The translations under genes and the position numbers were made by a program. A DNA stretch of 64,000 nucleotides from an uncultured Mucilaginibacter sp. (GTDB lineage: Bacteria; Bacteroidota; Bacteroidia; Sphingobacteriales; Sphingobacteriaceae): the NCBI RefSeq assembly GCF_946479965.1, contig NZ_CAMLHX010000001.1:124001-188000 (forward strand), in the 5' to 3' direction. This document shows, in pieces, positions 1 through 64,000 of the stretch (positions are counted from its first letter, which is position 1; each line of letters begins with the position of its first letter). Below the pieces are notes generated by a model. That model was not told the origin of the DNA. It made no database searches and saw only the letters and a list, made by a program, of their open reading frames with translations.

Positions 1-792
1 CGTGATCTTGCGCGAAATTTCAACGGAACGCGGGTAGTGCGTTAATATCTGACTTTCTATACGGTCCTTCAGTGGCGTAACGATAGAGCCGCGGTTGGTG
101 TAGTCTTCGGGGTTGGCGGTAAATACAAATTGAATATCCAAAGGCAGGCGGAGCTTAAAACCACGGATCTGGATATCGCGCTCCTGCAAAATGTTGAACA
201 GCGATACCTGAATACGTGCCTGTAGGTCGGGCAACTCATTAATAACAAAAATGCCTCTGTGCGCACGCGGTATCAAACCGAAGTGGATAACCCGCTCATC
301 TGAATAAGTTAGCTTCATGGTAGCGGCCTTAATCGGGTCTACGTCGCCGATAAGGTCGGCAACGGTAACATCAGGTGTAGCCAGTTTTTCTGTATAGCGT
401 TCGCTACGATGGATCCACGCGATGGGGGTGTCATCGCCTTTTTGCTCCACAATGTTATGCCCAAACCATGAGATAGGATTCAACGGATCGTCAAATAACT
501 CAGAACCGGCAATGTAAGGGATATACTCATCGAGTAAATTAACCAGTAAGCGTGCTATGCGTGTTTTAGCTTGTCCGCGTAAACCCAGCAGCAGGATGTT
601 ATGGCGCGACAGGATAGCAGTCTGCAGATCGGGAATAACGGTATCCTCAAAACCGATGATACCCTCAAAGCCACCTTCCTCTTTTTTTTGCAGCTGCGTT
701 ATAAGGTTGCGGCGCAGCTCGTCTTTAACGGATTCGCTTTTGTAATTGGTGGCTTTTAGTTGGCCGAGTGTTTTTATATCTAATTTATTCAT
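1..792 (-). CDS. MoxR/Mg-chelatase-like AAA+ ATPase (3' part cut by window edge)
   Basis: Open reading frame from an ATG at 792 that runs off the left edge, so about 264 residues are visible and the C-terminus is missing. I read a Walker A (GLRGQAKT, near residue 70) and a Walker B variant ending in NE (FVINELPDL), as in the magnesium-chelatase ChlI/MoxR branch of AAA+ proteins. These ATPases remodel partner proteins and usually work with a VWA-domain protein. Such a protein lies 69 bp upstream in the same direction (862-1959), so the two probably form one operon and one complex. True magnesium chelation is unlikely without bacteriochlorophyll genes nearby. The substrate is unknown. Confidence 0.88.
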   Translation of the reverse strand, partial: MNKLDIKTLGQLKATNYKSESVKDELRRNLITQLQKKEEGGFEGIIGFEDTVIPDLQTAILSRHNILLLGLRGQAKTRIARLLVNLLDEYIPYIAGSELFDDPLNPISWFGHNIVEQKGDDTPIAWIHRSERYTEKLATPDVTVADLIGDVDPIKAATMKLTYSDERVIHFGLIPRAHRGIFVINELPDLQARIQVSLFNILQERDIQIRGFKLRLPLDIQFVFTANPEDYTNRGSIVTPLKDRIESQILTHYPRSVEISRKIT

Positions 793-796
793 ATAT

Positions 797-866
797 CGAT
801 TTCACAGATTGATGATTGATTTCACCGATTTTATTACTCCCCCTTTAGGGCGCCCCGGGGCTTACC
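797..866. repeat. Tandem-word intergenic repeat plus CCCTTTAGGG-type repeat
   Basis: Spacer between the VWA gene and the AAA ATPase gene. 797-830 is built from repeats of a GATTTCAC-A/C-GATT word. 838-866 is a C-rich/G-rich run around CCCTTTAGGG that overlaps the VWA stop codon. Both types recur elsewhere in the window (tandem-word spacers at 5776, 8061, 45980; the CCCTTTAGGG type at 48502). The role is unknown. Confidence 0.6.
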
Positions 867-1959
867 TCACATTCTTCCGCCTGTTCCTTGCGTAATCCTC
901 AAAAATGTATTCTCCCAAATTATTCAGCGAGCTGTAAAACGCCTTGCCGCCGTTTGTTTCAGTAAATTTACGTACAAACTGCTGCAGGTAGGGATCGTTA
1001 GCTATCATAAACGTTGTGATAGGTATTTTTAGGCGCTTGCATTGCGCTGCCATGTTAAGGGTTTTATTAACCACTTTACGATCTAACCCAATGCTGTTTT
1101 TATAATATTTGGTGCCTTCCTTTAAGCACGTAGGCTTACCATCGGTTATCATAAAGATCTGCTTATTATGCGTCTTACGGCGGCGCAGCAAGTCTGTTGC
1201 CAACTCTAACCCCGCGTAGGTATTGGTATGGTAGGGGCCGACCTGCAAATAGGGCAGGTCGCGCAGGGTAACGGGCCAGGCATCGTTGCCAAACACCACA
1301 ATGTCCAATGTATCCTTAGGGTACTTGGTGCGGATCAGTTCAGCCAACGCCATTGCTACTTTTTTGGCGGGCGTTATCCTATCCTCGCCATATAGTATCA
1401 TGGAGTGGGATATATCTATCATCAGCACAGTAGAGGTAAGGGTTTTGTAATCCATTTCCTCTACTTCAAGGTCGCGCTCGGTCATCATAAAATCGCCAAT
1501 GCCGTGATTAACCTGGGCGTTGTGAATAGATTGCGTCATGTCTATCTGGTCCAAACTATCGCCAAACTCAAACTCGCGGCGCTCGGCATTTTTTTCATCA
1601 CCCTGACCACTTTGCGGCGAACGGTGATTGCCTTTGCCTGATTTTTTTAGTTTACCGAAGATCTCCTCTAAAGCCGATTGGCGGATGCTTTGCTCGGCCT
1701 TGGCAGTTATTTTAAAGCCACCGCCTTCGCGGTCATCATCTAAATAACCTTTTTGCTTTAGCTCATCAATAAAATCGCCCATGCCATACTCATCGTTGGT
1801 GAGGCCGTACTGCTTGTCCAGCTCGTTCATCCAGGCCAAAGCTTCGCCGGCATCGCCCGATGTGTAGTTGAGCAACTCTAAAAATAATTTCAGTAATTCG
1901 TCAAATCCGCCTTTGGGTAATTCGTTTGGCGTAAACTTTGAAAATCCGTAACCGCGCAT
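862..1959 (-). CDS. VWA-domain protein, partner of the AAA+ ATPase
   Basis: 365 residues starting at an ATG. The C-terminal half is a von Willebrand A domain with the metal-ion-dependent adhesion site DISHS (DxSxS), preceded by a charged lysine/glutamate-rich stretch. No signal peptide is seen, so the protein is probably cytoplasmic. The family is the ChlD/CoxE-like partner of MoxR ATPases. In those pairs the VWA protein presents the target while the ATPase does the work. It is transcribed ahead of the AAA ATPase gene and is probably co-transcribed with it. The target is not evident from the context. Confidence 0.85.
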   Translation of the reverse strand: MRGYGFSKFTPNELPKGGFDELLKLFLELLNYTSGDAGEALAWMNELDKQYGLTNDEYGMGDFIDELKQKGYLDDDREGGGFKITAKAEQSIRQSALEEIFGKLKKSGKGNHRSPQSGQGDEKNAERREFEFGDSLDQIDMTQSIHNAQVNHGIGDFMMTERDLEVEEMDYKTLTSTVLMIDISHSMILYGEDRITPAKKVAMALAELIRTKYPKDTLDIVVFGNDAWPVTLRDLPYLQVGPYHTNTYAGLELATDLLRRRKTHNKQIFMITDGKPTCLKEGTKYYKNSIGLDRKVVNKTLNMAAQCKRLKIPITTFMIANDPYLQQFVRKFTETNGGKAFYSSLNNLGEYIFEDYARNRRKNVR

Positions 1960-2072
1960 ATTTGCCTTTCAATTATAAATTAACGCATTATTTGTGTGAA
2001 AAGTTCAACTAAATAGAATTGTTAGGCAGGCATGACAATAGACATCTAAATAGGTTTATTAATGATGGCAGG

Positions 2073-2128
2073 GGTGGCTCAGAGCTGGGGTGAGCTCTGT
2101 GAGCCCCCGTGAGCCCATGTGAGCCACC
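2073..2128. repeat. Array of GTGAGC words at exact 10-bp spacing
   Basis: GTGAGC begins at 2090, 2100, 2110 and 2120, an exact 10-bp period. The array is bounded by an inverted pair, GGTGGCTCA (2073-2081) and TGAGCCACC (2120-2128 region). It lies in the 269-bp gap between the divergent VWA and GNAT genes. The layout (one inverted word on the left, direct words at about 10 bp on the right) matches the elements at 4567, 17829 and 53507, but with a different word. Confidence 0.7.
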
Positions 2129-2228
2129 TGTCTATTCGCAAAATATTTAATGACTTAATTATGCATGTGATTTATAAAACCCAATCTCAATTAAATGGTT
2201 TATTTAAAATACTTTCCTAAATTAGATT

Positions 2229-2513
2229 ATGCCATATACCAACCTGCCACTAGTTAACAATACCCAAGATCACAATTTTGAGATGTTTGTTGACGGCCAC
2301 CGGGCTTTTATTGATTATCAGCTGCGTGGAGATAAAATATTCTTAATACATACCGAAGTGCCCGTTGAACTGGAAGGACAAGGCGTAGCGCCGGCCCTTG
2401 TTGAAAAGGTATTTGAATATATACAGGAGCACCAGTTAAAGGCGGTTCCGTATTGCGCCTATATCAAGGTCTGGTTAAAGCGCCACCCGGATTGGGAGCG
2501 CCTGGTGGCTTGA
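2229..2513 (+). CDS. Small GNAT-family N-acetyltransferase (YjdJ-like)
   Basis: 94 residues from an ATG at 2229. It matches the short acetyltransferase family in which a basic substrate loop and acetyl-CoA pocket are compressed into about 90 residues (Gcn5-related, PF14542 type). The ELEGQGVAPALVEKVFEYI stretch corresponds to the acetyl-CoA pyrophosphate-binding loop and helix. Its C-terminus VPYCAYIKVWLKRHPDW is typical of the family. Substrates of these mini-GNATs are not known. It stands alone and faces away from the VWA gene, with its own upstream region. Confidence 0.85.
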   Translation: MPYTNLPLVNNTQDHNFEMFVDGHRAFIDYQLRGDKIFLIHTEVPVELEGQGVAPALVEKVFEYIQEHQLKAVPYCAYIKVWLKRHPDWERLVA

Positions 2514-2521
2514 TCAAAAAA

Positions 2522-3022
2522 TCAATATTGTTTTTTGGCCCTCGACACCCATTTGGGCGGCTCGTATCCACTTTGCCTTAGTAAAAGGTTGAGCTGCGCG
2601 GTGTGGTGTTGTACATGACGCATGTTGTATAATTGAATTTCAACCTGACTGTAGTCCTCTTTATAATTGCCGGGAATGGGTGTTTCAATATTTTCGGCCG
2701 TTAGCCGTTTTATTTTATCGTGACATTTATTTCTGCCATACTCCAGGTAATCAAGAAGTTCAGCTTTGCTATAAACACGGTCGGGCATTAAGCCAGATGG
2801 GTCCATTTCTGATAAGGTAAAAGGCCGTGGCGGCATAAAACTATCGGCGTCATCGGCTGAGTGATAATCCAGAAAAAACAGGGTATGATAAGCGATGTAC
2901 CAAAACTTCGACTCCTGGTCCCACAAATCGTCGGGACAGGCCGTAATAGCATTTTCCAGCATATCTATTGCCGCGCCGTATTGCTGCCAGATGGTTTGCT
3001 TCCAAAAGTCAATCATATGCAT
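2522..3022 (-). CDS. DinB-like protein
   Basis: 166 residues. A DinB/YfiT-like four-helix bundle is suggested by the length and by spaced histidines (YHTLFFLDYH near residues 45-55, HVQHHTAQLNLLL near 135-148). In this fold such histidines bind a metal, often for thiol-dependent transfer reactions. It starts two bases after the stop of the upstream sugar kinase gene, so the two form a tight operon. A metabolic link between them is not obvious. It is one of three DinB-superfamily genes in the window (also 38441 and 48516). Confidence 0.82.
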   Translation of the reverse strand: MHMIDFWKQTIWQQYGAAIDMLENAITACPDDLWDQESKFWYIAYHTLFFLDYHSADDADSFMPPRPFTLSEMDPSGLMPDRVYSKAELLDYLEYGRNKCHDKIKRLTAENIETPIPGNYKEDYSQVEIQLYNMRHVQHHTAQLNLLLRQSGYEPPKWVSRAKKQY

Positions 3023-3024
3023 TA

Positions 3025-3903
3025 CTACCAGGTTTCCATTAACTCGGTTACGCCCTCAACATAACGCGGGTTAGCGCCGCGTTTACCGGCAACAAACCCG
3101 CCTACTGCGCATGAGCGTTTTAGTATATCGTTCATGGGCAGTCCATCAAGCAAACCCTTAACAAAGGTGGCCAGAAATGCGTCGCCGGCACCTACTGTAT
3201 CAACTACTTTTACCGGGTAACCGGGATGCTCATAAAACTCATGGTCGTGCCAAACAACGGCGCCCCTTTCAGCCAGGGTAACACATATCGTTTTAACGTG
3301 ATACTTCATATGAAACTCGGTTATCCTGTCCTTCAGCGTGCCTTTTTTGCTTGATAGCAACAGGTTGGCCTCTTCCTCGTTCATCTTCACTACATCGGCA
3401 TGAGCGGCCAGTGTTTCTATCGTAGTTTGGTTGTAATGCGGCGTACGCAGATTAACATCAAATACTTTTAACGCTTTAGTATCGCTTAATAAATTCAATA
3501 ACGTATTTCTTGATACTTTTTCGCGGCAAACCAAACTGCCAAATACAATTGCTGCCGCCTGTTCGGCTGTATTAGTAAGGGCTTTTTGGGGCTCAATATG
3601 ATCCCACGATACCGGCTGTGGAATAACATACGTTGCTTGTTGTTTGTCGTCAAGTTTAACCGTTACCTCGCAAGTGGGATATTGCCTGCTGCGTTGAATA
3701 AGCGGACCGAACAGCGTATTATCTTTTAAAAACTCAAGTAACTCAACACCCGGCTTATCGTTACCAACGCTGCTTACAAAGCAAACCGGCGCACCCTGCT
3801 GCATTAAATGAAAGGCTACATTCATGGTTGCACCGCCCGGCTGTTTTCCGTCGCCAAAATTATCCCACAAAATCTCGCCAAAACAAAGTATAGATTTATT
3901 CAT
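3025..3903 (-). CDS. PfkB-family carbohydrate kinase (fructokinase-like)
   Basis: 292 residues with the two ribokinase-family signatures. The N-terminal glycine-rich substrate region (DNFGDGKQPGGATMNVAFHL) is near residues 15-33. The C-terminal DTVGAGDAF, containing the catalytic Asp and the anion hole, is near residue 240. These enzymes phosphorylate a sugar with ATP in the cytoplasm. The sequence resembles fructokinases, but the sugar cannot be fixed from motifs. A TTG-N18-TAACTTTG promoter lies just upstream on this strand (3945-3952). The DinB gene follows after two bases. Confidence 0.88.
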   Translation of the reverse strand: MNKSILCFGEILWDNFGDGKQPGGATMNVAFHLMQQGAPVCFVSSVGNDKPGVELLEFLKDNTLFGPLIQRSRQYPTCEVTVKLDDKQQATYVIPQPVSWDHIEPQKALTNTAEQAAAIVFGSLVCREKVSRNTLLNLLSDTKALKVFDVNLRTPHYNQTTIETLAAHADVVKMNEEEANLLLSSKKGTLKDRITEFHMKYHVKTICVTLAERGAVVWHDHEFYEHPGYPVKVVDTVGAGDAFLATFVKGLLDGLPMNDILKRSCAVGGFVAGKRGANPRYVEGVTELMETW

Positions 3904-3944
3904 ATTGTGTTTTTAAGTAGATGCGTAGCTTAAACAACGCCCGC

Positions 3945-3952
3945 CAAAGTTA
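3945..3952 (-). promoter_or_regulatory. Bacteroidota -7 element TAACTTTG for the PfkB operon
   Basis: A perfect TAnnTTTG on the minus strand, with a TTG 18 bases upstream matching the -33 box. The predicted leader is about 35 nt before the kinase ATG at 3903. Confidence 0.6.
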
Positions 3953-4051
3953 AGCGGTTTTTTGAAGCTGCAATGTTAAATAATTGTTAGGTGTATATTT
4001 ACTTAAGTTCTTGTTGGTTTACGCTAATAAAAGATAAACGTATATTTAAGC

Positions 4052-4468
4052 ATGAGAAAATTGGTGTTGATATGTCTTTTAACGTTAACCGCGCATACAA
4101 TGTTCGCGCAAAGCAAAAAGGCCATTATTGATGTAATGAACAATCAAATGGCCGCCTGGAACCGCGGCGACCTTGTGGGCTTTATGCAAGGTTACTGGAA
4201 GTCAGATTCGCTGATGTTTGTTAGCGCTAAGCCTACTTATGGTTGGCAGGCCACATTGGATAATTATAAGCGCGGCTATCCGGACAAGGCCGCTATGGGC
4301 ATTTTATCTTTTGATATTAAAAAGGTAAATCTAATTGATGCCACCAACGCTTTTGTTTTTGGAGCATGGCATTTAAAGCGCGAAAAAGATAATCCCAGAG
4401 GTTATTTTACACTTTGGTTCAGAAAAATAAAAGGGGAGTGGAAGGTGGTTGTTGATCATACTTCGTGA
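4052..4468 (+). CDS. Exported NTF2-like/SnoaL-like protein (DUF4440 type)
   Basis: 138 residues with a clear signal peptide (about residues 1-19, ending TMFAQ). The remainder has the pattern of the NTF2-like cone fold: an N-terminal helix with AAWNRGD, a middle GWQATLDNYKRGYPDK, and a C-terminal strand GEWKVVVDHTS. Family members range from small-ligand binders to enzymes, and no catalytic set can be assigned here. It is a single gene. The following 400 bp to atpG carry only repeats and a terminator. Confidence 0.8.
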   Translation: MRKLVLICLLTLTAHTMFAQSKKAIIDVMNNQMAAWNRGDLVGFMQGYWKSDSLMFVSAKPTYGWQATLDNYKRGYPDKAAMGILSFDIKKVNLIDATNAFVFGAWHLKREKDNPRGYFTLWFRKIKGEWKVVVDHTS

Positions 4469-4566
4469 GATAAAGAGGTAAAAGGCGAAAGGTGTTACAT
4501 TACTCGGTACAATCAACGCGCTTCAACAGCTTTTAAACCAGGATTGTTTAATTATTAAAAACGACA

Positions 4567-4790
4567 TGTTGCAGAAAATAAATACAACAGTTTGCAACAC
4601 TTGCAACGGCTGTATTTGTATGTGCTTGATAACAAAGTAGTAACGAATATTAAATGTTTAAACATGCAACAGTTTGCAACACCAATATCTTCACATTTTA
4701 TGATACTATATTCGCATTTTAATAGTTAACTTCCTGTAAATAACCAACTTGTATTGGTGTTACCTGTAAGGCCGGGCTTGCAACACCGTA
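4567..4790. repeat. GCAACA-word repeat element
   Basis: Non-coding gap of 409 bp between the NTF2-like gene and atpG. One inverted word TGTTGCA sits at 4567-4573. Direct words (TTGCAAC or GCAACA) sit at 4592, 4601, 4666, 4676 and 4779, with 9- to 10-bp spacing inside each cluster. This is the same design as the elements at 17829 and 53507, with a different word. Homology of the interior to those elements is not clear. No gene is seen. Confidence 0.55.
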
Positions 4791-4824
4791 TTTCGCGCTT
4801 TGCAAGGATGTACGTTAAGCCACA

Positions 4825-4860
4825 AAAAAGGCCCCCCGAAAATTGGAGAGCCTGATATTT
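4825..4860 (-). terminator. Rho-independent terminator of the atp operon
   Basis: Read on the minus strand, AGGCTCTCC and GGGGGGCCT pair (with G-U pairs) around an A/T-rich loop and are followed by a run of six T. It lies just beyond the atpG stop. Confidence 0.7.
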
Positions 4861-4877
4861 AAGTTTACGAATTGTTT

Positions 4878-5768
4878 TTAGTCTGACGATAGGGCTGCTG
4901 CACCGCTCACAATCTCGGTAAGCTCTGTAGTAATAGCTGCCTGGCGTGCCTGGTTGTACGAAAGCTTAAGTGCTTTCAACAACTCGCCTGCATTTTCGGT
5001 CGCTTTATCCATTGCTGTCATACGGGCACCATGCTCAGATGCTACCGAATCAAGTACGCCACGATACAATTGAATTTTGATATTCTTAGGTATCAGTTGT
5101 TCAACTATCTCCTCTTTTGATGGCTCAAGTATGTAGTCCACCTGTTGTGCGGCTTTGGTTTCAGTTTTCGCAATTTCCGCTTTAGGTACCGGCAATATCT
5201 GCTCGGTAATTAAAAACTGCATGGCGGCATTTCTAAAGTGATTGTATACAATCTCAACACGATCGTATTTACCCTTCAGGAAACCATCCATAATGCTTTC
5301 GGTAATAGCAGATACGTTGGCAAAGGTAAGGTTGTTATAAACCTCGTTATTGTTGCCTATTACATTGTATTTACGACGCTCGTAGTACTCCTGCGATTTT
5401 TTACCTATAGCTACAATAGAAACGTTACCGGCTTTATGTTGCTCACTGTATTTTTCGGCTATCAGGTTATTAGTGGTCTTAATAACGTTAGCGTTGAATG
5501 CACCCGCGAGGCCACGGTTTGATGTAATAGCTACAATCAAAACACGTGTTGGCTCGCGCTGCTGCAAAAACGGCGACGCGCCATCTTCCAAGCTCGAAGA
5601 CAAATTAGCCAGCAGTTCCTTAAGCTTATTGGCATAAGGGCGCAGCTCAACTATAGCATTGGTAGCCCGTTTCAACTTGGCAGCCGAAACCATTTTCATG
5701 GCCTTGGTGATCTGCTGGGTTGAGTTTACAGAACCTATCCTGTTTCTTACTTCTTTTAAATTAGCCAT
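4878..5768 (-). CDS. atpG: ATP synthase F1 gamma subunit
   Basis: 296 residues. It is the central-stalk subunit that couples rotation of the c-ring to the alpha/beta catalytic sites. The family signatures are the N-terminal helix (MANLKEVRNRIGSVNSTQQITKAMKMV) and the conserved C-terminal helix (ARMTAMDKATENAGELL), both of which build the coiled-coil axle. It is the last gene of the atp operon, with a terminator following it. atpD and atpC are not in this operon, as is common in Bacteroidota where they lie elsewhere. The spacer to atpA is unusually long and made of repeat words. Confidence 0.97.
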   Translation of the reverse strand: MANLKEVRNRIGSVNSTQQITKAMKMVSAAKLKRATNAIVELRPYANKLKELLANLSSSLEDGASPFLQQREPTRVLIVAITSNRGLAGAFNANVIKTTNNLIAEKYSEQHKAGNVSIVAIGKKSQEYYERRKYNVIGNNNEVYNNLTFANVSAITESIMDGFLKGKYDRVEIVYNHFRNAAMQFLITEQILPVPKAEIAKTETKAAQQVDYILEPSKEEIVEQLIPKNIKIQLYRGVLDSVASEHGARMTAMDKATENAGELLKALKLSYNQARQAAITTELTEIVSGAAALSSD

Positions 5769-5775
5769 TCTTTTT

Positions 5776-5902
5776 TGAGTATCTAGTATCGAGTATCAAG
5801 TAGCTAGACTTAATACTCAATACCTATCACTTTATCTCTCAAGCTCAAGACAAAAATCTTGCTACTTGATACTAGCTACTTGATACTAGCTAGCTACTTA
5901 CT
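5776..5902. repeat. In-operon inverted tandem-word repeat between atpA and atpG
   Basis: The left arm (5776-5808) and right arm (5862-5902) are built from the same words (GAGTATC, AGTATCAAG, TAGCTAG) in opposite orientation. RNA of the atp operon could form a hairpin of more than 20 bp here. There are no stop signals or T-tract, so it does not look like a terminator. Confidence 0.7.
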
Positions 5903-5903
5903 A

Positions 5904-7481
5904 CTAGTTATAATTTGCTGAAAGCTCTTTTGCTACTTTCTCTAACACGCTTGTTAACGAGTCATCAAACTTACCGGCTTTAAGGCCTGCAAGCACTTCA
6001 GGATGACGTTGCTCAAGCTGGGTAGTGAATTCGCTTTCAAATTCGCGTATTTTGTTTACCGGTACGTTACGCATTAGGTTTTTAGTACCTAAGTAAATAA
6101 TTGCCACTTGTTTTTCAACGGTTACCGGAGCGTACTGACCTTGTTTCAGGATCTCTACGTTACGTGAACCTTTATCTAATACGTTTTTGGTTGAAGCATC
6201 AAGATCTGAACCGAATTTAGAGAAAGCCTCTAACTCGCGGAACTGAGCCTGGTCAAGTTTCAATGTACCGGCTACTTTCTTCATTGATTTGATCTGCGCG
6301 TTACCACCCACACGAGATACCGAGATACCTACGTTAATAGCCGGACGAACACCCGCGTTAAACAGGTTTGATTCAAGGAAGATCTGACCATCGGTAATTG
6401 AAATTACGTTGGTAGGGATATAAGCTGATACGTCGCCCGCTTGTGTTTCAATGATTGGAAGAGCTGTTAATGAACCGCCACCTTTAACAATGCCGCGGAT
6501 AGATTCAGGCAAATCATTCATCGCTTGCGCGATAGAGTCATTGCTGTTGATCTTAGCGGCACGCTCTAATAAACGGCTGTGCAGATAAAATACGTCACCA
6601 GGATAAGCCTCACGGCCCGGTGGACGACGTAGTAATAACGAAACCTCACGGTAAGCAACCGCTTGTTTTGACAAGTCATCATAAACGATCAAAGCCGGTC
6701 TTCCGGTATCGCGGAAGTACTCGCCGATAGCAGCACCTGCAAACGGAGCAAAGAACTGCATGGTAGCAGAGTCAGAAGCGTTTGCCGCAACGATGATAGA
6801 ATAAGGCATTGCACCTTTTTCTTCCAATGCACGAACGATGTTAGCTACTGTAGACGCTTTTTGTCCGCAGGCAACATATATACAGATAACAGGCTGGCCT
6901 GCATCATAAAATTCTTTTTGGTTGATAATGGTATCGATACAAACCGCAGTTTTACCTGTCTGACGATCGCCAATAACCAACTCACGCTGGCCACGGCCGA
7001 TAGGGATCATCGCGTCGATAGCTTTGATACCTGTTTGTAAAGGCTCTGTAACCGGCTGACGGTAGATAACGCCCGGTGCTTTACGCTCTAAAGGCATCTC
7101 GTAGGTTTGGCCCTGTATAGGTCCTTTACCATCAATAGGCTCGCCCAATGTGTTAACCACCCGGCCAAGCATGCCTTCGCCTACGTTGATAGAAGCGATC
7201 TTGTTAGTACGTTTTACAGTATCACCTTCTCTGATCTCGTCGCTTTTGCCTAATAATACAACACCAACGTTATCTTCTTCAAGGTTCAATACAATGCCTT
7301 GCAGGCCTGTGCCAAATTCAACCAGCTCACCTGATTGTACTTTGGTTAAACCATAAACGCGTGCAATACCATCTCCAACCTGAAGTACGGTACCAACTTC
7401 TTCTAATTCAGATTCTGACTTGAAGCCTGCTAATTGCTGACGCAAAATTGCCGATACTTCATCTGGTCTTACCTCTACCAT
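5904..7481 (-). CDS. atpA: ATP synthase F1 alpha subunit
   Basis: 525 residues, normal for the family. The non-catalytic nucleotide site shows a Walker A (GDRQTGKTA, near residue 170). The alpha-subunit signature is seen in the region around residue 370 ([19 protein letters not shown], including the arginine finger SR). It forms the alternating alpha3beta3 ring of F1 on the cytoplasmic side. The start is an ATG at 7481, 24 bases after the atpH stop. It is the sixth structural gene of the operon and is followed by a repeat-rich spacer before atpG. Confidence 0.98.
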
Positions 7482-7505
7482 TTTTTATTTTGATTTTAAT
7501 GATTT

Positions 7506-8054
7506 TTACTTAACAATGCCTTGGGCAAAGTCCTTTTTTAACTTTTTTAAATTGCTTGCTATGCTGGTATCGATCTGCCTGTCGCCAACAGTTAATACAA
7601 ACCCGCCAATAAGTGCCGGATCAGTTTTGACATCCAGAATGATCTCGCCGCCAATGGCTGCTTTAACATCAGCAAGCATTTTAGCTTTATTAGCTTCTGA
7701 AAGCGGCGTAGCCGATGTAACAGTTGCTTTGGTAATATGCTTTTTGATGTTATATAGATTAATAAACTCCTGCGCCGTGGTATAAAGCACCAACCCGCGG
7801 CCTTTATTGATCATTATCTTGAAAAAAGCGATAGACAGCGTGCTCACCTTTGATGCGAATACTTCTGTTAGGATGCTCAGCTTTTTTGAATGAGAGATAA
7901 TGGGATTGCTTAAAACCGCTTTTAATTGCGGATTAGCTTTCAATGTTTTCAGGAAAAACACCATGTCGCCATTAACAGCTTCCAAAGCGTTTTGCTCTAC
8001 TGAAAGATCTATTAATGATTTTGCGTACCTGGATGCTACCGTTAGTTCTGACAT
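7506..8054 (-). CDS. atpH: ATP synthase F1 delta subunit
   Basis: 182 residues from the ATG at 8054 (MSELTVASRYAKSLIDL). The frame stays open to 8117, but those extra 21 codons are read out of a tandem-word repeat (8061-8132) and do not look like protein, so I reject the longer start. The N-terminal domain binds alpha and the C-terminal segment (IGGFVLTVGDRQIDTSIASNL) is the conserved OSCP/delta signature. The subunit links F1 to the b-subunit stator. Confidence 0.93.
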   Translation of the reverse strand: MSELTVASRYAKSLIDLSVEQNALEAVNGDMVFFLKTLKANPQLKAVLSNPIISHSKKLSILTEVFASKVSTLSIAFFKIMINKGRGLVLYTTAQEFINLYNIKKHITKATVTSATPLSEANKAKMLADVKAAIGGEIILDVKTDPALIGGFVLTVGDRQIDTSIASNLKKLKKDFAQGIVK

Positions 8055-8060
8055 ATTTTT

Positions 8061-8132
8061 GAGAGATTTGAGATGCGAGATTTGAGATGTGAGATGTTTT
8101 TCTGTCTCATATCTCAAATCTCAATACTCACG
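8061..8132. repeat. In-operon inverted tandem-word repeat between atpF and atpH
   Basis: The left arm (8061-8096) repeats GAGATTTGAGATG-type words. The right arm (8103-8132) carries their complement (CATATCTCAAATCTCAA). It fills the whole atpF-atpH gap and has the same architecture as 5776-5902 and 45980-46057, with different words. Confidence 0.7.
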
Positions 8133-8133
8133 T

Positions 8134-8625
8134 CTATAACTTAACTTCTTTCAATAACTGGCTTACCAGTTCGTCTTGTTTTTGCTGATCTTCAAATTGC
8201 TTTCTCAGCACTTTCTCAGCAATTTCAAGTGACAATGACGCAACCTGATTTTTAACATCAGCCATTGCAATAGCTTTTTGGTTGTTGATCTCTATACGGG
8301 CAAGCTCAATCTGGCGCGCACCTTCAGTTTGCGCGGCTTCTTTAGCGTCGCTAATGATCTGATCTTTTACCTTTTTAGCTTCGGCTAGTATGGCATCACG
8401 CTCAACGCGGGCTTGCTTTAATAAAGCTTCGTTCTCATTAGTTAAACGAGACATCTCATCTTTAGCGGCTTCGGCTTTACGTAAAGACTCTTCAATGAAG
8501 GTTTCACGTTCAGTAATTGCTCCTAAAATTGGTTTCCAGGCAAATTTACCCAATAAAAACAGAAGGATAAAAAAGGAGAGCGCTGTCCAAACAACTAAAC
8601 CTATCTCCGGGGTAACTAATTCCAT
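8134..8625 (-). CDS. atpF: ATP synthase Fo b subunit
   Basis: 163 residues. One N-terminal membrane helix (about 8-27, LVVWTALSFFILLFLLGKF) is followed by a long charged coiled coil rich in Ala, Glu, Lys and Gln. This is the peripheral stator stalk of Fo. The conserved FAWKPILGAITERE just after the membrane helix is typical of Bacteroidota b subunits. Only one b-type gene is present (no b'). It lies between atpE (100 bp away) and atpH. Confidence 0.95.
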   Translation of the reverse strand: MELVTPEIGLVVWTALSFFILLFLLGKFAWKPILGAITERETFIEESLRKAEAAKDEMSRLTNENEALLKQARVERDAILAEAKKVKDQIISDAKEAAQTEGARQIELARIEINNQKAIAMADVKNQVASLSLEIAEKVLRKQFEDQQKQDELVSQLLKEVKL

Positions 8626-8725
8626 ATTATATAATAGTAATGTTAATTCAATTTAATGCTTAAAACATTGCCCGAAGCCAATCGCTCCGGGTTTAATGTT
8701 CTTTTTTTTGAGCTTGATGCTAAAA

Positions 8726-8965
<240 letters not shown>

Positions 8966-8969
8966 TCAA

Positions 8970-10061
8970 TTAATGGTGATGCTCTTCAACCGCCATGCCT
9001 ATAAACAGGGCAGAAAGCATCGTAAAAATAAAGGCCTGTAAAAATGCTACCAGTAATTCTATGGTATCCATAAACACCACAAACACCACTGATACAGGCG
9101 CAATTGCCAAACTCTTAAAAATAAATATTAAAGATATTAAGCTTAACACAATAATGTGACCCGCTGTAATGTTGGCAAATAAACGGATCATCAACGCAAA
9201 TGGTCTTGATATAATACCGATCATTTCCACAGGAACCATGATAGGGTATAACCACAACGGGATATCAGGTTTGAAAATGTGTTTCCAATAATACTTGTTG
9301 CCGCTAACGTTGATAACTATTAACACGATGAACGACAATGTAAGCGTTACAGCTATGTTACCGGTAAGGTTGTAGCCACCCGGGAAAACCGGCAGCAAAC
9401 CAAATAGGTTATTGATTAATATAAAAAAGAAGATAGTAAGCAGTAAAGGCATGTATCTGGCGTATTTTACACCAATATTAGGAATGGCTACGTCATCCCT
9501 AACAAACATTACCAGCGGCTCAAGGAAAGACTGTAAGCCTTTCGGCGCTTTACCTGTACGTTTTTTATAAGTAGAAGATACTGCTATAAAAATTACAAGC
9601 AAAATAATCATACCCATCCACATGCTTATTACGTTACGGGTAAGAGAAAAATCTATTAATGTGCTGTGTGGTTTCAATAGGGTGGCACCGGGCAATAACT
9701 CATTGTTAGCCCCAACAATACTTACCTTATCCTTTATTAAACGATAGGTATAATATTTCCCAGTATAGTCTGCATGTCCGTGTTCAAAATGTGCCGATGA
9801 AAACATTTCAAAGCCTTTATCAGTATATAAAATAACCGGCAGCGGAATAGAAATCTCTTTAACAAAAGGTAGAGCAACATGCCATGAATGCGAATCGCCA
9901 ATGTGTTCGAAAATTAACTCCTTAGTATTGAATTTTTCTTCGGGTTTGTGTTCAGTTTCCTGACCGAAAGTGATTGCCGGGAAGATTGATGCTATTGCAA
10001 AAACGGCGCAAATAACTAAATGCTTAAAATTTTTTGAGTTCAAAATCAACTTATTATTCAT
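8970..10061 (-). CDS. atpB: ATP synthase Fo a subunit
   Basis: 363 residues from the ATG at 10061 (a TTG one codon upstream is ignored). It carries a signal peptide and an N-terminal periplasmic region of about 130 residues, which makes it longer than the proteobacterial a subunit, as usual in Bacteroidota. Five or more membrane helices follow. The essential stator arginine lies in LMIRLFANITAGH (near residue 285). The C-terminus EEHHH is histidine-rich. It provides the proton half-channels. It lies 14 bp downstream of the small membrane gene. Confidence 0.95.
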   Translation of the reverse strand: MNNKLILNSKNFKHLVICAVFAIASIFPAITFGQETEHKPEEKFNTKELIFEHIGDSHSWHVALPFVKEISIPLPVILYTDKGFEMFSSAHFEHGHADYTGKYYTYRLIKDKVSIVGANNELLPGATLLKPHSTLIDFSLTRNVISMWMGMIILLVIFIAVSSTYKKRTGKAPKGLQSFLEPLVMFVRDDVAIPNIGVKYARYMPLLLTIFFFILINNLFGLLPVFPGGYNLTGNIAVTLTLSFIVLIVINVSGNKYYWKHIFKPDIPLWLYPIMVPVEMIGIISRPFALMIRLFANITAGHIIVLSLISLIFIFKSLAIAPVSVVFVVFMDTIELLVAFLQAFIFTMLSALFIGMAVEEHHH

Positions 10062-10075
10062 CAAAATGAAGTTTT

Positions 10076-10462
10076 CTACCTTAAATTTTGGTTGCGCAAG
10101 TTACGCAACAAACAATAAATTTCAAAGGCCGTATTTAATAAATAAATAACAAAAAAATTAGACACAAAAATGTACTTGTCGGGCTTGATTTTTATCAGGA
10201 AAATAAGGGTAAAAACAAGGCAGGCAAGTATCTTAAAGGTGGTAGCAACCATAAACATTTGCGTGCCCCTCTCGCCATTTATTTCCTGTCCGGCAATTAC
10301 AGCCATTATCACAACAAGTGTAAGGCCTGATTGAAAGAAAAACACAAGCCAGAACTTTGAAACCAATAAATGGTTATAGCCATAATATGCCAATGATAAT
10401 GCAGGCAGTGCTATTATGACGGTGAATAATAGGTAGAATGCTAAGTAGCGAAGAAGTTTCAA
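10076..10462 (-). CDS. Small four-helix membrane protein of the atp operon (AtpI-position)
   Basis: About 128 residues with four predicted membrane helices and no motif I recognise. I place the start at a TTG (10462-10460) that overlaps the atpZ stop in a TTGA arrangement. The frame stays open to 10534, but those codons overlap atpZ and read as cysteine/tryptophan-rich noise. The position between atpZ and atpB is where AtpI lies in other operons, so a role in c-ring or a-subunit assembly is plausible, by position only. It could be a Bacteroidota-specific AtpI equivalent. Confidence 0.7.
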   Translation of the reverse strand: MKLLRYLAFYLLFTVIIALPALSLAYYGYNHLLVSKFWLVFFFQSGLTLVVIMAVIAGQEINGERGTQMFMVATTFKILACLVFTLIFLIKIKPDKYIFVSNFFVIYLLNTAFEIYCLLRNLRNQNLR

Positions 10463-10689
10463 TTTTTTAAGGATCTGATAACAATGTATAATGAACCAAA
10501 GACACCAACAAGGGAAAGTATTGCTGTTACCCATTTGGTTTGATGATTAGCGGAAGCATCAATTTTATACCCGATAAAAGTAAACACGCCTATGATGGCT
10601 ATCATTTGGAACCCCATAGCGCTGTATTTGAGATAGCTATTAATCGGTTTATCCGTTCCCGGGTTGTCTTTTTGTTCATTTTCATCCAT
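10459..10689 (-). CDS. atpZ: AtpZ/AtpI-family protein
   Basis: 76 residues from the ATG at 10689 (a TTG two codons upstream is possible but unneeded). After a polar N-terminus there are two membrane helices (about 27-45 and 53-72) separated by a short loop, the layout of AtpZ. AtpZ proteins head many atp operons and, with AtpI, have been linked to magnesium/calcium handling or assembly of Fo. It is the first gene of the operon. A TAAATTTG promoter element ends only three bases before the ATG, so the mRNA is probably leaderless or nearly so. Confidence 0.82.
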   Translation of the reverse strand: MDENEQKDNPGTDKPINSYLKYSAMGFQMIAIIGVFTFIGYKIDASANHQTKWVTAILSLVGVFGSLYIVIRSLKN

Positions 10690-10692
10690 GCG

Positions 10693-10700
10693 CAAATTTA
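10693..10700 (-). promoter_or_regulatory. -7 element TAAATTTG of the atp operon
   Basis: A perfect TAnnTTTG on the minus strand, three bases ahead of the atpZ ATG. It lies in a 45-bp divergent gap shared with the PorW-like gene at 10735. Confidence 0.6.
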
Positions 10701-10734
10701 TTAATCCTGTTGTATACTATTTAGTAAATTAGCC

Positions 10735-13700
10735 ATGCTTTTTAAACACGAGGTTGATATTTTGAGTTATACACATAAATTTACTGCAATTAAGCGGATT
10801 ATATTTTTGTTGATCGGTCCGTTATTGATAGTAGCGGGATGTTCCCTTCAAAAAAAATCAACCGTTAACCGCGTTCTGCAAAACCTCACAGCGCATTATA
10901 ACCTGCTTTTTAACGCCAACGAACTGCTAAAACAAAAACAACTGGACTATGCCGCGGGCTTTGTTGATGATTACCAACAGATGCTGGCTGTTTACCCGGA
11001 TACCATAGGGCAGACAGATGCTGTAGACAAGGATATTGAAGATGCCATTGCTAAAGCCAATAAAATTATCAACGAAAAGGAACAGAGCAAGTATTTAGGC
11101 GATGCTTACCTGGTAATTGGCAAGGCCAACTATTTGGCCGCTAATTATTTTAATGCCGTTGAGTTTTTTAATTATGTTATCCGCTCGTTCCCCAAGCGGG
11201 CCGATCTGAAACAAGAAGCATCCGTATGGAGGGCACGGGCCCTGTTGTATCAAAATAATAATGAAGAGGCAGCAATAGCCTTGGATACTGCCTTTGCCAA
11301 CATCAACCTAAAGAAAAGAAACCCTGCCGATGTGTATGCGACCCAACTGCAATACAATATATATATGCAGGATTACGAGAGTGGAGAAGAAATGGCGAAG
11401 AAAGCCATTGCTGCTGTAAAGCAAAAACAGCTTAAATTGCGGTGGACCTATATATTGGGCCAGCTGCAGGAGCTGAATAATAAAAATGCAGATGCCATTG
11501 CAAGTTATACGCGCGTTGTAAATAGCAACGCGCCATTTGATATGGCCTTTAATGCGAGCCTGAACCGTATCCGCATTCAGGATATGCGCAATGGTGTTAA
11601 GCAGGACCGCGTATCATTATTGTTAAAGCTACTTAAAGACAATAATAATGCGGATTTTAAAGACCAGATCTACTACCAGGTGGCTGAAGTTTACCGCGCA
11701 GGGCACGACTTACCCAAGGCCATAAAATATTACAATCTTTCTATACAGAACAGTACTAAGAACAGAACTCAAAAAGGATTGTCTTATTTAAGTATAGCCG
11801 ATATTAAATTTAAGAACGAAGCCGACTATGTTACCGCTAAAAATTATTACGATAGCGTGCTGACTAATCTGTCGCCGTACTACCCAGGGTATAAACAGAT
11901 AAGGTTGAAAAGCAATAACCTGCAATTGCTGGTAGATCAGCTAAAGGTAATTGCACTTGAGGACACCTTACAAATGCTGGCCAAACTGGATGAAAACACC
12001 CGCCTGGCAAAAATTGACGCTTTAGTTAATGCCCAAATACAACGGGGGCAAACCACTAGCAATAATAACGCCCAAGCCAATGCTGGTGGCGGTAACACAG
12101 CGTCAACAACGCCCGGTAACGTTACAGCAAGTACGGGGAGCAACTTTTACTTTTATAACAATGCAGCCGTAAGTAGGGGTTTTAACGATTTTAAAGTGAA
12201 ATGGGGAAACCGTAAACTGGAAGATAACTGGCGTACAAGTCAGCGGACCATGACTACCGGTACTACGGCTCTACCATCAGGTGTTGCGGGTAATGATCCT
12301 GACCTGGTGCCGGGCAGTTCGCCTAAAAATGATCTGGTTGCTCCTGCCGCTGCTTACCGGCAGAGCTTAATGCAAAACCTTCCGCTTACTCAGCCTTTGT
12401 TGGCACAATCCAATCAGCGTATTTATGCCGCGTATATGGATATGGCTAATTTTTACCGTGATATACTAGATGACAAAAAGGAAGCCATTGCTAATTATTT
12501 ATTATTGCTGAACCGCTATCCGGATAACGAAGGCAATGCAGCTGTATATTATAATCTATACCGTTTATACTTCGATAGCAATAAGCAGCTTTCTGAGTCC
12601 TATAAAAATAAATTGCTGAGTACCTTTCCTCAATCAATCTTTGCCAAAGTTATTCTGGATCCTAATTATGCGGATAAGTTGAATGATAAGGACACACAAT
12701 TTAAATCGGCATACAATAACTTGTTCAGTTTATATCAACGCAAAAAATTTGCTCAGGTAATTGCAGGTGCTGATAGCTTGCAGGCCATTTACCCTGATAA
12801 TGTACTTGTGCCGCAATTACGATACCTGCGCACCATTGCCGCCGGGCATCAGCAAAGGCTGGAGCCCTTCGAGCAATCGCTGCAGGATATAACTAAAACT
12901 TATCCGCAGGATAAACTGATAACGCCGTTAATACAACAGCATCTGGAATACATAAACGCCAATCGTTTGCAATTAGCGGCTATGGCGGTTGTTCTAACCA
13001 ATGATGACGAGGATGAGTTGATATTTTCATCCCCCGTTGCTAATAAAAAAGAAACGCCATATAACCGTAACCGCGTAGCTCCGGTTGTAGTTCAGACACG
13101 TACGGAACCGGTGGTGCAGAAACCGGTAACAACTCCGCCTGTTGCAAAACCAACTGTTGTTACGCCGCCGGTGATAGCGAAAACAACTCCGCCTGTTCAA
13201 CAACCGGCTCAACTTCCTGCGGTTAAAAAGGATTCTGTAGTTGCTGTTACTGCGATGCCTGTAGATCAGGCTCCAACGGTAAATCAGCCAAAGCGCGATA
13301 GTGTGATGGTGCAAGTACAGCCGCAGCAGCAACAGCAACAGGTGGTTACACCTGCACCTGCCAAACCCAAATTTGTATCTAACCTGTTTAACGAGCGCGA
13401 TAGTGCCAATTATTATTTCGTAATAAATGTAAGCACGGGTACGCAGGATCTCTCCTCCTCGCGTTTTGGAATAGGGCAGTTTAACAGGGTTACGTATAAA
13501 CTAAACAGCCTTGTTCACCGTTTAAAATTTGCCGGGCCCAATAATCAATTGATATTTGTGGGCCGCTTTGCTAGTTTGCTAAGCGCTCAGGCATACAAAA
13601 AAGCTATAACGCCTTTACTGCCCGAGATTATGAAGGTGGCAAAAGATAAATACAGCATTTTTATTATAACACAGGAAAATCTGAATAAATTAGCCGACAA

Positions 13701-13746
13701 GAATTTATTAGATAGTTACATTAACTATTATGAACAAACCTTTTAG
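10735..13746 (+). CDS. porW: T9SS/gliding lipoprotein, PorW/SprE-like TPR protein
   Basis: 1003 residues. A lipoprotein signal ends at LIVAGC with Cys36 as the likely lipidated residue. Tetratricopeptide-like helical repeats span about 80-400 and 540-760. A Pro/Gln/Val-rich linker (about 785-880) follows, then a compact C-terminal domain (YYFVINVSTGTQ to the end). Size, lipobox, TPR content and C-terminal domain fit PorW (SprE in Flavobacterium), an outer-membrane-linked component of the type IX secretion system that interacts with the PorK/N ring. gldKLMN lie 4.4 kb away. The PBP1A gene overlaps its last 17 bases, so they are co-transcribed. Confidence 0.78.
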   Translation: MLFKHEVDILSYTHKFTAIKRIIFLLIGPLLIVAGCSLQKKSTVNRVLQNLTAHYNLLFNANELLKQKQLDYAAGFVDDYQQMLAVYPDTIGQTDAVDKDIEDAIAKANKIINEKEQSKYLGDAYLVIGKANYLAANYFNAVEFFNYVIRSFPKRADLKQEASVWRARALLYQNNNEEAAIALDTAFANINLKKRNPADVYATQLQYNIYMQDYESGEEMAKKAIAAVKQKQLKLRWTYILGQLQELNNKNADAIASYTRVVNSNAPFDMAFNASLNRIRIQDMRNGVKQDRVSLLLKLLKDNNNADFKDQIYYQVAEVYRAGHDLPKAIKYYNLSIQNSTKNRTQKGLSYLSIADIKFKNEADYVTAKNYYDSVLTNLSPYYPGYKQIRLKSNNLQLLVDQLKVIALEDTLQMLAKLDENTRLAKIDALVNAQIQRGQTTSNNNAQANAGGGNTASTTPGNVTASTGSNFYFYNNAAVSRGFNDFKVKWGNRKLEDNWRTSQRTMTTGTTALPSGVAGNDPDLVPGSSPKNDLVAPAAAYRQSLMQNLPLTQPLLAQSNQRIYAAYMDMANFYRDILDDKKEAIANYLLLLNRYPDNEGNAAVYYNLYRLYFDSNKQLSESYKNKLLSTFPQSIFAKVILDPNYADKLNDKDTQFKSAYNNLFSLYQRKKFAQVIAGADSLQAIYPDNVLVPQLRYLRTIAAGHQQRLEPFEQSLQDITKTYPQDKLITPLIQQHLEYINANRLQLAAMAVVLTNDDEDELIFSSPVANKKETPYNRNRVAPVVVQTRTEPVVQKPVTTPPVAKPTVVTPPVIAKTTPPVQQPAQLPAVKKDSVVAVTAMPVDQAPTVNQPKRDSVMVQVQPQQQQQQVVTPAPAKPKFVSNLFNERDSANYYFVINVSTGTQDLSSSRFGIGQFNRVTYKLNSLVHRLKFAGPNNQLIFVGRFASLLSAQAYKKAITPLLPEIMKVAKDKYSIFIITQENLNKLADKNLLDSYINYYEQTF

Positions 13747-15997
13747 AAAGAACGATCAACTTACGCAGCAGGATATACGCAGATACAACGGATACATCTG
13801 GAAATTTGTAGCTACCTGTTTTGCTATAGTGTTATTGTTAATAGTATCTACTGCTTTAGGCTTATTTGATCCGTTGCCATCTTTGCGTGAGCTGGAAAAC
13901 CCAAAGAGCAGCCAGGCATCATCAATACGTGCCTCTGATAATACCGAAATTGGTAAGTACTACCAAGGCCAAAACAGGACAACAGTGGGCTATAGCAAAA
14001 TATCCACCAACGTTATTAATGCACTTGTAGCTACTGAGGACAATCATTTCTATGATCATTCAGGTATCGACTTTTGGCGGACCTTCAGTATAATAGGATA
14101 CAATCTGGTGGGCAAAAAACAAGGTGGTAGTACTCTTACCCAACAATTAGCACTCAACCAATTTTCTAAAGATGGTAGGGCCCATGGCTTTTTTGCCCGT
14201 GGTTTTCAAAAGCTTAGTGAACTAATTATTGCTGTGCGATTAGAAAAGCATTATACCAAGCAGGAAATTATTACCATGTATTTAAATACGGTTCCGTTTG
14301 GTAGTAATAGCTTTGGCATAAGCGCCGCCGCCAGCACTTTTTTTAATACTACTGCTGATAAATTAACTGCAGATCAGGCCGCTTTGTTAGTTGCAGTAGT
14401 AAATGCACCAACCCGTTACTCGCCGGTTAGGCACCCTGAGAGTGCCTTAAACAGACGTAATTTTGTTTTGGCACGCATGGCCGATGAAAAATATTTAAGT
14501 GAGACGGAAGCAACGGAGCTACAGCAAAAACCATTAGGCATTGACTATCATCCCGTAGATCACAATGACGGATTGGCACCATATTTCAGGGAAGAATTAA
14601 AAAAAACGGTAACAGACATATTGAAGCAGGGCAATTTTGTTAAAAGTGATGGCACCCCTTACGATCTGTATCACGATGGGTTGATAATTCATACCACTAT
14701 TGATGCCAGCATGCAGCAATATGCCGAGGAAGCACAACGTGAGTGGATGCGGAAACTTCAGCATCAGTTTAACATGGAATGGAAAGGTGTTAAATTATCA
14801 GCCAGAATAAGCAACTATGATGTGCGGATAAAGCAAGGCATACGCGAGTCTGATCGCTACAAGCAATTAAAATTAGAAGAACAATCAGACGAAGATATAC
14901 TAAGAAACTTCAACACGCCCGATACGCTGAACTTGTTTACCTGGAAAGGGAGTATAGATACATTAATGAAACCGATCGATTCGGTTGCGTATGCCCAAAT
15001 GCTGCTGCGTAATTCATTAATGAGTATGGATCCTACAACCGGCTACATTAAGGCTTGGGTGGGCGGTATAAATTTTGAACATTATAAAAGCGACCAGGTA
15101 AAAGTAGGTGCGCGGCAGGTGGGTTCAACTGCTAAGCCATTTACTTATGCTACAGCCTTAAAAATGGGCTATTCGCCTTGTATGAAAGTTAATAACGTGC
15201 CTATAACCATCTCAGGGTATGGATCAGCAGATTGGACGCCCCGTTCGGCGGGAAAACCTGTGCCTGGTTGGATAACCCTAAAAACGGCACTGGCACACTC
15301 CCAAAACTGGGTTACCGCGTATGTGATGAATGAAATAAAACCCGAGCCGGTAGTTGAGATGATCAAAAACCTTGGTATAAAGGAACAAGTAGACCCCGTA
15401 CCAAGTATTTGCCTTGGCGTATTTGATGCTACGGTGATGGAAATGACGGGGGCTTATTCTGCATTTGTCAATCACGGCATTTGGACGGAGCCCACCTACC
15501 TTTTGCGTATTGAGGATAAAAACGGCAACCTTATATACAGCAATACACCCAAGGTTAAACAGGTTATGGATGAAGAGGTGGCTTATAAAATGACGGATAT
15601 GCTGAAGGGAGTAGTTACGGAAAAAGGTGGCACTGGTCATCGTGTACAATGGATGTTTAATTTGAACAACCCTATCGGCGGAAAAACCGGTACTACGAAT
15701 GATAATTCTGACGGTTGGTTTATAGGTGTAACGCCAAAATTGGTTACCGGAATTTGGACCGGCTGCGAAAAACGTGATTTCCATTTCCGGTCGCTTAACA
15801 GTGGTGAGGGAGCCAATTCTGCGCTGCCTATATTTGGTCTGTATATGCAGAAGGTTTATGCTAATCAAGCTTTAGGTATAAAAAAGGACCTGGACTTTGA
15901 GCTGCCCAAAAATTCAACCGGTATAAACCTGGATTGCAATGCTTACGAACAGCAGACCCAGGGTGCAGGTGAGGTAGAAAAGAAGCTGGGATTTTAA
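13730..15997 (+). CDS. Penicillin-binding protein 1A (bifunctional transglycosylase/transpeptidase)
   Basis: 755 residues. An N-terminal membrane anchor (about 25-43) is followed by a GT51 transglycosylase domain with the catalytic Glu103 in EDNHFYDHSG and the GGSTLTQQL motif. A transpeptidase domain follows, with the SxxK motif STAK (Ser466, Lys469) and KTGT near residue 650. It polymerises and cross-links peptidoglycan on the periplasmic face. It starts inside the porW coding end (overlap 17 bp) and is followed by uvrC after 6 bp, so the three genes form one operon. Confidence 0.95.
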   Translation: MNKPFRKNDQLTQQDIRRYNGYIWKFVATCFAIVLLLIVSTALGLFDPLPSLRELENPKSSQASSIRASDNTEIGKYYQGQNRTTVGYSKISTNVINALVATEDNHFYDHSGIDFWRTFSIIGYNLVGKKQGGSTLTQQLALNQFSKDGRAHGFFARGFQKLSELIIAVRLEKHYTKQEIITMYLNTVPFGSNSFGISAAASTFFNTTADKLTADQAALLVAVVNAPTRYSPVRHPESALNRRNFVLARMADEKYLSETEATELQQKPLGIDYHPVDHNDGLAPYFREELKKTVTDILKQGNFVKSDGTPYDLYHDGLIIHTTIDASMQQYAEEAQREWMRKLQHQFNMEWKGVKLSARISNYDVRIKQGIRESDRYKQLKLEEQSDEDILRNFNTPDTLNLFTWKGSIDTLMKPIDSVAYAQMLLRNSLMSMDPTTGYIKAWVGGINFEHYKSDQVKVGARQVGSTAKPFTYATALKMGYSPCMKVNNVPITISGYGSADWTPRSAGKPVPGWITLKTALAHSQNWVTAYVMNEIKPEPVVEMIKNLGIKEQVDPVPSICLGVFDATVMEMTGAYSAFVNHGIWTEPTYLLRIEDKNGNLIYSNTPKVKQVMDEEVAYKMTDMLKGVVTEKGGTGHRVQWMFNLNNPIGGKTGTTNDNSDGWFIGVTPKLVTGIWTGCEKRDFHFRSLNSGEGANSALPIFGLYMQKVYANQALGIKKDLDFELPKNSTGINLDCNAYEQQTQGAGEVEKKLGF

Positions 15998-16003
15998 TAC
16001 AGG

Positions 16004-17806
16004 ATGAGTCAGTTTGATTACAGGGAAGCTTTAAAAAACATACCGCATAAGCCCGGGGTTTATCAGTACTGGAATGCTGAAAACGAGCTGATATACATCG
16101 GCAAGGCGAAGGACCTGCGTAATCGTGTTGCATCTTATTTTAATAAGGACCTAAACGTTAATGCCAAAACTAAGGTATTGGTGTCGCGTATACGCAAGAT
16201 CACCTTTACCATTGTTGATACTGAGATTGATGCATGGCTGTTAGAAAACAGCCTGATAAAGAAGCACCAACCCCGGTATAATGTAATGCTGAAGGATGAT
16301 AAAACCTATCCATGGATCATCATCAAGAACGAGAATTTTCCCCGCATATTCTGGACACGACGCATAGTTAAAGATGGCTCTAAATATTTGGGTCCGTACG
16401 CGTCTGTAAGCATGATGCATGCCATACTTAGCCTTATTAAGGATACTTATCCTTTACGTACCTGCAACCTTGCGCTAACGCGCCAGAATATTGACGCCGG
16501 TAAGTTTAAAGTGTGTTTGGAGTACCAGTTAGGCAATTGTAAAGGCCCTTGTCAAAACTATCAAACCGAGGATGACTACAGCCACAATATAGAGGAAATA
16601 ACTAACATCCTGAACGGCAAGATAGGCGCTGTTCTGCGCACCATGAAGGCTGAAATGGATGACGCTATTGCCACCATGAACTATGAGCTGGCACATCGCC
16701 TTAAAAGGAAGTTTGACCTGTTAGAGAACTACCAAAGCAAATCAACTGTGGTTAACTCTTCTATTACCGACGTGGATGTTTTCAGCATAGCGAGCGAGGA
16801 GAAATACGCCTTTGTTAACTACCTTAAGGTGATGAACGGCACCATCATCCAAACGCAAACCATTGAACTGAAGAAACGCCTTGATGAAAGCGATGAGGAG
16901 TTGCTTGAGCTGGCCATAAGCGAGTTCCGCACGCGGTATAGCAGTACCTCAAAAGAGATCATTGTGCCTTTTAATCTGGATATAGAAGACAGCGCCATAA
17001 AGTTTACAGTGCCTAAACTGGGCGAGAAGAGGAAGCTGCTTGACCTATCACAAAAGAATGTGCAGTTCTTTAAAAAGGAGAGGATAGACCAGTACGAAAA
17101 ACTGAACCCTGAGGTACGCACAGAGCGCCTGCTTACCCAGATGATGAAGGACCTGCGCATGAACCAGCTGCCACGGCATATCGAGTGTTTTGATAACTCT
17201 AACTTTCAGGGCAAATACCCGGTATCTGCTATTGTGGTGTTTAGGGATGGCAAGCCATCGAAGAAAGACTATCGGCACTTTAACGTAAAAACTGTTGAAG
17301 GGCCCAATGACTTTGCCACTATGGAGGAAGCTGTATTACGCCGTTACCGTCGCGTTTTGGATGAAGATACCGGCCTGCCGCAGCTGATAGTTATAGATGG
17401 GGGCAAGGGCCAGCTATCCGCAGCCATAAAAAGCCTTAAGTTATTGGGTATAGATAAACAGGTAACGGTTATCGGCATTGCCAAGCGTTTGGAGGAATTG
17501 TATTACCCCGGAGATCAATATCCGCTATACCTGGATAAAAAATCAGAGACACTCAGGGTGATACAGCAGCTGCGCGATGAAGCGCACCGCTTTGGTATAA
17601 CCTTTCACCGTAAAAAGCGCGATAAAGGCACACTGGTTACAGAACTAGAGCTGATAGAGGGGATAGGTAAGACGACTTCCGAGAAACTGCTTAAATACTT
17701 TAAATCGGTAAAGAAGATTCGTGAGGCCGACGAAACCACCTTACTTGAAGTGGTTAACCTTAAACAAGCCAAGGCTATCTTGAGCTATTTTGCCGGAGGT
17801 GATTAG
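16004..17806 (+). CDS. uvrC: Excinuclease ABC subunit C
   Basis: 600 residues. The N-terminal GIY-YIG nuclease domain (GVYQYWNAENELIYIGKAKD, near 18-38) makes the 3' incision. A UVR segment near 205-240 contacts UvrB. The RNase H-like domain (ECFDNSNFQG near 390, VIDGGKGQLSAA near 465) makes the 5' incision. Helix-hairpin-helix motifs close the C-terminus. Four cysteines near 160-185 (including CNLALTR, CLEYQLGNCKGPC) match the iron-sulfur cysteine cluster region of UvrC. It is last in the porW-pbp1A-uvrC operon. Confidence 0.97.
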   Translation: MSQFDYREALKNIPHKPGVYQYWNAENELIYIGKAKDLRNRVASYFNKDLNVNAKTKVLVSRIRKITFTIVDTEIDAWLLENSLIKKHQPRYNVMLKDDKTYPWIIIKNENFPRIFWTRRIVKDGSKYLGPYASVSMMHAILSLIKDTYPLRTCNLALTRQNIDAGKFKVCLEYQLGNCKGPCQNYQTEDDYSHNIEEITNILNGKIGAVLRTMKAEMDDAIATMNYELAHRLKRKFDLLENYQSKSTVVNSSITDVDVFSIASEEKYAFVNYLKVMNGTIIQTQTIELKKRLDESDEELLELAISEFRTRYSSTSKEIIVPFNLDIEDSAIKFTVPKLGEKRKLLDLSQKNVQFFKKERIDQYEKLNPEVRTERLLTQMMKDLRMNQLPRHIECFDNSNFQGKYPVSAIVVFRDGKPSKKDYRHFNVKTVEGPNDFATMEEAVLRRYRRVLDEDTGLPQLIVIDGGKGQLSAAIKSLKLLGIDKQVTVIGIAKRLEELYYPGDQYPLYLDKKSETLRVIQQLRDEAHRFGITFHRKKRDKGTLVTELELIEGIGKTTSEKLLKYFKSVKKIREADETTLLEVVNLKQAKAILSYFAGGD

Positions 17807-17828
17807 AACGATACAGGGTAGTAACCGG

Positions 17829-18067
17829 TGTTCCAAAAAATATAAAGCCTTAAAAAAATTAATTTTTCGTTGACGGAGTTAAGCAGCTGTATATCAATAT
17901 AATGATATTTGAATGTGGAACAGTTTGAAACACTTTGAAACTACTTATAAGTCAGTAAGCTTAGCTGTAGATTGAGACTAAGCAATTGATTATAAGGGTA
18001 TTGAATAGAAAACCAGTTTTGCGCTCTTTTTGGAACAGTTTGGAACAGCGAAATTTGAATTTGGAAC
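17829..18067. repeat. MITE-like element with 11-bp terminal inverted repeats (GGAAC word)
   Basis: TGTTCCAAAAA (17829-17839) and TTTTTGGAACA (18027-18037) are a perfect 11-bp inverted repeat with TG...CA ends. A further GGAACA word follows at exactly 10 bp (18041), and another TTGGAAC at 18061. An internal cluster of GGAACA/GAAACA words at 10-bp period lies at 17916-17942. The core 17936-17969 is 29/34 identical to 53591-53624. It fills most of the 344-bp gap after uvrC. No gene is seen. Confidence 0.7.
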
Positions 18068-18080
18068 GCTTCCTAAAACA

Positions 18081-18115
18081 AAAAAAGCGATGGGATCAAC
18101 CCATCGCTTTTTTTT
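18081..18115. terminator. Bidirectional terminator between uvrC and gldN
   Basis: AGCGATGGG and CCCATCGCT flank a short loop, with a run of A on the left and T on the right, so it works for both convergent operons. The same 9-base arms occur in the palindrome at 34191-34215. Confidence 0.85.
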
Positions 18116-18150
18116 ATCTGCCAGTCAAACCAATGACTGATCACCAATGA

Positions 18151-19140
18151 CTAATATTGCCAAAGGTTAAGTTCCCAATCGCGTAGTTCCTTTTTAAGGC
18201 GTTCTGATTCGTAAAGGCGGTCTATACCTTGCGCGTAATCTTTTATACGCTCATCACGATCATTTGATACTTTAACTATAACGCTGGTGAAAATACGTTT
18301 CATAAACATATCGTCAAAGCTCAGGCTTGTGGCGTCGTTATTGCGGTTAAACGCTTCTTTTGTAACTAAAATTTGGCGTGCAGCCGGGAAATAGACCCAA
18401 AACGCAGGCTGATAATCCAGGTTAACAACGGTAGCGCCCGGAACTTTCTCTTTTATCATGGGCGCAATACCAATAATACGCGGTTCCAAAACACCTCTCT
18501 GCTTGTCAAATACCCAATCCTCTTTTATTCTGTAACGAACAACGCTATCCGGGTTAAATTCACCCGCTTTCATTGATGAGCTTATTATATTACCGTCCCT
18601 GTCTCTTTTTTCAACCAAAGTGCTATCAGCCATGGTTAACATAGCCTTATCAGGCGTTAGCGGAACAGAAAAGCTATCTCCATTAGGATCTTCTTTGGTT
18701 GGGATAGGTGAGTATGCCGTCAATTCGCCGGCTTTAATGGCATCCATTAAAACATCAATTAACCTTGCTTTTGGCGATGCCAGGTATTGGTTCATTTTTT
18801 CACGAACATCAATTTCACGCCATACTCTTTTCGCAAAAGCTACATCAGATTCGCGCAAATTGGCATAAGGGGTTACCTTGGCCTGAATAAAACTTTCTTT
18901 TTTGTAATAGCCATCTACCGGCCTGTCAAATGGTTTGGACGGCTCGGCGGTTACCGGCGCTAGGGCCACTTTTGGGGTAGTATCAAGCGGTGCGATTGTG
19001 TTGTCACGTTGTGTTCCTCCCGCGGCTACCCTTGCAGCAGTATTTTTAGGAGCGGCCTTTTTTACAGCCTTCTTTTTTGTTTGCGCAAATGATGTTACGC
19101 AAGCCAAACATAATACCCCTATTAAAAGTCTCTTTCTCAT
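18151..19140 (-). CDS. gldN: Gliding motility/T9SS protein GldN (PorN)
   Basis: 329 residues with a signal peptide (MRKRLLIGVLCLACVTSFAQ) and a basic Lys/Ala-rich stretch after it. The body (WREIDVREKMNQYLASPKARL, FWVYFPAARQILVTKEAFNR, DDMFMKRIF) is the conserved GldN/PorN core. GldN/PorN forms a periplasmic ring with the lipoprotein GldK/PorK and is required for T9SS export and gliding. It is last of the gldKLMN operon, 6 bp after gldM. Its TAG stop lies inside a CAATGACTAAT-type repeat, and a strong terminator follows. Confidence 0.95.
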   Translation of the reverse strand: MRKRLLIGVLCLACVTSFAQTKKKAVKKAAPKNTAARVAAGGTQRDNTIAPLDTTPKVALAPVTAEPSKPFDRPVDGYYKKESFIQAKVTPYANLRESDVAFAKRVWREIDVREKMNQYLASPKARLIDVLMDAIKAGELTAYSPIPTKEDPNGDSFSVPLTPDKAMLTMADSTLVEKRDRDGNIISSSMKAGEFNPDSVVRYRIKEDWVFDKQRGVLEPRIIGIAPMIKEKVPGATVVNLDYQPAFWVYFPAARQILVTKEAFNRNNDATSLSFDDMFMKRIFTSVIVKVSNDRDERIKDYAQGIDRLYESERLKKELRDWELNLWQY

Positions 19141-19146
19141 ATATGC

Positions 19147-20682
19147 CTAATTTGCATTTAAAACTATCGGGTCTAAACCAACCGGAACGCCATCAGGCCC
19201 AACTGCCAAAGCATCCGTAAACACCACTGTTGTGCCAGGTGTTATTGTATTCATTGCCTGGTGCATGGCTCCGGTCAATTCATCGCCTGAGGCTATTAGC
19301 TTTATGGCATCCTGCCTTGGTTTAACTATTATTAATGTAAAACGGGTAACTCTAAACTTGGCATCAAAATCAAAGTTGTCCAGTTTAGCTACCAAGTAAT
19401 CCTGCGCTTTTATATTAGCCGTGCTAACCGATCCGCCTGATTTGCCGGCAAATTGCCCCTTTGGTGGCGGTATACGCTTAACACGGAACAAAGTTGAACC
19501 TAACACAGACGTTTTACCCGGAGCTAACTCGCCTGATACAGTAACTGTAGCCGTACCGGGGTTGCTTACCATCACAGTATACTTCCCGTCGGCGCCTCTA
19601 ATACTGCCGCTGCTTATGCTTAGTCTTAATTTATCTTTTGGTATACCAGGCGCCGAAACCGAAACCGGGTTAGGCACACCGATATAAAATACATTCATTC
19701 TATCAGGCGATACTACAGCCGAGGGACGGGCAACAGTGTAAGTTTGCGGCGTGGTTTTGTATTCTTTTATGCTACCGTCTGTTTGTTTAACCTTAATTGT
19801 ACCTATCCAGGTATGTACGCCTTCGCTGCCAGTGCTACCGGTATATTTTCCCCGCCCTGCTTCTGTAGTAAGCCTTGCACCATCCACTGTTATGTCCGGT
19901 GAAGATTTTGAGTCAGATGCGGTCAAAAATACTTCGGCTGTATAAGGCTGGCCCACCAAAACATAGCTGCTAGGCGCTACGGCCACTGCCGAAAACTGGT
20001 CAAGGTTAACAACTGCCTGATCAACCTCACCTAATATTTTCTTTACTACCTCGTTCTCTGCGTTCTTTGCATCGGCCTGCACTTTAACAAGAGCGGTCAT
20101 CGCCGCGCCCATTGGTATGCCTTGCCCAAAGTTAGCGTTTTCCCAATCTCTGCTTGGGAAACCCTTTCTTTTAAGAGGAGCATCAGCTCTTAGTGCAAGA
20201 TTCATACCTGTACGATCTTTCGCAGGCAAAAGCGCAATCAGTTTTTCTCTTGTTTCATCTATTTTTTTGTGCAATTCGTAAGCCTTTTTCTTGTCAACCA
20301 TATAACGCACAGGTACGTCTATATTCTCACGTCCTTTATAGTCATTTGTAGCGGCATTAAACCCACCTGTCTCATCCTCAAGATATTTCTTGATAGATTC
20401 TACATAGTTCGTTAGGTCGCTTGCTAATTTACTTGCCTGCTTTGCCCTTGCATAAATGGGTTTAGCACGTTCAGCCTGTTCTTTTAGCTTTGTTTTTTCA
20501 AAGGCCGAAAAAGTATTGTCGATCCCGGTTTGAACATTTTTTTTTGAAGCCGTTAAACTGTCACTTATATTTTTAAACGCGTCCATTAGGTTGTCCGGAA
20601 TACTTAAGGCAATTAAGCCTAAAAGTACCAGGTACAATATACCTATCATTCGCTGCCTTGGGGTTTGTTTGCCTCCCGCCAT
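19147..20682 (-). CDS. gldM: Gliding motility/T9SS motor protein GldM (PorM)
   Basis: 511 residues. The N-terminus (MAGGKQTPRQRMIGILYLVLLGLIAL) holds one transmembrane helix at about 12-28. The large periplasmic part consists of a helical domain followed by several Ig-like domains up to the C-terminus (VGLDPIVLNAN). PorM/GldM dimers pair with PorL/GldL in the inner membrane as a proton-driven motor and reach through the periplasm to the PorK/N ring. It lies 40 bp after gldL and 6 bp before gldN. The size is normal. Confidence 0.96.
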   Translation of the reverse strand: MAGGKQTPRQRMIGILYLVLLGLIALSIPDNLMDAFKNISDSLTASKKNVQTGIDNTFSAFEKTKLKEQAERAKPIYARAKQASKLASDLTNYVESIKKYLEDETGGFNAATNDYKGRENIDVPVRYMVDKKKAYELHKKIDETREKLIALLPAKDRTGMNLALRADAPLKRKGFPSRDWENANFGQGIPMGAAMTALVKVQADAKNAENEVVKKILGEVDQAVVNLDQFSAVAVAPSSYVLVGQPYTAEVFLTASDSKSSPDITVDGARLTTEAGRGKYTGSTGSEGVHTWIGTIKVKQTDGSIKEYKTTPQTYTVARPSAVVSPDRMNVFYIGVPNPVSVSAPGIPKDKLRLSISSGSIRGADGKYTVMVSNPGTATVTVSGELAPGKTSVLGSTLFRVKRIPPPKGQFAGKSGGSVSTANIKAQDYLVAKLDNFDFDAKFRVTRFTLIIVKPRQDAIKLIASGDELTGAMHQAMNTITPGTTVVFTDALAVGPDGVPVGLDPIVLNAN

Positions 20683-20722
20683 GTGTTATGATCTATTTAA
20701 ATTGTAAGCGTCAATTATATGA

Positions 20723-21532
20723 TTAAACACGAGGTTGATTCATAGCTGAAAGCATGTTGCCATATATGGAATTCAATGACGATAGGTTTTTAGCTAATCT
20801 GCCCACTTCCTCTTTAAACTGTTTTGAGTCGTCTAAAGACTCATTAAAGTTGTTCATGGTTAATGAAAGATTTTGATAAAATTTATTCATTGATTTTAAA
20901 TGAGCGCTTGAATCCTGCAGTTCCAGCTCGTAAACGGCATTTAATGCAGAAAGATTCTTCGCTAAATTATTTACCTGCTCATGGTATGCTTTTGAGTCGC
21001 CTTCTGATCCGGCCAGATCTGTTAAATTGGTTGATGCTTTTTCAAAAGCAACGCTTAATTTATCATAGCTTGCTGTGGCAGTTTTAACTTTTTCAGTAAA
21101 AATCTCGGTAGCTTCGCCGGCATCGGTAACGCGGGCTATGCCTTTTACCTTATCACCAAAGGTTCTTAAACCTTCGCCCAGGCTGCCTATCAATTCAGGA
21201 CCAATCTTAGCATCAGCAAGCATTTTATCCAACGCAGCGGTGTTTGAGAAGTTATCGCCACCACCTATTGCTCTTGCTGAAGATTTAGGCAATTCGCCGC
21301 TAAAGTCTTCACTTAATTCTGGGTAAACGCGCGTCCAATCAACTTCTTCGGGTTCGTCTTGAAAGCCTAACATAAAAAACAAAACGGCTTCTGTCCCTAA
21401 ACCAATAGTTATGAACCACTCACCATACGCCCAATGCTGTATTTTGAACAATAAGCCTATGATAACGATAGTTGCACCAAAGGAAACAAACTTATTTATC
21501 CAGCCTGCATTTGATTTTTTTTTACCAGCCAT
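20723..21532 (-). CDS. gldL: Gliding motility/T9SS motor protein GldL (PorL)
   Basis: 269 residues. Two adjacent transmembrane helices (about 13-27 and 36-52) are joined by a short loop (KIQHWAYGEWF). Charged residues in and around these helices are thought to conduct protons. A long cytoplasmic region rich in predicted coiled coil follows (residues 90-269, with repeated KNLSxLN motifs). GldL pentamers with GldM dimers form the motor of gliding and T9SS. It lies between gldK and gldM with 40-bp gaps on each side. Confidence 0.96.
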   Translation of the reverse strand: MAGKKKSNAGWINKFVSFGATIVIIGLLFKIQHWAYGEWFITIGLGTEAVLFFMLGFQDEPEEVDWTRVYPELSEDFSGELPKSSARAIGGGDNFSNTAALDKMLADAKIGPELIGSLGEGLRTFGDKVKGIARVTDAGEATEIFTEKVKTATASYDKLSVAFEKASTNLTDLAGSEGDSKAYHEQVNNLAKNLSALNAVYELELQDSSAHLKSMNKFYQNLSLTMNNFNESLDDSKQFKEEVGRLAKNLSSLNSIYGNMLSAMNQPRV

Positions 21533-21572
21533 AAATTTTTAATGAAATATGTTTTATAATTTTTTGATCTGT

Positions 21573-22889
21573 TTATCTTCTATCCAAAAGGTCGCGACCC
21601 GGGAAACTTGTTACACAACGGAACCCGATGTATGATTTTGCAGTATCCTGATATTCGAAGCTGCGGGATGAGTTTTGAAGAAAATAGCCTATGTCTTTCC
21701 ATGAGCCACCTCTTACCACCTTACGTTTCATAACTTCAGCGTCAGTTGCTTTGGCATCATAGTGGAATGTTGGCGAAAGGTCGTTTACAAATGTCGACGC
21801 TGACTCGTCAAAAGCTGATGACGTCCATTCTGCTACGTTGCCTGCCATGTTATACAGGCCAAAGTCATTCGGAAAATAAGAGCGCACTTTTACAGTGTAA
21901 GCACCGCCGTCGTCAGAATAATTACCACGGCCCGGTTTAAAGTTGGCTAATAGGCAACCTTTCGCGTTTTTTATATATGGGCCGCCCCATGGGTAGTCTG
22001 TGCCTATCCTGCCGCCACGTGCTGCATATTCAAATTCTTCTTCGCTTGGCAGGGCGTAAGCTGCGCGGTGAGCCTGGCGTCTTGAATCTTTGTACGCTTC
22101 GTTATAACGCGTGCGCCATACGGTAAATGCCGTTGCCTGGCGCCATGTTACACCTACAACAGGGTAATCTCTGAATGATGGGTGCGAAAAATAGCCTTCA
22201 ACCATAGGCTCATTTGCGGCGTATGAAAAATCTTTCAGCCAAACCAAAGTATCAGGATAAATCGCTACCGTATCGCGCATAATAAAATCAGAACGTTTTT
22301 TTGTTTTATCGTATGCATGGTTGGCAGCTTCGCGCAATTGCATTAAGGAGTAATTGTATTTTATAAGCCTTACATCTATCTCGTCGCGATCAAAAATGCG
22401 GTCGTCGCCCTGGTAATACATGGTCTGCAGTTTTTGCCTGTTATCAGGCTGTCCTTTACGGGCAGAGGCCCAGATAGGATTTCTGCGTACATATTCCCAA
22501 TTGATATACTTTTTGCTGCCTGCTGCAGGTGCTGCAGCGCCTTTAGGTGTTATATAGTACTTAGGATCGTTTAAATAATTGACGATGGCAATGGAGTCGC
22601 GCACCCAATTAACAAACTGGCGATACTGGCTGTTTGTAATCTCGGTTTGGTCCATAAAAAAGGCAGGTATAGTAACCTGCTTTGTTTGGGCAATTTGAGC
22701 AAAAGTAACGTCTTGATCAGTTTGGCCCATTAAAAAGCTACCGCTCGGCACGTATACCATGTTATATGGCACCTCGGGCTTAAAAGTTTTTGACGGGACT
22801 CCGACCACTTCACCACGATCTGCCGAACTGCCGCATCCGGCTAATACTCCTGCAGATAAAACAGCAATCAAAATATAAATATGCTTCAT
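21573..22889 (-). CDS. gldK: Gliding motility/T9SS lipoprotein GldK (PorK)
   Basis: 438 residues. The lipoprotein signal ends at VLAGC (Cys19). The rest is a formylglycine-generating-enzyme/SUMF1-like fold (YVPSGSFLMGQTDQD at the start of the domain; VRGGSWKD and SYIGFRC at the end). No catalytic role is known for GldK. It is an outer-membrane lipoprotein forming the periplasmic ring with GldN. It is the first gene of gldKLMN, with a TACGTTTG promoter element about 70 bp upstream. porP/sprF is not next to it here. Confidence 0.95.
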   Translation of the reverse strand: MKHIYILIAVLSAGVLAGCGSSADRGEVVGVPSKTFKPEVPYNMVYVPSGSFLMGQTDQDVTFAQIAQTKQVTIPAFFMDQTEITNSQYRQFVNWVRDSIAIVNYLNDPKYYITPKGAAAPAAGSKKYINWEYVRRNPIWASARKGQPDNRQKLQTMYYQGDDRIFDRDEIDVRLIKYNYSLMQLREAANHAYDKTKKRSDFIMRDTVAIYPDTLVWLKDFSYAANEPMVEGYFSHPSFRDYPVVGVTWRQATAFTVWRTRYNEAYKDSRRQAHRAAYALPSEEEFEYAARGGRIGTDYPWGGPYIKNAKGCLLANFKPGRGNYSDDGGAYTVKVRSYFPNDFGLYNMAGNVAEWTSSAFDESASTFVNDLSPTFHYDAKATDAEVMKRKVVRGGSWKDIGYFLQNSSRSFEYQDTAKSYIGFRCVTSFPGRDLLDRR

Positions 22890-22960
22890 TTCTAATTAAT
22901 CAAACCTTTAACAACAATTATAATTGTTATAGCTCCTCTAATATATTAAAATAATTTACT

Positions 22961-22968
22961 CAAACGTA
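22961..22968 (-). promoter_or_regulatory. -7 element TACGTTTG for gldKLMN
   Basis: A perfect TAnnTTTG on the minus strand, predicting a leader of about 65 nt before gldK. A short palindrome (ACAATTATAATTGT, about 22912-22926) lies in that leader. The 255-bp gap holds nothing else I recognise. Confidence 0.55.
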
Positions 22969-23144
22969 AAAACGTTGCTAAAATAGCATAAATTATCATT
23001 TTAACAGCTAAATATATTTTGCATTTAAAATATTAAAGCAAAAGTTTTTGTTTGCTCACTATCAACGCGTTGCGTTTAAATGGCTATTATTTATACGGGA
23101 AATGGTGCTGAATTGTTTGGATAATTTAGAAAACAAGCACAGAA

Positions 23145-23903
23145 TTATTTGTTTACCTGTTTAACATATTGCTCTATTGCCATAGTCATTGAAGGCGCGG
23201 CCGGTGTTGGGGCCGGTATATCCAATATTAAACCTGCCTCTAAAACAGCTTTATGCGTGGTAGCGCCAAATGCGGCTATGCGGGTATTGTTTTGCTTAAA
23301 ATCAGGAAAGTTTTTATAAAGCGATTGAATGCTTGACGGACTGAAAAAAGCAATTATATCATAAAAAACCTCGGCAAGGTCTGACAGATCGCTGCAAACT
23401 GTGCGGAAAAGCACAGCAGGCGTAAAATCATACCCGTTCTCCAACAAAAACTTTTGGGTTTCTTCGGCAGCTACGTCAGAGCATGGGTATAAAAACTTCT
23501 CGCTTGAATGTTTTTTAAGCACTTCGGCCAGATCGCTGGCGGTTTGTTTGCCAAAAAATATTTTGCGTTTGCGATACTGGATATACTTTTGAAGATAGAG
23601 GGCGATAGTTTCTGAAAGGCAGAAATACTTCATATCAACAGGTACTTCAAAGCGCATTTCTTCGCATATGCGGAAAAAATGATCAGCAGAATTGCGGCTC
23701 GTAAAAATTACGGCGGTAAAGTCGGCAAGGTTTATCTTGTCCTTTCTGAAATCTTTAGCCGGTACGCCTTCCACATGAATGAAAGATCTGAAATCTATTT
23801 TCAGGTTATGTTTTTTCGCAAGCTCGGCATAGGGGTTCTTATCATTTTCGGGCTTCGATAATGTAACCAGTATGCTTTTTACCTTTTTCTTTCTCTCTTC
23901 CAA
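23145..23903 (-). CDS. hemD: Uroporphyrinogen-III synthase
   Basis: 252 residues. The start is a TTG at 23903, since no in-frame ATG lies near the N-terminus. The pattern is HemD-like: an N-terminal ILVTLSKPE, a middle TSRNSADHFF, the CSDVAAEE region, and a C-terminal half with FFSPSSIQSL and AAFGATTHKAVLEAG, which match the two-domain fold closing over hydroxymethylbilane. The enzyme closes the tetrapyrrole ring in haem synthesis. It follows the DUF4271 gene by 26 bp and probably shares its promoter. Confidence 0.87.
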   Translation of the reverse strand: MEERKKKVKSILVTLSKPENDKNPYAELAKKHNLKIDFRSFIHVEGVPAKDFRKDKINLADFTAVIFTSRNSADHFFRICEEMRFEVPVDMKYFCLSETIALYLQKYIQYRKRKIFFGKQTASDLAEVLKKHSSEKFLYPCSDVAAEETQKFLLENGYDFTPAVLFRTVCSDLSDLAEVFYDIIAFFSPSSIQSLYKNFPDFKQNNTRIAAFGATTHKAVLEAGLILDIPAPTPAAPSMTMAIEQYVKQVNK

Positions 23904-23929
23904 TGCTGTTTATCTATCGTTTATAAAAC

Positions 23930-24907
23930 TCAAATATTATATTTCAGTGCCTTGATCAAAATTAAAATAGGGCAAATTTCGAGGGCACAAAGATAGATAA
24001 ATAAATAAAATTTATGAAATCGAATATTTGAAATGATATTCATGCTGCTCCGCAGGTAAAGCCACGCAAAAACTACTACCAATAATAAAAAAACCACCAC
24101 TAACAATATCGGAATAAATGCAGCGGCAAGCAGGCTGAAACAAAGTGTTACCGGTAAAAAAACAAAAGCCGCGTTAAAATAGGTTAGATAAAGCAGTGCA
24201 ATGTATTCTTTTACTACGTTTTTAGCATCAAAAATAAAGGCAAGCGCCTTTAATACTAAAAACTTAGCGGCAAATAATATTACAATAAGGGTTGATAGCC
24301 ACAGGAATAAACCCAGGCCGCTAATGCTATAATATACATTTTTATAATTGGCCAACTGGTACAGAAACAAACCAAACGTTAAGCCAAACAAAACAAACAG
24401 GCCAATAAAAGCGCCGGCGCTTATGGTACTTTCCTCTTTACCGCTTATTTGAGAAAGGCTGCGTTTGCTGTAAAATGACCAGAACACCTGTTTTATTTCG
24501 GCATTCCATACCAGGTTGAGCAGTGCTGCATAGAGCAATATAGCCAGTAGCGCTATTATTATCCATTTGTCGCGCGTGTAGCGGATGTGACCATTGCCGA
24601 AGGCACTTTTAGGTTTATAGGGAAGATCTAAAAAATTGCGACCGTGATAGAGCTTTTCTTTTAAATATTCGGCTACGTAACGGTTGGTGGCATTATCATC
24701 GGGCAGGCGCACGTACTGCATGGCAACAGAATCTGCAACAAACTTTTCCCTGGTCCGTTCTGCCCGCACCACAGAATCGAGCACGGTTAAAGCGCCTGTA
24801 TCGCGCACCTGGGTGCTGTAATTTCGGCGCGCAGGCAACGAGTCGCGTTGCGCAAAAGTTGCGGTAGCAGTAGCAATTAACAGAAACCAAAGTAGGATAA
24901 CACGCAT
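23930..24907 (-). CDS. DUF4271 membrane protein
   Basis: 325 residues. A signal-like N-terminus (MRVILLWFLLIATATATFAQ) and a soluble stretch to about residue 115 precede roughly six to seven membrane helices to the C-terminus. The family is Bacteroidota-specific and of unknown function, and it often lies next to hemD. Here it is co-directional with hemD and with gldKLMN further downstream, which hints at, but does not prove, an envelope role. A TACTTTTG promoter element lies 27 bases upstream of the ATG. Confidence 0.8.
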   Translation of the reverse strand: MRVILLWFLLIATATATFAQRDSLPARRNYSTQVRDTGALTVLDSVVRAERTREKFVADSVAMQYVRLPDDNATNRYVAEYLKEKLYHGRNFLDLPYKPKSAFGNGHIRYTRDKWIIIALLAILLYAALLNLVWNAEIKQVFWSFYSKRSLSQISGKEESTISAGAFIGLFVLFGLTFGLFLYQLANYKNVYYSISGLGLFLWLSTLIVILFAAKFLVLKALAFIFDAKNVVKEYIALLYLTYFNAAFVFLPVTLCFSLLAAAFIPILLVVVFLLLVVVFAWLYLRSSMNIISNIRFHKFYLFIYLCALEICPILILIKALKYNI

Positions 24908-24934
24908 TTACAAAGGCTGTGGAAGCAATTTGAG

Positions 24935-24942
24935 CAAAAGTA
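24935..24942 (-). promoter_or_regulatory. -7 element TACTTTTG for DUF4271-hemD
   Basis: A perfect TAnnTTTG on the minus strand, with a leader of about 20 nt. Confidence 0.55.
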
Positions 24943-24991
24943 GCTAAATAATAAACTTATAAGGAAAAGCATTTGAATATCGCTTCATGCG

Positions 24992-25030
24992 CCATCTGCA
25001 TATCCGCACATCTACATATCTGCACATTCT
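24992..25030. repeat. Tandem-word repeat upstream of hemW
   Basis: Successive variants of CATCTGCATATC, CGCACATC and TACATATCTGCACAT. It is a single arm with no complementary arm nearby. It lies directly before the hemW promoter element. Confidence 0.5.
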
Positions 25031-25032
25031 CT

Positions 25033-25040
25033 TACCTTTG
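25033..25040 (+). promoter_or_regulatory. -7 element TACCTTTG for hemW
   Basis: A perfect TAnnTTTG that ends five bases before the hemW ATG, which predicts a leaderless or near-leaderless transcript. Confidence 0.6.
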
Positions 25041-25045
25041 CGCCA

Positions 25046-26167
25046 ATGGCCGGTATTTACTTACATATTCCGTTTTGCAAGCAGGCATGCTATTATTGCG
25101 ATTTTCATTTCAGCACCTCGTTAAAATATAAGGACGAGCTTTTGCAGGCGCTTATTAAAGAGATATGGCTGCAAAAAAACTACCTGCAGGGCGAAACCAT
25201 TGAAACCATTTACTTTGGCGGAGGCACGCCTTCTTTACTGGGTGAAAGCGAATTGAACCACCTGTTGGATGCAATATACAGCAATCATACTGTAGCATCC
25301 GATGCGGAGATAACACTGGAAGCTAACCCGGATGATCTGGACAAAGCGAAGGTTAAGTCGCTGCGCCAAACGGCCATAAACCGTTTCAGCGTTGGGATAC
25401 AATCTTTTTTTGATGATGATCTGTTGTGGATGAATAGGGTCCATCGCGGCGACGAGGCGGAAGCCTCAGTTAAACGCGCGCAGGATGCCGGTTTTGAGAA
25501 CATTACCATTGACCTGATCTATGGATATCCGCTGCTTACCGAACATAAATGGAAAAGTAATTTAGATAAAACTTTTGAGCTGGATGTTCCGCATGTATCA
25601 GCCTATTCCATGACGGTGGAGCCTAAAACCGCGCTGGCTTCCTTCATCAGCAAAAAGGTTTATCCACCCTTGAATGACCAGCAAAGCGCCCGGCAGTTTG
25701 AGCAGTTAACGGATGCTATGGCCACCCATGGTTTTGAGCATTATGAGATCTCTAATTTTTGCAAACCGGGGCATTACTCGCGCCATAACGCCAACTACTG
25801 GCGGGGTGTAAAGTATTTGGGTATAGGTCCGTCAGCACATGCCTATAACGGTGATACAAGGCAATGGAATGTCGCTAATAACGCCAAGTATATTCAATCC
25901 ATCCAAAGCAATACTATCTCTGCAGAAGTGGAGGTATTGACGGAAGAGAATCGTCTAAATGAGTATATCATGACCTCGTTACGAACCATGTGGGGGCTTG
26001 ATCTGGATAAGCTGAATGCTATTGCCCCGGCATCAGCAAGCGTGCTGCTAAAGGCTGCTGATACCTATTTTGACAGGGGTTGGATAACACGAAAAGAAAA
26101 TATTATTTACCTCACCCAAACAGGTAAACTCTACGCAGATGCCATAGCTGCCGATCTGTTTTTTTAA
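25046..26167 (+). CDS. hemW: HemW, radical SAM haem chaperone
   Basis: 373 residues. The radical SAM motif CxxxCxxC is Cys11, Cys15 and Cys18 (FCKQACYYCDF), followed by the GGGTPS SAM-binding motif near residue 59. The shorter N-terminus, without the extra residues of HemN, and the C-terminal HemN-C winged domain place it with HemW rather than coproporphyrinogen dehydrogenase. HemW binds haem and an iron-sulfur cluster and delivers haem to targets. It is divergent from hemD-DUF4271. The name may be given as 'HemN-like' in older annotations. Confidence 0.92.
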   Translation: MAGIYLHIPFCKQACYYCDFHFSTSLKYKDELLQALIKEIWLQKNYLQGETIETIYFGGGTPSLLGESELNHLLDAIYSNHTVASDAEITLEANPDDLDKAKVKSLRQTAINRFSVGIQSFFDDDLLWMNRVHRGDEAEASVKRAQDAGFENITIDLIYGYPLLTEHKWKSNLDKTFELDVPHVSAYSMTVEPKTALASFISKKVYPPLNDQQSARQFEQLTDAMATHGFEHYEISNFCKPGHYSRHNANYWRGVKYLGIGPSAHAYNGDTRQWNVANNAKYIQSIQSNTISAEVEVLTEENRLNEYIMTSLRTMWGLDLDKLNAIAPASASVLLKAADTYFDRGWITRKENIIYLTQTGKLYADAIAADLFF

Positions 26168-26341
26168 TTCAAGCTGTTGTTTATTAGCTATTTGAGACTT
26201 TGCGCGTACCTACGCATTTAATGGGTATTTGGTTTAAAAATAATCAAAACCTGCGGCTCTTAGAAACATAGGCTCCAAAAAAACTGCTATCTGCATCGCT
26301 GTCGTATCTGCTAACAAATAACAACAAATTTAAAAACATCT

Positions 26342-26890
26342 ATGAAAAAATTAATTATCGCGGCGTTTGCTTTAGCAGCTATAGCAATTAGCCCAAAAAC
26401 ATTCGCTCAAACAAAAATGGTTGGCGGCGCAGCTATGTATCCAACAAAAGACATTGTTGATAACGCTGTAAATTCAAAAGATCACACTACGCTTGTAGCT
26501 GCTGTTAAAGCTGCAGGTCTGGTTGAAACGTTAAAAGGAAAAGGACCGTTCACTGTGTTTGCACCAACTAATGAGGCTTTTGACAAACTGCCAAAGGGCA
26601 CTGTAGAAACCTTGGTAAAACCTGAGAACAAAGCCACGTTGACCAAGATTTTAACCTACCACGTAGTTGCAGGCAAATGGAGCGCCGCCGAGATTGCTGC
26701 AAAAGTAAAAGCCGGTAAGGGTTCTTTCGAAATAGCAACTGTACAAGGCGGTAAACTTTGGGCAAAAGAAGAAGATGGCAAACTATACCTGGTTGATGAA
26801 AAAGGCGGAAAATCATGGATCACTATTGCTGATGTTTTTCAAAGCAATGGCGTTATACACGTGGTGAACACGGTATTAATGCCTAAGTAA
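26342..26890 (+). CDS. Exported fasciclin-domain protein
   Basis: 182 residues with a signal peptide (cleavage probably after PKTFAQ, residue 22). A single FAS1/beta-Ig-H3 domain spans about 36-180. Its H1 motif is [17 protein letters not shown], its YH motif [11 protein letters not shown], and it ends [14 protein letters not shown]1 domains mediate adhesion or bind small polymers. Here it is probably periplasmic or secreted. It is a single gene with a terminator at 26918-26946. Confidence 0.93.
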
Positions 26891-26917
26891 AAATCTTCAA
26901 TCTACCTACTGAAACAG

Positions 26918-26946
26918 AAAGGCTTCCTATGCGGAGGCCTTTTTTG
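26918..26946 (+). terminator. Terminator after the fasciclin gene
   Basis: AAGGCTTCC and GGAGGCCTT pair around a four-base loop and are followed by six T. Confidence 0.85.
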
Positions 26947-26965
26947 TTATATCTGCATTTATTTA

Positions 26966-27058
26966 ATGGTGATAGGGTTACTTTTTATCATTCTGCGGTA
27001 TCAATTAAAAAAAGAAAAACAACCCCAAAAAGACCGGCCGGTGCAAAGGGGATTTTAA
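26966..27058 (+). CDS. Possible 30-residue membrane peptide
   Basis: The ATG at 26966 opens 30 codons and ends at TAA 27056-27058. The peptide has one hydrophobic stretch (MVIGLLFIILRYQL) followed by a basic tail (KKEKQPQKDRPVQRGF). It lies between the fasciclin terminator and the DUF4349 gene, 24 bp before the latter. The composition fits a small membrane peptide, but a chance open frame of this length is quite possible, and no promoter is evident. Confidence 0.25.
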   Translation: MVIGLLFIILRYQLKKEKQPQKDRPVQRGF

Positions 27059-27082
27059 ACCTACTTTAAAATCTTAAACATT

Positions 27083-27910
27083 ATGAAAGCAAAATTATTA
27101 GTGATGCTGGCCGGCATCGCCATGCTCGCAGCATGCAAAGGCAAATCAGAATATTCAGCAGATATTGACAGCCTGATGCAGGATACCATGCTGGTTAAAA
27201 CTGCCGGTATGCGATTGAAGGTTAAAAACGTTCAGCATGCTGCTGAGAAAATATCAAAACTGGTAGCCGACAAAAAAGGTATGGTGATGCACCATAACAT
27301 GCAGTCGGAAGTTGTGAGCAGCCGTGAGATAAAATTGAGCGATGACTCCGTGAAGAAACTCACAGTTTTTAATACCAATGCCGACATGACGGTAAAGGTG
27401 CCCTCCAATTTTATTGAGGCATTTATGGATTCGGTTAACCACTTGAGCACGTATGTTGATACGCGCAGCATGGATATTGAGGACCGCACCGCTGATTACG
27501 CGGGCGAGGTGCTCAAAGCGAAAAATAGAGAAACGTCAATAAAGTTCCGCGAAAAAATAAAACCAACTCATGAGGGAGCCGACAGTATTTTAGCGATAGC
27601 TGATAATATTGTGGACAGGGAGGTTGCCAATATACGCACGGAGCAGGCATCCACCTACAGCACAGTAACGTTAACTCTGTATGAAAATAATATTGTAAAA
27701 GCCGAGGTTTTAGCTAACGAGGACCTGAACTCATACAGCCTGCCATTAGTTAAGCGGATAGGTTTGGCGCTAACAACCGGGTGGCTTTATTTTGCTGAGT
27801 TTGTAATAGGCTTATTGCATGTATGGCCATTTATAATAGCTATAGCCGCGGCGACTTTTGCGATACTTACTTACAGAAAAAAGAAAGCGGCTAAACAAGT
27901 CTCAGTTTAA
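27083..27910 (+). CDS. DUF4349 lipoprotein
   Basis: 275 residues. The lipobox LAAC gives Cys18. The central region (residues 40-215) matches DUF4349, with a repeated beta-alpha pattern (MRLKVKNVQHAAEKISKLV, MTVKVPSNFIEAFMDSV) and a coiled stretch. A membrane helix lies near 237-262, followed by a basic cytoplasmic tail (YRKKKAAKQ). The function is unknown. Having both a lipid anchor and a C-terminal helix is the usual topology of this family. A hairpin follows the gene at 27946-27976. Confidence 0.87.
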   Translation: MKAKLLVMLAGIAMLAACKGKSEYSADIDSLMQDTMLVKTAGMRLKVKNVQHAAEKISKLVADKKGMVMHHNMQSEVVSSREIKLSDDSVKKLTVFNTNADMTVKVPSNFIEAFMDSVNHLSTYVDTRSMDIEDRTADYAGEVLKAKNRETSIKFREKIKPTHEGADSILAIADNIVDREVANIRTEQASTYSTVTLTLYENNIVKAEVLANEDLNSYSLPLVKRIGLALTTGWLYFAEFVIGLLHVWPFIIAIAAATFAILTYRKKKAAKQVSV

Positions 27911-27945
27911 TAAAGGGTACTTTATCTTGTCATTGGTTATAAAAA

Positions 27946-27976
27946 GTAAAGCCCCTGATGGGCAGGGGCATTTACT
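27946..27976. terminator. Hairpin between DUF4349 and tRNA-Cys
   Basis: GTAAAGCCCCTG and CAGGGGCATTTAC pair with one bulged base. It lies between two convergent genes and probably terminates both. The T-tract is weak. Confidence 0.6.
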
Positions 27977-28003
27977 TAACCAATTTAAACCTAATGAAGA
28001 GAG

Positions 28004-28075
28004 AGGCGTGAGAATGGGTTCGAACCATTGTAAAGAGTTTTGCAGACTCCCGCCTAGCCACTCGGCCACTCCGCC
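28004..28075 (-). tRNA. tRNA-Cys (anticodon GCA), with an extra base in the acceptor stem
   Basis: On the minus strand, G1 is at 28075. The D-arm GCC/GGC, the anticodon stem-loop GGAGT-CTGCAAA-ACTCT (anticodon GCA), and the T-arm AATGG-TTCGAAC-CCATT are all present, and the discriminator base is U, as required for cysteine. CCA is not encoded. The 5' acceptor strand is GGCGGAG, but the 3' strand reads CTCACGCC, eight bases, so one A must bulge out of the stem. The closing pair of the anticodon stem is G-U. It is either a working tRNA with a bulge or a damaged copy. Confidence 0.85.
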
Positions 28076-28084
28076 TTATATTAT

Positions 28085-29518
28085 TTAATTCTTCATATTG
28101 GTATAAAAGGTTTTGCTATCAGCATAAAATAAAGCGTTTACAGCATCGTCGGTATAGATCATATGGCCGGCATAGTAGTAATTACTTGTTATTTGCGCGC
28201 TGCCTGCATCAGCAACGGCCTGTTTAATGGTTTCAACAGGTGTTGCCAGATCATAATAACCGCCAACCACATGCACCTTTAGCGCGGGATTTTCTTTTAT
28301 CAATTGTTTAAGCGTCGGTATTACATTAAGGTAATAGTCCGCTTTTTTGGATCCAAAGTTCCAGTCGGCTATGGTAATAGTAGCGCGATAGGGCAGCTCA
28401 TTTTGGTAATTCAACCGATCTTTAAAATAATGCGCGAGGGCTTTTGGATAGGTCGTCCGTAAAGCCACTTCGCTAGGGTCACCTTTTTTGTCAGTTCCGG
28501 CAATGCGGGCATCAAAAGTTCCGGTTTTGCTGCCGCCTTCGTTCAATATCAAACGGGCAAATTGGTGGTCGCTTATGCGGCCATTGTGCTGCTTTAACCA
28601 GCCCTTATCAATCCCCGTAAAATAGCTGAGGGAATCTAAGGTGTTATCCAATGCAGTAGTGTCGCCTTTAAGCAGATCAAGGTATTTCCCGTTGGCAAAA
28701 GCTTTAACCTTGTCGGCTAAAACTTTTGGCGCAAGGGTTTGCAGCGTGGGGGCCAACCGCTTATGATATTGTGCTATTAGCGCGTACGTAGGTAGGTAAA
28801 GCGGGTATGCATCGTCTTTTCCGGCTTTAAAAGTAAGCAGCTCATAGTTTAATGCCGGCGAAATCAATGTTAAACCCTTAACGCTTATCTGGTAATTATT
28901 TTGCAGCTGAGCGGCTAAACCTACCGCCCTTGCTCCACCATAACTTTCACCTGCAAGGTATACATCACTTTTTTTACGGCCTGTACTGTTTAGGTATTGG
29001 TCTACAAAGTTGGCTATAACGCTTATATCCTCATTAAAACCATGGAACTGACTTTCATTGACACCCTCGGCAACGCGACTGTAGCCTGTACCAACAGGGT
29101 CAATAAACACCAGATCGGTAAACTGCAGCCAGGTCTGAGGATTGTCACTGTATTGCGCGTCACCGCTTTGAACCCTGACCGGTGCTAAAGCGCCCATGTG
29201 CAGCCATACAGAAGCAGAGCCCGGGCCGCCGTTAAACACAAAGGTAACAGGGCGGTCGGACTGGCTGCTTAATGTATAAGCCGAATAAAATATTTTGGCG
29301 ACAAGCTTATTGTTATTGTTTTTTATGGGAAGATATCCTGCAGCCGCCCGGTAAGCTAACGCTTTATTGTTAACTGTAATGATATGGCTGCTTATTTTAG
29401 GTACAAATGAATTATCGGCGGAGAATGTACCCCATGAGATTAATACCAATGACGCAGATATTGCTATTAAGCTAAGCGTAAAAACGCGGCCGAAAAACCG
29501 GAAAGAAGAAGTAAACAT
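28085..29518 (-). CDS. Exported serine carboxypeptidase (peptidase S10)
   Basis: 477 residues with an N-terminal signal/anchor helix (about 9-32). The S10 signatures are the oxyanion region GGPGSASVWLHMGALAPV (near 95), the nucleophile serine in LAGESYGGAR (near 190), the Asp in GGYYDLATP (near 420) and the His in YAGHMIY (near 450). The members of this family remove C-terminal residues from peptides and act at acidic pH. It probably acts in the periplasm. It stands alone; 1 kb of non-coding DNA lies upstream and the tRNA-Cys gene lies just downstream. Confidence 0.92.
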   Translation of the reverse strand: MFTSSFRFFGRVFTLSLIAISASLVLISWGTFSADNSFVPKISSHIITVNNKALAYRAAAGYLPIKNNNNKLVAKIFYSAYTLSSQSDRPVTFVFNGGPGSASVWLHMGALAPVRVQSGDAQYSDNPQTWLQFTDLVFIDPVGTGYSRVAEGVNESQFHGFNEDISVIANFVDQYLNSTGRKKSDVYLAGESYGGARAVGLAAQLQNNYQISVKGLTLISPALNYELLTFKAGKDDAYPLYLPTYALIAQYHKRLAPTLQTLAPKVLADKVKAFANGKYLDLLKGDTTALDNTLDSLSYFTGIDKGWLKQHNGRISDHQFARLILNEGGSKTGTFDARIAGTDKKGDPSEVALRTTYPKALAHYFKDRLNYQNELPYRATITIADWNFGSKKADYYLNVIPTLKQLIKENPALKVHVVGGYYDLATPVETIKQAVADAGSAQITSNYYYAGHMIYTDDAVNALFYADSKTFYTNMKN

Positions 29519-29848
29519 GGAATTTGATATTAAAGTATTTTTATGGATGCATTAGGCGGATGGACCGCAAGGGAATTAGCAGCAACAGCAGCAACACATA
29601 CTGTGTTGTACTATGCGCATTCGCATCAAAAAATAGCTTATAATATCTTTAACTAACATATTGTATTTGTACATCTGCACCAGCAGACGCAACAAATGTA
29701 AAGGGCATTTTTAATATATCCAAGAAAAATCTATAAAATCTATCTTTTTTATAGACTATTTTAATAAAATAGGATAATCACATGCTTTTTACCTATAAAT
29801 ATTGAACCGAGCAATGACTAATGACAATTGACCAGGAAATACCCTTAA

Positions 29849-30288
29849 AGCAAAACAGGAGGCCACATCTTGCGATGGGTCTCCCGTTTCAAACTTTTCG
29901 CTCAACCGTAGTCGGGCGTAAAGCAATCAGGTTGTTGTAGCTATAACCGGCTTGCCCGGCGTTGCGTTCCCTTGCGGGTGCTGCCTCTTGCGAAACCATT
30001 ATTACCGCTGCTCATCTCCGTAAAAATTAGCAGGGCTAAATAATACCTTATCCAAATTACATTGCAGTTTCTGCGGCTGTCGCCGTTTTTGTTTTGTGTA
30101 AATCAGGCGGTCCCGTGATCATTAGCTCGTCCGAAGATTTGCCCGATTCACTTTCCGTTATTCCTGTAAGGCTGTTAAAGTACGTCGTTCCCGATGATTC
30201 TAATATCGCAACACCCAGTAGATTTTGCAAATTTTTTTACGCGTTTTTATAAACAGGATATTAACAGGGGAGTGGGGGTTGTTAACAG
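29849..30288 (-). ncRNA. Copy 1 of a paired structured element (possible ncRNA or small-ORF family)
   Basis: Read on the minus strand. A 5' block of about 190 nt (30105-30288) is homologous to 31350-31521. A variable middle follows, then GACTACGGTTG (near 29902), and finally a hairpin at 29857-29885 (GGGAG/CTCCT lower stem, GCAA loop) with a short T run. The gap 29519-30535 otherwise holds a CAATGACTAATGAC repeat (29812-29836) and a palindromic repeat (30317-30398). Strand and transcription are inferred from the hairpin. It may instead be a decayed mobile element. Confidence 0.5.
30057..30230 (-). CDS. 57-codon open frame inside element copy 1
   Basis: Opens at a TTG (30230) and ends at TAA (30057-30059). 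It shares TTYxxSLTG, then SGKSSxELxITGxP with the frame at 31276-31464 in element copy 2. The frame is kept without stops in both copies. Few of the differences are synonymous, so nucleotide-level (RNA) conservation explains the similarity about as well as protein coding. No function is known. Confidence 0.3.
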   Translation of the reverse strand: MQNLLGVAILESSGTTYFNSLTGITESESGKSSDELMITGPPDLHKTKTATAAETAM

Positions 30289-30316
30289 TGGTTTGGACCT
30301 ACATTTTAAACCCACA

Positions 30317-30398
30317 TGTCATTGCGAGGTACGAAGCAACCGCAAGGAGAAAAGCGCTTATGAACAGTTCGCGATTGCTTCGTACCCCGCAATGACAC
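30317..30398. repeat. REP-like inverted repeat (GTCATTGCGAGG...CCCGCAATGAC)
   Basis: TGTCATTGCGAGGTACGAAG at 30317-30336 and its near-complement at 30376-30397 form a long imperfect inverted repeat. The GTCATTGCGAGGnACGAAGCAA motif is a widespread palindromic repeat in many bacterial genomes. It is non-coding, and here it lies between element copy 1 and the DUF3784 gene. Confidence 0.75.
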
Positions 30399-30535
30399 AC
30401 GGTTATTAACACCGATGTTATAAACAATTGTAGTAGTTTAAGGGCTGTTTGGTGATGGAAAAAATGCCTGAATTGGTGGTTCGCGTAGAGAAATTAGCTA
30501 TCGGAAATCAAGAATGAGTGATATGCAGTGATGTT

Positions 30536-30868
30536 CTAAGATGATTTTAGGTACTTACTACCACCAACCGCAGCGATCAAAGTACCAACGGCAAGCAATA
30601 TGATGTAAATACCTATGATGTGTTTAGCATATGTTGGTATTAGGAAAGCTGTAATAGCAAGAGCAGTACAAAGGGCACCGGTGATAAAAAGGGTGCCGCC
30701 AACATGATTAGCTAAACCTTCTTTGTCTTTACAGGTCTTCTCATCATAGCCTGCAATAAAACTCACTTGTTTCTTAAATTTAATTGACCAGGCTATAAGG
30801 CTTACGAGTAAAGCCGTTATAAGGAAGCTTGTCAGCACAATAATGTCGCCCTGGTGTGAATGAGTCAT
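30536..30868 (-). CDS. DUF3784-like small membrane protein
   Basis: 110 residues with three predicted membrane helices (about 9-28, 55-75, 84-104). The soluble loop after the first helix carries the family hallmark SFIAGYDEKTCKDKEG. The DUF3784 family has this layout and no known function. It is a single gene set between two copies of a homologous non-coding element, so it may have been part of an acquired segment. Confidence 0.75.
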   Translation of the reverse strand: MTHSHQGDIIVLTSFLITALLVSLIAWSIKFKKQVSFIAGYDEKTCKDKEGLANHVGGTLFITGALCTALAITAFLIPTYAKHIIGIYIILLAVGTLIAAVGGSKYLKSS

Positions 30869-30937
30869 AACGTTTTTGGGATAACTCTAAGTTATAAACT
30901 TTTTAAACTATCCAGCCTCCCAAAATCCCCTAAAAAG

Positions 30938-31521
30938 CAAAACGGGAGTCCGGCTCTTTCAAGTGGATCTCCCGTTTTTAACTCTAAAATCAACCGTAGT
31001 CAATTATAAAGCATCAAGTTTTGTGTAACATCGCCGACCTGCTCTCATCTTCGCTTCATCCAACCGCTTACCTACAACCCGAAGGTTATTGATTATTCCG
31101 GTTTCGCTTTACTCAATGTGTCAATGCCCGCCTAAACGGACCAACCTATCTTTCCTGCGCTACCTTTGATCTATCATTCGTCCTTGCGGATTTTTAATAG
31201 TTCCCGGTGGCTTTCGCTCCAATTGCTTCAAGGTCATTATTCAAACTGCCACCCTCCATAGAGAGCTTCGTCTTCCTAATACCCCGCTAACCGTACTCCA
31301 TACTGGACCCTCTCGGGTGCTTCATTTTGTACTGGTTCAGGCTTTCCCGTGATCTTTAGCTCCTCCGAAGATTTGCCCGAGTTCACTTTCTGTTGTCCTG
31401 TGAGGCTGTCAATGTACGTCGTTCTTGATGATTTCAATATCGGGACAATTCCCATTTTTTGCAAATTTTTTTACTTGCTTTTATAAACAGGTTATTAACA
31501 TTAAAATAGGAGTTGTTAACA
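30938..31521 (-). ncRNA. Copy 2 of the paired structured element
   Basis: The same order as copy 1 on the minus strand: the 5' conserved block (31350-31521), a variable middle about 150 nt longer than in copy 1, GACTACGGTTG (near 30991), and a final hairpin at 30944-30973 (GGGAG/CTCCC lower stem, GAAA loop) followed by TTTTGCTTTTT. The middle is purine-rich on this strand. The gap 30869-31764 outside the element is AT-rich, with TTATTAACA words, and shows no gene. Confidence 0.5.
31276..31464 (-). CDS. 62-codon open frame inside element copy 2
   Basis: Opens at a TTG (31464); an ATG lies three codons in (31455). It shares the SLTG...SGKSSEELKITG pattern with the copy 1 frame (30057-30230); downstream the two diverge. 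There are no membrane helices, signal peptide or known domain. It could be a real small protein, a relic of a larger gene, or an accident of a conserved RNA. Confidence 0.3.
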   Translation of the reverse strand: MQKMGIVPILKSSRTTYIDSLTGQQKVNSGKSSEELKITGKPEPVQNEAPERVQYGVRLAGY

Positions 31522-31764
31522 TTCTTATAGGCGATAATTATATTGTTAAATTGGTTATTTATAGGTAATTATATAGCGTTAAAGCGTTATGTTGTTATAG
31601 GTTATTAACATTTTTAAAATCCACATTTGATCCTTAAAAATCGACGTTCAGGTATTTGCAAAAAAGCGTAAAATAGGCGGGATGCGCTATTTAATCACTT
31701 TTTACGGCCTGTTTCCGGCTTTATATTCTGTGAAACACAAGCGGCATATTGCTGTTATAATAGC

Positions 31765-31989
31765 ATGACAGTTACAGAATTTAATGCTGTGTTGACAGGC
31801 TCGGACGGCCAGGTTAGCGGTGTGGTAAAGCATATGCCAAACGGCGTTTACCGCTTTACATCAATTGACGAATCGCTGGTGCTGGTTATTGCCAAAGATG
31901 CTGAAGGCGAATGGCAGCGTATTGACGGTACCGAACCTTATTTTGCAAGCTGGGTAGAAGAGCTGGTTGAGCAGATAGAGGCGCACTAA
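31765..31989 (+). CDS. Small acidic hypothetical protein
   Basis: 74 residues from the ATG at 31765. It is acidic, with no signal peptide or membrane helix. Alternating strand-like segments (GVYRFTSIDESLVLVIAKDAEGEWQRI) and a C-terminal helix (ASWVEELVEQIEAH) suggest a small beta-sheet domain. I do not recognise the family. Codon use resembles its neighbours. It stands alone, with a GC-rich hairpin (32008-32031) shortly after the stop. Confidence 0.65.
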   Translation: MTVTEFNAVLTGSDGQVSGVVKHMPNGVYRFTSIDESLVLVIAKDAEGEWQRIDGTEPYFASWVEELVEQIEAH

Positions 31990-32007
31990 CCTAGTAAGAA
32001 TAATACA

Positions 32008-32031
32008 GCCCCGCTCCATCAGGAGCAGGGC
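32008..32031. terminator. Hairpin between the small hypothetical and M13 peptidase genes
   Basis: GCCCCGCTCC and GGAGCAGGGC pair around ATCA. It lies between convergent genes. The T-tract is poor. Confidence 0.5.
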
Positions 32032-32071
32032 TTAGTATTAATAGGGGTTATATTAATAAGGTACAATCAAT

Positions 32072-34111
32072 CTACCAAACCCTTATCCTATCGGCAGGCG
32101 CTTTATACATTTTGTCGCCAGGCTTAACATCAAAAGCTGTATACCAGGCATCTATATTGGTTATTGGCGCGTTCACCCTGTGTTTATCAGGCGAATGCGA
32201 ATCAGTCAATATGCGCTGTGCTGCGGCTTCGGGGCGTATGCTACTTCTCCATAATTGCGCAAATGCTAAAAAGAAACGCTGATCCGGCGTAAAACCGTCA
32301 ATTTTCTCGTTGGATTGACCTTGTTTGGTTTTTTTGAAGGCCTGGTAGGCAACATTCAGTCCGCCAAGATCGGCAATATTCTCACCCAGGGTTAAGCGGC
32401 CATTAACATGCAGGGTGTCCAGTACGGTAAGCGCATTATATTGCTCTGCAACCTGGTCGGCACGTTTGTTAAACTTGGCGTTGTCATCGCTTGTCCACCA
32501 ATCGCGCAGCGTACCATCAGCATCATACAAACGGCCCTTATCATCAAAACCGTGGGTCATTTCATGGCCAATAACCGCACCTATGGCGCCATAATTTATT
32601 GCATCATCGGCGCCCTCATCAAAACAAGGGAACTGCAAAATACCCGCCGGAAAAACTATCTCGTTATTTTGAGAATTATAATACGCGTTAACAGTGGGTG
32701 GGCTCATACCCCAACGACTTTTATCAACAGCTTTACCTAAGCGGGTAACGTTATAATTATACTTCCATATGGCCACACGTTTTACGTTACCGGCGTAGTC
32801 ATTACGGTTTATAACCAAACCTGTATAGTTTTCCCATTTATCAGGATAGCCTATTTTAACGGTAAACGCGTTCAGTTTTTTAAGCGCTCTTGCCTTAGTT
32901 TCAGCGCTCATCCAATCTAAAGCTTTTATACGCTCGCCCAATGCTACTTTAAGATTGTTTACCAACGTAAGCATGCGTTGTTTAGCGGCCGGAGTAAAGT
33001 ATTTTTGAACGTAAAGCTGGCCCAATAATTCGCCAACGCTTCCATCTACCAAAGTTGCCATGCGTTCTGCACGGGGTGCTTCAGCATTTTGGCCGGTTAA
33101 TGCCTTATTAAGCTCAAAACGTGCTTTTGTAAAAGGCGAGCTTAAAGTACCGGTGTTTTTAAGGATGTTCCATTTTAGGTAGATCTTCCACTGCTCAACC
33201 GGTATTTCGGCAAGCATTTCATTTGCCGTTTTAAAAAAGTCAGGCTCATCCACTAACATACTGTCCTGCGGGGTAGCTTTCATCATACCGTTAATTTCGG
33301 CCCAGTTAAGATGAGGCGTTGTTTTGCTGAAATCGCTTACCCGGTATTTGTGGTACGTTAAGTTAGGATCACGCAGTTCAACGCGGCTCAACTGTGCCTT
33401 GGCCAGCCTGGTCTCCATCTTTATTATAAGATCGGCATTACTTGTGGCGGTGGCGGCATTACTACCTGTTAAGGTAAACAGCGTAACCATATATTTTTTA
33501 AATGCCTCCATGATGGCCTTTGAACGGGCGTCATCTTTAAGGTAATAATCCCGGTCGGCCAGCGTAATACCACCCTGCGAAATATTGACCATGTAATGCC
33601 CCACATTTTTAGAATCTCGACTAACACTGAAAGCAAATAGCGGGCTTCCCTCGCCTTGGGTGCGGGCGTAAGCAATTTCTGATAAAACTCCTTTTTTGTC
33701 AGCAATTTTGTCAATACGGGCCAGCGATGGTTTGATGGGATCATAACCGCGTTTTTCAATTGCTATGCTATCCATACCGCTGGCGTAAAGGTCGCCTATA
33801 CGTTGTTTCAGGCTCCCTTTAGGTTGTGCAGGCATTTTGCCCACTTCATCTAAAAGGCGCAGCAGTTTTTCAGTATTGCCCTGCGATAATATATCAAGTG
33901 ATCCCCACCTGGTTTTTTTTGCAGGCATAACGGTTTTTTTCAGCCAGTTGCCGCCTGCGTATTGGTAAAAATCGTCACCGGGCTTAACAGACAGATCCAT
34001 GTTGGCAGGATCGATGTATTTAACGGGTGGATCAGATTGTTGCCTGTCAATAACAAATGCAGACGCGACAAGGCATACTATACCCGCCGCAAATAAATGG
34101 GTTTTCTTCAT
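32072..34111 (-). CDS. M13-family metallopeptidase (PepO/neprilysin-like)
   Basis: 679 residues with a signal peptide (about 1-22). The zinc motif HEMTH lies in AVIGHEMTHGFDD (near 515), and the third ligand Glu lies in ENIADLGGL (near 575). The C-terminus RVNAPITNIDAWYTAFDV contains the substrate-binding Arg region of M13 enzymes. This is an exported endopeptidase acting on oligopeptides in the periplasm or outside. A TACATTTG promoter element lies 24 bases upstream. It is a single gene. Confidence 0.95.
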   Translation of the reverse strand: MKKTHLFAAGIVCLVASAFVIDRQQSDPPVKYIDPANMDLSVKPGDDFYQYAGGNWLKKTVMPAKKTRWGSLDILSQGNTEKLLRLLDEVGKMPAQPKGSLKQRIGDLYASGMDSIAIEKRGYDPIKPSLARIDKIADKKGVLSEIAYARTQGEGSPLFAFSVSRDSKNVGHYMVNISQGGITLADRDYYLKDDARSKAIMEAFKKYMVTLFTLTGSNAATATSNADLIIKMETRLAKAQLSRVELRDPNLTYHKYRVSDFSKTTPHLNWAEINGMMKATPQDSMLVDEPDFFKTANEMLAEIPVEQWKIYLKWNILKNTGTLSSPFTKARFELNKALTGQNAEAPRAERMATLVDGSVGELLGQLYVQKYFTPAAKQRMLTLVNNLKVALGERIKALDWMSAETKARALKKLNAFTVKIGYPDKWENYTGLVINRNDYAGNVKRVAIWKYNYNVTRLGKAVDKSRWGMSPPTVNAYYNSQNNEIVFPAGILQFPCFDEGADDAINYGAIGAVIGHEMTHGFDDKGRLYDADGTLRDWWTSDDNAKFNKRADQVAEQYNALTVLDTLHVNGRLTLGENIADLGGLNVAYQAFKKTKQGQSNEKIDGFTPDQRFFLAFAQLWRSSIRPEAAAQRILTDSHSPDKHRVNAPITNIDAWYTAFDVKPGDKMYKAPADRIRVW

Positions 34112-34134
34112 GGAAATAATAAAATCAGTTAAGG

Positions 34135-34142
34135 CAAATGTA
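34135..34142 (-). promoter_or_regulatory. -7 element TACATTTG for the M13 peptidase
   Basis: A perfect TAnnTTTG on the minus strand, with a leader of about 18 nt. Confidence 0.55.
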
Positions 34143-34189
34143 GGAGATTAAAAATGTAATTTGAAACCAAAGTAGCAGGTAGCCTACCG

Positions 34190-34216
34190 TAGCGATGGGT
34201 TTTAAACCCATCGCTA
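34190..34216. repeat. Palindromic repeat AGCGATGGG...CCCATCGCT
   Basis: A near-perfect palindrome of about 27 bp in the 271-bp gap between divergent genes. Its 9-base arms are identical to those of the terminator at 18087-18109. It resembles REP-type palindromes. Confidence 0.65.
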
Positions 34217-34382
34217 TCGATAAACTCGTATCAACCCTTATAGTAACATTCCTGAAATAAAATTTAACAGGTTATTTGTAAAAAATTTACCTTAGCGAAG
34301 GATTTTATACTTAGCTGATTGTTAACCTGTAATTCCCAACCAAAAAGAACCCAACCATATACTAAATAAACCAATTACCAAC

Positions 34383-36998
34383 ATGAAATTTCATTACAGG
34401 CAATTATTATTTGCATTGATCTTTTTGCCCTGCACACTGTTTGCGCAGGCAGTAAAGTATCCCTACCAAAACACTAAGCTTAGCTTTACGGTACGCGTTA
34501 ACGACCTGGTTAAACGCATGACGCTTGAGGAAAAGGTGAGCCAGATGCTTAACTCTTCGCCCGCGATTCCCCGCCTGAATATACCCGCTTACGATTGGTG
34601 GAACGAAGTTTTACACGGTGTGGCGCGTACGCCTTATAAAGTAACTGTTTATCCTCAGGCTATAGCTAATGCCGCTAGTTTTGATAGAAATGCGCTTTAC
34701 GCCATGGCAGATTACGCTGCGTTAGAGGGAAGGGCGGTGCATAATAAAGCAGTAGCCCAGGGCCGTGCTAACGAGCGCTACATGGGCCTTACTTATTGGA
34801 CACCTAACATCAATATCTTCCGCGATCCACGGTGGGGCCGTGGGCAGGAAACATACGGAGAAGACCCGTATTTGACTGCTACTATGGGCAGCTTCTTCGT
34901 AAGAGGGCTGCAGGGTAATGACCCTAAATACCTTAAAGCAGCAGCATGTGCTAAGCATTACGCTGTGCACAGCGGTCCGGAGCCAACGCGGCACGTATTT
35001 AATACGGATGTAAGTAATTATGATCTGTGGGATACTTACCTGCCGGCTTTCAAAAAATTGGTTACCGAGACCAATGTTGAAGGTGTGATGTGTGCATATA
35101 ACGCATTCCGCACGCAGCCCTGCTGCGGCAGCGACGTATTGATGGTTGATATTTTACGCAACCAATGGGGTTTTAAAGGTTATGTAACATCTGATTGCTG
35201 GGGTATTGATGATTTCTTTAAAAACCATAAAACGCATACCAACGCCGAAACTGCTTCTGCAGATGCTGTGTTACACGGTACAGATTTAGAGTGCGGAACG
35301 GATGCTTACCTGTCATTAATCGCAGCTGTAAAAAATGGCCGCTTATCTGAAAAAGATATCGACGTTTCTGTTAAACGTTTGTTCATGACGCGCTTTAAAC
35401 TGGGTATGTTTGATCCGGTTTCTATGGTTAAATATGCGCAAACTCCGGCTTCTACTTTAGAAAGTGCAGAGCACAAAGCACTCGCTTTAAAAATGGCGCG
35501 CCAGTCTATCGTAATGCTTAAAAATCAGGGTAATGCCCTTCCGCTTAAAAAAACCATCAGGAAGATAGCCGTAATTGGCCCCAATGCTGATAACGGAATC
35601 GCTATCTTAGGTAACTACAATGGTACGCCAACTGATAGGGTAACTGTGCTGCAGGGCATTAAAGCCAAGTTGCCAAATGCAGAAATTATTTATGAGAAGG
35701 CCATCAACTTCACCAACGATACTTTGCTGGATTACCGTGATGTAGCCCGTCAATACAGCATTGATGGACACCAGGGCTTTAAGGCTGAATATTTTAATAA
35801 TGTTGAGCTGAAAGGCACTCCGGTTGTTGCAGCTGAGCCGGAAGTTAACCATTTCTGGCAAGAGGGTGAGTCTGTTAGTGGTAATATTAAAGCTAATAAC
35901 TTCTCTGCCCGTTACACCACCAACTACACTGCAGGTAACGAAGGTTTTATCACTTTTGAGATTGATGGCGATGACGGCTGGCGCTTTTTGGTTGATGGTA
36001 AAGAAGTATTAAACATCTGGACCCGTAACCGTTGGGGAGCGCAGCAATATAAACTGGTAACTCAGCCCGGCAAATCATATAAATTGGAACTGGAGTTTTG
36101 GCAGGGAGATGGCAAGGCCAACATCCGCATGAGTGCCGGTACCTACAAAAAAACCGACTTTGCGGCACTAACCGAGCGTATTAAAGATGTTGATGCTATT
36201 GTATACGTAGGTGGTATTTCTCCACAACTGGAAGGTGAGGAAATGAAAGTGCCATATCCGGGCTTTGATGGCGGCGACAGAACTTCTATTATGTTGCCAT
36301 CTGTTCAAACAAATTTGATGAAAGCCTTTAAAAGCACAGGCAAACCTGTTGTGTTTGTTATGATGACAGGTAGCGCAGTAGCTATTCCATGGGAAGCTGA
36401 AAACGTTCCGGCTATTGTTAACGCATGGTATGCAGGTCAGTCGGCAGGTACTGCTGTAGCGGATGTGTTGTTTGGCGATTATAACCCTGCCGGCAGGCTA
36501 CCTGTAACTTTCTACAAAGGCGACAGCGATCTTCCGGACTTTAACGACTACTCTATGACGAACCGTACCTACCGTTATTTTAATGGTACACCGTTATACG
36601 GTTTTGGTTACGGCTTAAGCTACACCAATTTTAAATATGATGCGCTTACCGCACCAACCGTTGTTAAAAGAGGTAATAAAGTTACTGTAACCGTAGCTGT
36701 TACCAACACTGGTAAAATGGCAGGCGATGAAGTGGCTCAATTATATCTTACTTACAATAATAACGCGCAGAAAACACCGCTAAAAGCATTGAAGGGTTTT
36801 AACAGAATATCCTTAAAAGCAGGCGAGCGCAAACTGGTGACATTCACGCTATCAGCTGCTGATCTTTCCGTACCGAATGCAAACGGTAAGATAACCCCGT
36901 TAAAAGGTAAATTGACGTTGAGCGTTGGTGGCTCGCAACCCGATGAGAAAAATTTAACATCGGGTAATATTGTTAAAAAGACAGTGACCATGATGTAA
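34383..36998 (+). CDS. Exported glycoside hydrolase family 3 (beta-glucosidase/xylosidase type) with PA14
   Basis: 871 residues with a signal peptide (about 1-21). The GH3 N-terminal barrel carries the nucleophile Asp in YVTSDCWGIDDF (near 270). The GH3 C-terminal domain is interrupted by a PA14 domain (GFKAEYFNN to about residue 595). A fibronectin III-like domain closes the protein (VTVAVTNTGKMAGDEVAQLYL). The sequence resembles bacterial beta-xylosidases/beta-glucosidases of this architecture, but the exact sugar cannot be told. It is probably periplasmic. There is no SusCD pair nearby, so it is not part of a classical polysaccharide utilisation locus in this window. Confidence 0.93.
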   Translation: MKFHYRQLLFALIFLPCTLFAQAVKYPYQNTKLSFTVRVNDLVKRMTLEEKVSQMLNSSPAIPRLNIPAYDWWNEVLHGVARTPYKVTVYPQAIANAASFDRNALYAMADYAALEGRAVHNKAVAQGRANERYMGLTYWTPNINIFRDPRWGRGQETYGEDPYLTATMGSFFVRGLQGNDPKYLKAAACAKHYAVHSGPEPTRHVFNTDVSNYDLWDTYLPAFKKLVTETNVEGVMCAYNAFRTQPCCGSDVLMVDILRNQWGFKGYVTSDCWGIDDFFKNHKTHTNAETASADAVLHGTDLECGTDAYLSLIAAVKNGRLSEKDIDVSVKRLFMTRFKLGMFDPVSMVKYAQTPASTLESAEHKALALKMARQSIVMLKNQGNALPLKKTIRKIAVIGPNADNGIAILGNYNGTPTDRVTVLQGIKAKLPNAEIIYEKAINFTNDTLLDYRDVARQYSIDGHQGFKAEYFNNVELKGTPVVAAEPEVNHFWQEGESVSGNIKANNFSARYTTNYTAGNEGFITFEIDGDDGWRFLVDGKEVLNIWTRNRWGAQQYKLVTQPGKSYKLELEFWQGDGKANIRMSAGTYKKTDFAALTERIKDVDAIVYVGGISPQLEGEEMKVPYPGFDGGDRTSIMLPSVQTNLMKAFKSTGKPVVFVMMTGSAVAIPWEAENVPAIVNAWYAGQSAGTAVADVLFGDYNPAGRLPVTFYKGDSDLPDFNDYSMTNRTYRYFNGTPLYGFGYGLSYTNFKYDALTAPTVVKRGNKVTVTVAVTNTGKMAGDEVAQLYLTYNNNAQKTPLKALKGFNRISLKAGERKLVTFTLSAADLSVPNANGKITPLKGKLTLSVGGSQPDEKNLTSGNIVKKTVTMM

Positions 36999-37018
36999 CA
37001 TCAAAATATCTTTCAAAA

Positions 37019-37052
37019 CAAAAACGGCTCCGAATCTCGGGGCCGTTTTTGT
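37019..37052. terminator. Bidirectional terminator after GH3
   Basis: AAAACGGCTCCGA and TCGGGGCCGTTTTT pair closely, with A and T runs on either side. It serves the convergent GH3 and phosphoesterase genes. Confidence 0.85.
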
Positions 37053-37069
37053 TTATATGCAAATATCCT

Positions 37070-37915
37070 CTACAATTTAGTCGAATTAATAACCGGGTTC
37101 TGGCTGCCATTCACCTGATAAGTATTAATAGCATTATTAGCAGAAACTTCAAAAATACGGTACCCTTTATAAGTTGTTCCCCAGTTACCACCAAAGTGCG
37201 CGTCGAATATATGCGGTAGTTTGCCGGTATAACGTATCACATCAAGCGTATGCTCATGCCCGTGAAGCACGGCTTTTACATTCGGGTAACTGTGCAAGAG
37301 CTCAATAGTTGCGGGGCAATCAACAAAATTTGTTTTTTCTTCCGGCAGCCATTGGTGGGGCGGAACATGTAGCACAACAAAAACAATGGGTTTGCTTTTA
37401 AAGTCATCTAACGATTTTTTCAGAAAGGCAGCATCCGGACAAATGTATTTACCTTGTTTATCTGTGGTGTTGGCTAATACAAAACCAACATCGCCTTTAT
37501 CCACAACATGGTTATCTTCATAACCAAACACATCCTTCCACATCGCGGCATCAACATGATCATGATTACCCGGTACAGTGTAACACGGCACGGGTAATTT
37601 ATCCAGGTAGGTTTGTTTTATTTTTGGCAACAGGTCGGGGCGGTCATGCACCAGGTCGCCGTTGATGATTACCATGTCCAAATGATTGTCCTGATGCTCT
37701 TTGGTCAGCCATTTTATCAGGTCGCCATAAAATTTGTCGCCATCGGTACCCGGCTGTGCATAATGCCCATCGGATGCAACCGCGAACCGCAGCTTAAAAT
37801 CCGCAGGTTTTTTTATTTGTGGCGATGATGGCCCGGCAAACAGGTTGACAGATGGTAACAGATTTAAACCTGCAAGGGCAACGCCCGATTGGAGAAATTT
37901 ACGGCGACTGTTCAT
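37070..37915 (-). CDS. Exported calcineurin-like metallophosphoesterase
   Basis: 281 residues. The N-terminus MNSRRKFLQSGVALAGLNLL looks like a twin-arginine signal. The metallophosphoesterase motifs run in order: DGHY (Asp and His), NGDLVHD, GNHDH, HVPPH and HGHEH. These bind two metal ions and cleave phosphoesters. The substrate is unknown; the overall form resembles the CpdA/Icc-like group. It faces the GH3 gene across a shared terminator. Confidence 0.92.
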   Translation of the reverse strand: MNSRRKFLQSGVALAGLNLLPSVNLFAGPSSPQIKKPADFKLRFAVASDGHYAQPGTDGDKFYGDLIKWLTKEHQDNHLDMVIINGDLVHDRPDLLPKIKQTYLDKLPVPCYTVPGNHDHVDAAMWKDVFGYEDNHVVDKGDVGFVLANTTDKQGKYICPDAAFLKKSLDDFKSKPIVFVVLHVPPHQWLPEEKTNFVDCPATIELLHSYPNVKAVLHGHEHTLDVIRYTGKLPHIFDAHFGGNWGTTYKGYRIFEVSANNAINTYQVNGSQNPVINSTKL

Positions 37916-38019
37916 ATACTATAAAGATAGCTTTTACTTGTTAAATCAATTTTAATTAACTGAGTTAAATAACGTGCCATTAAACCGTACCTTACGAACT
38001 GTTAAAACCGGATTAAAAT

Positions 38020-38433
38020 ATGATTAAACACATAACTTCCTTATCGCTTATAATGGTTAGCCTGTGCATGTTTGGTTGTAGAATAGATCATTCAAAACCT
38101 TTACTCATAACCGTTGCTGCTTCTGCATACGTCGGCAGCGATAAAATTTATGCAAATTTTGCTCTTTTAAAATCAACCGACGCTGCAATAGTCAATAATG
38201 AAAATACACTAGCCGAGTATTTTAAAACCCATCCGGGATACACTAATTATATGTCGGAGTTTGAAGAAGCTGGTAACTATATCATAGCCATCCAGCTGCC
38301 GGCAAGTTCTACTCGCGAAAAACTATACACCTACCGCGACATCACCATAAGCAAGGACCACCCATCTACTGATAATAATATGGTGTTTGATTTGGCAAAC
38401 TCAGGTTATTATCAGGTCTGGAAAAACAAATAA
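38020..38433 (+). CDS. Hypothetical lipoprotein
   Basis: 137 residues. The N-terminus MIKHITSLSLIMVSLCMFGC looks like a lipoprotein signal with Cys20, although the lipobox is weak. The rest is probably a small beta-rich domain (LLITVAASAYVGSDKIYANF, YIIAIQLPASS). I recognise no family. It is divergent from the phosphoesterase gene and convergent with the YfiT-like gene, with only 7 bp between the two stops. Confidence 0.6.
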   Translation: MIKHITSLSLIMVSLCMFGCRIDHSKPLLITVAASAYVGSDKIYANFALLKSTDAAIVNNENTLAEYFKTHPGYTNYMSEFEEAGNYIIAIQLPASSTREKLYTYRDITISKDHPSTDNNMVFDLANSGYYQVWKNK

Positions 38434-38440
38434 TTGACGT

Positions 38441-38965
38441 TTAAAAGTTCTGCTTAGCCTGCTCAATGTGCGCCAAATGGTGCTTTCCGTGCCATGAGTA
38501 AAGGGCAAGGTTTCTTTTTAACGATATAGTCGCGCCCGTTTGGGGGTGTATAAAAGTACGGTTCCAATCATCCTCTGTAAAACTTTCAAATAAAGCGGTA
38601 AGGCGTGCGTGTATACCTTCAAGCATTATTAGCGAGGGTTCAATCGGTAATTTATAATCGGCCAATTTTGCCCACAGGTCCTCATGATAAGCTTTTATGG
38701 TCGGGTTATCCTCTGTCATTGCCCATTTAAAACGGATAATAGAATTAGTATGACTATCGGCTATATGATGCACCACTTGCCTTATGGTCCAGCCATCAGG
38801 CCGGTAAGGGGTTTCCAATTGCTCATCAGATAAACCGGCAACGGCCTGTCTTATCAACGCGGGTAACTCTTTAATGTCGCTTTTCCATTGGCTGATGCTC
38901 TCGTTAGTATAAGCGTCGGGTACTATAAAATTACCAATTGGGTACTTTAGTTTTTCGTCTGTCAT
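38441..38965 (-). CDS. YfiT/BstA-like DinB-superfamily bacillithiol transferase
   Basis: 174 residues. The YfiT-type pattern is clear: LKYPIGNFIVPDAYT at the start, then PYRPDGWTIRQVVHHIADSH with the first metal histidine, and WHGKHHLAHI near the C-terminus with two more. YfiT/BstA proteins are metal-dependent and transfer bacillithiol to toxic electrophiles. This implies that the organism may make bacillithiol, but no bsh genes are in view. It is a single gene. Confidence 0.87.
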   Translation of the reverse strand: MTDEKLKYPIGNFIVPDAYTNESISQWKSDIKELPALIRQAVAGLSDEQLETPYRPDGWTIRQVVHHIADSHTNSIIRFKWAMTEDNPTIKAYHEDLWAKLADYKLPIEPSLIMLEGIHARLTALFESFTEDDWNRTFIHPQTGATISLKRNLALYSWHGKHHLAHIEQAKQNF

Positions 38966-39054
38966 TTGGGTAAGGGTTATCAGGTATAATAAAATAGTGC
39001 TTTATACAAGCTTTGCGCTAAATTAGCGTTTTGTAAATGCTCTTATCTCAGCCA

Positions 39055-40386
39055 ATGGTAAAAAAACTACTTGTAATCATCCTGCTTTTTAGCTGCTGCT
39101 TTACTTATGCCGAAACCATTAAAACCGATGTGGTTGTAATTGGTAATGGTACAAGTGCTATTGCAGCTGCCATTCAAAGCGGACGCAGCAAGGTGAAAAC
39201 TTTACTATTATTAAATGGGCCATGGTTAGAGGAATTGTCATTACAAAAAATGATAACGCTTAACGAGCCGACCTACGCGCCATCTGGCATTTGGGAAGAG
39301 GTGGATAAAGAACTGCGGGAGTACTACAAAAAAACGCCGGGTTACGATACCTTATCAAAAGCCTTAAAGTTTGAGCCTTATGCTGCAGGCGCTGCCCTGA
39401 AAAGGATGGCTGATTCGGTAAAAATGCTTACATCAAAGATCAATGTAGCCTACACATCAATCGAAAAAGATGGAACAGGCTGGAAATTGGAGGTGGTAAT
39501 AAAAGGTGAAAAGGTAACGATTAAAGCCAAGGTGTTGATCGACGGAACAGAAGATGGCGAAATGATAACCAAAGCAGGCGCCACTTTACCGCCTGATATT
39601 AAGACCTGGTTGGATAAAGGCGCTACAACGCTCTATCGTACATCTATATCATCCGGCACATATGATGTTGATGCGCATGCCGGTGCCGTAAATTATCCTA
39701 ATGGCCCCGTTTATTACGTTCCGTTAAATGCTGTATTTGTAAAGGATGCTGATAATCTGTTAACGCTCAACAAAACACTGTTTCCTAAAGGGGCGAACAA
39801 CTTGACATCTAAAATAGCCCTTGGACAAGGCGTGGGAGCAACGGCCGCTTTTTGTGCGTTTTTTAAAACTACCACAAAAAAATTAGATGTGCGGGTGGTT
39901 CAAATAGAACTGTTAGACTTTAAAGGCTCCTTATTATATTTTACTGATGTTGAGCGTAACGACCCTTATTATCGCGCCATACAACAAATTGCTACTACGG
40001 GTTTATTAAAAGGAGTGGATGTAAATGTTGCTGAAAGGAAAAAGACGGAATATTTTGAGTTTATGCCCGATTCTACCGTCGCTACAGCCGAAATTAAACC
40101 GGTGCTAACAGAAATTTATTCCCGTGTGTTTTTATGGATGAACAAGGAACAACCCGGTGAAAAATTCACTGTAGGTAATTTGCTTTCGCTAATCAGCGAA
40201 ATAACTTTGACAGATCCGAACGACTTTAAAATAACCATGCAAAAAGCATGGAAAACAGAATACAAATTCAAATCAGATTTTGACTTGAATAAGCCCGTTA
40301 CCCGCCGCGAATTTGCCGTATTAGCTAACAAATACCTAAACCCTTTTGCAAGGGCGGTTGATATAAATGGCAAAACGCTTAATTAA
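39055..40386 (+). CDS. Exported FAD-dependent oxidoreductase-like protein
   Basis: 443 residues from the ATG at 39055, chosen because MVKKLLVIILLFSCCFTYA is a standard signal peptide (a second ATG at 39037 would add six residues). The FAD-binding start TDVVVIGNGTSAIAAA has the first two glycines of GxGxxG but Ala in place of the third. DGTEDGEMITKAG matches the FAD_oxidored family (PF12831). The C-terminus PVTRREFAVLANKYLNPF looks like half of an SLH motif. The substrate is unknown. It may be a divergent or partly degenerate member. Confidence 0.75.
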   Translation: MVKKLLVIILLFSCCFTYAETIKTDVVVIGNGTSAIAAAIQSGRSKVKTLLLLNGPWLEELSLQKMITLNEPTYAPSGIWEEVDKELREYYKKTPGYDTLSKALKFEPYAAGAALKRMADSVKMLTSKINVAYTSIEKDGTGWKLEVVIKGEKVTIKAKVLIDGTEDGEMITKAGATLPPDIKTWLDKGATTLYRTSISSGTYDVDAHAGAVNYPNGPVYYVPLNAVFVKDADNLLTLNKTLFPKGANNLTSKIALGQGVGATAAFCAFFKTTTKKLDVRVVQIELLDFKGSLLYFTDVERNDPYYRAIQQIATTGLLKGVDVNVAERKKTEYFEFMPDSTVATAEIKPVLTEIYSRVFLWMNKEQPGEKFTVGNLLSLISEITLTDPNDFKITMQKAWKTEYKFKSDFDLNKPVTRREFAVLANKYLNPFARAVDINGKTLN

Positions 40387-40387
40387 T

Positions 40388-40699
40388 CTAAGCGTCAACA
40401 CTATCTGTCACCATTACGCGCTCAACATATTGTTTAACATAATTGGCCAAAAAACCTTCATGAATAGGGTCAACTTGATAAGCATCATGATCTGCTTTGC
40501 TGTCAAACAAGGTAAGTAGTGAAACGTGATATGAGCTTTCTACAATTGGTTTGTCGCTTGGTATAGGAACGCCCACATGCACATCGCGCAGCTGGCTTAT
40601 TTTGGCAAGGCCTTTAACGCCTTCAACAAAGGTGTCAATGTCAGCGGGGTTTTTTAACCAGAAATATACGGTGTGTACAAAAGTATCTTTAATAAACAT
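40388..40699 (-). CDS. Dabb-family stress-responsive alpha/beta-barrel protein
   Basis: 103 residues, a single ferredoxin-like domain of the Dabb family. The pattern is VHTVYFWLKNP at the start, LRDVHVGVPIPSD in the middle and YHVSLLTLFDSKADHDAYQVDPIHEGF towards the end. Members are small dimeric proteins of diverse or unknown function. The stop lies one base from the end of the convergent FAD gene. The HAD gene lies 48 bp further upstream on the same strand and may be co-transcribed. Confidence 0.88.
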   Translation of the reverse strand: MFIKDTFVHTVYFWLKNPADIDTFVEGVKGLAKISQLRDVHVGVPIPSDKPIVESSYHVSLLTLFDSKADHDAYQVDPIHEGFLANYVKQYVERVMVTDSVDA

Positions 40700-40747
40700 A
40701 TTGTTGTTAATTGGTAAGGGTGCTAAATTATGTAAAAACAGGTTAAA

Positions 40748-41407
40748 TTAATTGAATAGATCTGACAGACCTCTTACGTCCAATTCGGTAAAATCATTTA
40801 TCACCAATGCCGATGGCTGCAACTTCTCGGCAGTATTGCCGGTAGTAATACCAATTACTTTCATTCCTGCTGCATTCCCCGCCTTTATGCCTGCTATTGA
40901 GTCTTCAATAACAGCACAATTTTCAGGCAAGGTTTGCAGGTGTTCAGCTGTTTTTAAAAATATTTCAGGGCTGGGTTTTCCTTTGATTACCTGACTGCCG
41001 TCAACAATCACATCAAAATAATCTCGTACATGGATGCGATCTAACACAAAATTAATATCGTGTATTGATGCAGATGAGGCGATTGCCAATTTGACTCCGG
41101 CCTGTTTTAGTTCGGTTAAAAGCTCGACCAATCCATTAACCGGTACGGCATGTTTTGTATAAAGGTCCTGGTAAACGGTTTCTTTCTCTTTGACGAGTTG
41201 TTGCAACGCCGTGTTATCGCGGCTATCGCCAAAAAGCCTTTGTACTGTATCAAAAACAGGTACGCCGCTAAATTCGGAATAATAAGTTTGCGATGTTAAA
41301 TCGCCCAAGCCGTACTTTTCAAACAAAACCTTCCAGGTGCGATAGTGATATGGTGTGTTATCTACCATAGTGCCATCCATATCAAAAATAACTGCGAAAT
41401 TTTTCAA
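40748..41407 (-). CDS. HAD-superfamily phosphatase/beta-phosphoglucomutase-like
   Basis: 219 residues. The start is a TTG (41407), as no ATG precedes the catalytic motif. Motif I is FDMDGTMVD with both aspartates. The four-helix cap region contains YHYRTWKVLFEKYGL. Motif II is IASSAS and motif IV is AVIEDSIAGIKAGNAAGM. This is the beta-phosphoglucomutase/phosphatase group with a C1 cap. Whether it is a phosphatase or a mutase cannot be told from motifs. It is followed by the Dabb gene. Confidence 0.88.
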   Translation of the reverse strand: MKNFAVIFDMDGTMVDNTPYHYRTWKVLFEKYGLGDLTSQTYYSEFSGVPVFDTVQRLFGDSRDNTALQQLVKEKETVYQDLYTKHAVPVNGLVELLTELKQAGVKLAIASSASIHDINFVLDRIHVRDYFDVIVDGSQVIKGKPSPEIFLKTAEHLQTLPENCAVIEDSIAGIKAGNAAGMKVIGITTGNTAEKLQPSALVINDFTELDVRGLSDLFN

Positions 41408-41569
41408 ATTGATTTTCCCTTGTAAGACCTATAAATCATCGCCAAAAATATTAAAATCGCCCACCAAAATGTTACCACGATGTCAAATAATGGTTATAAA
41501 ACAATAATTAATCTAAATAAATTGCAAATTTGTTGATCTAAAATTCACGTAGCGCCCGCGTTTGTTGAT

Positions 41570-42856
41570 ATGAGTGAAAAAACAATTTTGGTTTGGTTCA
41601 GGAATGATTTGCGTATCCATGATAACGAGATATTGTTAGAAGCGGTGCGTAAAGCCGATAAGGTACTGCCAGTATATTGTTTTGATCCTTATTATTTTCA
41701 AAAGAACGCGTCACGCTCATCCAAAACAGGCAACATAAGGGCGCGTTTTCTGCTCGAATCTGTTGCTGATCTTCGCAAAAATCTGCGGGAGCTAAATAGT
41801 GAATTAATTTTACGTATAGGTAACCCTGCCGAAGTTTTGCCGCAGTTAGCTTTGGAGTACGATGTTAACGAGGTTTATCATCACCGCGAGGTAGCGCATG
41901 AGGAGACTGATATTTCTGAACAGGTTGAAACCGCTTTGTGGAAGATTAAACTCAACTTAAAACATTTTATTGGGCATACGTTGTATCATAAAGAGGATCT
42001 TCCATTCCCCATAAAAGACATTCCGGATAGTTTTGCCATTTTCAGAAAGAAAACTGAGCGCGAGAGCGCGGTACGCCCGGTATTAGATACGCCTGATGTA
42101 ATTAATACTCCGGCTATTAGCGATGCCGGCGAATTGCCAACTCTTGCCCAATTAGGTTTGGAAGAGCCTTTGGATGATGTACGGTCGCGCACCAGGTTTA
42201 CCGGCGGCGAAACCAGTGGGCTGCTTAGGCTTGAGCAATATTTTTCTGAGCTTGCGCAGCCCAACTCAGGTAAAAGCCCTCGTAATGCTTCTAAGCTTTC
42301 ACCTTGGCTTTCACTGGGGTGTTTATCTATGCGGCAAGTATATTGGGCGGCCAAACGCTATAACAGCGATGCACTTGAATTGGAACTACTTTGGCGCGAT
42401 TATTTCAGATTCATGTTTAAAAAGCACGGCACCAAATATTTCAACGCAGGCGACATTTCTATAGAAAATGACGCGTTTACCAATGAGCTTTTCGAAAAAT
42501 GGAAATCAGGTAATACAAGTGTACCATTTGTTGACGCCAGCATGCATAAATTGAATGCAACGGGCTACATCAGCAATTTTAGCAGGCAAATGGTAGCAGC
42601 TTATCTGGTAAATGAACTGGAAGTTGACTGGCGTCGTGGTGCTGCTTATTTTGAGGAAAAACTTATAGACTATTCACCCGCAAGTAATTGGGGCAATTGG
42701 GCATATGTAGCAGGTATTGGCCGGAATGCACGCGATGATAAATACTTTAATAGCGGTAAAAACCCTGAAGAGTTAAATACTAAAGGTGACTTTATAACCA
42801 GGTGGCTTCCCGACGCTCCCGCTGCCGGCCAATCTTCGTTGGCGCAGGCTGTCTGA
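41570..42856 (+). CDS. Cryptochrome DASH-type photolyase
   Basis: 428 residues. The N-terminal photolyase domain (ILVWFRNDLRIHDNEILLEA) binds the antenna cofactor. The C-terminal FAD-binding domain carries LLWRDYFRFMFKKHG, NATGYISNFSRQMVAAYLVNELEVDWRRGA and SNWGNWAYVAGIGRN, which match the DASH branch. DASH proteins repair pyrimidine dimers mainly in single-stranded DNA. The length and the end (GDFITRWLP) are normal. It is a single gene, upstream of a small open frame and sucA. Confidence 0.92.
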   Translation: MSEKTILVWFRNDLRIHDNEILLEAVRKADKVLPVYCFDPYYFQKNASRSSKTGNIRARFLLESVADLRKNLRELNSELILRIGNPAEVLPQLALEYDVNEVYHHREVAHEETDISEQVETALWKIKLNLKHFIGHTLYHKEDLPFPIKDIPDSFAIFRKKTERESAVRPVLDTPDVINTPAISDAGELPTLAQLGLEEPLDDVRSRTRFTGGETSGLLRLEQYFSELAQPNSGKSPRNASKLSPWLSLGCLSMRQVYWAAKRYNSDALELELLWRDYFRFMFKKHGTKYFNAGDISIENDAFTNELFEKWKSGNTSVPFVDASMHKLNATGYISNFSRQMVAAYLVNELEVDWRRGAAYFEEKLIDYSPASNWGNWAYVAGIGRNARDDKYFNSGKNPEELNTKGDFITRWLPDAPAAGQSSLAQAV

Positions 42857-42894
42857 AAATTACAACCAATAAACAAATTTGCCTATTGGTTTAT

Positions 42895-42902
42895 GTATAT
42901 TT
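42895..42902 (+). promoter_or_regulatory. -7 element TATATTTG before a 33-codon open frame
   Basis: A perfect TAnnTTTG that ends five bases before the ATG at 42908, the same near-leaderless layout seen for hemW and atpZ. Confidence 0.45.
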
Positions 42903-42907
42903 GATAT

Positions 42908-43009
42908 ATGAACTCCTTTGAAGAATTTACAATAATTATTGGTCTGCTGGCCGTTCTTTTTGAAGGCATATCTCACCTGCGTGCCTTCCTGGTTAAAATT
43001 CTGCATTAA
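42908..43009 (+). CDS. 33-residue predicted membrane peptide
   Basis: The ATG at 42908 opens 33 codons, ending at TAA 43007-43009. The peptide has a hydrophobic core (FTIIIGLLAVLFEGI) and a mildly basic C-terminus (SHLRAFLVKILH). A consensus TATATTTG lies five bases upstream of the ATG, which lifts it above a random open frame. It lies in the 308-bp gap between the photolyase and sucA genes. The rest of the gap holds the sucA promoter region. I do not know the family. Confidence 0.4.
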   Translation: MNSFEEFTIIIGLLAVLFEGISHLRAFLVKILH

Positions 43010-43132
43010 AAATTACACAAAGGGTATATTGAATTTAAAATCGCTGTTAAAAAGCAGCAAGAACCTTGTTTTCGCAATAGAAACGTATTAAATCATTTAC
43101 AATTTAATTTAAGGTTTATTGCACGTTATGAT

Positions 43133-43140
43133 TACTTTTG
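43133..43140 (+). promoter_or_regulatory. -7 element TACTTTTG for sucAB
   Basis: A perfect TAnnTTTG, with a leader of about 20 nt before sucA. Confidence 0.55.
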
Positions 43141-43164
43141 TAACATTGTTTAGAATGGTCGACC

Positions 43165-45969
43165 ATGAATAGCCTCAATTATATTAATCAAGGAAACGCA
43201 GCATTTATAGATTCTTTATACGAAAGTTACAAGCAAGACCCTGAATCAGTTGATTTTGGGTGGCAGAAATTTTTTGAAGGATTTGATTTTGGGAGAAGCT
43301 CTGAAGCTCCCGTAATCAGTGCAGAAACACCTCAGCACTTTTTAAAAGAAATTAACGTACTCAATTTGATCGACGGCTATCGCGGCCGCGGGCACTTATT
43401 TGCAAAAACAAACCCTGTACGCGAGCGTCGTCATTACTTTCCGGGCAAAGAGCTTGACACTTTTGGTTTAAGCGAAGCTGATCTGGATACGGTATTTAAC
43501 GCCGGTCACGAAGTTAAAATTGGCCCTGCCAAGCTGCGTGATATTATACAGATGGTTGAAGAAACCTATTGTGGTACAATAGGTGTTGAGTATAAATACA
43601 TACGTAACCCTATAAAGGTTAAGTGGTTTGAAGACCGCATGGAAAGCACGCGCAATAAGCCGTCGTTTTCTAAAGAAGATAAAAAGCTGATGCTTAAAAA
43701 AGTGAGCGAGGCAGTAATCTTCGAAAACTTTTTAGGCACCAAGTTCTTGGGTCAGAAACGCTTCTCGCTTGAGGGGGCCGAAGCGCTGATCCCTGCAATG
43801 GATTCAGTTATTCAAAAAGGTGCTACTATTGGCATTAAAGAATTTATAATTGGTATGGCTCACCGCGGGCGTTTGAACGTGCTGGCCAACATCATGAAGA
43901 AAAGTTACAAAGAGATATTCTCTGAGTTTGAAGGAAAGAATTATGATATGGATTCTCCCTTCGGCGGAGATGTTAAGTATCACTTGGGTTACTCAACTGA
44001 TGTTGATGCCGAGAACGGAAACAAAGTGCATCTTAGCCTTTGCCCTAACCCTTCGCATCTGGAAGCCGTTGCTCCGGTTGTTGAGGGCCTTACCCGCTCA
44101 AAAATAGACTTTAAATACGGTGGCGATCATACCCAGATTGCACCGATAATAATACATGGTGATGCCTCTGTTGCGGGCCAGGGTATTGTTTACGAGGTGT
44201 TGCAAATGGAGAAATTGGATGGTTACCGCACAGGTGGTACCATACATTTGGTTATTAATAACCAGATAGGTTTTACCACTAACTTTAAAGATGCACGTTC
44301 AAGTACTTACTGTACTGATATTGCCAAAGTGGTACAATCGCCGGTTTTTCACGTAAACGGTGATGATGTTGAGGCTTTGGCATATGTTATTAATATGGCT
44401 ATGGAGTATCGTCAGATCTTCCATGAGGACGTATTTATAGACATTTTATGCTATCGCCGTTATGGCCATAACGAGGCGGATGAGCCTAAATTTACCCAGC
44501 CTGTATTATACAAAGCTATTGATGCGCATCCAAACCCGCGCCAGGTATACTTGTCAAAATTATTGGCTGAGGGTAGCATTGACGAGGCTACGGTGAAACA
44601 GATGGAGAAAGAATTCAGAGATCTGTTGCAACAACAATTAGAGGAAACTAAAGCGCAAGAACGCTTTACAGAATCAATAGAAATGTTTGCAGGTGCATGG
44701 CAAGGCTTGCATTTGGCAGAAGAACAAGAGGTGGTAAAATCAACAGACACTGCAGTTGATAAAGATACTTTGCTGGGCATAGGTAAAAAACTTACTGATC
44801 TACCTAAGGACAAGGAATTCTTTAAAAAGATAGAAAAACTGTTTGAGGATCGTGCCAAAATGGTTAACGAAACTCACACTTTTGACTGGGCGATGGGTGA
44901 GCTGCTTGCTTACGGTTCATTACTAAACGAAGGCAGTAGAGTTCGTTTAAGCGGTGAGGATGTTAAACGTGGTACTTTCTCGCATCGCCATGCAGTAGTT
45001 ACACTGCCTGATACAGAAGAAGAATACACACCGCTGGCAACTATAGACGGTGGTCAACGTTTTCATATCTATAACTCACTATTATCAGAGTATGGTGTGT
45101 TAGGTTTTGAATATGGTTATGCTTTAGCTAACCCGCATGCCTTAACAATATGGGAGGCCCAGTTTGGTGACTTCTTTAATGGTGCACAAACTATTATTGA
45201 CCAATATATTGTAAGCGGCGAAACCAAATGGCAACGCGGTAACGGCCTGGTTATGTTGTTGCCACACGGCTATGAAGGTCAGGGCCCGGAACATTCATCA
45301 GCACGTATTGAGCGCTTTATGGAGCTTTGTGCCGATAATAATATCCAGGTAACCAATTGCTCTACACCCGCCAACTTCTTCCACGTTTTACGCAGGCAGT
45401 TGGCTCGCGATTTCCGCAAACCACTGGTAGTGTTTACACCAAAAAGTTTATTGCGTAATCCCAAATGTGTATCGCCGCTTGCCGACTTTACAGATGCCGG
45501 TTTCCGCGAAGTAATTGACGACAACTTTGCTGATAAGAAAAAAGTTAAACGTGTATTATTCTGTTCTGGTAAGATCTACTATGATCTGTTAGAGAAACAA
45601 CAGGTGGATGATCGAAAAGACGTAGCGATTGTACGTTTAGAGCAATTGTATCCAACTCCGGTAGATCAAATAGCAAAAATACGTGCTGCTTATACCAAAG
45701 CAGAAGATTTTATCTGGGTACAGGAAGAACCGGAAAATAGTGGTGCGTGGCCATATCTGTGGCGCAAATCCCGTACGGAAGATGCTTTGAAATTTGACGA
45801 TGTTCTTGCCCGTTTAGAAGCAAGTAGCCCGGCAACAGGATATGCTAAGCAACACGCCGCGCAGCAGCTGCACATTATTTCAAAAGCGTTTGAATCACCG
45901 GCAGGAAAAAAAGTAAAAAAGGTAATTAAAGAAACTGCGCAAAAAATGGCGATAGCCGGAGCGGATTAA
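43165..45969 (+). CDS. sucA: 2-oxoglutarate dehydrogenase E1 component
   Basis: 934 residues. It decarboxylates 2-oxoglutarate with thiamine diphosphate and passes the succinyl group to E2. The N-terminal segment (NYINQGNAAFIDSLYESYKQDPESVD) is the conserved E1o tail. The thiamine-diphosphate motif GDASVAGQGIVYEVLQM runs to INNQIGFTT (near 330-365). HRGRLNVLANIM and GHNEADEP are also present. It is first in the sucA-sucB operon. E3 (lipoamide dehydrogenase) is not in the window. Confidence 0.97.
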   Translation: MNSLNYINQGNAAFIDSLYESYKQDPESVDFGWQKFFEGFDFGRSSEAPVISAETPQHFLKEINVLNLIDGYRGRGHLFAKTNPVRERRHYFPGKELDTFGLSEADLDTVFNAGHEVKIGPAKLRDIIQMVEETYCGTIGVEYKYIRNPIKVKWFEDRMESTRNKPSFSKEDKKLMLKKVSEAVIFENFLGTKFLGQKRFSLEGAEALIPAMDSVIQKGATIGIKEFIIGMAHRGRLNVLANIMKKSYKEIFSEFEGKNYDMDSPFGGDVKYHLGYSTDVDAENGNKVHLSLCPNPSHLEAVAPVVEGLTRSKIDFKYGGDHTQIAPIIIHGDASVAGQGIVYEVLQMEKLDGYRTGGTIHLVINNQIGFTTNFKDARSSTYCTDIAKVVQSPVFHVNGDDVEALAYVINMAMEYRQIFHEDVFIDILCYRRYGHNEADEPKFTQPVLYKAIDAHPNPRQVYLSKLLAEGSIDEATVKQMEKEFRDLLQQQLEETKAQERFTESIEMFAGAWQGLHLAEEQEVVKSTDTAVDKDTLLGIGKKLTDLPKDKEFFKKIEKLFEDRAKMVNETHTFDWAMGELLAYGSLLNEGSRVRLSGEDVKRGTFSHRHAVVTLPDTEEEYTPLATIDGGQRFHIYNSLLSEYGVLGFEYGYALANPHALTIWEAQFGDFFNGAQTIIDQYIVSGETKWQRGNGLVMLLPHGYEGQGPEHSSARIERFMELCADNNIQVTNCSTPANFFHVLRRQLARDFRKPLVVFTPKSLLRNPKCVSPLADFTDAGFREVIDDNFADKKKVKRVLFCSGKIYYDLLEKQQVDDRKDVAIVRLEQLYPTPVDQIAKIRAAYTKAEDFIWVQEEPENSGAWPYLWRKSRTEDALKFDDVLARLEASSPATGYAKQHAAQQLHIISKAFESPAGKKVKKVIKETAQKMAIAGAD

Positions 45970-45979
45970 TAAGTTTGTT

Positions 45980-46057
45980 ATGTTATACGTTTGACGTTGT
46001 ACGTTATACGTAGTAATGGCAAAAAATAAAACGTAGCACGTATAACGTAATACGTAC
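45980..46057. repeat. In-operon inverted tandem-word repeat between sucA and sucB
   Basis: The left arm (45980-46013) is built from words such as GTTATACGT and ACGTTGTACG. The right arm (46031-46057) carries the complement, including ACGTATAACGTA. The RNA could fold into a hairpin of about 12 bp or more. It is the same design as the atp-operon repeats, with other words. Confidence 0.7.
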
Positions 46058-46087
46058 AAGCTAAATAGAACTACAACAAAGAAATAT

Positions 46088-47632
46088 ATGAGTTTAGAGA
46101 TCAAAGTTCCGCCGGTAGGCGAATCAATCACTGAAGTTACCCTTGCTAACTGGATAAAAAAAGATGGCGATACGGTAGCGATGGATGAAGTTATTGCCGA
46201 GTTGGAATCAGATAAAGCCACATTTGAGTTAACTGCTGAAAAAGCGGGCACTTTAAAAACTTTAGTGAATGTTGGCGATGTAATAGCCATTGGTGCTGCT
46301 GTTGCCAGTATTGAAGATGGTGGCGCACCCGCTGCTGCTGCTCCTGCAAAGGAAGCTGCCCCTGTACCACAGGCCAATGCCGCACCGGCTGCTGTAGCTG
46401 CTCCTGCATCAACCGGAGGCGCTGCATCTGCAATAAAAGTTCCACCTGTTGGCGAGTCAATAACCGAAGTTACTTTGTCCCGCTGGTTGAAAAAGAACGG
46501 CGAGACCGTAGCGATGGATGAGGCTATTGCCGAACTGGAATCAGACAAAGCAACATTTGAATTGACTGCCGATAAAGCGGGCGTTTTAACCACCATTGCC
46601 AACGAAGGCGATGTGTTGACTATTGGCGCCGAAGTTGCAAGTATATCAGGAAGCGGCGCTGCTGCTTCTGCACCAGCCGCCGCTGCACCAGCCCCTGCTG
46701 CTGCAAACGCACCGGTTATTGCTGATAAAAACTACGCATCAGGCACGCCATCACCGGCTGCCGGAAAAATATTGGCCGAAAAAGGCATTGACCCTTCTGC
46801 TGTTAGCGGAAGCGGTGTTAATGGCCGCATTACTAAAGAAGACGCCGTACAGGCACAAGCTGCCGCGCCTGCACCTGCTGCTAAACCGGCCGCTGCACCT
46901 GCACCTGCTGCCGCCCCAGCAAAAGCGGGAGCGCGTGATGAGCGTCGCGAAAAGATGTCGCCATTGCGTAAAACAGTTGCCAAGCGTTTAGTTGCTGTTA
47001 AAAATGAAACTGCCATGCTTACCACTTTTAACGAAGTGGATATGCAGCCAATTATGGAACTGCGTGGTAAGTACAAAGATAAATTCAAAGAGAAATACGG
47101 CGTTGGTTTAGGCTTTATGTCGTTCTTTACCAAAGCAGTAACCGAGGCTTTAAAAGATTGGCCGGCTGTTGGCGCACGTATAGAAGGCGAAGAAGTGATC
47201 TACAGCAATTTTGCTGATATCTCTATCGCTGTATCTGCTCCAAAAGGTTTGGTTGTACCAGTTATCCGTAACGCGGATAGCATGAGTCTGGCCGAAATAG
47301 AGAAAGCTATCATTACGCTAGCCGGTAAAGCTCGCGAAAGCAAACTTACATTAGATGAAATGACAGGCGGAACGTTTACCATCACTAATGGTGGTGTATT
47401 CGGGTCTATGCTTTCAACCCCGATTATAAACTCGCCGCAATCTGCGATATTGGGTATGCACAATATTATTGAGCGCCCGGTTGCAGTAAATGGTCAGGTT
47501 GTTATCCGTCCGATGATGTACTTAGCCTTATCATATGACCACCGAATTGTTGATGGTCGTGAGTCGGTAAGCTTCCTGGTAAGGGTTAAGCAATTACTGG
47601 AAGATCCTGCAAGGTTACTGTTAGGCGTATAA
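46088..47632 (+). CDS. sucB: 2-oxoglutarate dehydrogenase E2 (dihydrolipoamide succinyltransferase), two lipoyl domains
   Basis: 514 residues. Two lipoyl domains in tandem have the lipoylated lysines at Lys43 and Lys154, both in [11 protein letters not shown]. Ala/Pro-rich linkers follow. The E3-binding domain is near 220-255 ([18 protein letters not shown]). The catalytic domain ends with [13 protein letters not shown], containing the active His and Asp. It forms the core of the complex. Most E2o proteins have one lipoyl domain; here the duplication is very similar at DNA level. A terminator follows. Confidence 0.95.
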
Positions 47633-47653
47633 TATACCCGTTAAAAATTTTGA

Positions 47654-47680
47654 AAGGCCCGGTTTACCGGGCCTTTTTTG
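47654..47680 (+). terminator. Terminator of sucAB
   Basis: AAGGCCCGGT and ACCGGGCCTT pair perfectly, followed by a T run. Confidence 0.9.
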
Positions 47681-47740
47681 TTATTGGGCTGATTCAAGCA
47701 AAGTGTAAAACGGCATTATTTATGTATCTTCAATAACAAC

Positions 47741-48481
47741 ATGACCTACGAGCAACAAGCCCATATTCAATTACAGTTTTGGCAGCACAAAATGCAGAAA
47801 AAGCCGTCGCTGGGCGACCGCATTGCCAAGGGTTTGCAGAACAAGATCAACGATATCATTCCCGAGAAAATGCATGCCACTATCACCACAATTATTGAGA
47901 AAATGGTGAAGGGCGTATTATTTGGCGCGCAGCACACCACAAGTTCGGCCAAACCTGATGTTTCTTTTCAACTGCGCGAAGCTAATGTCAAAAATAGAGT
48001 GGAGTTTTATCAGAAGACGGCATCTGTTGAAGGCGCTGTTACTGGTGCGGGCGGCTTTTTAATGGGATTAGCTGATTTCCCTATCTTGCTGGCCTTGAAA
48101 ATGAAACTACTTTTTGAAATTGCTGCGCTTTATGGGTTTGATGTGGATGATTACCGCGAGCGTTTGTATATTCTTTATATCTTCCAATTGGCGTTTAGTA
48201 GTCAGCAAAAGCGGAACGAGGTTTATAAGCTGACAGAAAATTGGCAGGAATACTGCGAAAGCCTGCCAAATGACGTGCAGGAGTTTAACTGGCGCACCTT
48301 TCAGCAGGAATATCGCGATTATATTGATCTCGCTAAAATGGCCCAATTGCTGCCCGTAATAGGCGCCGCGGTAGGAGCGGTAGTAAACTATAAGCTAATA
48401 GCGAAGCTAGGCGATACAGCTATGAATTGTTATCGCATGAGAATAGATTTGCAATTTAACTCGGGCCTTCTGCCAAAATAA
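47741..48481 (+). CDS. EcsC-family protein
   Basis: 246 residues. The central segment is hydrophobic and glycine-rich (SVEGAVTGAGGFLMGLADFPILLALKMKLLFEIAALYGFD) and matches the EcsC family, and a second glycine-rich stretch follows near the C-terminus (LLPVIGAAVGAVVNYKLI). There is no signal peptide. EcsC proteins were named from the Bacillus ecs ABC transporter operon, but their own role is not known. It stands alone, with its own short upstream region after the sucAB terminator. Confidence 0.85.
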   Translation: MTYEQQAHIQLQFWQHKMQKKPSLGDRIAKGLQNKINDIIPEKMHATITTIIEKMVKGVLFGAQHTTSSAKPDVSFQLREANVKNRVEFYQKTASVEGAVTGAGGFLMGLADFPILLALKMKLLFEIAALYGFDVDDYRERLYILYIFQLAFSSQQKRNEVYKLTENWQEYCESLPNDVQEFNWRTFQQEYRDYIDLAKMAQLLPVIGAAVGAVVNYKLIAKLGDTAMNCYRMRIDLQFNSGLLPK

Positions 48482-48501
48482 CGTCGAATTATTTCTGAGA
48501 T

Positions 48502-48530
48502 GTCCCTTTAGGTGGTTAGGGGGCTAACAA
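48502..48530. repeat. CCCTTTAGGnGGTTAGGGGGCT repeat over the DinB stop
   Basis: This matches the repeat at 838-866. It overlaps the 3' end of the DinB gene, so the last residues (LAP) and the stop codon come from the repeat. Confidence 0.55.
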
Positions 48531-48980
48531 GGCTCTTTTTAACGCCCATATATAACCTACATGCAAACCCTCATGAAATGGCAGAAAATTCACAATATCA
48601 CTTATGTTGTTGATGTCAACTCCATAACGGGTGGTCCATGGTGTATAGTTTTCAAACAGATCCGTTTGCAGATCTAGCTCAAATTGTTCCAGCGTGGTAA
48701 CAAACAGTTCCTGGATGCGTTGCAACTCCTCAACTGTGACAAATTTCTCCGGACGCGTACCGGGCGCATAAGCATTGATAAACTCGGCGTCTACTATTGG
48801 TTCAACGCCCCCTCTGCGGTAGCAAACCACTTGTTGGGTAGCTACCAAATGGCCCATATTCCAAATTATATTATTGTTAAAGCCTGTTGGCACCTGGTTT
48901 AACTGCTCAATAGTCAGGCCTTCAATAGTATTTGCTAAGCCTATACGTGGTTTTTTTATAATTTCTATAATCTTGTTCAT
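48516..48980 (-). CDS. DinB-like protein
   Basis: 154 residues. The DinB four-helix pattern is seen, with a metal-type histidine in NIIWNMGHLVATQQVVCYR (near 40-58) and another in NFLPFHEGLHVGYIWALKR (near 132-150). The family is often thiol-transferase-like or of unknown function. The C-terminal end appears to be set by a repeat (48502-48530). It is convergent with EcsC and divergent from GT39. It is distinct from the DinB proteins at 2522 and 38441 (low visible similarity). Confidence 0.82.
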   Translation of the reverse strand: MNKIIEIIKKPRIGLANTIEGLTIEQLNQVPTGFNNNIIWNMGHLVATQQVVCYRRGGVEPIVDAEFINAYAPGTRPEKFVTVEELQRIQELFVTTLEQFELDLQTDLFENYTPWTTRYGVDINNISDIVNFLPFHEGLHVGYIWALKRALLAP

Positions 48981-49026
48981 GGTATTGTGAAATATGGCGC
49001 AATTTAATGCTTAAACTTTATTTATC

Positions 49027-49034
49027 TACATTTG
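49027..49034 (+). promoter_or_regulatory. -7 element TACATTTG for the GT39-OMP pair
   Basis: A perfect TAnnTTTG, with a leader of about 15 nt before the ATG at 49056. Confidence 0.55.
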
Positions 49035-49055
49035 CAGCGTAGTTTTAACCCACCA

Positions 49056-50771
49056 ATGCAATTATTCAGTAAACAGAAAAACCTTAGGTCTAACCAAATA
49101 CTTGCCTGTTTTCTGATATGCTGGACCGCGCTGAACATATTGCAGGCTTTTACCCTCGAAATTCACGCTGACGAAGCATATTACTGGATGTATTCGCGGT
49201 TTTTGGATTGGGGATACTTTGACCACCCACCGATGGTGGCCATCTTTATCCGGATAGGGGATATGCTGATGCATAACGAGCTGGGCCTGCGTCTCATCAC
49301 CATTATCACCAGTAGCCTTTCCATCTATGTGCTTTGGCTCATCCTTAAAAAATATGCTGTAGATATTTTGCCATTTATAATGGTGACGGGCGGCATTTTT
49401 ATATTCAGCATTTATGGCTTTACTACTACGCCCGATGCACCGTTGTATTTCTTTGCTATCCTGTTTTACTATGTCTATCAAAAATATATTGACAATGATA
49501 AATGGTTGCTGGCAATAGCATTAGGTGTATTGATAGCCTGCATGTTATACAGTAAATACCATGCAGTGTTGCTGGTTGCTTTCACACTGGCATCAAATAT
49601 AAAACTGTTAAAAAGACCTTCGTTTTACCTTATCGTTGTTATCGCTACTGCATTGTATGTACCCCATATTTTATGGCAGGTGCAGCACGGTTACCCATCG
49701 CTTAATTATCATTTATATGAGCGCGCGGCGAGTATGTACAACTCCGATAACACGTACTCCTATATTCCGGGGCAACTATTAATGGCAGGACCGCTTATTG
49801 GTTGGTTTTTGTTTTACCGGGCATTCAGCATAAAAATTAAAGATGCCTTTATCCGTTGCCTGTTGGTAAATTGCATTGGAACGCTGGTCTTCTTTTTTAT
49901 TACCACCTTTAGGGGAGAAGCGCAACCACACTGGACGCTGATTGCCTTTGCGCCACTTGCGATGCTGGCCTTGATAAGATTTAAACAAATTGGCAGCGTA
50001 CCGCGCTGGTTCTATCCGGTTGCAACTATCAACATCATAATTATTGTAGCGATAAGGCTGTGCCTGGTTTTTGCAGTGCCGTTTGTAAGGCAGCTTGGGC
50101 AAATAAAAAGCTATTATGGCTTTAAGGAATGGTCAGCTACCGTAAAGCAAAAAGCAGGCGATGCTTATATAGTGATGACGGATGGCTTTCAAAATCCATC
50201 CAAATACAATTATTACACCAACAGTTTGAAAGGTTTTTCGTATGATTCGCGTTATTACCACCGCACGCAGTTTGACATATGGCCGATTGAGGAGGAAATG
50301 CAGGGCAAACGTGTGCTTTATCTTAACGATGTTAAAAATCCGCTTACAATAGATTCAATAAAAAATCCGCATTGGACCTGGTATACCGAATGGATAGACG
50401 ATTTCAGAAGCTATCAGAAAGTAAAGATCGAAACGGATGTAAGCAAAATAGTCGTTAAGCAAGGACAGAAGGCAGATATAGCTCTCAACATCACCAACCC
50501 ATACCCTTATACCATCAGCTTTGATAACGAAAATCGTAAGCAGCAGGTTTTATTAGACGCTTGTTATTTTATGGGCGACGGGTTGGTCCATGCTCAAAAA
50601 AGCGATTCTTTATTTAATAAAATTACCATAAAGCCACGTGAGACCGAGCCTTATGATTTTACCTTAATGCCGCCTGCGCAAAAAGGCACTTACCAGTTGA
50701 TATTTTCAATTAAAACCACTCCCTTTGCGGGGAGTACTAATAGCCGAACAGTTAAACTTATAGTCGAATAG
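49056..50771 (+). CDS. GT39-family (ArnT/PMT-like) membrane glycosyltransferase
   Basis: 571 residues from the ATG at 49056. A TTG at 49032 would add eight residues but lies within the promoter element. About ten or more membrane helices span residues 20-355. The first periplasmic loop has the family pattern HADEAYYWMYSRFLDWGYFDHPPMVA, with the Asp-Glu that binds the metal and the lipid-linked sugar. A soluble beta-rich periplasmic C-terminal domain covers about 360-571. It transfers sugar from a polyprenyl carrier to protein or lipid. The acceptor is unknown. The next gene starts 11 bp downstream. Confidence 0.88.
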   Translation: MQLFSKQKNLRSNQILACFLICWTALNILQAFTLEIHADEAYYWMYSRFLDWGYFDHPPMVAIFIRIGDMLMHNELGLRLITIITSSLSIYVLWLILKKYAVDILPFIMVTGGIFIFSIYGFTTTPDAPLYFFAILFYYVYQKYIDNDKWLLAIALGVLIACMLYSKYHAVLLVAFTLASNIKLLKRPSFYLIVVIATALYVPHILWQVQHGYPSLNYHLYERAASMYNSDNTYSYIPGQLLMAGPLIGWFLFYRAFSIKIKDAFIRCLLVNCIGTLVFFFITTFRGEAQPHWTLIAFAPLAMLALIRFKQIGSVPRWFYPVATINIIIIVAIRLCLVFAVPFVRQLGQIKSYYGFKEWSATVKQKAGDAYIVMTDGFQNPSKYNYYTNSLKGFSYDSRYYHRTQFDIWPIEEEMQGKRVLYLNDVKNPLTIDSIKNPHWTWYTEWIDDFRSYQKVKIETDVSKIVVKQGQKADIALNITNPYPYTISFDNENRKQQVLLDACYFMGDGLVHAQKSDSLFNKITIKPRETEPYDFTLMPPAQKGTYQLIFSIKTTPFAGSTNSRTVKLIVE

Positions 50772-50782
50772 CCGTCACCACT

Positions 50783-51808
50783 ATGATCAGAAAAATCTAC
50801 CTTATATTCTTTGTATTTATAATAACCTCAGGTGCTGCACTTGCGCAGCAAAGCCTTGATATACATTTTAACGGGCTAGGATTTTTAGATAACCGCGAGT
50901 ATAAAGCTTTTGTGCCCCGCTCACATACCTATTCGGGCACGCGGATAGCCATTGACTTAGGATTGAACCTGGATAGTGTAAACCATTTTATTGTGGGAGC
51001 TAACGCATTGCATGAGTTTGGCGCTAAATCATTTTTTGGTAAGGTTGATCCGGTGGCTTATTACAGTTATACCGGTAAAAATTGGCTGTTTAATGCGGGC
51101 ATGTTTCCGCGCGAAGGGCTGTTAAGTAGTTATCCGCGAGCTTTGCTAAATGATACGCTGCGTTACTATCGTCCCAATGTGCAGGGTTTGTTAACCCGTT
51201 TTAGCAATGAGCATTTTACCGAAACAGCCTGGTTAGATTGGGTGAGCCGCCAAACTACTACAGACCGTGAGCAATTTCTGTTCGGCTTTGCCGGTAAGTA
51301 TAAACCTGTGGTAAGTGGTCCGTTTTATATTTCGCATTATTTTATGCTGATGCATGATGCCGGTGCAGAAGTGCTTTTACCCAATGACCATATTGGTGAT
51401 AATGGCGGCGGGCAAATAAGACTGGGGCTTGACTTAAGCAATAAAACGATGTTTGACTCGCTTACTGTTGAAGCAGGAGGGATGGCTTCGTTTGAGCGGG
51501 TAAGGGGTGTTAATAATGGCCGAACAGCCACAGGCTTCGTTGCAAGCGTATTTTTAAGCTATAAGCGCTTTGCTTTATATGATGAATTTTACAAGGGACA
51601 AGGCAGCAACATTATTTATGGCGACTCCTACTATCAAAAGCCAACTTATAATCGCCTGGACGTAATTTATACGCCTTTTCTGTTTAAGAATATTAAAGGG
51701 CAGTTCATATTCAGCTTCCATTTCTCGCCGGGTTATAATAATGATAACCAGCAGGCATTCCGTATTACTTATGATTTAGGAAGGAAAGTATTGGCAAGGT
51801 TTAAGTAA
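50783..51808 (+). CDS. Probable outer-membrane beta-barrel protein
   Basis: 341 residues with a signal peptide (residues 1-21, ending ALAQ). The mature protein has the alternating aromatic and glycine pattern of beta strands throughout (VDPVAYYSYTGKNWLFNAGMFPR, YISHYFMLMHDAGAEV, FRITYDLGRKVLARFK at the end). I do not recognise a family. It is co-transcribed with the GT39 gene (11-bp gap), so it may act on or carry the same glycan, by context only. A hairpin overlaps its 3' end. Confidence 0.6.
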   Translation: MIRKIYLIFFVFIITSGAALAQQSLDIHFNGLGFLDNREYKAFVPRSHTYSGTRIAIDLGLNLDSVNHFIVGANALHEFGAKSFFGKVDPVAYYSYTGKNWLFNAGMFPREGLLSSYPRALLNDTLRYYRPNVQGLLTRFSNEHFTETAWLDWVSRQTTTDREQFLFGFAGKYKPVVSGPFYISHYFMLMHDAGAEVLLPNDHIGDNGGGQIRLGLDLSNKTMFDSLTVEAGGMASFERVRGVNNGRTATGFVASVFLSYKRFALYDEFYKGQGSNIIYGDSYYQKPTYNRLDVIYTPFLFKNIKGQFIFSFHFSPGYNNDNQQAFRITYDLGRKVLARFK

Positions 51809-51826
51809 CCTCGCCAATACTTTTCT
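51785..51826 (+). terminator. Terminator overlapping the end of the OMP gene
   Basis: AAGTATTGGCAAGGTT and AACCTCGCCAATACTT pair almost perfectly, then TTTTC follows. The stem includes the last codons and the stop of the gene. Confidence 0.75.
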
Positions 51827-51835
51827 TAAGGTTGC

Positions 51836-52574
51836 TTACCCTAACCCTTTAACTATTAGGCCACCACCTGATTTTGATTTTGTTATGCTTTTTGGATTGC
51901 CGCTGTAATGCACACTGCCCGAGCCTGTAACTTTCGCAATTAAGCTTTTTGTAGCATATATCCACACACTTCCCGGCCCATTAACTTCTACGTTTGTATA
52001 AAGAGCCTTCAAATCACCAGCCATAAAATTGCCCGATCCTACAACTTTTACATTGGCTCTGTCTGTAATGCCGCTTAAATTTATATGACCCGTGCCGTTT
52101 AAAATGCAATCAACCGTGGCCACATTTACCTTGCCGTTAAAGAAACCCGAACCTGATAATGCCAAGTGCAGTGTAGATGATATTATCCCGTCTTTAAAGA
52201 TCACATTGCCGGAGCCAGACAGTTGAATACCGTTGATTACTCTGGAGGTTATATAGATATTTACCTTTTCGTACTTAGCGGCAGCATCAGGAGTGGTGCG
52301 TTTTTTTTCGTATATCTTCAGCGTACCATTCTTTACCTCGCTAGTGATGTACGGTAAAACTTTTTTGAAGCTTCTATTCTTAATGATTCATTTAAGCCCT
52401 TAGAGATAAAGTAGTTATAAGGCCGGATAGATTAATTTGGGTAAATTCGGCAACTTGCTGTGTTTGTGGCGGCCGGGCTTGGTTAATGTGTGGTGGCGAA
52501 AATGATTTGGCCGGTAATTGCCCCGCGCTCATTATCAGCGCGCTTGCTAATAAAAGTTTAAAGCTAATCTTCAT
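51836..52574 (-). pseudogene. Frameshifted GIN-domain (DUF2807) gene
   Basis: Paralogue of the intact gene at 52699-53430. The signal peptide and first strands are in one frame (52574-52392). Near 52424 one T seems missing after codon 'SGL', which causes an early stop. A second shift at a run of A near 52363 restores the third segment (LPYITSEVKNG...), which runs to the stop at 51836. With two one-base insertions the whole sequence aligns with its neighbour. Both sites are short homopolymers, so sequencing error is possible. The GIN domain's SGSG repeats are still readable. Confidence 0.75.
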
Positions 52575-52698
52575 GATGATTTTACTGTTTTGTTGTTATA
52601 ATTAATTGGTTTTAATTAAGGTCACAAATTTAAAAATCTATTGATTTAACTGCAAAACCGCACAAAAATCACATAAAAAAAAGTAAATAATAAGACTA

Positions 52699-53430
52699 CT
52701 AGTCTCTGCTTATATCTCCACTGCCCGATTTAGACTTTGATATACTTTTAGGATTCCCTCTGTAATTAATATCACCCGAGCCTGATAGCTTTGCATTCAG
52801 ACTTCCGGTAGCGTTTACGCTGGCACCGCCCGATCCTACAACTTCAACATAGGTATTAACGGTTTGCAGCTCGCGGGCAGATAAGTCGCCTGAGCCGAAT
52901 AATTTTATTTTAGCGTTTTGTGCACGGCCGGATAACGTGAGGTCGCCCGATCCGTTGAGGGAACACTCAACCGAGGTAGCGGTAATTTTACCGGTAAGAT
53001 CGCCTGATCCGCTCATGGTGACGCGCATATCAGTACTGTTTATTCCTTCTTTAAAATAAACATCGCCAGAGCCTGAAAACTGTATACTGCTAATGTCTCT
53101 GGCTGTGATGTAAACAGCTATCTTTTCGTCGTTAAACAGGTTGCCCCAGTTAGTGTGGCTTTTAGTATAAACGTTTAATACGCCAGCTTTAACTTCGGTA
53201 ATTATGTAAGGTAACAACTTGGCAGGCGCTTCAACCCGTACCGTATTACCTGAACCCTGTTTGATGTAATAATCATATGACCCCGATATGCTGATACCTT
53301 TAAAGTCTGAAACTTTGCGGTCTTCAGTATCTGCAAAACGTGCGTGAGCCGGTTTAACAGGCTTAGCAAATGAGGTGCCTGAGCTTATTAACATAGCTGC
53401 GGCCAATATCAGTTTGAAGTTTATTTTCAT
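52699..53430 (-). CDS. Exported GIN-domain (DUF2807) protein
   Basis: 243 residues with a signal peptide (about 1-22, FAKP). The rest is the head-GIN domain, a right-handed beta-helix-like repeat with SGSGD/GSGD recurring about every 20 residues (IQFSGSGDVYF, MSGSGDLTG, LNGSGDLTL, LFGSGDLSA, LSGSGDINY). This family is common in Bacteroidota, exported, and of unknown function; it is often adhesin-like. It is a tandem duplicate of the broken gene downstream at 51836-52574. Confidence 0.9.
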   Translation of the reverse strand: MKINFKLILAAAMLISSGTSFAKPVKPAHARFADTEDRKVSDFKGISISGSYDYYIKQGSGNTVRVEAPAKLLPYIITEVKAGVLNVYTKSHTNWGNLFNDEKIAVYITARDISSIQFSGSGDVYFKEGINSTDMRVTMSGSGDLTGKITATSVECSLNGSGDLTLSGRAQNAKIKLFGSGDLSARELQTVNTYVEVVGSGGASVNATGSLNAKLSGSGDINYRGNPKSISKSKSGSGDISRD

Positions 53431-53506
53431 AGTTGTTGTTGGTTTTTTATTAGGACGTTGTTACCCATTAAATAGTTACATCAAATTTAAATTTCAGCGC
53501 GGTAGG

Positions 53507-53721
53507 TGATCCAAAAAAAATGCGTTACAGAAAAAAATGAGATAAAGAATTTCGTAATATATTGATTATTAATTAGTTGTATTTTTAACCTGAAACTACT
53601 TTTAAGTCAGTAAAGTTAACTATAAATGTACTATAATATTCTCATTATCAAATAGTTGTGAACTGATAAAATTGACACTTTTTTGGATCATTTTGGATCA
53701 CTTTGGATCACCCTTGGATCA
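53507..53721. repeat. MITE-like element with 12-bp terminal inverted repeats (GGATC word)
   Basis: TGATCCAAAAAA (53507-53518) and TTTTTTGGATCA (53679-53690) are a perfect inverted repeat with TG...CA ends. Three more TTGGATCA words follow at 10, 10 and 11 bp. The core 53591-53624 is 29/34 identical to 17936-17969. It fills most of the 297-bp gap between the GIN gene and the GyrI-like gene, stopping 6 bp after the stop of the latter. Confidence 0.7.
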
Positions 53722-53727
53722 GTGAAT

Positions 53728-54207
53728 TTAGCGCGGTTTTACAGGTATATAGATATCTTCTTCCGAGTCGGGCTCATCATGTTTGTATTTTTCATCCATT
53801 AAAGCAAAATGCGGCCGGTTGTCAATTATATAATCAGAAGCAGGGAACCAAACACCATAAATGTACTGATACGTTTTTGGGCCAGCACTTGCCGGGCCTC
53901 GGTGCGTAAAAACCGCATATTCTCCCGAAGGGATTGTAAGCAGTTCTATACCTGGAGCCTGTTCAGAACTGTCACTAATTTCAACTCCCGCCCATTTTTC
54001 AAATTCATTGGTTGGTTTAAAATCGTCAAAAAAAGCTGATGGGTATACTTCAAGTGAGTAAAACAACGAATTGACCGGGTTTTTTATTTCGGCCCGACGC
54101 GGCATAAAACGTTGCCATAAAAGGCCGGTTTTGTTTTGACTGAATGACATGTTGAGCCTTTGGCCGGCAATTATTTTTGAAGAAATGGTTAGAAATCTAG
54201 GTTGCAT
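53728..54207 (-). CDS. GyrI-like effector-binding domain protein
   Basis: 159 residues, a stand-alone GyrI/AraC-type effector-binding domain. The pattern is KIIAGQRLNMSFSQNKTGLLWQRFMPR at the start, IPSGEYAVFTHRGPA in the middle, and a C-terminal YIYGVWFPASDYIIDNRPHFALMDEKY, with the Glu-type residue that faces the ligand pocket. There is no DNA-binding domain. Such proteins bind hydrophobic cations or act as small-molecule sensors or hydrolases. It ends 6 bp from the GGATC-word element. An esterase gene lies 26 bp further downstream of its start on the same strand. Confidence 0.85.
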   Translation of the reverse strand: MQPRFLTISSKIIAGQRLNMSFSQNKTGLLWQRFMPRRAEIKNPVNSLFYSLEVYPSAFFDDFKPTNEFEKWAGVEISDSSEQAPGIELLTIPSGEYAVFTHRGPASAGPKTYQYIYGVWFPASDYIIDNRPHFALMDEKYKHDEPDSEEDIYIPVKPR

Positions 54208-54233
54208 AACAGTGTATTTAGTAATACAATTAT

Positions 54234-55151
54234 TTATTTAGCTGCCGTTAGCAAACCATTGGTATCCATCCAGCCTTTACACCAATCAAACCAGTTTTCT
54301 TTGCTTTTGCGATTGTTTATGCCGAAGCCGTGGCCACCGGCAGGATAAATATGCATTTCTGACGGCACTTTGTTTTTTACCAGCGCGTCAAAAAACATCA
54401 ACGTGTTTTGTACCGGCACGGTGGTGTCGTCCTGCGCATGGATTATGAATGTCATTGGGGTATTGGCTGTTACTTGTTTTTCGTTCGAATACAGATCAAC
54501 CTTATCCTGGGTAGGGGTGGCGCCGATTAAACCTCTTTTTGAACCGCCATGTGTTAGCTCGCCAAAAGTGATCACCGGATATATCAGTATCATAAAATCC
54601 GGGCGAAGGCTAACGCCTTTATTCTCTATCACAGGTTTATCAAAATGTGTGCCCTCTGTTGAAGCCAGGTGCCCACCAGCCGAAAAGCCCAAAATGCCTA
54701 TGCGATTTGGATTAAGGCCCCACTCCGCAGCGCGCGACCGTACCAAAACCATAGCCGTCTGCGCATCCTGCAGCGGGCCAATGCTTTTATCATTCATTAT
54801 ATCGTCGCTGGGTAAGCGATACTTCAATATAAAAGCGGTAACGCCAATTTTGTTGAATTCTTTTGCAACAGGGTACCCCTCGCCGCTCATAGCTAAAAAG
54901 CCGTAACCGCCACCGGGGCAAATTATTACCGCTGTTCCGTTTGCGGTGCCTTTTTCTGGGATGAAAGGTATAAGGGTAGGCTCGGTTACTTTTGATACGC
55001 TGCCGTTGGCATCCCGCTCAACATAAGTATCGGGACCCTTTTTTGAGTTGGGAACGCCGTTGGGATACAAAGGTATTTGTTTAGCATCCTGCGCATAAGC
55101 AGACACTGCGGAGAATAACAGCAGGCCTGTTATAATTGACTTAACTTTCAT
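54234..55151 (-). CDS. Exported alpha/beta-hydrolase (acetylesterase-like)
   Basis: 305 residues with a signal peptide (about 1-20). The oxyanion motif is CPGGGYGFLAMSGEG (near 77). The nucleophile serine lies in GFSAGGHLAS (near 160), the Asp in IHAQDDTTVPVQN and the His in YPAGGHGFGI. It resembles the acetyl-xylan esterase/polysaccharide deacetylase-like esterases of Bacteroidota, but the natural ester is unknown. It is upstream of the GyrI-like gene and may be co-transcribed with it. Confidence 0.9.
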   Translation of the reverse strand: MKVKSIITGLLLFSAVSAYAQDAKQIPLYPNGVPNSKKGPDTYVERDANGSVSKVTEPTLIPFIPEKGTANGTAVIICPGGGYGFLAMSGEGYPVAKEFNKIGVTAFILKYRLPSDDIMNDKSIGPLQDAQTAMVLVRSRAAEWGLNPNRIGILGFSAGGHLASTEGTHFDKPVIENKGVSLRPDFMILIYPVITFGELTHGGSKRGLIGATPTQDKVDLYSNEKQVTANTPMTFIIHAQDDTTVPVQNTLMFFDALVKNKVPSEMHIYPAGGHGFGINNRKSKENWFDWCKGWMDTNGLLTAAK

Positions 55152-55248
55152 TTTAGTTTTTATTGGTTACAACAAATATAGTAACCAACATCGTTCCGGA
55201 TGTTTTTTAGCCAATAATTAGTAAGAAGAAGATGGCAAAAAGGGCGCT

Positions 55249-55446
55249 TTAATGACTACTACGCACTACCCTAACCAGTTGCCTGTGGCGGCGGGCAGCG
55301 TAATAATCGTTGGTAACTAATATGGCGTGGATAACACCCGGCACCCATAAGCATATTGTTAATATAATACTTAGTATAAACGCGCCGATGCGTCCGGTTG
55401 TTAAAACGGCAAGCGGAGGAAAGATGATGCACAAAAAGTAACGCAT
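55249..55446 (-). CDS. YqaE/Pmp3-family membrane protein
   Basis: 65 residues with two membrane helices. The start MRYFLCIIFPPLAVLTTGRIG and the following LTICLWVPGVIHAILVTNDYY match the Pmp3 proteolipid family. The C-terminal tail is basic (RRHRQLVRVVRSSH). Pmp3 proteins affect membrane potential and ion tolerance. It is a single gene. Confidence 0.92.
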   Translation of the reverse strand: MRYFLCIIFPPLAVLTTGRIGAFILSIILTICLWVPGVIHAILVTNDYYAARRHRQLVRVVRSSH

Positions 55447-55605
55447 AGTATTTGTTTTAAGTTTAGATTAAAGCATTAAGCTGATGTTACAGTTAACAGT
55501 GTGATTTGCTTTTTGATACTAATGTATCACTTACCCGGCAAAATGCAATAAGCTATATTTTCAACTTTTTTCTCTACTTTGGCCCCGAACTACCTATCAT
55601 AAATT

Positions 55606-56451
55606 ATGGGATTAAATTTTATCAAAAGAATCAGGCAGATACGGGATATCCTCAATATTGTTATTGCTCAAAAAAATGTCGATAGGGGTATTCAGGTTGC
55701 ACAATTTTTTTCGGAACATTTACATAACAACCCCAAATACGCTAACAACAAGCGCTTAAATAAAAGCGAGCATCAGGTCTTCTCGCAAAACGGCGAGGAT
55801 GGGATTATACAGGAAATATTTAACAGGATAGGTACCACGAACAAATATTTTGTTGAATTTGGTGTAACTGACGGATTGGAAACTAACTCGTTGTTTTTGC
55901 TTTATAAAGAATGGAAGGGGTTATGGATTGATGGAAATTCTGAGGATATAAAAAAGATCAATGCCCGTTTTAGTGATTTTATTAGGGATGGAAAAATCGC
56001 TGTAAAAGAGCAATTCATTACCGCAGAAAATATTGAGTCGATTTTTAAAAGTGCGGATGTCCCTGTTGACCTCGATTTGTTATCTATCGATATTGATTAT
56101 AACACCTATTACATTTGGGAGGCCATTACTAATTACAGGCCAAGGGTGGTGGCAATTGAATATAATTCTATTTTTCCGCCGGATACTCATTTTGTAGTTA
56201 AATACGATGCTAAACGCATGTGGGATGGCACAACGTATTTTGGTGCTTCGTTACTTGCTTTAGAACAACTTGGTAAGAGCAAGGGGTATAACCTGGTTGG
56301 TTGCGTATTTACAGGCACTAACGCTTTTTTTGTGCGCGAAGATCTCACGGCTGACTTGTTTGAAAAACCGTTTACCGCAGAAAATCATTACGAGCCCAAT
56401 CGAGACTTCCTAAATTACAAAAGCGGGCATCCAAGAGGTCACCGCGCATAA
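55606..56451 (+). CDS. FkbM-like SAM-dependent methyltransferase fold protein
   Basis: 281 residues, no signal peptide. The SQNGEDGIIQEIFNRIGTTNKYFVEFGVTDGLETNS segment (about 62-98) looks like the cofactor-binding start of an FkbM-type methyltransferase. DLDLLSIDIDYNTYYIWEAI (about 150-170) resembles the second acidic motif. FkbM proteins often methylate sugars. Catalytic activity is not established. It is a single gene between divergent and convergent neighbours. Confidence 0.7.
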   Translation: MGLNFIKRIRQIRDILNIVIAQKNVDRGIQVAQFFSEHLHNNPKYANNKRLNKSEHQVFSQNGEDGIIQEIFNRIGTTNKYFVEFGVTDGLETNSLFLLYKEWKGLWIDGNSEDIKKINARFSDFIRDGKIAVKEQFITAENIESIFKSADVPVDLDLLSIDIDYNTYYIWEAITNYRPRVVAIEYNSIFPPDTHFVVKYDAKRMWDGTTYFGASLLALEQLGKSKGYNLVGCVFTGTNAFFVREDLTADLFEKPFTAENHYEPNRDFLNYKSGHPRGHRA

Positions 56452-56474
56452 TTTGCTGCTAAGGGGTGAGATAT

Positions 56475-57395
56475 CTAGATCATGCTATTCCTTTTGATGA
56501 GATAGGATCTTAAAATATCGTAGTAACCATCCTGTATAGCGGCATCAATAATGTCAATATGGTACTGGGCGCATTTCAGTTCCAGTTCTTTGCGGTAATG
56601 CTGTAAAGATGTTTGATACGCCTGGCGGATCTTGCCCGGATGAACTTTTACTTCCTCGCCGCTTTCCATATCAATAAAATGGTGCGGGCGGTTATCAAAA
56701 TTAAAATCCATCTCCTTTTGCTTATCATTCACGTTAAATATAACTACCTCGTGCTTGTTATATTTTAAGTGCTGTATGGCCGCAAAAAGTGCCTGTAATT
56801 TGGTATTATCCATATTATTTTCCAGCATATCACTAAAAATAATAATAAGCGATCGCTGATGCACCTGCTCGGCAACATGGTGCAGTACTTCGGCTATATT
56901 GGTAGCAGTGTTGGTTTTAGGCTCTTTGTACAGTTTTTCCAGTTGGGCATAAAGATAGAAGAGGTGCGTTGAAGCTGATTTAACGTGGCTCATACTATCT
57001 ATTTTATCTGAAAATGTGCACAAGCCAAAAGCATCGCGCTGTTTTTTAAACAAGTACATCAACGAGGCGATGGCATAGATAGAGAATTGCAGCTTATTTA
57101 CTCCCTGCTCCGGGAAATTCATAGATGACGATGAGTCAAGCAATAAATAGCAACGCAGATTTGTTTCCTCTTCAAACTGCTTAACAAACAGCTTGTCGGT
57201 TTTCGCAAAAAGCTTCCAGTCGATATTTTTTACCGACTCGCCGTTGTTATAAAGGCGGTGCTCAGCAAACTCTACCGAGAAGCCGTGAAAAGGACTTTGG
57301 TGCAGGCCCGTAATAAAGCCCTCAACCACCTGCCGTGCAAGCAATTCAAGATTGGCTAACTGCCTTACCTGCTGATCTTCGTTAAGTTGCGACAT
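56475..57395 (-). CDS. DUF58 protein (MoxR-associated)
   Basis: 306 residues from the ATG at 57395 (a TTG at 57416 lies in the trxA terminator hairpin and is rejected). The DUF58 core FVKQFEEETNLRCYLLLDSSSSM carries a VWA-like DxSxS motif. Preceding it are EFAEHRLYNNGESVKNIDWKLFAKTDKL. DUF58 proteins usually sit next to a MoxR ATPase; none is directly adjacent here (only 64 bp of non-coding DNA and trxA lie upstream). The function is thought to be assembly or stress related. Confidence 0.9.
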   Translation of the reverse strand: MSQLNEDQQVRQLANLELLARQVVEGFITGLHQSPFHGFSVEFAEHRLYNNGESVKNIDWKLFAKTDKLFVKQFEEETNLRCYLLLDSSSSMNFPEQGVNKLQFSIYAIASLMYLFKKQRDAFGLCTFSDKIDSMSHVKSASTHLFYLYAQLEKLYKEPKTNTATNIAEVLHHVAEQVHQRSLIIIFSDMLENNMDNTKLQALFAAIQHLKYNKHEVVIFNVNDKQKEMDFNFDNRPHHFIDMESGEEVKVHPGKIRQAYQTSLQHYRKELELKCAQYHIDIIDAAIQDGYYDILRSYLIKRNSMI

Positions 57396-57413
57396 ATAAA
57401 AACTAAAATAAAA

Positions 57414-57452
57414 CAAAAAAAGCGTTACAATTCAATTGTAACGCTTTTTAAA
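57414..57452. terminator. Terminator after trxA
   Basis: AAAAAGCGTTACAATT and AATTGTAACGCTTTTT form a perfect 16-bp stem-like inverted repeat, with A and T runs on the two sides. It separates trxA from the DUF58 gene. Confidence 0.85.
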
Positions 57453-57469
57453 CGAATATTTTATGGCAA

Positions 57470-57790
57470 TTAAGCCAGTTGCTTATCCAGTTTGCCGGCT
57501 AAAACCGATTTTGGAACGGCACCAATTTGTTTATCAACAATTTCGCCGTTTTTAAAGTATAGTAAAGCAGGGATATTGCGAATTCCATATTTCATAGAAA
57601 TACCCGGATTATGGTCAACATTCACTTTCCCTACAACCGCTGTATCAGCGTAATCTTTTGATATTTCTTCTACTACCGGGCCAACCATTCTACAAGGACC
57701 GCACCATTCAGCCCAAAAGTCAACTAATACGGGTTTATCTGATTTAAGCACAAGCTCCTCAAAGTTTGCGTCAGTAATTTCTAAAGCCAT
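57470..57790 (-). CDS. trxA: Thioredoxin
   Basis: 106 residues, the normal length for thioredoxin. The active site is WCGPC (Cys30, Cys33). Asp24 and the cis-proline in GIRNIPAL are also in place. It is cytoplasmic and reduces protein disulfides with thioredoxin reductase. It is a single gene with a terminator 18 bp after the stop. Confidence 0.97.
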   Translation of the reverse strand: MALEITDANFEELVLKSDKPVLVDFWAEWCGPCRMVGPVVEEISKDYADTAVVGKVNVDHNPGISMKYGIRNIPALLYFKNGEIVDKQIGAVPKSVLAGKLDKQLA

Positions 57791-57929
57791 GATATTTAAA
57801 ATTTATGTTCAACAAATATGAGTATTCAAATTGCTTGCCACAAGTGCATTACTGACAAACTGACAAAGAAATTACTAACACGTGTATTATTTATCCACTT
57901 TGATTTTTTGATGACAATGAGGCACCGGA

Positions 57930-58115
57930 TTATACATCGGTATATTTTTCAAGCTCTGAATCTGAAATCATAACATGTCTGACTTTAACACATTTTGCGC
58001 AAAAAAAACTTTTTACCGGCAAAAAGAATAGAAAGAAGTTAAATATCCAAGGAGTTGAAACCCGATAGTGGAACGGTTGTTTGCATTTATGACAACATAA
58101 ATATGGTTTTTGCAT
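57930..58115 (-). CDS. Small zinc-ribbon membrane protein
   Basis: 61 residues. Two cysteine pairs (CCHKC, residues 7-11, and CAKC, residues 39-42) bracket an aromatic hydrophobic stretch (IFNFFLFFLPV). This is a zinc-ribbon split by a membrane-touching segment, a pattern seen in small Bacteroidota proteins of unknown function. The spaced cysteines make chance unlikely. Upstream (58117-58138) is a TATTCTATC-type tandem-word repeat. No promoter is assigned. Confidence 0.6.
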   Translation of the reverse strand: MQKPYLCCHKCKQPFHYRVSTPWIFNFFLFFLPVKSFFCAKCVKVRHVMISDSELEKYTDV

Positions 58116-58299
58116 ACGATAGAATAGATAGAATAGACATCACGCACCTTTTTATCAGCGCAATATTGTTTTAAACAGATACGATATAAAGTATCGCTTG
58201 GTTGTATGGTCGGCAAAAAAGAGTAAGTAAAAAGCACTGACACTAAAATAACACCTTAAAATTATTTTGGTTTTTAAACTTTTTTAAACGGCCGAAAGA

Positions 58300-61200
58300 T
58301 CAATTTAGTACAGCGGGGCTGTTGGTTAATTGGAGTATATCAGCCATCAGGTCATCGCTGGGGTTAACCTTAAACGTTTTTGACGGCATGCTAACTGATA
58401 GGTCTTCATCTTTATATTTTATAACAAACCTAAGGGAGCAGTTTTTTACAGGATATTTTTCGTTGTTAATGTTAACGATATTCTGTATTTCGTTCATTAA
58501 CTGTGCATTTATGGTATTCAGATCAAGGGCCACGGTAACTGATTTGGTCAGTTTATCCCGCATTTCTGACAGCAGGCTCATTGTTGTTATGCGCAGGTCC
58601 CAATTATCCTTTTGCCTGAACTTCTCTTCTATATTTCCTTTAATATGCAGAAAATAGCCATTCACCATTAGGTTCCTGAATTTTACATAATCCTCGCCAA
58701 ACATGGCAAACTCATACGATTCATTGTAGTCTTCCAATACAAATGTCCCAAAGGGTTTGCCGGTCTTGGTCATTTTATGCTGCACATTACCCACCAGGCC
58801 GCCCACGCAAACTTCGCCGCGTTTTTTTAGTTGGGCAAAAGCAGCCATTACGTCATCTCCACCCTCGCCCGAACGCGCTTTTTGCATGTTTTTTAGCTCG
58901 GCGATGGTAGTGTTGCAGTACTTATCCATCTCCAGCTTGTAATTATCCAGCGGGTGCCCGGTTAAATATATGCCAATAACTTCTTTTTCGTATTTAAGCT
59001 TTTCGATCAACGGCCATTCTTCGGCTTCCGGCATAGCAGGCTCAGGGATGTAGGATGCCACCGATCCTCCAAATAACGACGATTGAGAACTACTTTGCGT
59101 ATTTTGATAATCGTTTGAGTATTTAATTAAACGCTCAATGCCTGTTAGCTGCACATTTTCAGACTTTGCAAAAAACTGAGAGCGGTTTAGTTTAAACTCA
59201 TCAAAAGCGCCGCCATATACCAAATTCTCATAGGCTTTACGGTTAACACTCCGGGTGTTAGAGCGTTGCGCGAAATCATACACAGATTTATATGGGCCAC
59301 GTTCATTACGCTCTTCAATAATACTTTCAACCGCTTTTTCTCCCACACCTTTTACGCCCGTCAATCCAAAACGTATAACACCTTTTTTATTAGCCGCGAA
59401 AGCCATATCGCTCTCGTTAATATCCGGCCCAAGCACCTCAACCCCCATACGGCGACACTCTTCCATAAAGAAAGTTATCTTCTCCATATTATTCTGATTG
59501 TTTAAAACCGCGGCCATATATTCAGCAGGATAATGTGCCTTTAAATAAGCCGTTTGATAAGCCACAAAAGCATAGCAGGTAGAGTGCGATTTGTTAAAGG
59601 CATATTGAGCAAAAGCCTTCCAGTCGTTCCATATTTTGGTAAGCTTATCTTTAGGATGACCTTTAGCCAGGGCACCATCCATAAACTGCGCCTCCATTTT
59701 GTTAAGCACTTCTATCTGCTTTTTACCCATTGCTTTACGCAGCACGTCGGCATCACCTTTGCTAAAGCCGGCCAGTTTTTGCGACAAAAGCATCACCTGC
59801 TCCTGGTACACCGTAATACCGTAGGTTTCGCCCAGGTATTCCTCCATATCGGGCACGTCAAATGTTATAGCCTCGCGCCCGTGTTTACGGCTGATAAAGT
59901 TGGGTATATACTCAATAGGCCCGGGGCGGTACAAGGCGTTCATGGCTATCAAATCCTCGAACTTATCGGGTTTAAGGTCGCGCAGGTACATTTGCATGCC
60001 GTCACTTTCAAACTGGAACGTGCCGTTGGTATCGCCGCGCTGATAAAGTTCAAAAGTTGTTTGGTCATCAAGCGGAATGGTATCAATATCTATTTCAACG
60101 CCGTGATTTTGTTTAATTAACCGTAATGCATCTTTAAGGATGGTAAGCGTTTTAAGGCCTAAAAAGTCCATCTTTATTACGCCTGCATCTTCAATAACCC
60201 GTCCGTCATATTGTGTAACCAACAGATCTGAGTCTTTCGCGGTTGCTACCGGAACAATGTCTGTCAAATCATATGGGGCAATGATAATACCTGCCGCATG
60301 CACACCTGTATTACGTACAGAACCTTCCAGCTTTTCCGCTTCCCGTAATACAATGCCTTTCAAATCAGTTGATTTGTAGATCTGTTGCAGCTCCGGTACC
60401 TGTTCAATGGCGGTTTTAAGGTTGATGCCCAAGGTTTCAGGTACCAGTTTTTTCAGCGCGGTAACATCAGACAAAGGCATATCCAACACCCTGCCCACAT
60501 CCTGTATACTGGTACGCGCGGCCATAGAACCGTAGGTGATGATCTGCGCCACCTGGTTTTTTCCGTATTTATCAACCACATAGTCAATCACCTTCTGCCG
60601 GCCGGCATCGTCAAAGTCCGTATCAATATCGGGCATCGACTTTCGGTCGGGGTTAAGGAATCTCTCAAACAGCAGGTTATATTTTATCGGGTCGATATTG
60701 GTGATACCAATGCAATAAGCAACCACTGATCCCGCCGCCGAACCACGCCCCGGACCGATGAATACGCCCATATCTCGCCCGGCTTTTATGAAGTCGGCTA
60801 CAATTAAAAAGTAACCGGCAAAACCCATGGTGCGCACCGTGAATAACTCAAAGTTGATGCGCTCTTCTATCTCGGCCGTAAGGTCATGATAGCGTTCGGC
60901 AGCGCCTTTAAACGTAAGGTGCTTCAGGTACTCCCACTGGTTCAGTGTATCCGAGTCAGGAGTACTTTCACTGTGTATTTTAAACTCGTTGGGGATAACG
61001 AAGTTGGGCAACAAAATATCCCGCTTTAACTTCAATACCTCAACTTTGTCTACAATTTCGTTGGTATTATCTAATGATTCGGGCAGGTCATGAAACAGCT
61101 TGCCCATTTCGTCCTGCGTTTTAAAATAGAACTGGTCGTTAGGGAAACCAAACCTGTAGCCTTTACCGCCTTCTTCATCGGTAGCGATAGGTGTGCTTTG

Positions 61201-61890
61201 CATATCGCCGGTGTTTACACAAAGCAAAATATCATGCGCGTTGGAGTCCTGCTGATCCACATAGTGCGAATCGTTAGAGCAGATCACCTTTACATTATAT
61301 TTTTTAGCAAATTTAAGGAGTACGTTGTTGATGATCTCCTGCTCGGGTATGGCATGGCGTTGCAGCTCTATGTAATAGTCTTCGCCAAAAATATCCAGCC
61401 ACCATTTAAATTCTTCTTCTGCTTCCGCCTCACTTTTTTTAAGGATGGCTTGCGGTACCGACGCACCGATGCAGCAGGTGGTAGCAATAAGTCCCTTATG
61501 ATATTTTAGGATGAGTTCTTTATCAATACGTGGCCATTTGCTATACAAACCCTCCATATAACCCAATGAGCATAGCTTCACCAGGTTTTTATACCCTTCC
61601 GGGTTTTTAGCAAGCAAAAGTTGGTGGCAGCGTACATCCTTTTTCTCTTTGGTAAATTGCTTTTTATGGCGATCCTCCACCACGTAAAACTCGCAGCCCA
61701 CAATAGGTTTAACGTTGTGTTTTCCCGCCTCGGCCACAAACTTAAACACGCCAAACATGTTACCATGGTCGGTAATGGCCAGCGCTTTCATTCCATCCGC
61801 AGCTGCTTTTTTATACAGCTTGGATATGTCGGCGGCGCCGTCTAATAACGAAAACTGGGTGTGTACGTGTAAATGTGAAAACTCTGGCAT
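58300..61890 (-). CDS. dnaE: DNA polymerase III alpha subunit
   Basis: 1196 residues. The N-terminal PHP domain begins HLHVHTQFSLLDG (residues 6-18). The catalytic palm carries PDIDTDF at 420-426 with two metal aspartates. FNKSHSTCYAFVAYQTAYLKAHYP (near 760) is in the fingers region. An OB-fold covers about 990-1090. It is the replicative polymerase, DnaE1 type. It is a single gene, with TAAATTTG 44 bases upstream. The SemiSWEET gene lies upstream in the same direction. Confidence 0.97.
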   Translation of the reverse strand: MPEFSHLHVHTQFSLLDGAADISKLYKKAAADGMKALAITDHGNMFGVFKFVAEAGKHNVKPIVGCEFYVVEDRHKKQFTKEKKDVRCHQLLLAKNPEGYKNLVKLCSLGYMEGLYSKWPRIDKELILKYHKGLIATTCCIGASVPQAILKKSEAEAEEEFKWWLDIFGEDYYIELQRHAIPEQEIINNVLLKFAKKYNVKVICSNDSHYVDQQDSNAHDILLCVNTGDMQSTPIATDEEGGKGYRFGFPNDQFYFKTQDEMGKLFHDLPESLDNTNEIVDKVEVLKLKRDILLPNFVIPNEFKIHSESTPDSDTLNQWEYLKHLTFKGAAERYHDLTAEIEERINFELFTVRTMGFAGYFLIVADFIKAGRDMGVFIGPGRGSAAGSVVAYCIGITNIDPIKYNLLFERFLNPDRKSMPDIDTDFDDAGRQKVIDYVVDKYGKNQVAQIITYGSMAARTSIQDVGRVLDMPLSDVTALKKLVPETLGINLKTAIEQVPELQQIYKSTDLKGIVLREAEKLEGSVRNTGVHAAGIIIAPYDLTDIVPVATAKDSDLLVTQYDGRVIEDAGVIKMDFLGLKTLTILKDALRLIKQNHGVEIDIDTIPLDDQTTFELYQRGDTNGTFQFESDGMQMYLRDLKPDKFEDLIAMNALYRPGPIEYIPNFISRKHGREAITFDVPDMEEYLGETYGITVYQEQVMLLSQKLAGFSKGDADVLRKAMGKKQIEVLNKMEAQFMDGALAKGHPKDKLTKIWNDWKAFAQYAFNKSHSTCYAFVAYQTAYLKAHYPAEYMAAVLNNQNNMEKITFFMEECRRMGVEVLGPDINESDMAFAANKKGVIRFGLTGVKGVGEKAVESIIEERNERGPYKSVYDFAQRSNTRSVNRKAYENLVYGGAFDEFKLNRSQFFAKSENVQLTGIERLIKYSNDYQNTQSSSQSSLFGGSVASYIPEPAMPEAEEWPLIEKLKYEKEVIGIYLTGHPLDNYKLEMDKYCNTTIAELKNMQKARSGEGGDDVMAAFAQLKKRGEVCVGGLVGNVQHKMTKTGKPFGTFVLEDYNESYEFAMFGEDYVKFRNLMVNGYFLHIKGNIEEKFRQKDNWDLRITTMSLLSEMRDKLTKSVTVALDLNTINAQLMNEIQNIVNINNEKYPVKNCSLRFVIKYKDEDLSVSMPSKTFKVNPSDDLMADILQLTNSPAVLN

Positions 61891-61933
61891 ATAATAAACT
61901 CGCTGTATCTCCGTCCCTCTAATCGGTGGTATA

Positions 61934-61941
61934 CAAATTTA
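61934..61941 (-). promoter_or_regulatory. -7 element TAAATTTG for dnaE
   Basis: A perfect TAnnTTTG on the minus strand, with a leader of about 36 nt. Confidence 0.5.
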
Positions 61942-61995
61942 TTAAAAAAGTGGTAGGTGGGGCCTGATGTTGAAAAAAAGGCCCAGGCGGAATAA

Positions 61996-62250
61996 CTATT
62001 TGTGCTTTACCTTATAGTACAATATTATGCTTGCCAATACAATCGTAATGGCATTAGCTATCACTACCGGATAGCTACCAATCATTACCCCATAAATCAG
62101 CCATAGCACTGTGCCCGATGCAAAAACGCAATACATACTTAATGAAATACCCGAGGTATCTCGCGTGCGTATGGTCTTTATAGCCTGTGGCAAAAATGAG
62201 ATGGAGGTGCACAATGCGGCTACCAAACCTATAATATCAATAAAATTCAC
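61996..62250 (-). CDS. SemiSWEET (PQ-loop) sugar transporter
   Basis: 84 residues with three membrane helices, the size of a SemiSWEET half-transporter. The PQ motif lies in SISFLPQAIKTIRTRDTSGIS (helix 1 end). Such proteins dimerise to move small sugars across the inner membrane. The start is a GTG (62250), because an in-frame stop lies just before it. It begins three bases after the stop of the APC permease gene, so the two are co-transcribed. Confidence 0.9.
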   Translation of the reverse strand: MNFIDIIGLVAALCTSISFLPQAIKTIRTRDTSGISLSMYCVFASGTVLWLIYGVMIGSYPVVIANAITIVLASIILYYKVKHK

Positions 62251-62253
62251 TTG

Positions 62254-63951
62254 TTAATTGCTTTGCTTAGCCAGTACACTGTTTTTGTAGCTGTAAGAGA
62301 AATAAATAACCAGGCCGATTATCAGCCATACTAAAAACCGTATCCAGCTTTCGTATTCTAAAGCGGCCATCAGGTAAAAACAGCTTAATAAGCCAAGAAC
62401 AGGTATTAACGACAGATTCTTTATGAATGACGCTACTGCCAAGCCCGCAGCCAGCACTACAAAAAGAAAGTACGGAAAGTTCTTATGGATATCGCCACCC
62501 GAAAAGAGGCTCATGAATTGTTTATTAAAAACGATAACTCCGGCTATAAATAAGGCAGGTGTTATAAATTTCGAGTTAATGTAAGGCATTTTAAAGCGCC
62601 CCTTTACACCTGCTTCTTTCGGTAGCAATAATACCCCGCCGCAAACCAGCACAAAGGCGAATAAGGTGCCTATACTGGTTAAGTTGGTTACTTCCGTCAA
62701 ATTCATAAAAAGGGCGGGTATAGCCACTACAAAGCCGGTTACAATGGTTGAGAAGGAGGGCGTATGATATTTTGGATGGATGCGCGAAAATGCCTTGGGC
62801 AGCAAACCATCACGGCTCATGCTCATCCAGATACGCGGCTGGCCCAATTGGAAAATAAGCAACACGCTGGCGGTAGCAATAACGGCGCTTATGGATATTA
62901 CATAACTGATCTTGGTTAAGCCAACGCGGCCAAATACAAAAGCCAGTGGATCAGCAACCTGTAACTCTTTATAGTTAACCATGCCGGTGAGAACAAGCGC
63001 TACCAGAATGTATAGAACCGTACAAATTATTAGTGAATAAATCATCCCGCGAGGCAGATCACGGCGCGGGTTTTCGCATTCTTCGGCAGTGGTTGATATG
63101 GCATCAAAGCCTATGTATGCAAAGAAAACGCCAGATACGCCTTTCATAACCCCGCTAAATCCGTTAGGCATAAATGGATTCCAGTTGGCGGGAGTAACAT
63201 AAAAAAAGCCAATGATGATGACAGCTATTACCACAGCAATTTTCAGAAAAACCATAGCGTTGGTAGCTTTCTTGGTTTCGCGGATGCCGATATAGACCAA
63301 ATAAGTCACTAAAACCACTATTACCAGTGCAGGTATATTAGCTATTAACTTAAAATTACCCACACCTGGCGCAGTTGCCCAAGCCTCGGCGGCTTGTTTA
63401 ATACCGGCGGTAATTTGAGTCGCTTGTCCGCTTGATGTGAGTTGTTGCACTTGCTCGTGCGCTTTAAAGGCCGAGAAGTAATCCATTGTCAAATAAACAG
63501 GCATATGGATGTTAAATCCCTCCAACAAATTAACAAAATAGCCACTCCATGATATAGCTACCGCTATATTGCCTATGGCATATTCCATTAACAGATCCCA
63601 ACCTATTATCCAGGCTATTAGTTCGCCAAATGACGCATAAGCATAGGTGTACGCGCTGCCGGCAACCGGTATACGCGATGCAAATTCTGCGTAGCATAAA
63701 GCCGAGAATCCACAGGTGATGGCTGTTAATACAAATAGTATGCTTACACCTGGCCCGCCATAAAATGAGGCTTCGCCAATGGTGGAGAATATACCTGCAC
63801 CAACAACGGCGGCTATACCCATCAGGGTAAGGTCTTTAACTTTTAATTCTTTTTTGAGATGTACGCCGGAATGTTCTGCGTCGCTGAAGCCGCTGGCAAC
63901 ATCGGCCAATATCTTAGTAATGGATTTTTTGCGAAATATGCTTTTAGACAT
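62254..63951 (-). CDS. APC-family amino acid permease
   Basis: 565 residues with about 12 to 14 membrane helices. The family motif LKKELKVKDLTLMGIAAVVGAGIFSTIG (near 28-58) includes the helix-1 GAGIF break where the amino acid binds. GFDAISTTAEECENPRRDLPRGM (near 280) is the conserved segment of cationic-type permeases. It imports an amino acid with cation coupling; which one cannot be read. The gene is followed by the SemiSWEET gene. Confidence 0.92.
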   Translation of the reverse strand: MSKSIFRKKSITKILADVASGFSDAEHSGVHLKKELKVKDLTLMGIAAVVGAGIFSTIGEASFYGGPGVSILFVLTAITCGFSALCYAEFASRIPVAGSAYTYAYASFGELIAWIIGWDLLMEYAIGNIAVAISWSGYFVNLLEGFNIHMPVYLTMDYFSAFKAHEQVQQLTSSGQATQITAGIKQAAEAWATAPGVGNFKLIANIPALVIVVLVTYLVYIGIRETKKATNAMVFLKIAVVIAVIIIGFFYVTPANWNPFMPNGFSGVMKGVSGVFFAYIGFDAISTTAEECENPRRDLPRGMIYSLIICTVLYILVALVLTGMVNYKELQVADPLAFVFGRVGLTKISYVISISAVIATASVLLIFQLGQPRIWMSMSRDGLLPKAFSRIHPKYHTPSFSTIVTGFVVAIPALFMNLTEVTNLTSIGTLFAFVLVCGGVLLLPKEAGVKGRFKMPYINSKFITPALFIAGVIVFNKQFMSLFSGGDIHKNFPYFLFVVLAAGLAVASFIKNLSLIPVLGLLSCFYLMAALEYESWIRFLVWLIIGLVIYFSYSYKNSVLAKQSN

Positions 63952-64000
63952 TTACGTTAAGATTCAGTCAATGGAAACCAAACATAATGATTTTTTTGCT

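Follow-up and report, generated by a model that had tools for sequence, protein, structure and literature searches.

Why should the scattered words of one short non-coding element agree with each other, when a second element of like plan carries another word throughout? The question is raised by the element placed after uvrC and before a terminator-like hairpin (e1) in the window, that is, the whole 64-kb stretch of DNA that was analysed, and by a second element in the same window (e2). The first-pass annotation described both as mobile-like, with GGAAC as every copy of the word in the one and GGATC in the other, and suggested either recognition by a protein of variable specificity or copying from the target. 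Both elements and their word positions were confirmed on re-checking (Table 1), the end pairs TGTTCCAAAAA/TTTTTGGAACA and TGATCCAAAAA/TTTTTGGATCA were found as described, with ends 11 bp long in e1 and e2, and the shared 34-base core is 29/34 identical (17936-17969 versus 53591-53624). Neighbouring words lie 9-11 bp apart, in agreement with the claimed phasing of about 10 bp. The sameness of the words holds for the end and array copies and fails beside the core, where the words (17926 and 17936 in e1, 53591 in e2) read GAAAC in both elements. The window is Mucilaginibacter-like; among 251 family genomes searched, the best match of the UvrC adjoining e1 is in G220 (94% identity), and identity is 90% with G020 and 89% with G001, a Mucilaginibacter MAG.

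Short dispersed-word elements are real and more numerous than first noted. The window contains four of them with four different words: GAGCC (e4), GCAAC (e3), GGAAC (e1) and GGATC (e2). A strict scan for clusters of the same TGNNNCA word found three in the window and none in 100 order-2 Markov sequences, in the reversed window sequence or in 5 order-1 sequences; a looser scan of the plus strand likewise found three in the window and none in 100 order-2 Markov sequences or in the reversed sequence. The heart of the core (23 bases, up to 3 mismatches) occurs twice in the window and in none of 100 shuffles. The words of e3 lie at offsets 0, 26, 35, 98, 108 and 212; this element has the full plan and sits between convergent open frames. 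Two side observations concern the window itself. A direct repeat, AGCGCGGT, flanks e2 alone, at 53496-53503 and 53730-53737, as a target duplication or by chance. Rfam places a tRNA on the minus strand at 28005-28074 (44 bits), its sole match over the window, and ARAGORN reports none there.

Table 1. Dispersed-word elements of the window and their parts.
Feature	Position	Strand	Remarks
e4	2075..2126	+	left arm only, word GAGCC; looser scan
e4 words	2075 (inverted TGGCTCA); 2091 (TGAGCTC); 2100, 2110, 2120 (TGAGCC)		
e3	4567..4785	+	word GCAAC; strict scan
e3 words	4567 (inverted TGTTGCA); 4593, 4602, 4665, 4675, 4779 (TGCAAC)		
e1	17829..18067	+	element of the first-pass annotation; GGAAC at 17829, 17916, 18031, 18041, 18062
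e1 inverted end word TGTTCCA	17829..17835	-	
e1 inner words TGGAACA (17916), TGAAACA (17926)	17916..17932	+	
e1 core TGAAACTACTTATAAGTCAGTAA...	17936..17969	+	
e1 IHF-consensus-like site TAAGCAATTGATT, core/right-arm interval	17979..17991	-	sequence match; orientation opposite to e2
e1 right-arm words TGGAAC (18031, 18041, 18062)	18031..18067	+	
e2	53507..53721	+	second element of the first-pass annotation; GGATC at 53507, 53684, 53694, 53704, 53715
e2 inverted end word TGATCCA	53507..53513	-	
e2 left-spacer IHF-consensus-like site TAATATATTGATT	53555..53567	-	sequence match
e2 core TGAAACTACTTTTAAGTCAGTAA...	53591..53624	+	
e2 right-spacer IHF-consensus-like site TATCAAATAGTTG	53646..53658	+	sequence match
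e2 right-arm words TGGATCA (53684, 53694, 53704, 53715)	53684..53721	+	

Related elements are widely scattered in a subset of genomes. A pattern with all word letters free and two mismatches allowed matched 182 times, in 11 of 149 genus genomes with 1 to 52 matches in each of the 11, and its reversed form matched none of the 149; matches among 399 family genomes fell in 5, all of them already among the 11. Additional copies exist and their left and right words mostly agree, so the first-pass annotation withstands the refuting condition that it had set. Coupling is best read from this unfiltered search and its listed rows, 132 of the 182 matches. With w0 denoting the inverted end word and w1-w3 the next direct words (w3 being the fourth word), w0 equals w3 in 123/132, w2 in 122/132 and w1 in 79/132, and all four are alike in 78/132. 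When w0 is not GAAAC (26 of the 132 listed), w3 agrees in 21, w2 in 16, w1 in 11 and all four in 10; permutation of w3 gave a mean of 3.9 and a maximum of 11 in 2000 trials, compared with the observed 21. A filtered set of 92 copies was defined by a match of w0 to at least one of w1-w5 plus likeness of all w1-w3, and its w4/w5 were chosen in a way that gives preference to matching words at a 10-bp distance; w0 is the same as w5 in 62 of these 92, the true ends of most copies not being fixed. Another filtered set kept only copies whose end word matched at least one of w1-w3.

The end words are GAAAC, GAGAC, GGGAC, GGTAC, GGAAC, GTAAC, GAATC, GACAC and GGATC, with GAGCC and GCAAC elements recognized by eye. 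G041 alone has several copies each of the GAAAC, GGGAC, GGTAC and GGAAC classes, which is compatible with a small number of trans factors. A single element can have as many as nine agreeing words (L135, counted by eye). Mixed-word elements occur in G093, in the GGTAC class of G041 and in L067, L166 and L169, and GAAAC, GAGAC, GGGAC and GAGCC are mixed within elements. A 400-kb portion of G220 gave one cluster by the strict scan and three places by the looser one, two of them with GAGCC. Other handles on the family were less useful. A core-based genome scan matched L001, from the Mucilaginibacter MAG G001, and one SAR86 contig, and a larger element family surrounds core-like sites of that MAG; the core alone with one mismatch occurs in 43/100 genus genomes and is not specific, because few of the 30 loci inspected look like elements. 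The A5...T5 end form, which the first-pass annotation gave as the plan shared by e1 and e2, does not extend far: an exact search of 15 genomes matched 8 times, in 7 of them, compared with 3 times for the reversed pattern, and a single match had two equal words; with one mismatch all 149 genomes match, mostly near the reversed control. Among plasmids, phages and viruses no convincing relative was found, and a phage set and two exact viral scans yielded nothing related; five viral pattern matches have no common word, look like chance and were discarded.

In the common unit, offset 0 is an inverted word and direct words follow at 15, 24 and 33; after a spacer there are direct words at 87 and 97 and, in many copies, a core. 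The search pattern fixes where w1-w3 stand but leaves the fifth word free; the offset of this word is 87 in 80/92 copies, corresponding to a left spacer of 47 bp, though the spacer sequence varies. Many copies have a core such as ACTTNTAAGTCAGT or ACTTATTCGTCAGT after the direct words, and full copies (L135, L138 and L157) continue with a second spacer containing TTGATAATCAA and then more direct words. An alternative right end near CTGACAATATAGCGCCACCA is found in some G041 copies and in 12/86 copies overall. Subclasses have features of their own: the spacing is 95-97 instead of 87 in the GGTAC/GGAAC class, and the GAATC copies of two genomes have their own loop in common. By comparison, e1 and e2 are similar to the right half of the family plan, with one word only in their left arms; the distance from core word to first right-arm word is 95 bp in e1, 93 bp in e2 and about 91 bp in L135 (by count). 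The left neighbouring open frame (at least 90 codons) lies on the same strand in 58/86 copies, many of which are within tens of bases of its end. Beside one word element, the right flank of L008 (with similar letters in L006 and L184) has another phased array, CCGTCAATTT/GCGTCAGTAT/CCGTCAAT, in steps of about 10 bp.

IHF-like motifs are enriched in both spacers. In the left spacer, the reverse motif matches exactly in 13/80 copies versus 0-2 in letter shuffles, and with one mismatch in 57/80 versus 5-10; in the right region, the forward motif matches exactly in 14/90 versus 0-1, and with one mismatch in 42/90 versus 10-15. (The alignment used for anatomy and covariation comprises the 80 of 92 copies with offset 87.) This enrichment is partly inherited, because the copies share ancestry. 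In the window, both spacers of e2 contain an exact match, reverse on the left and forward on the right; the single exact match of e1 lies in its right spacer, oriented opposite to e2, and e3 and e4 show one-mismatch matches only. Judged by motif, IHF may bind and bend the spacers, with the qualification that the IHF consensus may not hold in this phylum.

Comparison of corresponding sites shows that the words differ where position and frame are kept. L166/L188 have flanks in common on both sides (90% and 86%), as do L169/L242, and L165/L187 have the upstream flank only (contig ends). In each of these three pairs 12 of 18 word-centre letters differ, compared with 1, 0 and 0 of 24 letters in the TG/CA frames and 3, 2 and 4 of 15 between the words (L165/L187, L166/L188 and L169/L242, respectively). 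L001 and L096, with the same gene before and the same terminator-like hairpin after, have GAAAC and GAGCC-type words, respectively. The e4 site, a divergent intergenic region between GNAT-like and VWA-like genes (named by eye), matches L095, L131 and L147 and has three word sets in four genomes, the window counted: G323 and G336 have GAAAC there, G041 has a GGTAC/GGAAC/GTGAC set, and the window has GAGCC. In G220 (L218), a GAGCC array of one inverted and several direct words in steps of about 10 bp occupies the e2 site, with a different downstream gene. L168/L155 and L092/L244 keep GAAAC, with 0/18 word-centre differences. The spacers of the five measured pairs (L165/L187, L166/L188, L169/L242, L168/L155 and L092/L244) are 0.53-0.68 alike (ungapped), compared with a mean of 0.61 for random pairs, whereas the upstream 150 bp are 0.72-0.92 alike, so turnover is quicker inside the elements than around them; replacement by another copy rather than change in place is possible. 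Spacer likeness is 0.70 for L163/L185 and 0.60 for L182/L192 (upstream flanks only in common), and reaches 0.75 (gapped) in the closest pair, L131/L147, with 0.85 on the right side. L165 and L166, both GGGAC elements of one genome, have 85% of the spacer in common.

Dispersal and absence from some relatives, as the first-pass annotation anticipated, are also seen. The L164 site is empty in G323, G336 and G330, the L169 site in G336 and the L092 site in G330 (for these three, seven of 16 retrieved stretches were aligned), and the e1 site is empty in G220 and G020; the edges are not precise. The proposal that the word is copied from the target is disfavoured, since one site holds different words in different genomes and there is no clear target-site duplication, the latter being a weak test with right ends not fixed. 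The longest word common to left flank and right region measured 6.18 (n = 88), and five permutations gave 5.83-5.99; this small excess has no common length or place. No evidence of movement today was found.

No candidate protein emerged from the neighbours of 85 loci: the open frame shared most widely, by 20 loci, overlaps with the element, and the next shared families (5, 4 and 4 loci) look like ordinary enzymes (by eye, 15 clusters listed). The same neighbours and clusters, again by eye, revealed no parent element with a transposase. An enzyme gene near some copies, which the first-pass annotation suggested looking for, was sought in two families, Y1 transposases and Arm-DNA-bind_5 integrases, and neither proved linked in the 30 loci scanned for each.

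We tentatively favour the explanation, to which we give a little less than an even chance, that these are dispersed, probably transposon-derived non-coding elements serving as sites for a multi-site complex of trans-acting, word-reading proteins. Elements of about 100-240 bp, MITE-like and found in a subset of Mucilaginibacter, would host a multi-site DNA-protein complex in which a trans-acting protein, most likely a recombinase or transposase, would bind at each TGNNNCA word. Words in the outer arms would stand about one helical turn apart, with two more before the conserved core (...GTCAGT...); the arms would be folded onto this core by an IHF-like bend in the spacers. One protein would have to fill all arms, coupling the words of an element; paralogues with different specificity would serve different elements, giving them different words; and sites already in place would acquire new words either in steps, in line with the mixtures of GAAAC, GAGAC, GGGAC and GAGCC, or through exchange of the element interior. 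The elements may have been mobile, and may have some function. Cooperative binding by trans-acting proteins that differ in triplet specificity is consistent with the coupling, the constant spacing, the change concentrated at word centres and the several copies of a class within one genome. Recognition by a protein of variable specificity, as first proposed, is plausible, and the original interpretation as a whole is partly supported. A further reading, which we regard as rather unlikely, is that a three-letter code (TGNNNCA) swapped in all arms at once readdresses one architecture, with many codes per genome and with sites recoded in the course of evolution at unchanged position, spacing and core; recognition would be by word sameness itself or by a protein family with interchangeable triplet specificity.

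Mixed-word elements, the limited agreement of w1 with w0 and the IHF-like matches of e1, e3 and e4 speak against the favoured reading. With four words in four elements within 64 kb, reading by proteins would need four of them in the window species, and coupling in cis stays the main rival, albeit an unlikely one. Words would then be kept alike by pairing of the inverted word with a direct one (cruciform, single-stranded DNA or RNA hairpin) or by template switching, there would be no reader protein and any word would serve. Elements are indeed mostly self-consistent whatever their word, including the four of the window; w3 is the best match of the inverted word, and the 27 units tested, of 80, fold somewhat better than shuffles (mean z of -1.85 for the sense and -2.38 for the antisense strand), an effect for which the inverted word can suffice. 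However, pairing can join the inverted word to no more than one direct word at once, whereas agreement extends to as many as nine words, and blocks 47 and about 90 bp apart agree as well. Mainly the three central letters change and the letters between words are largely kept, unlike a copied tract, and the same word class is met repeatedly within a genome. The antisense strand folds no worse than the sense strand, which gives no hint of an RNA, and with no clear further helix an RNA hairpin was set aside as the main explanation; the best 45 covarying column pairs either join two words or fall largely around the core, a region in which subfamilies differ. Distinctly unlikely, in our estimate, are attachment-like sites of heterobivalent tyrosine integrases. 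Lambda attP and CTnDOT-type sites have phased arm sites on both sides, IHF sites and a central core, and the order seen here (arm words, IHF-like motif, core, IHF-like motif, arm words, at a phasing of about 10 bp) resembles that plan by motif, with e1, e3 and e4 as exceptions. The word, by contrast, varies by copy, there are up to 52 copies per genome, and nothing related appeared in the phage set or the two exact viral scans; we know of no intact attP repeated so often in a chromosome. Arm-DNA-bind_5 (PF17293) matches numbered 45 in 12 genomes, and none of the 30 loci scanned has four same words within 260 bp, so this integrase was rejected as the linked enzyme.

Less likely still are REPIN-like elements moved by a Y1 (RAYT) transposase, the word reflecting the specificity of the cognate RAYT. 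Like REPs and REPINs, the elements are short, non-coding and intergenic, reach dozens of copies in some genomes, fall into several classes per genome and have a hairpin at one end, the left; the same-strand left gene (58/86) and the absence of a clear target-site duplication also agree. The common unit, however, has one inverted and several direct words instead of two inverted palindromes in one hairpin, and five-letter word arrays in 9-11-bp steps, a core and a spacer of constant length are foreign to the REPIN plan as it appears in PMC3116915. An array lies near 1 of 30 Y1_Tnp loci scanned. There (L128 1419-1977, in G098), a RAYT-like gene has its own, unrelated terminal hairpin repeats (CGCTGTTCGAAGTC...) and the GAAAC element, a separate one, lies a few hundred bases away, and Y1/RAYT was rejected as the linked enzyme; G327 has 21 copies and no Y1_Tnp match, though its assembly is only 2.5 Mb. 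CGTC-tagged REPs, described in PMC3733652 as palindromes of 20-40 bp with a terminal CGTC tag and no dedicated transposase, in Bacteroidetes among other phyla, share with the present elements the phylum, the lack of a dedicated transposase (here, among the loci studied) and CGTC, seen by eye in several cores; here CGTC is internal and the element much longer. The least likely alternative is a set of ordinary dispersed repeats, several old MITE families with fixed ends that were inserted into the same hot spots at different times. MITEs are small, dispersed, gene-less elements, and the present ones are too, with TG...CA end words and absence at some corresponding sites. The separate spacing of the GGTAC/GGAAC class and the GAATC loop would suit distinct families, and spacers no closer than random under similar upstream flanks look as if replaced. 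Such families nevertheless leave the matching words within a family and the mixtures in L067, L166 and L169 unexplained, and the closest pair, L131/L147, keeps its likeness; moreover, no clear target-site duplication or parent element was found among the loci studied, and the word differs at corresponding sites, unlike in MITEs.

Small dispersed non-coding elements are a known kind, and no description of interchangeable phased words was found in the open-access literature searched. The coupled change of words at corresponding sites is a natural record of multi-site DNA recognition switching its specificity. If no protein exists, a cis process that keeps distant words alike would be new as well. 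If a family of reader proteins exists, the elements would spell out its binding code one letter at a time and might open the way to a set of orthogonal proteins for DNA binding or recombination.
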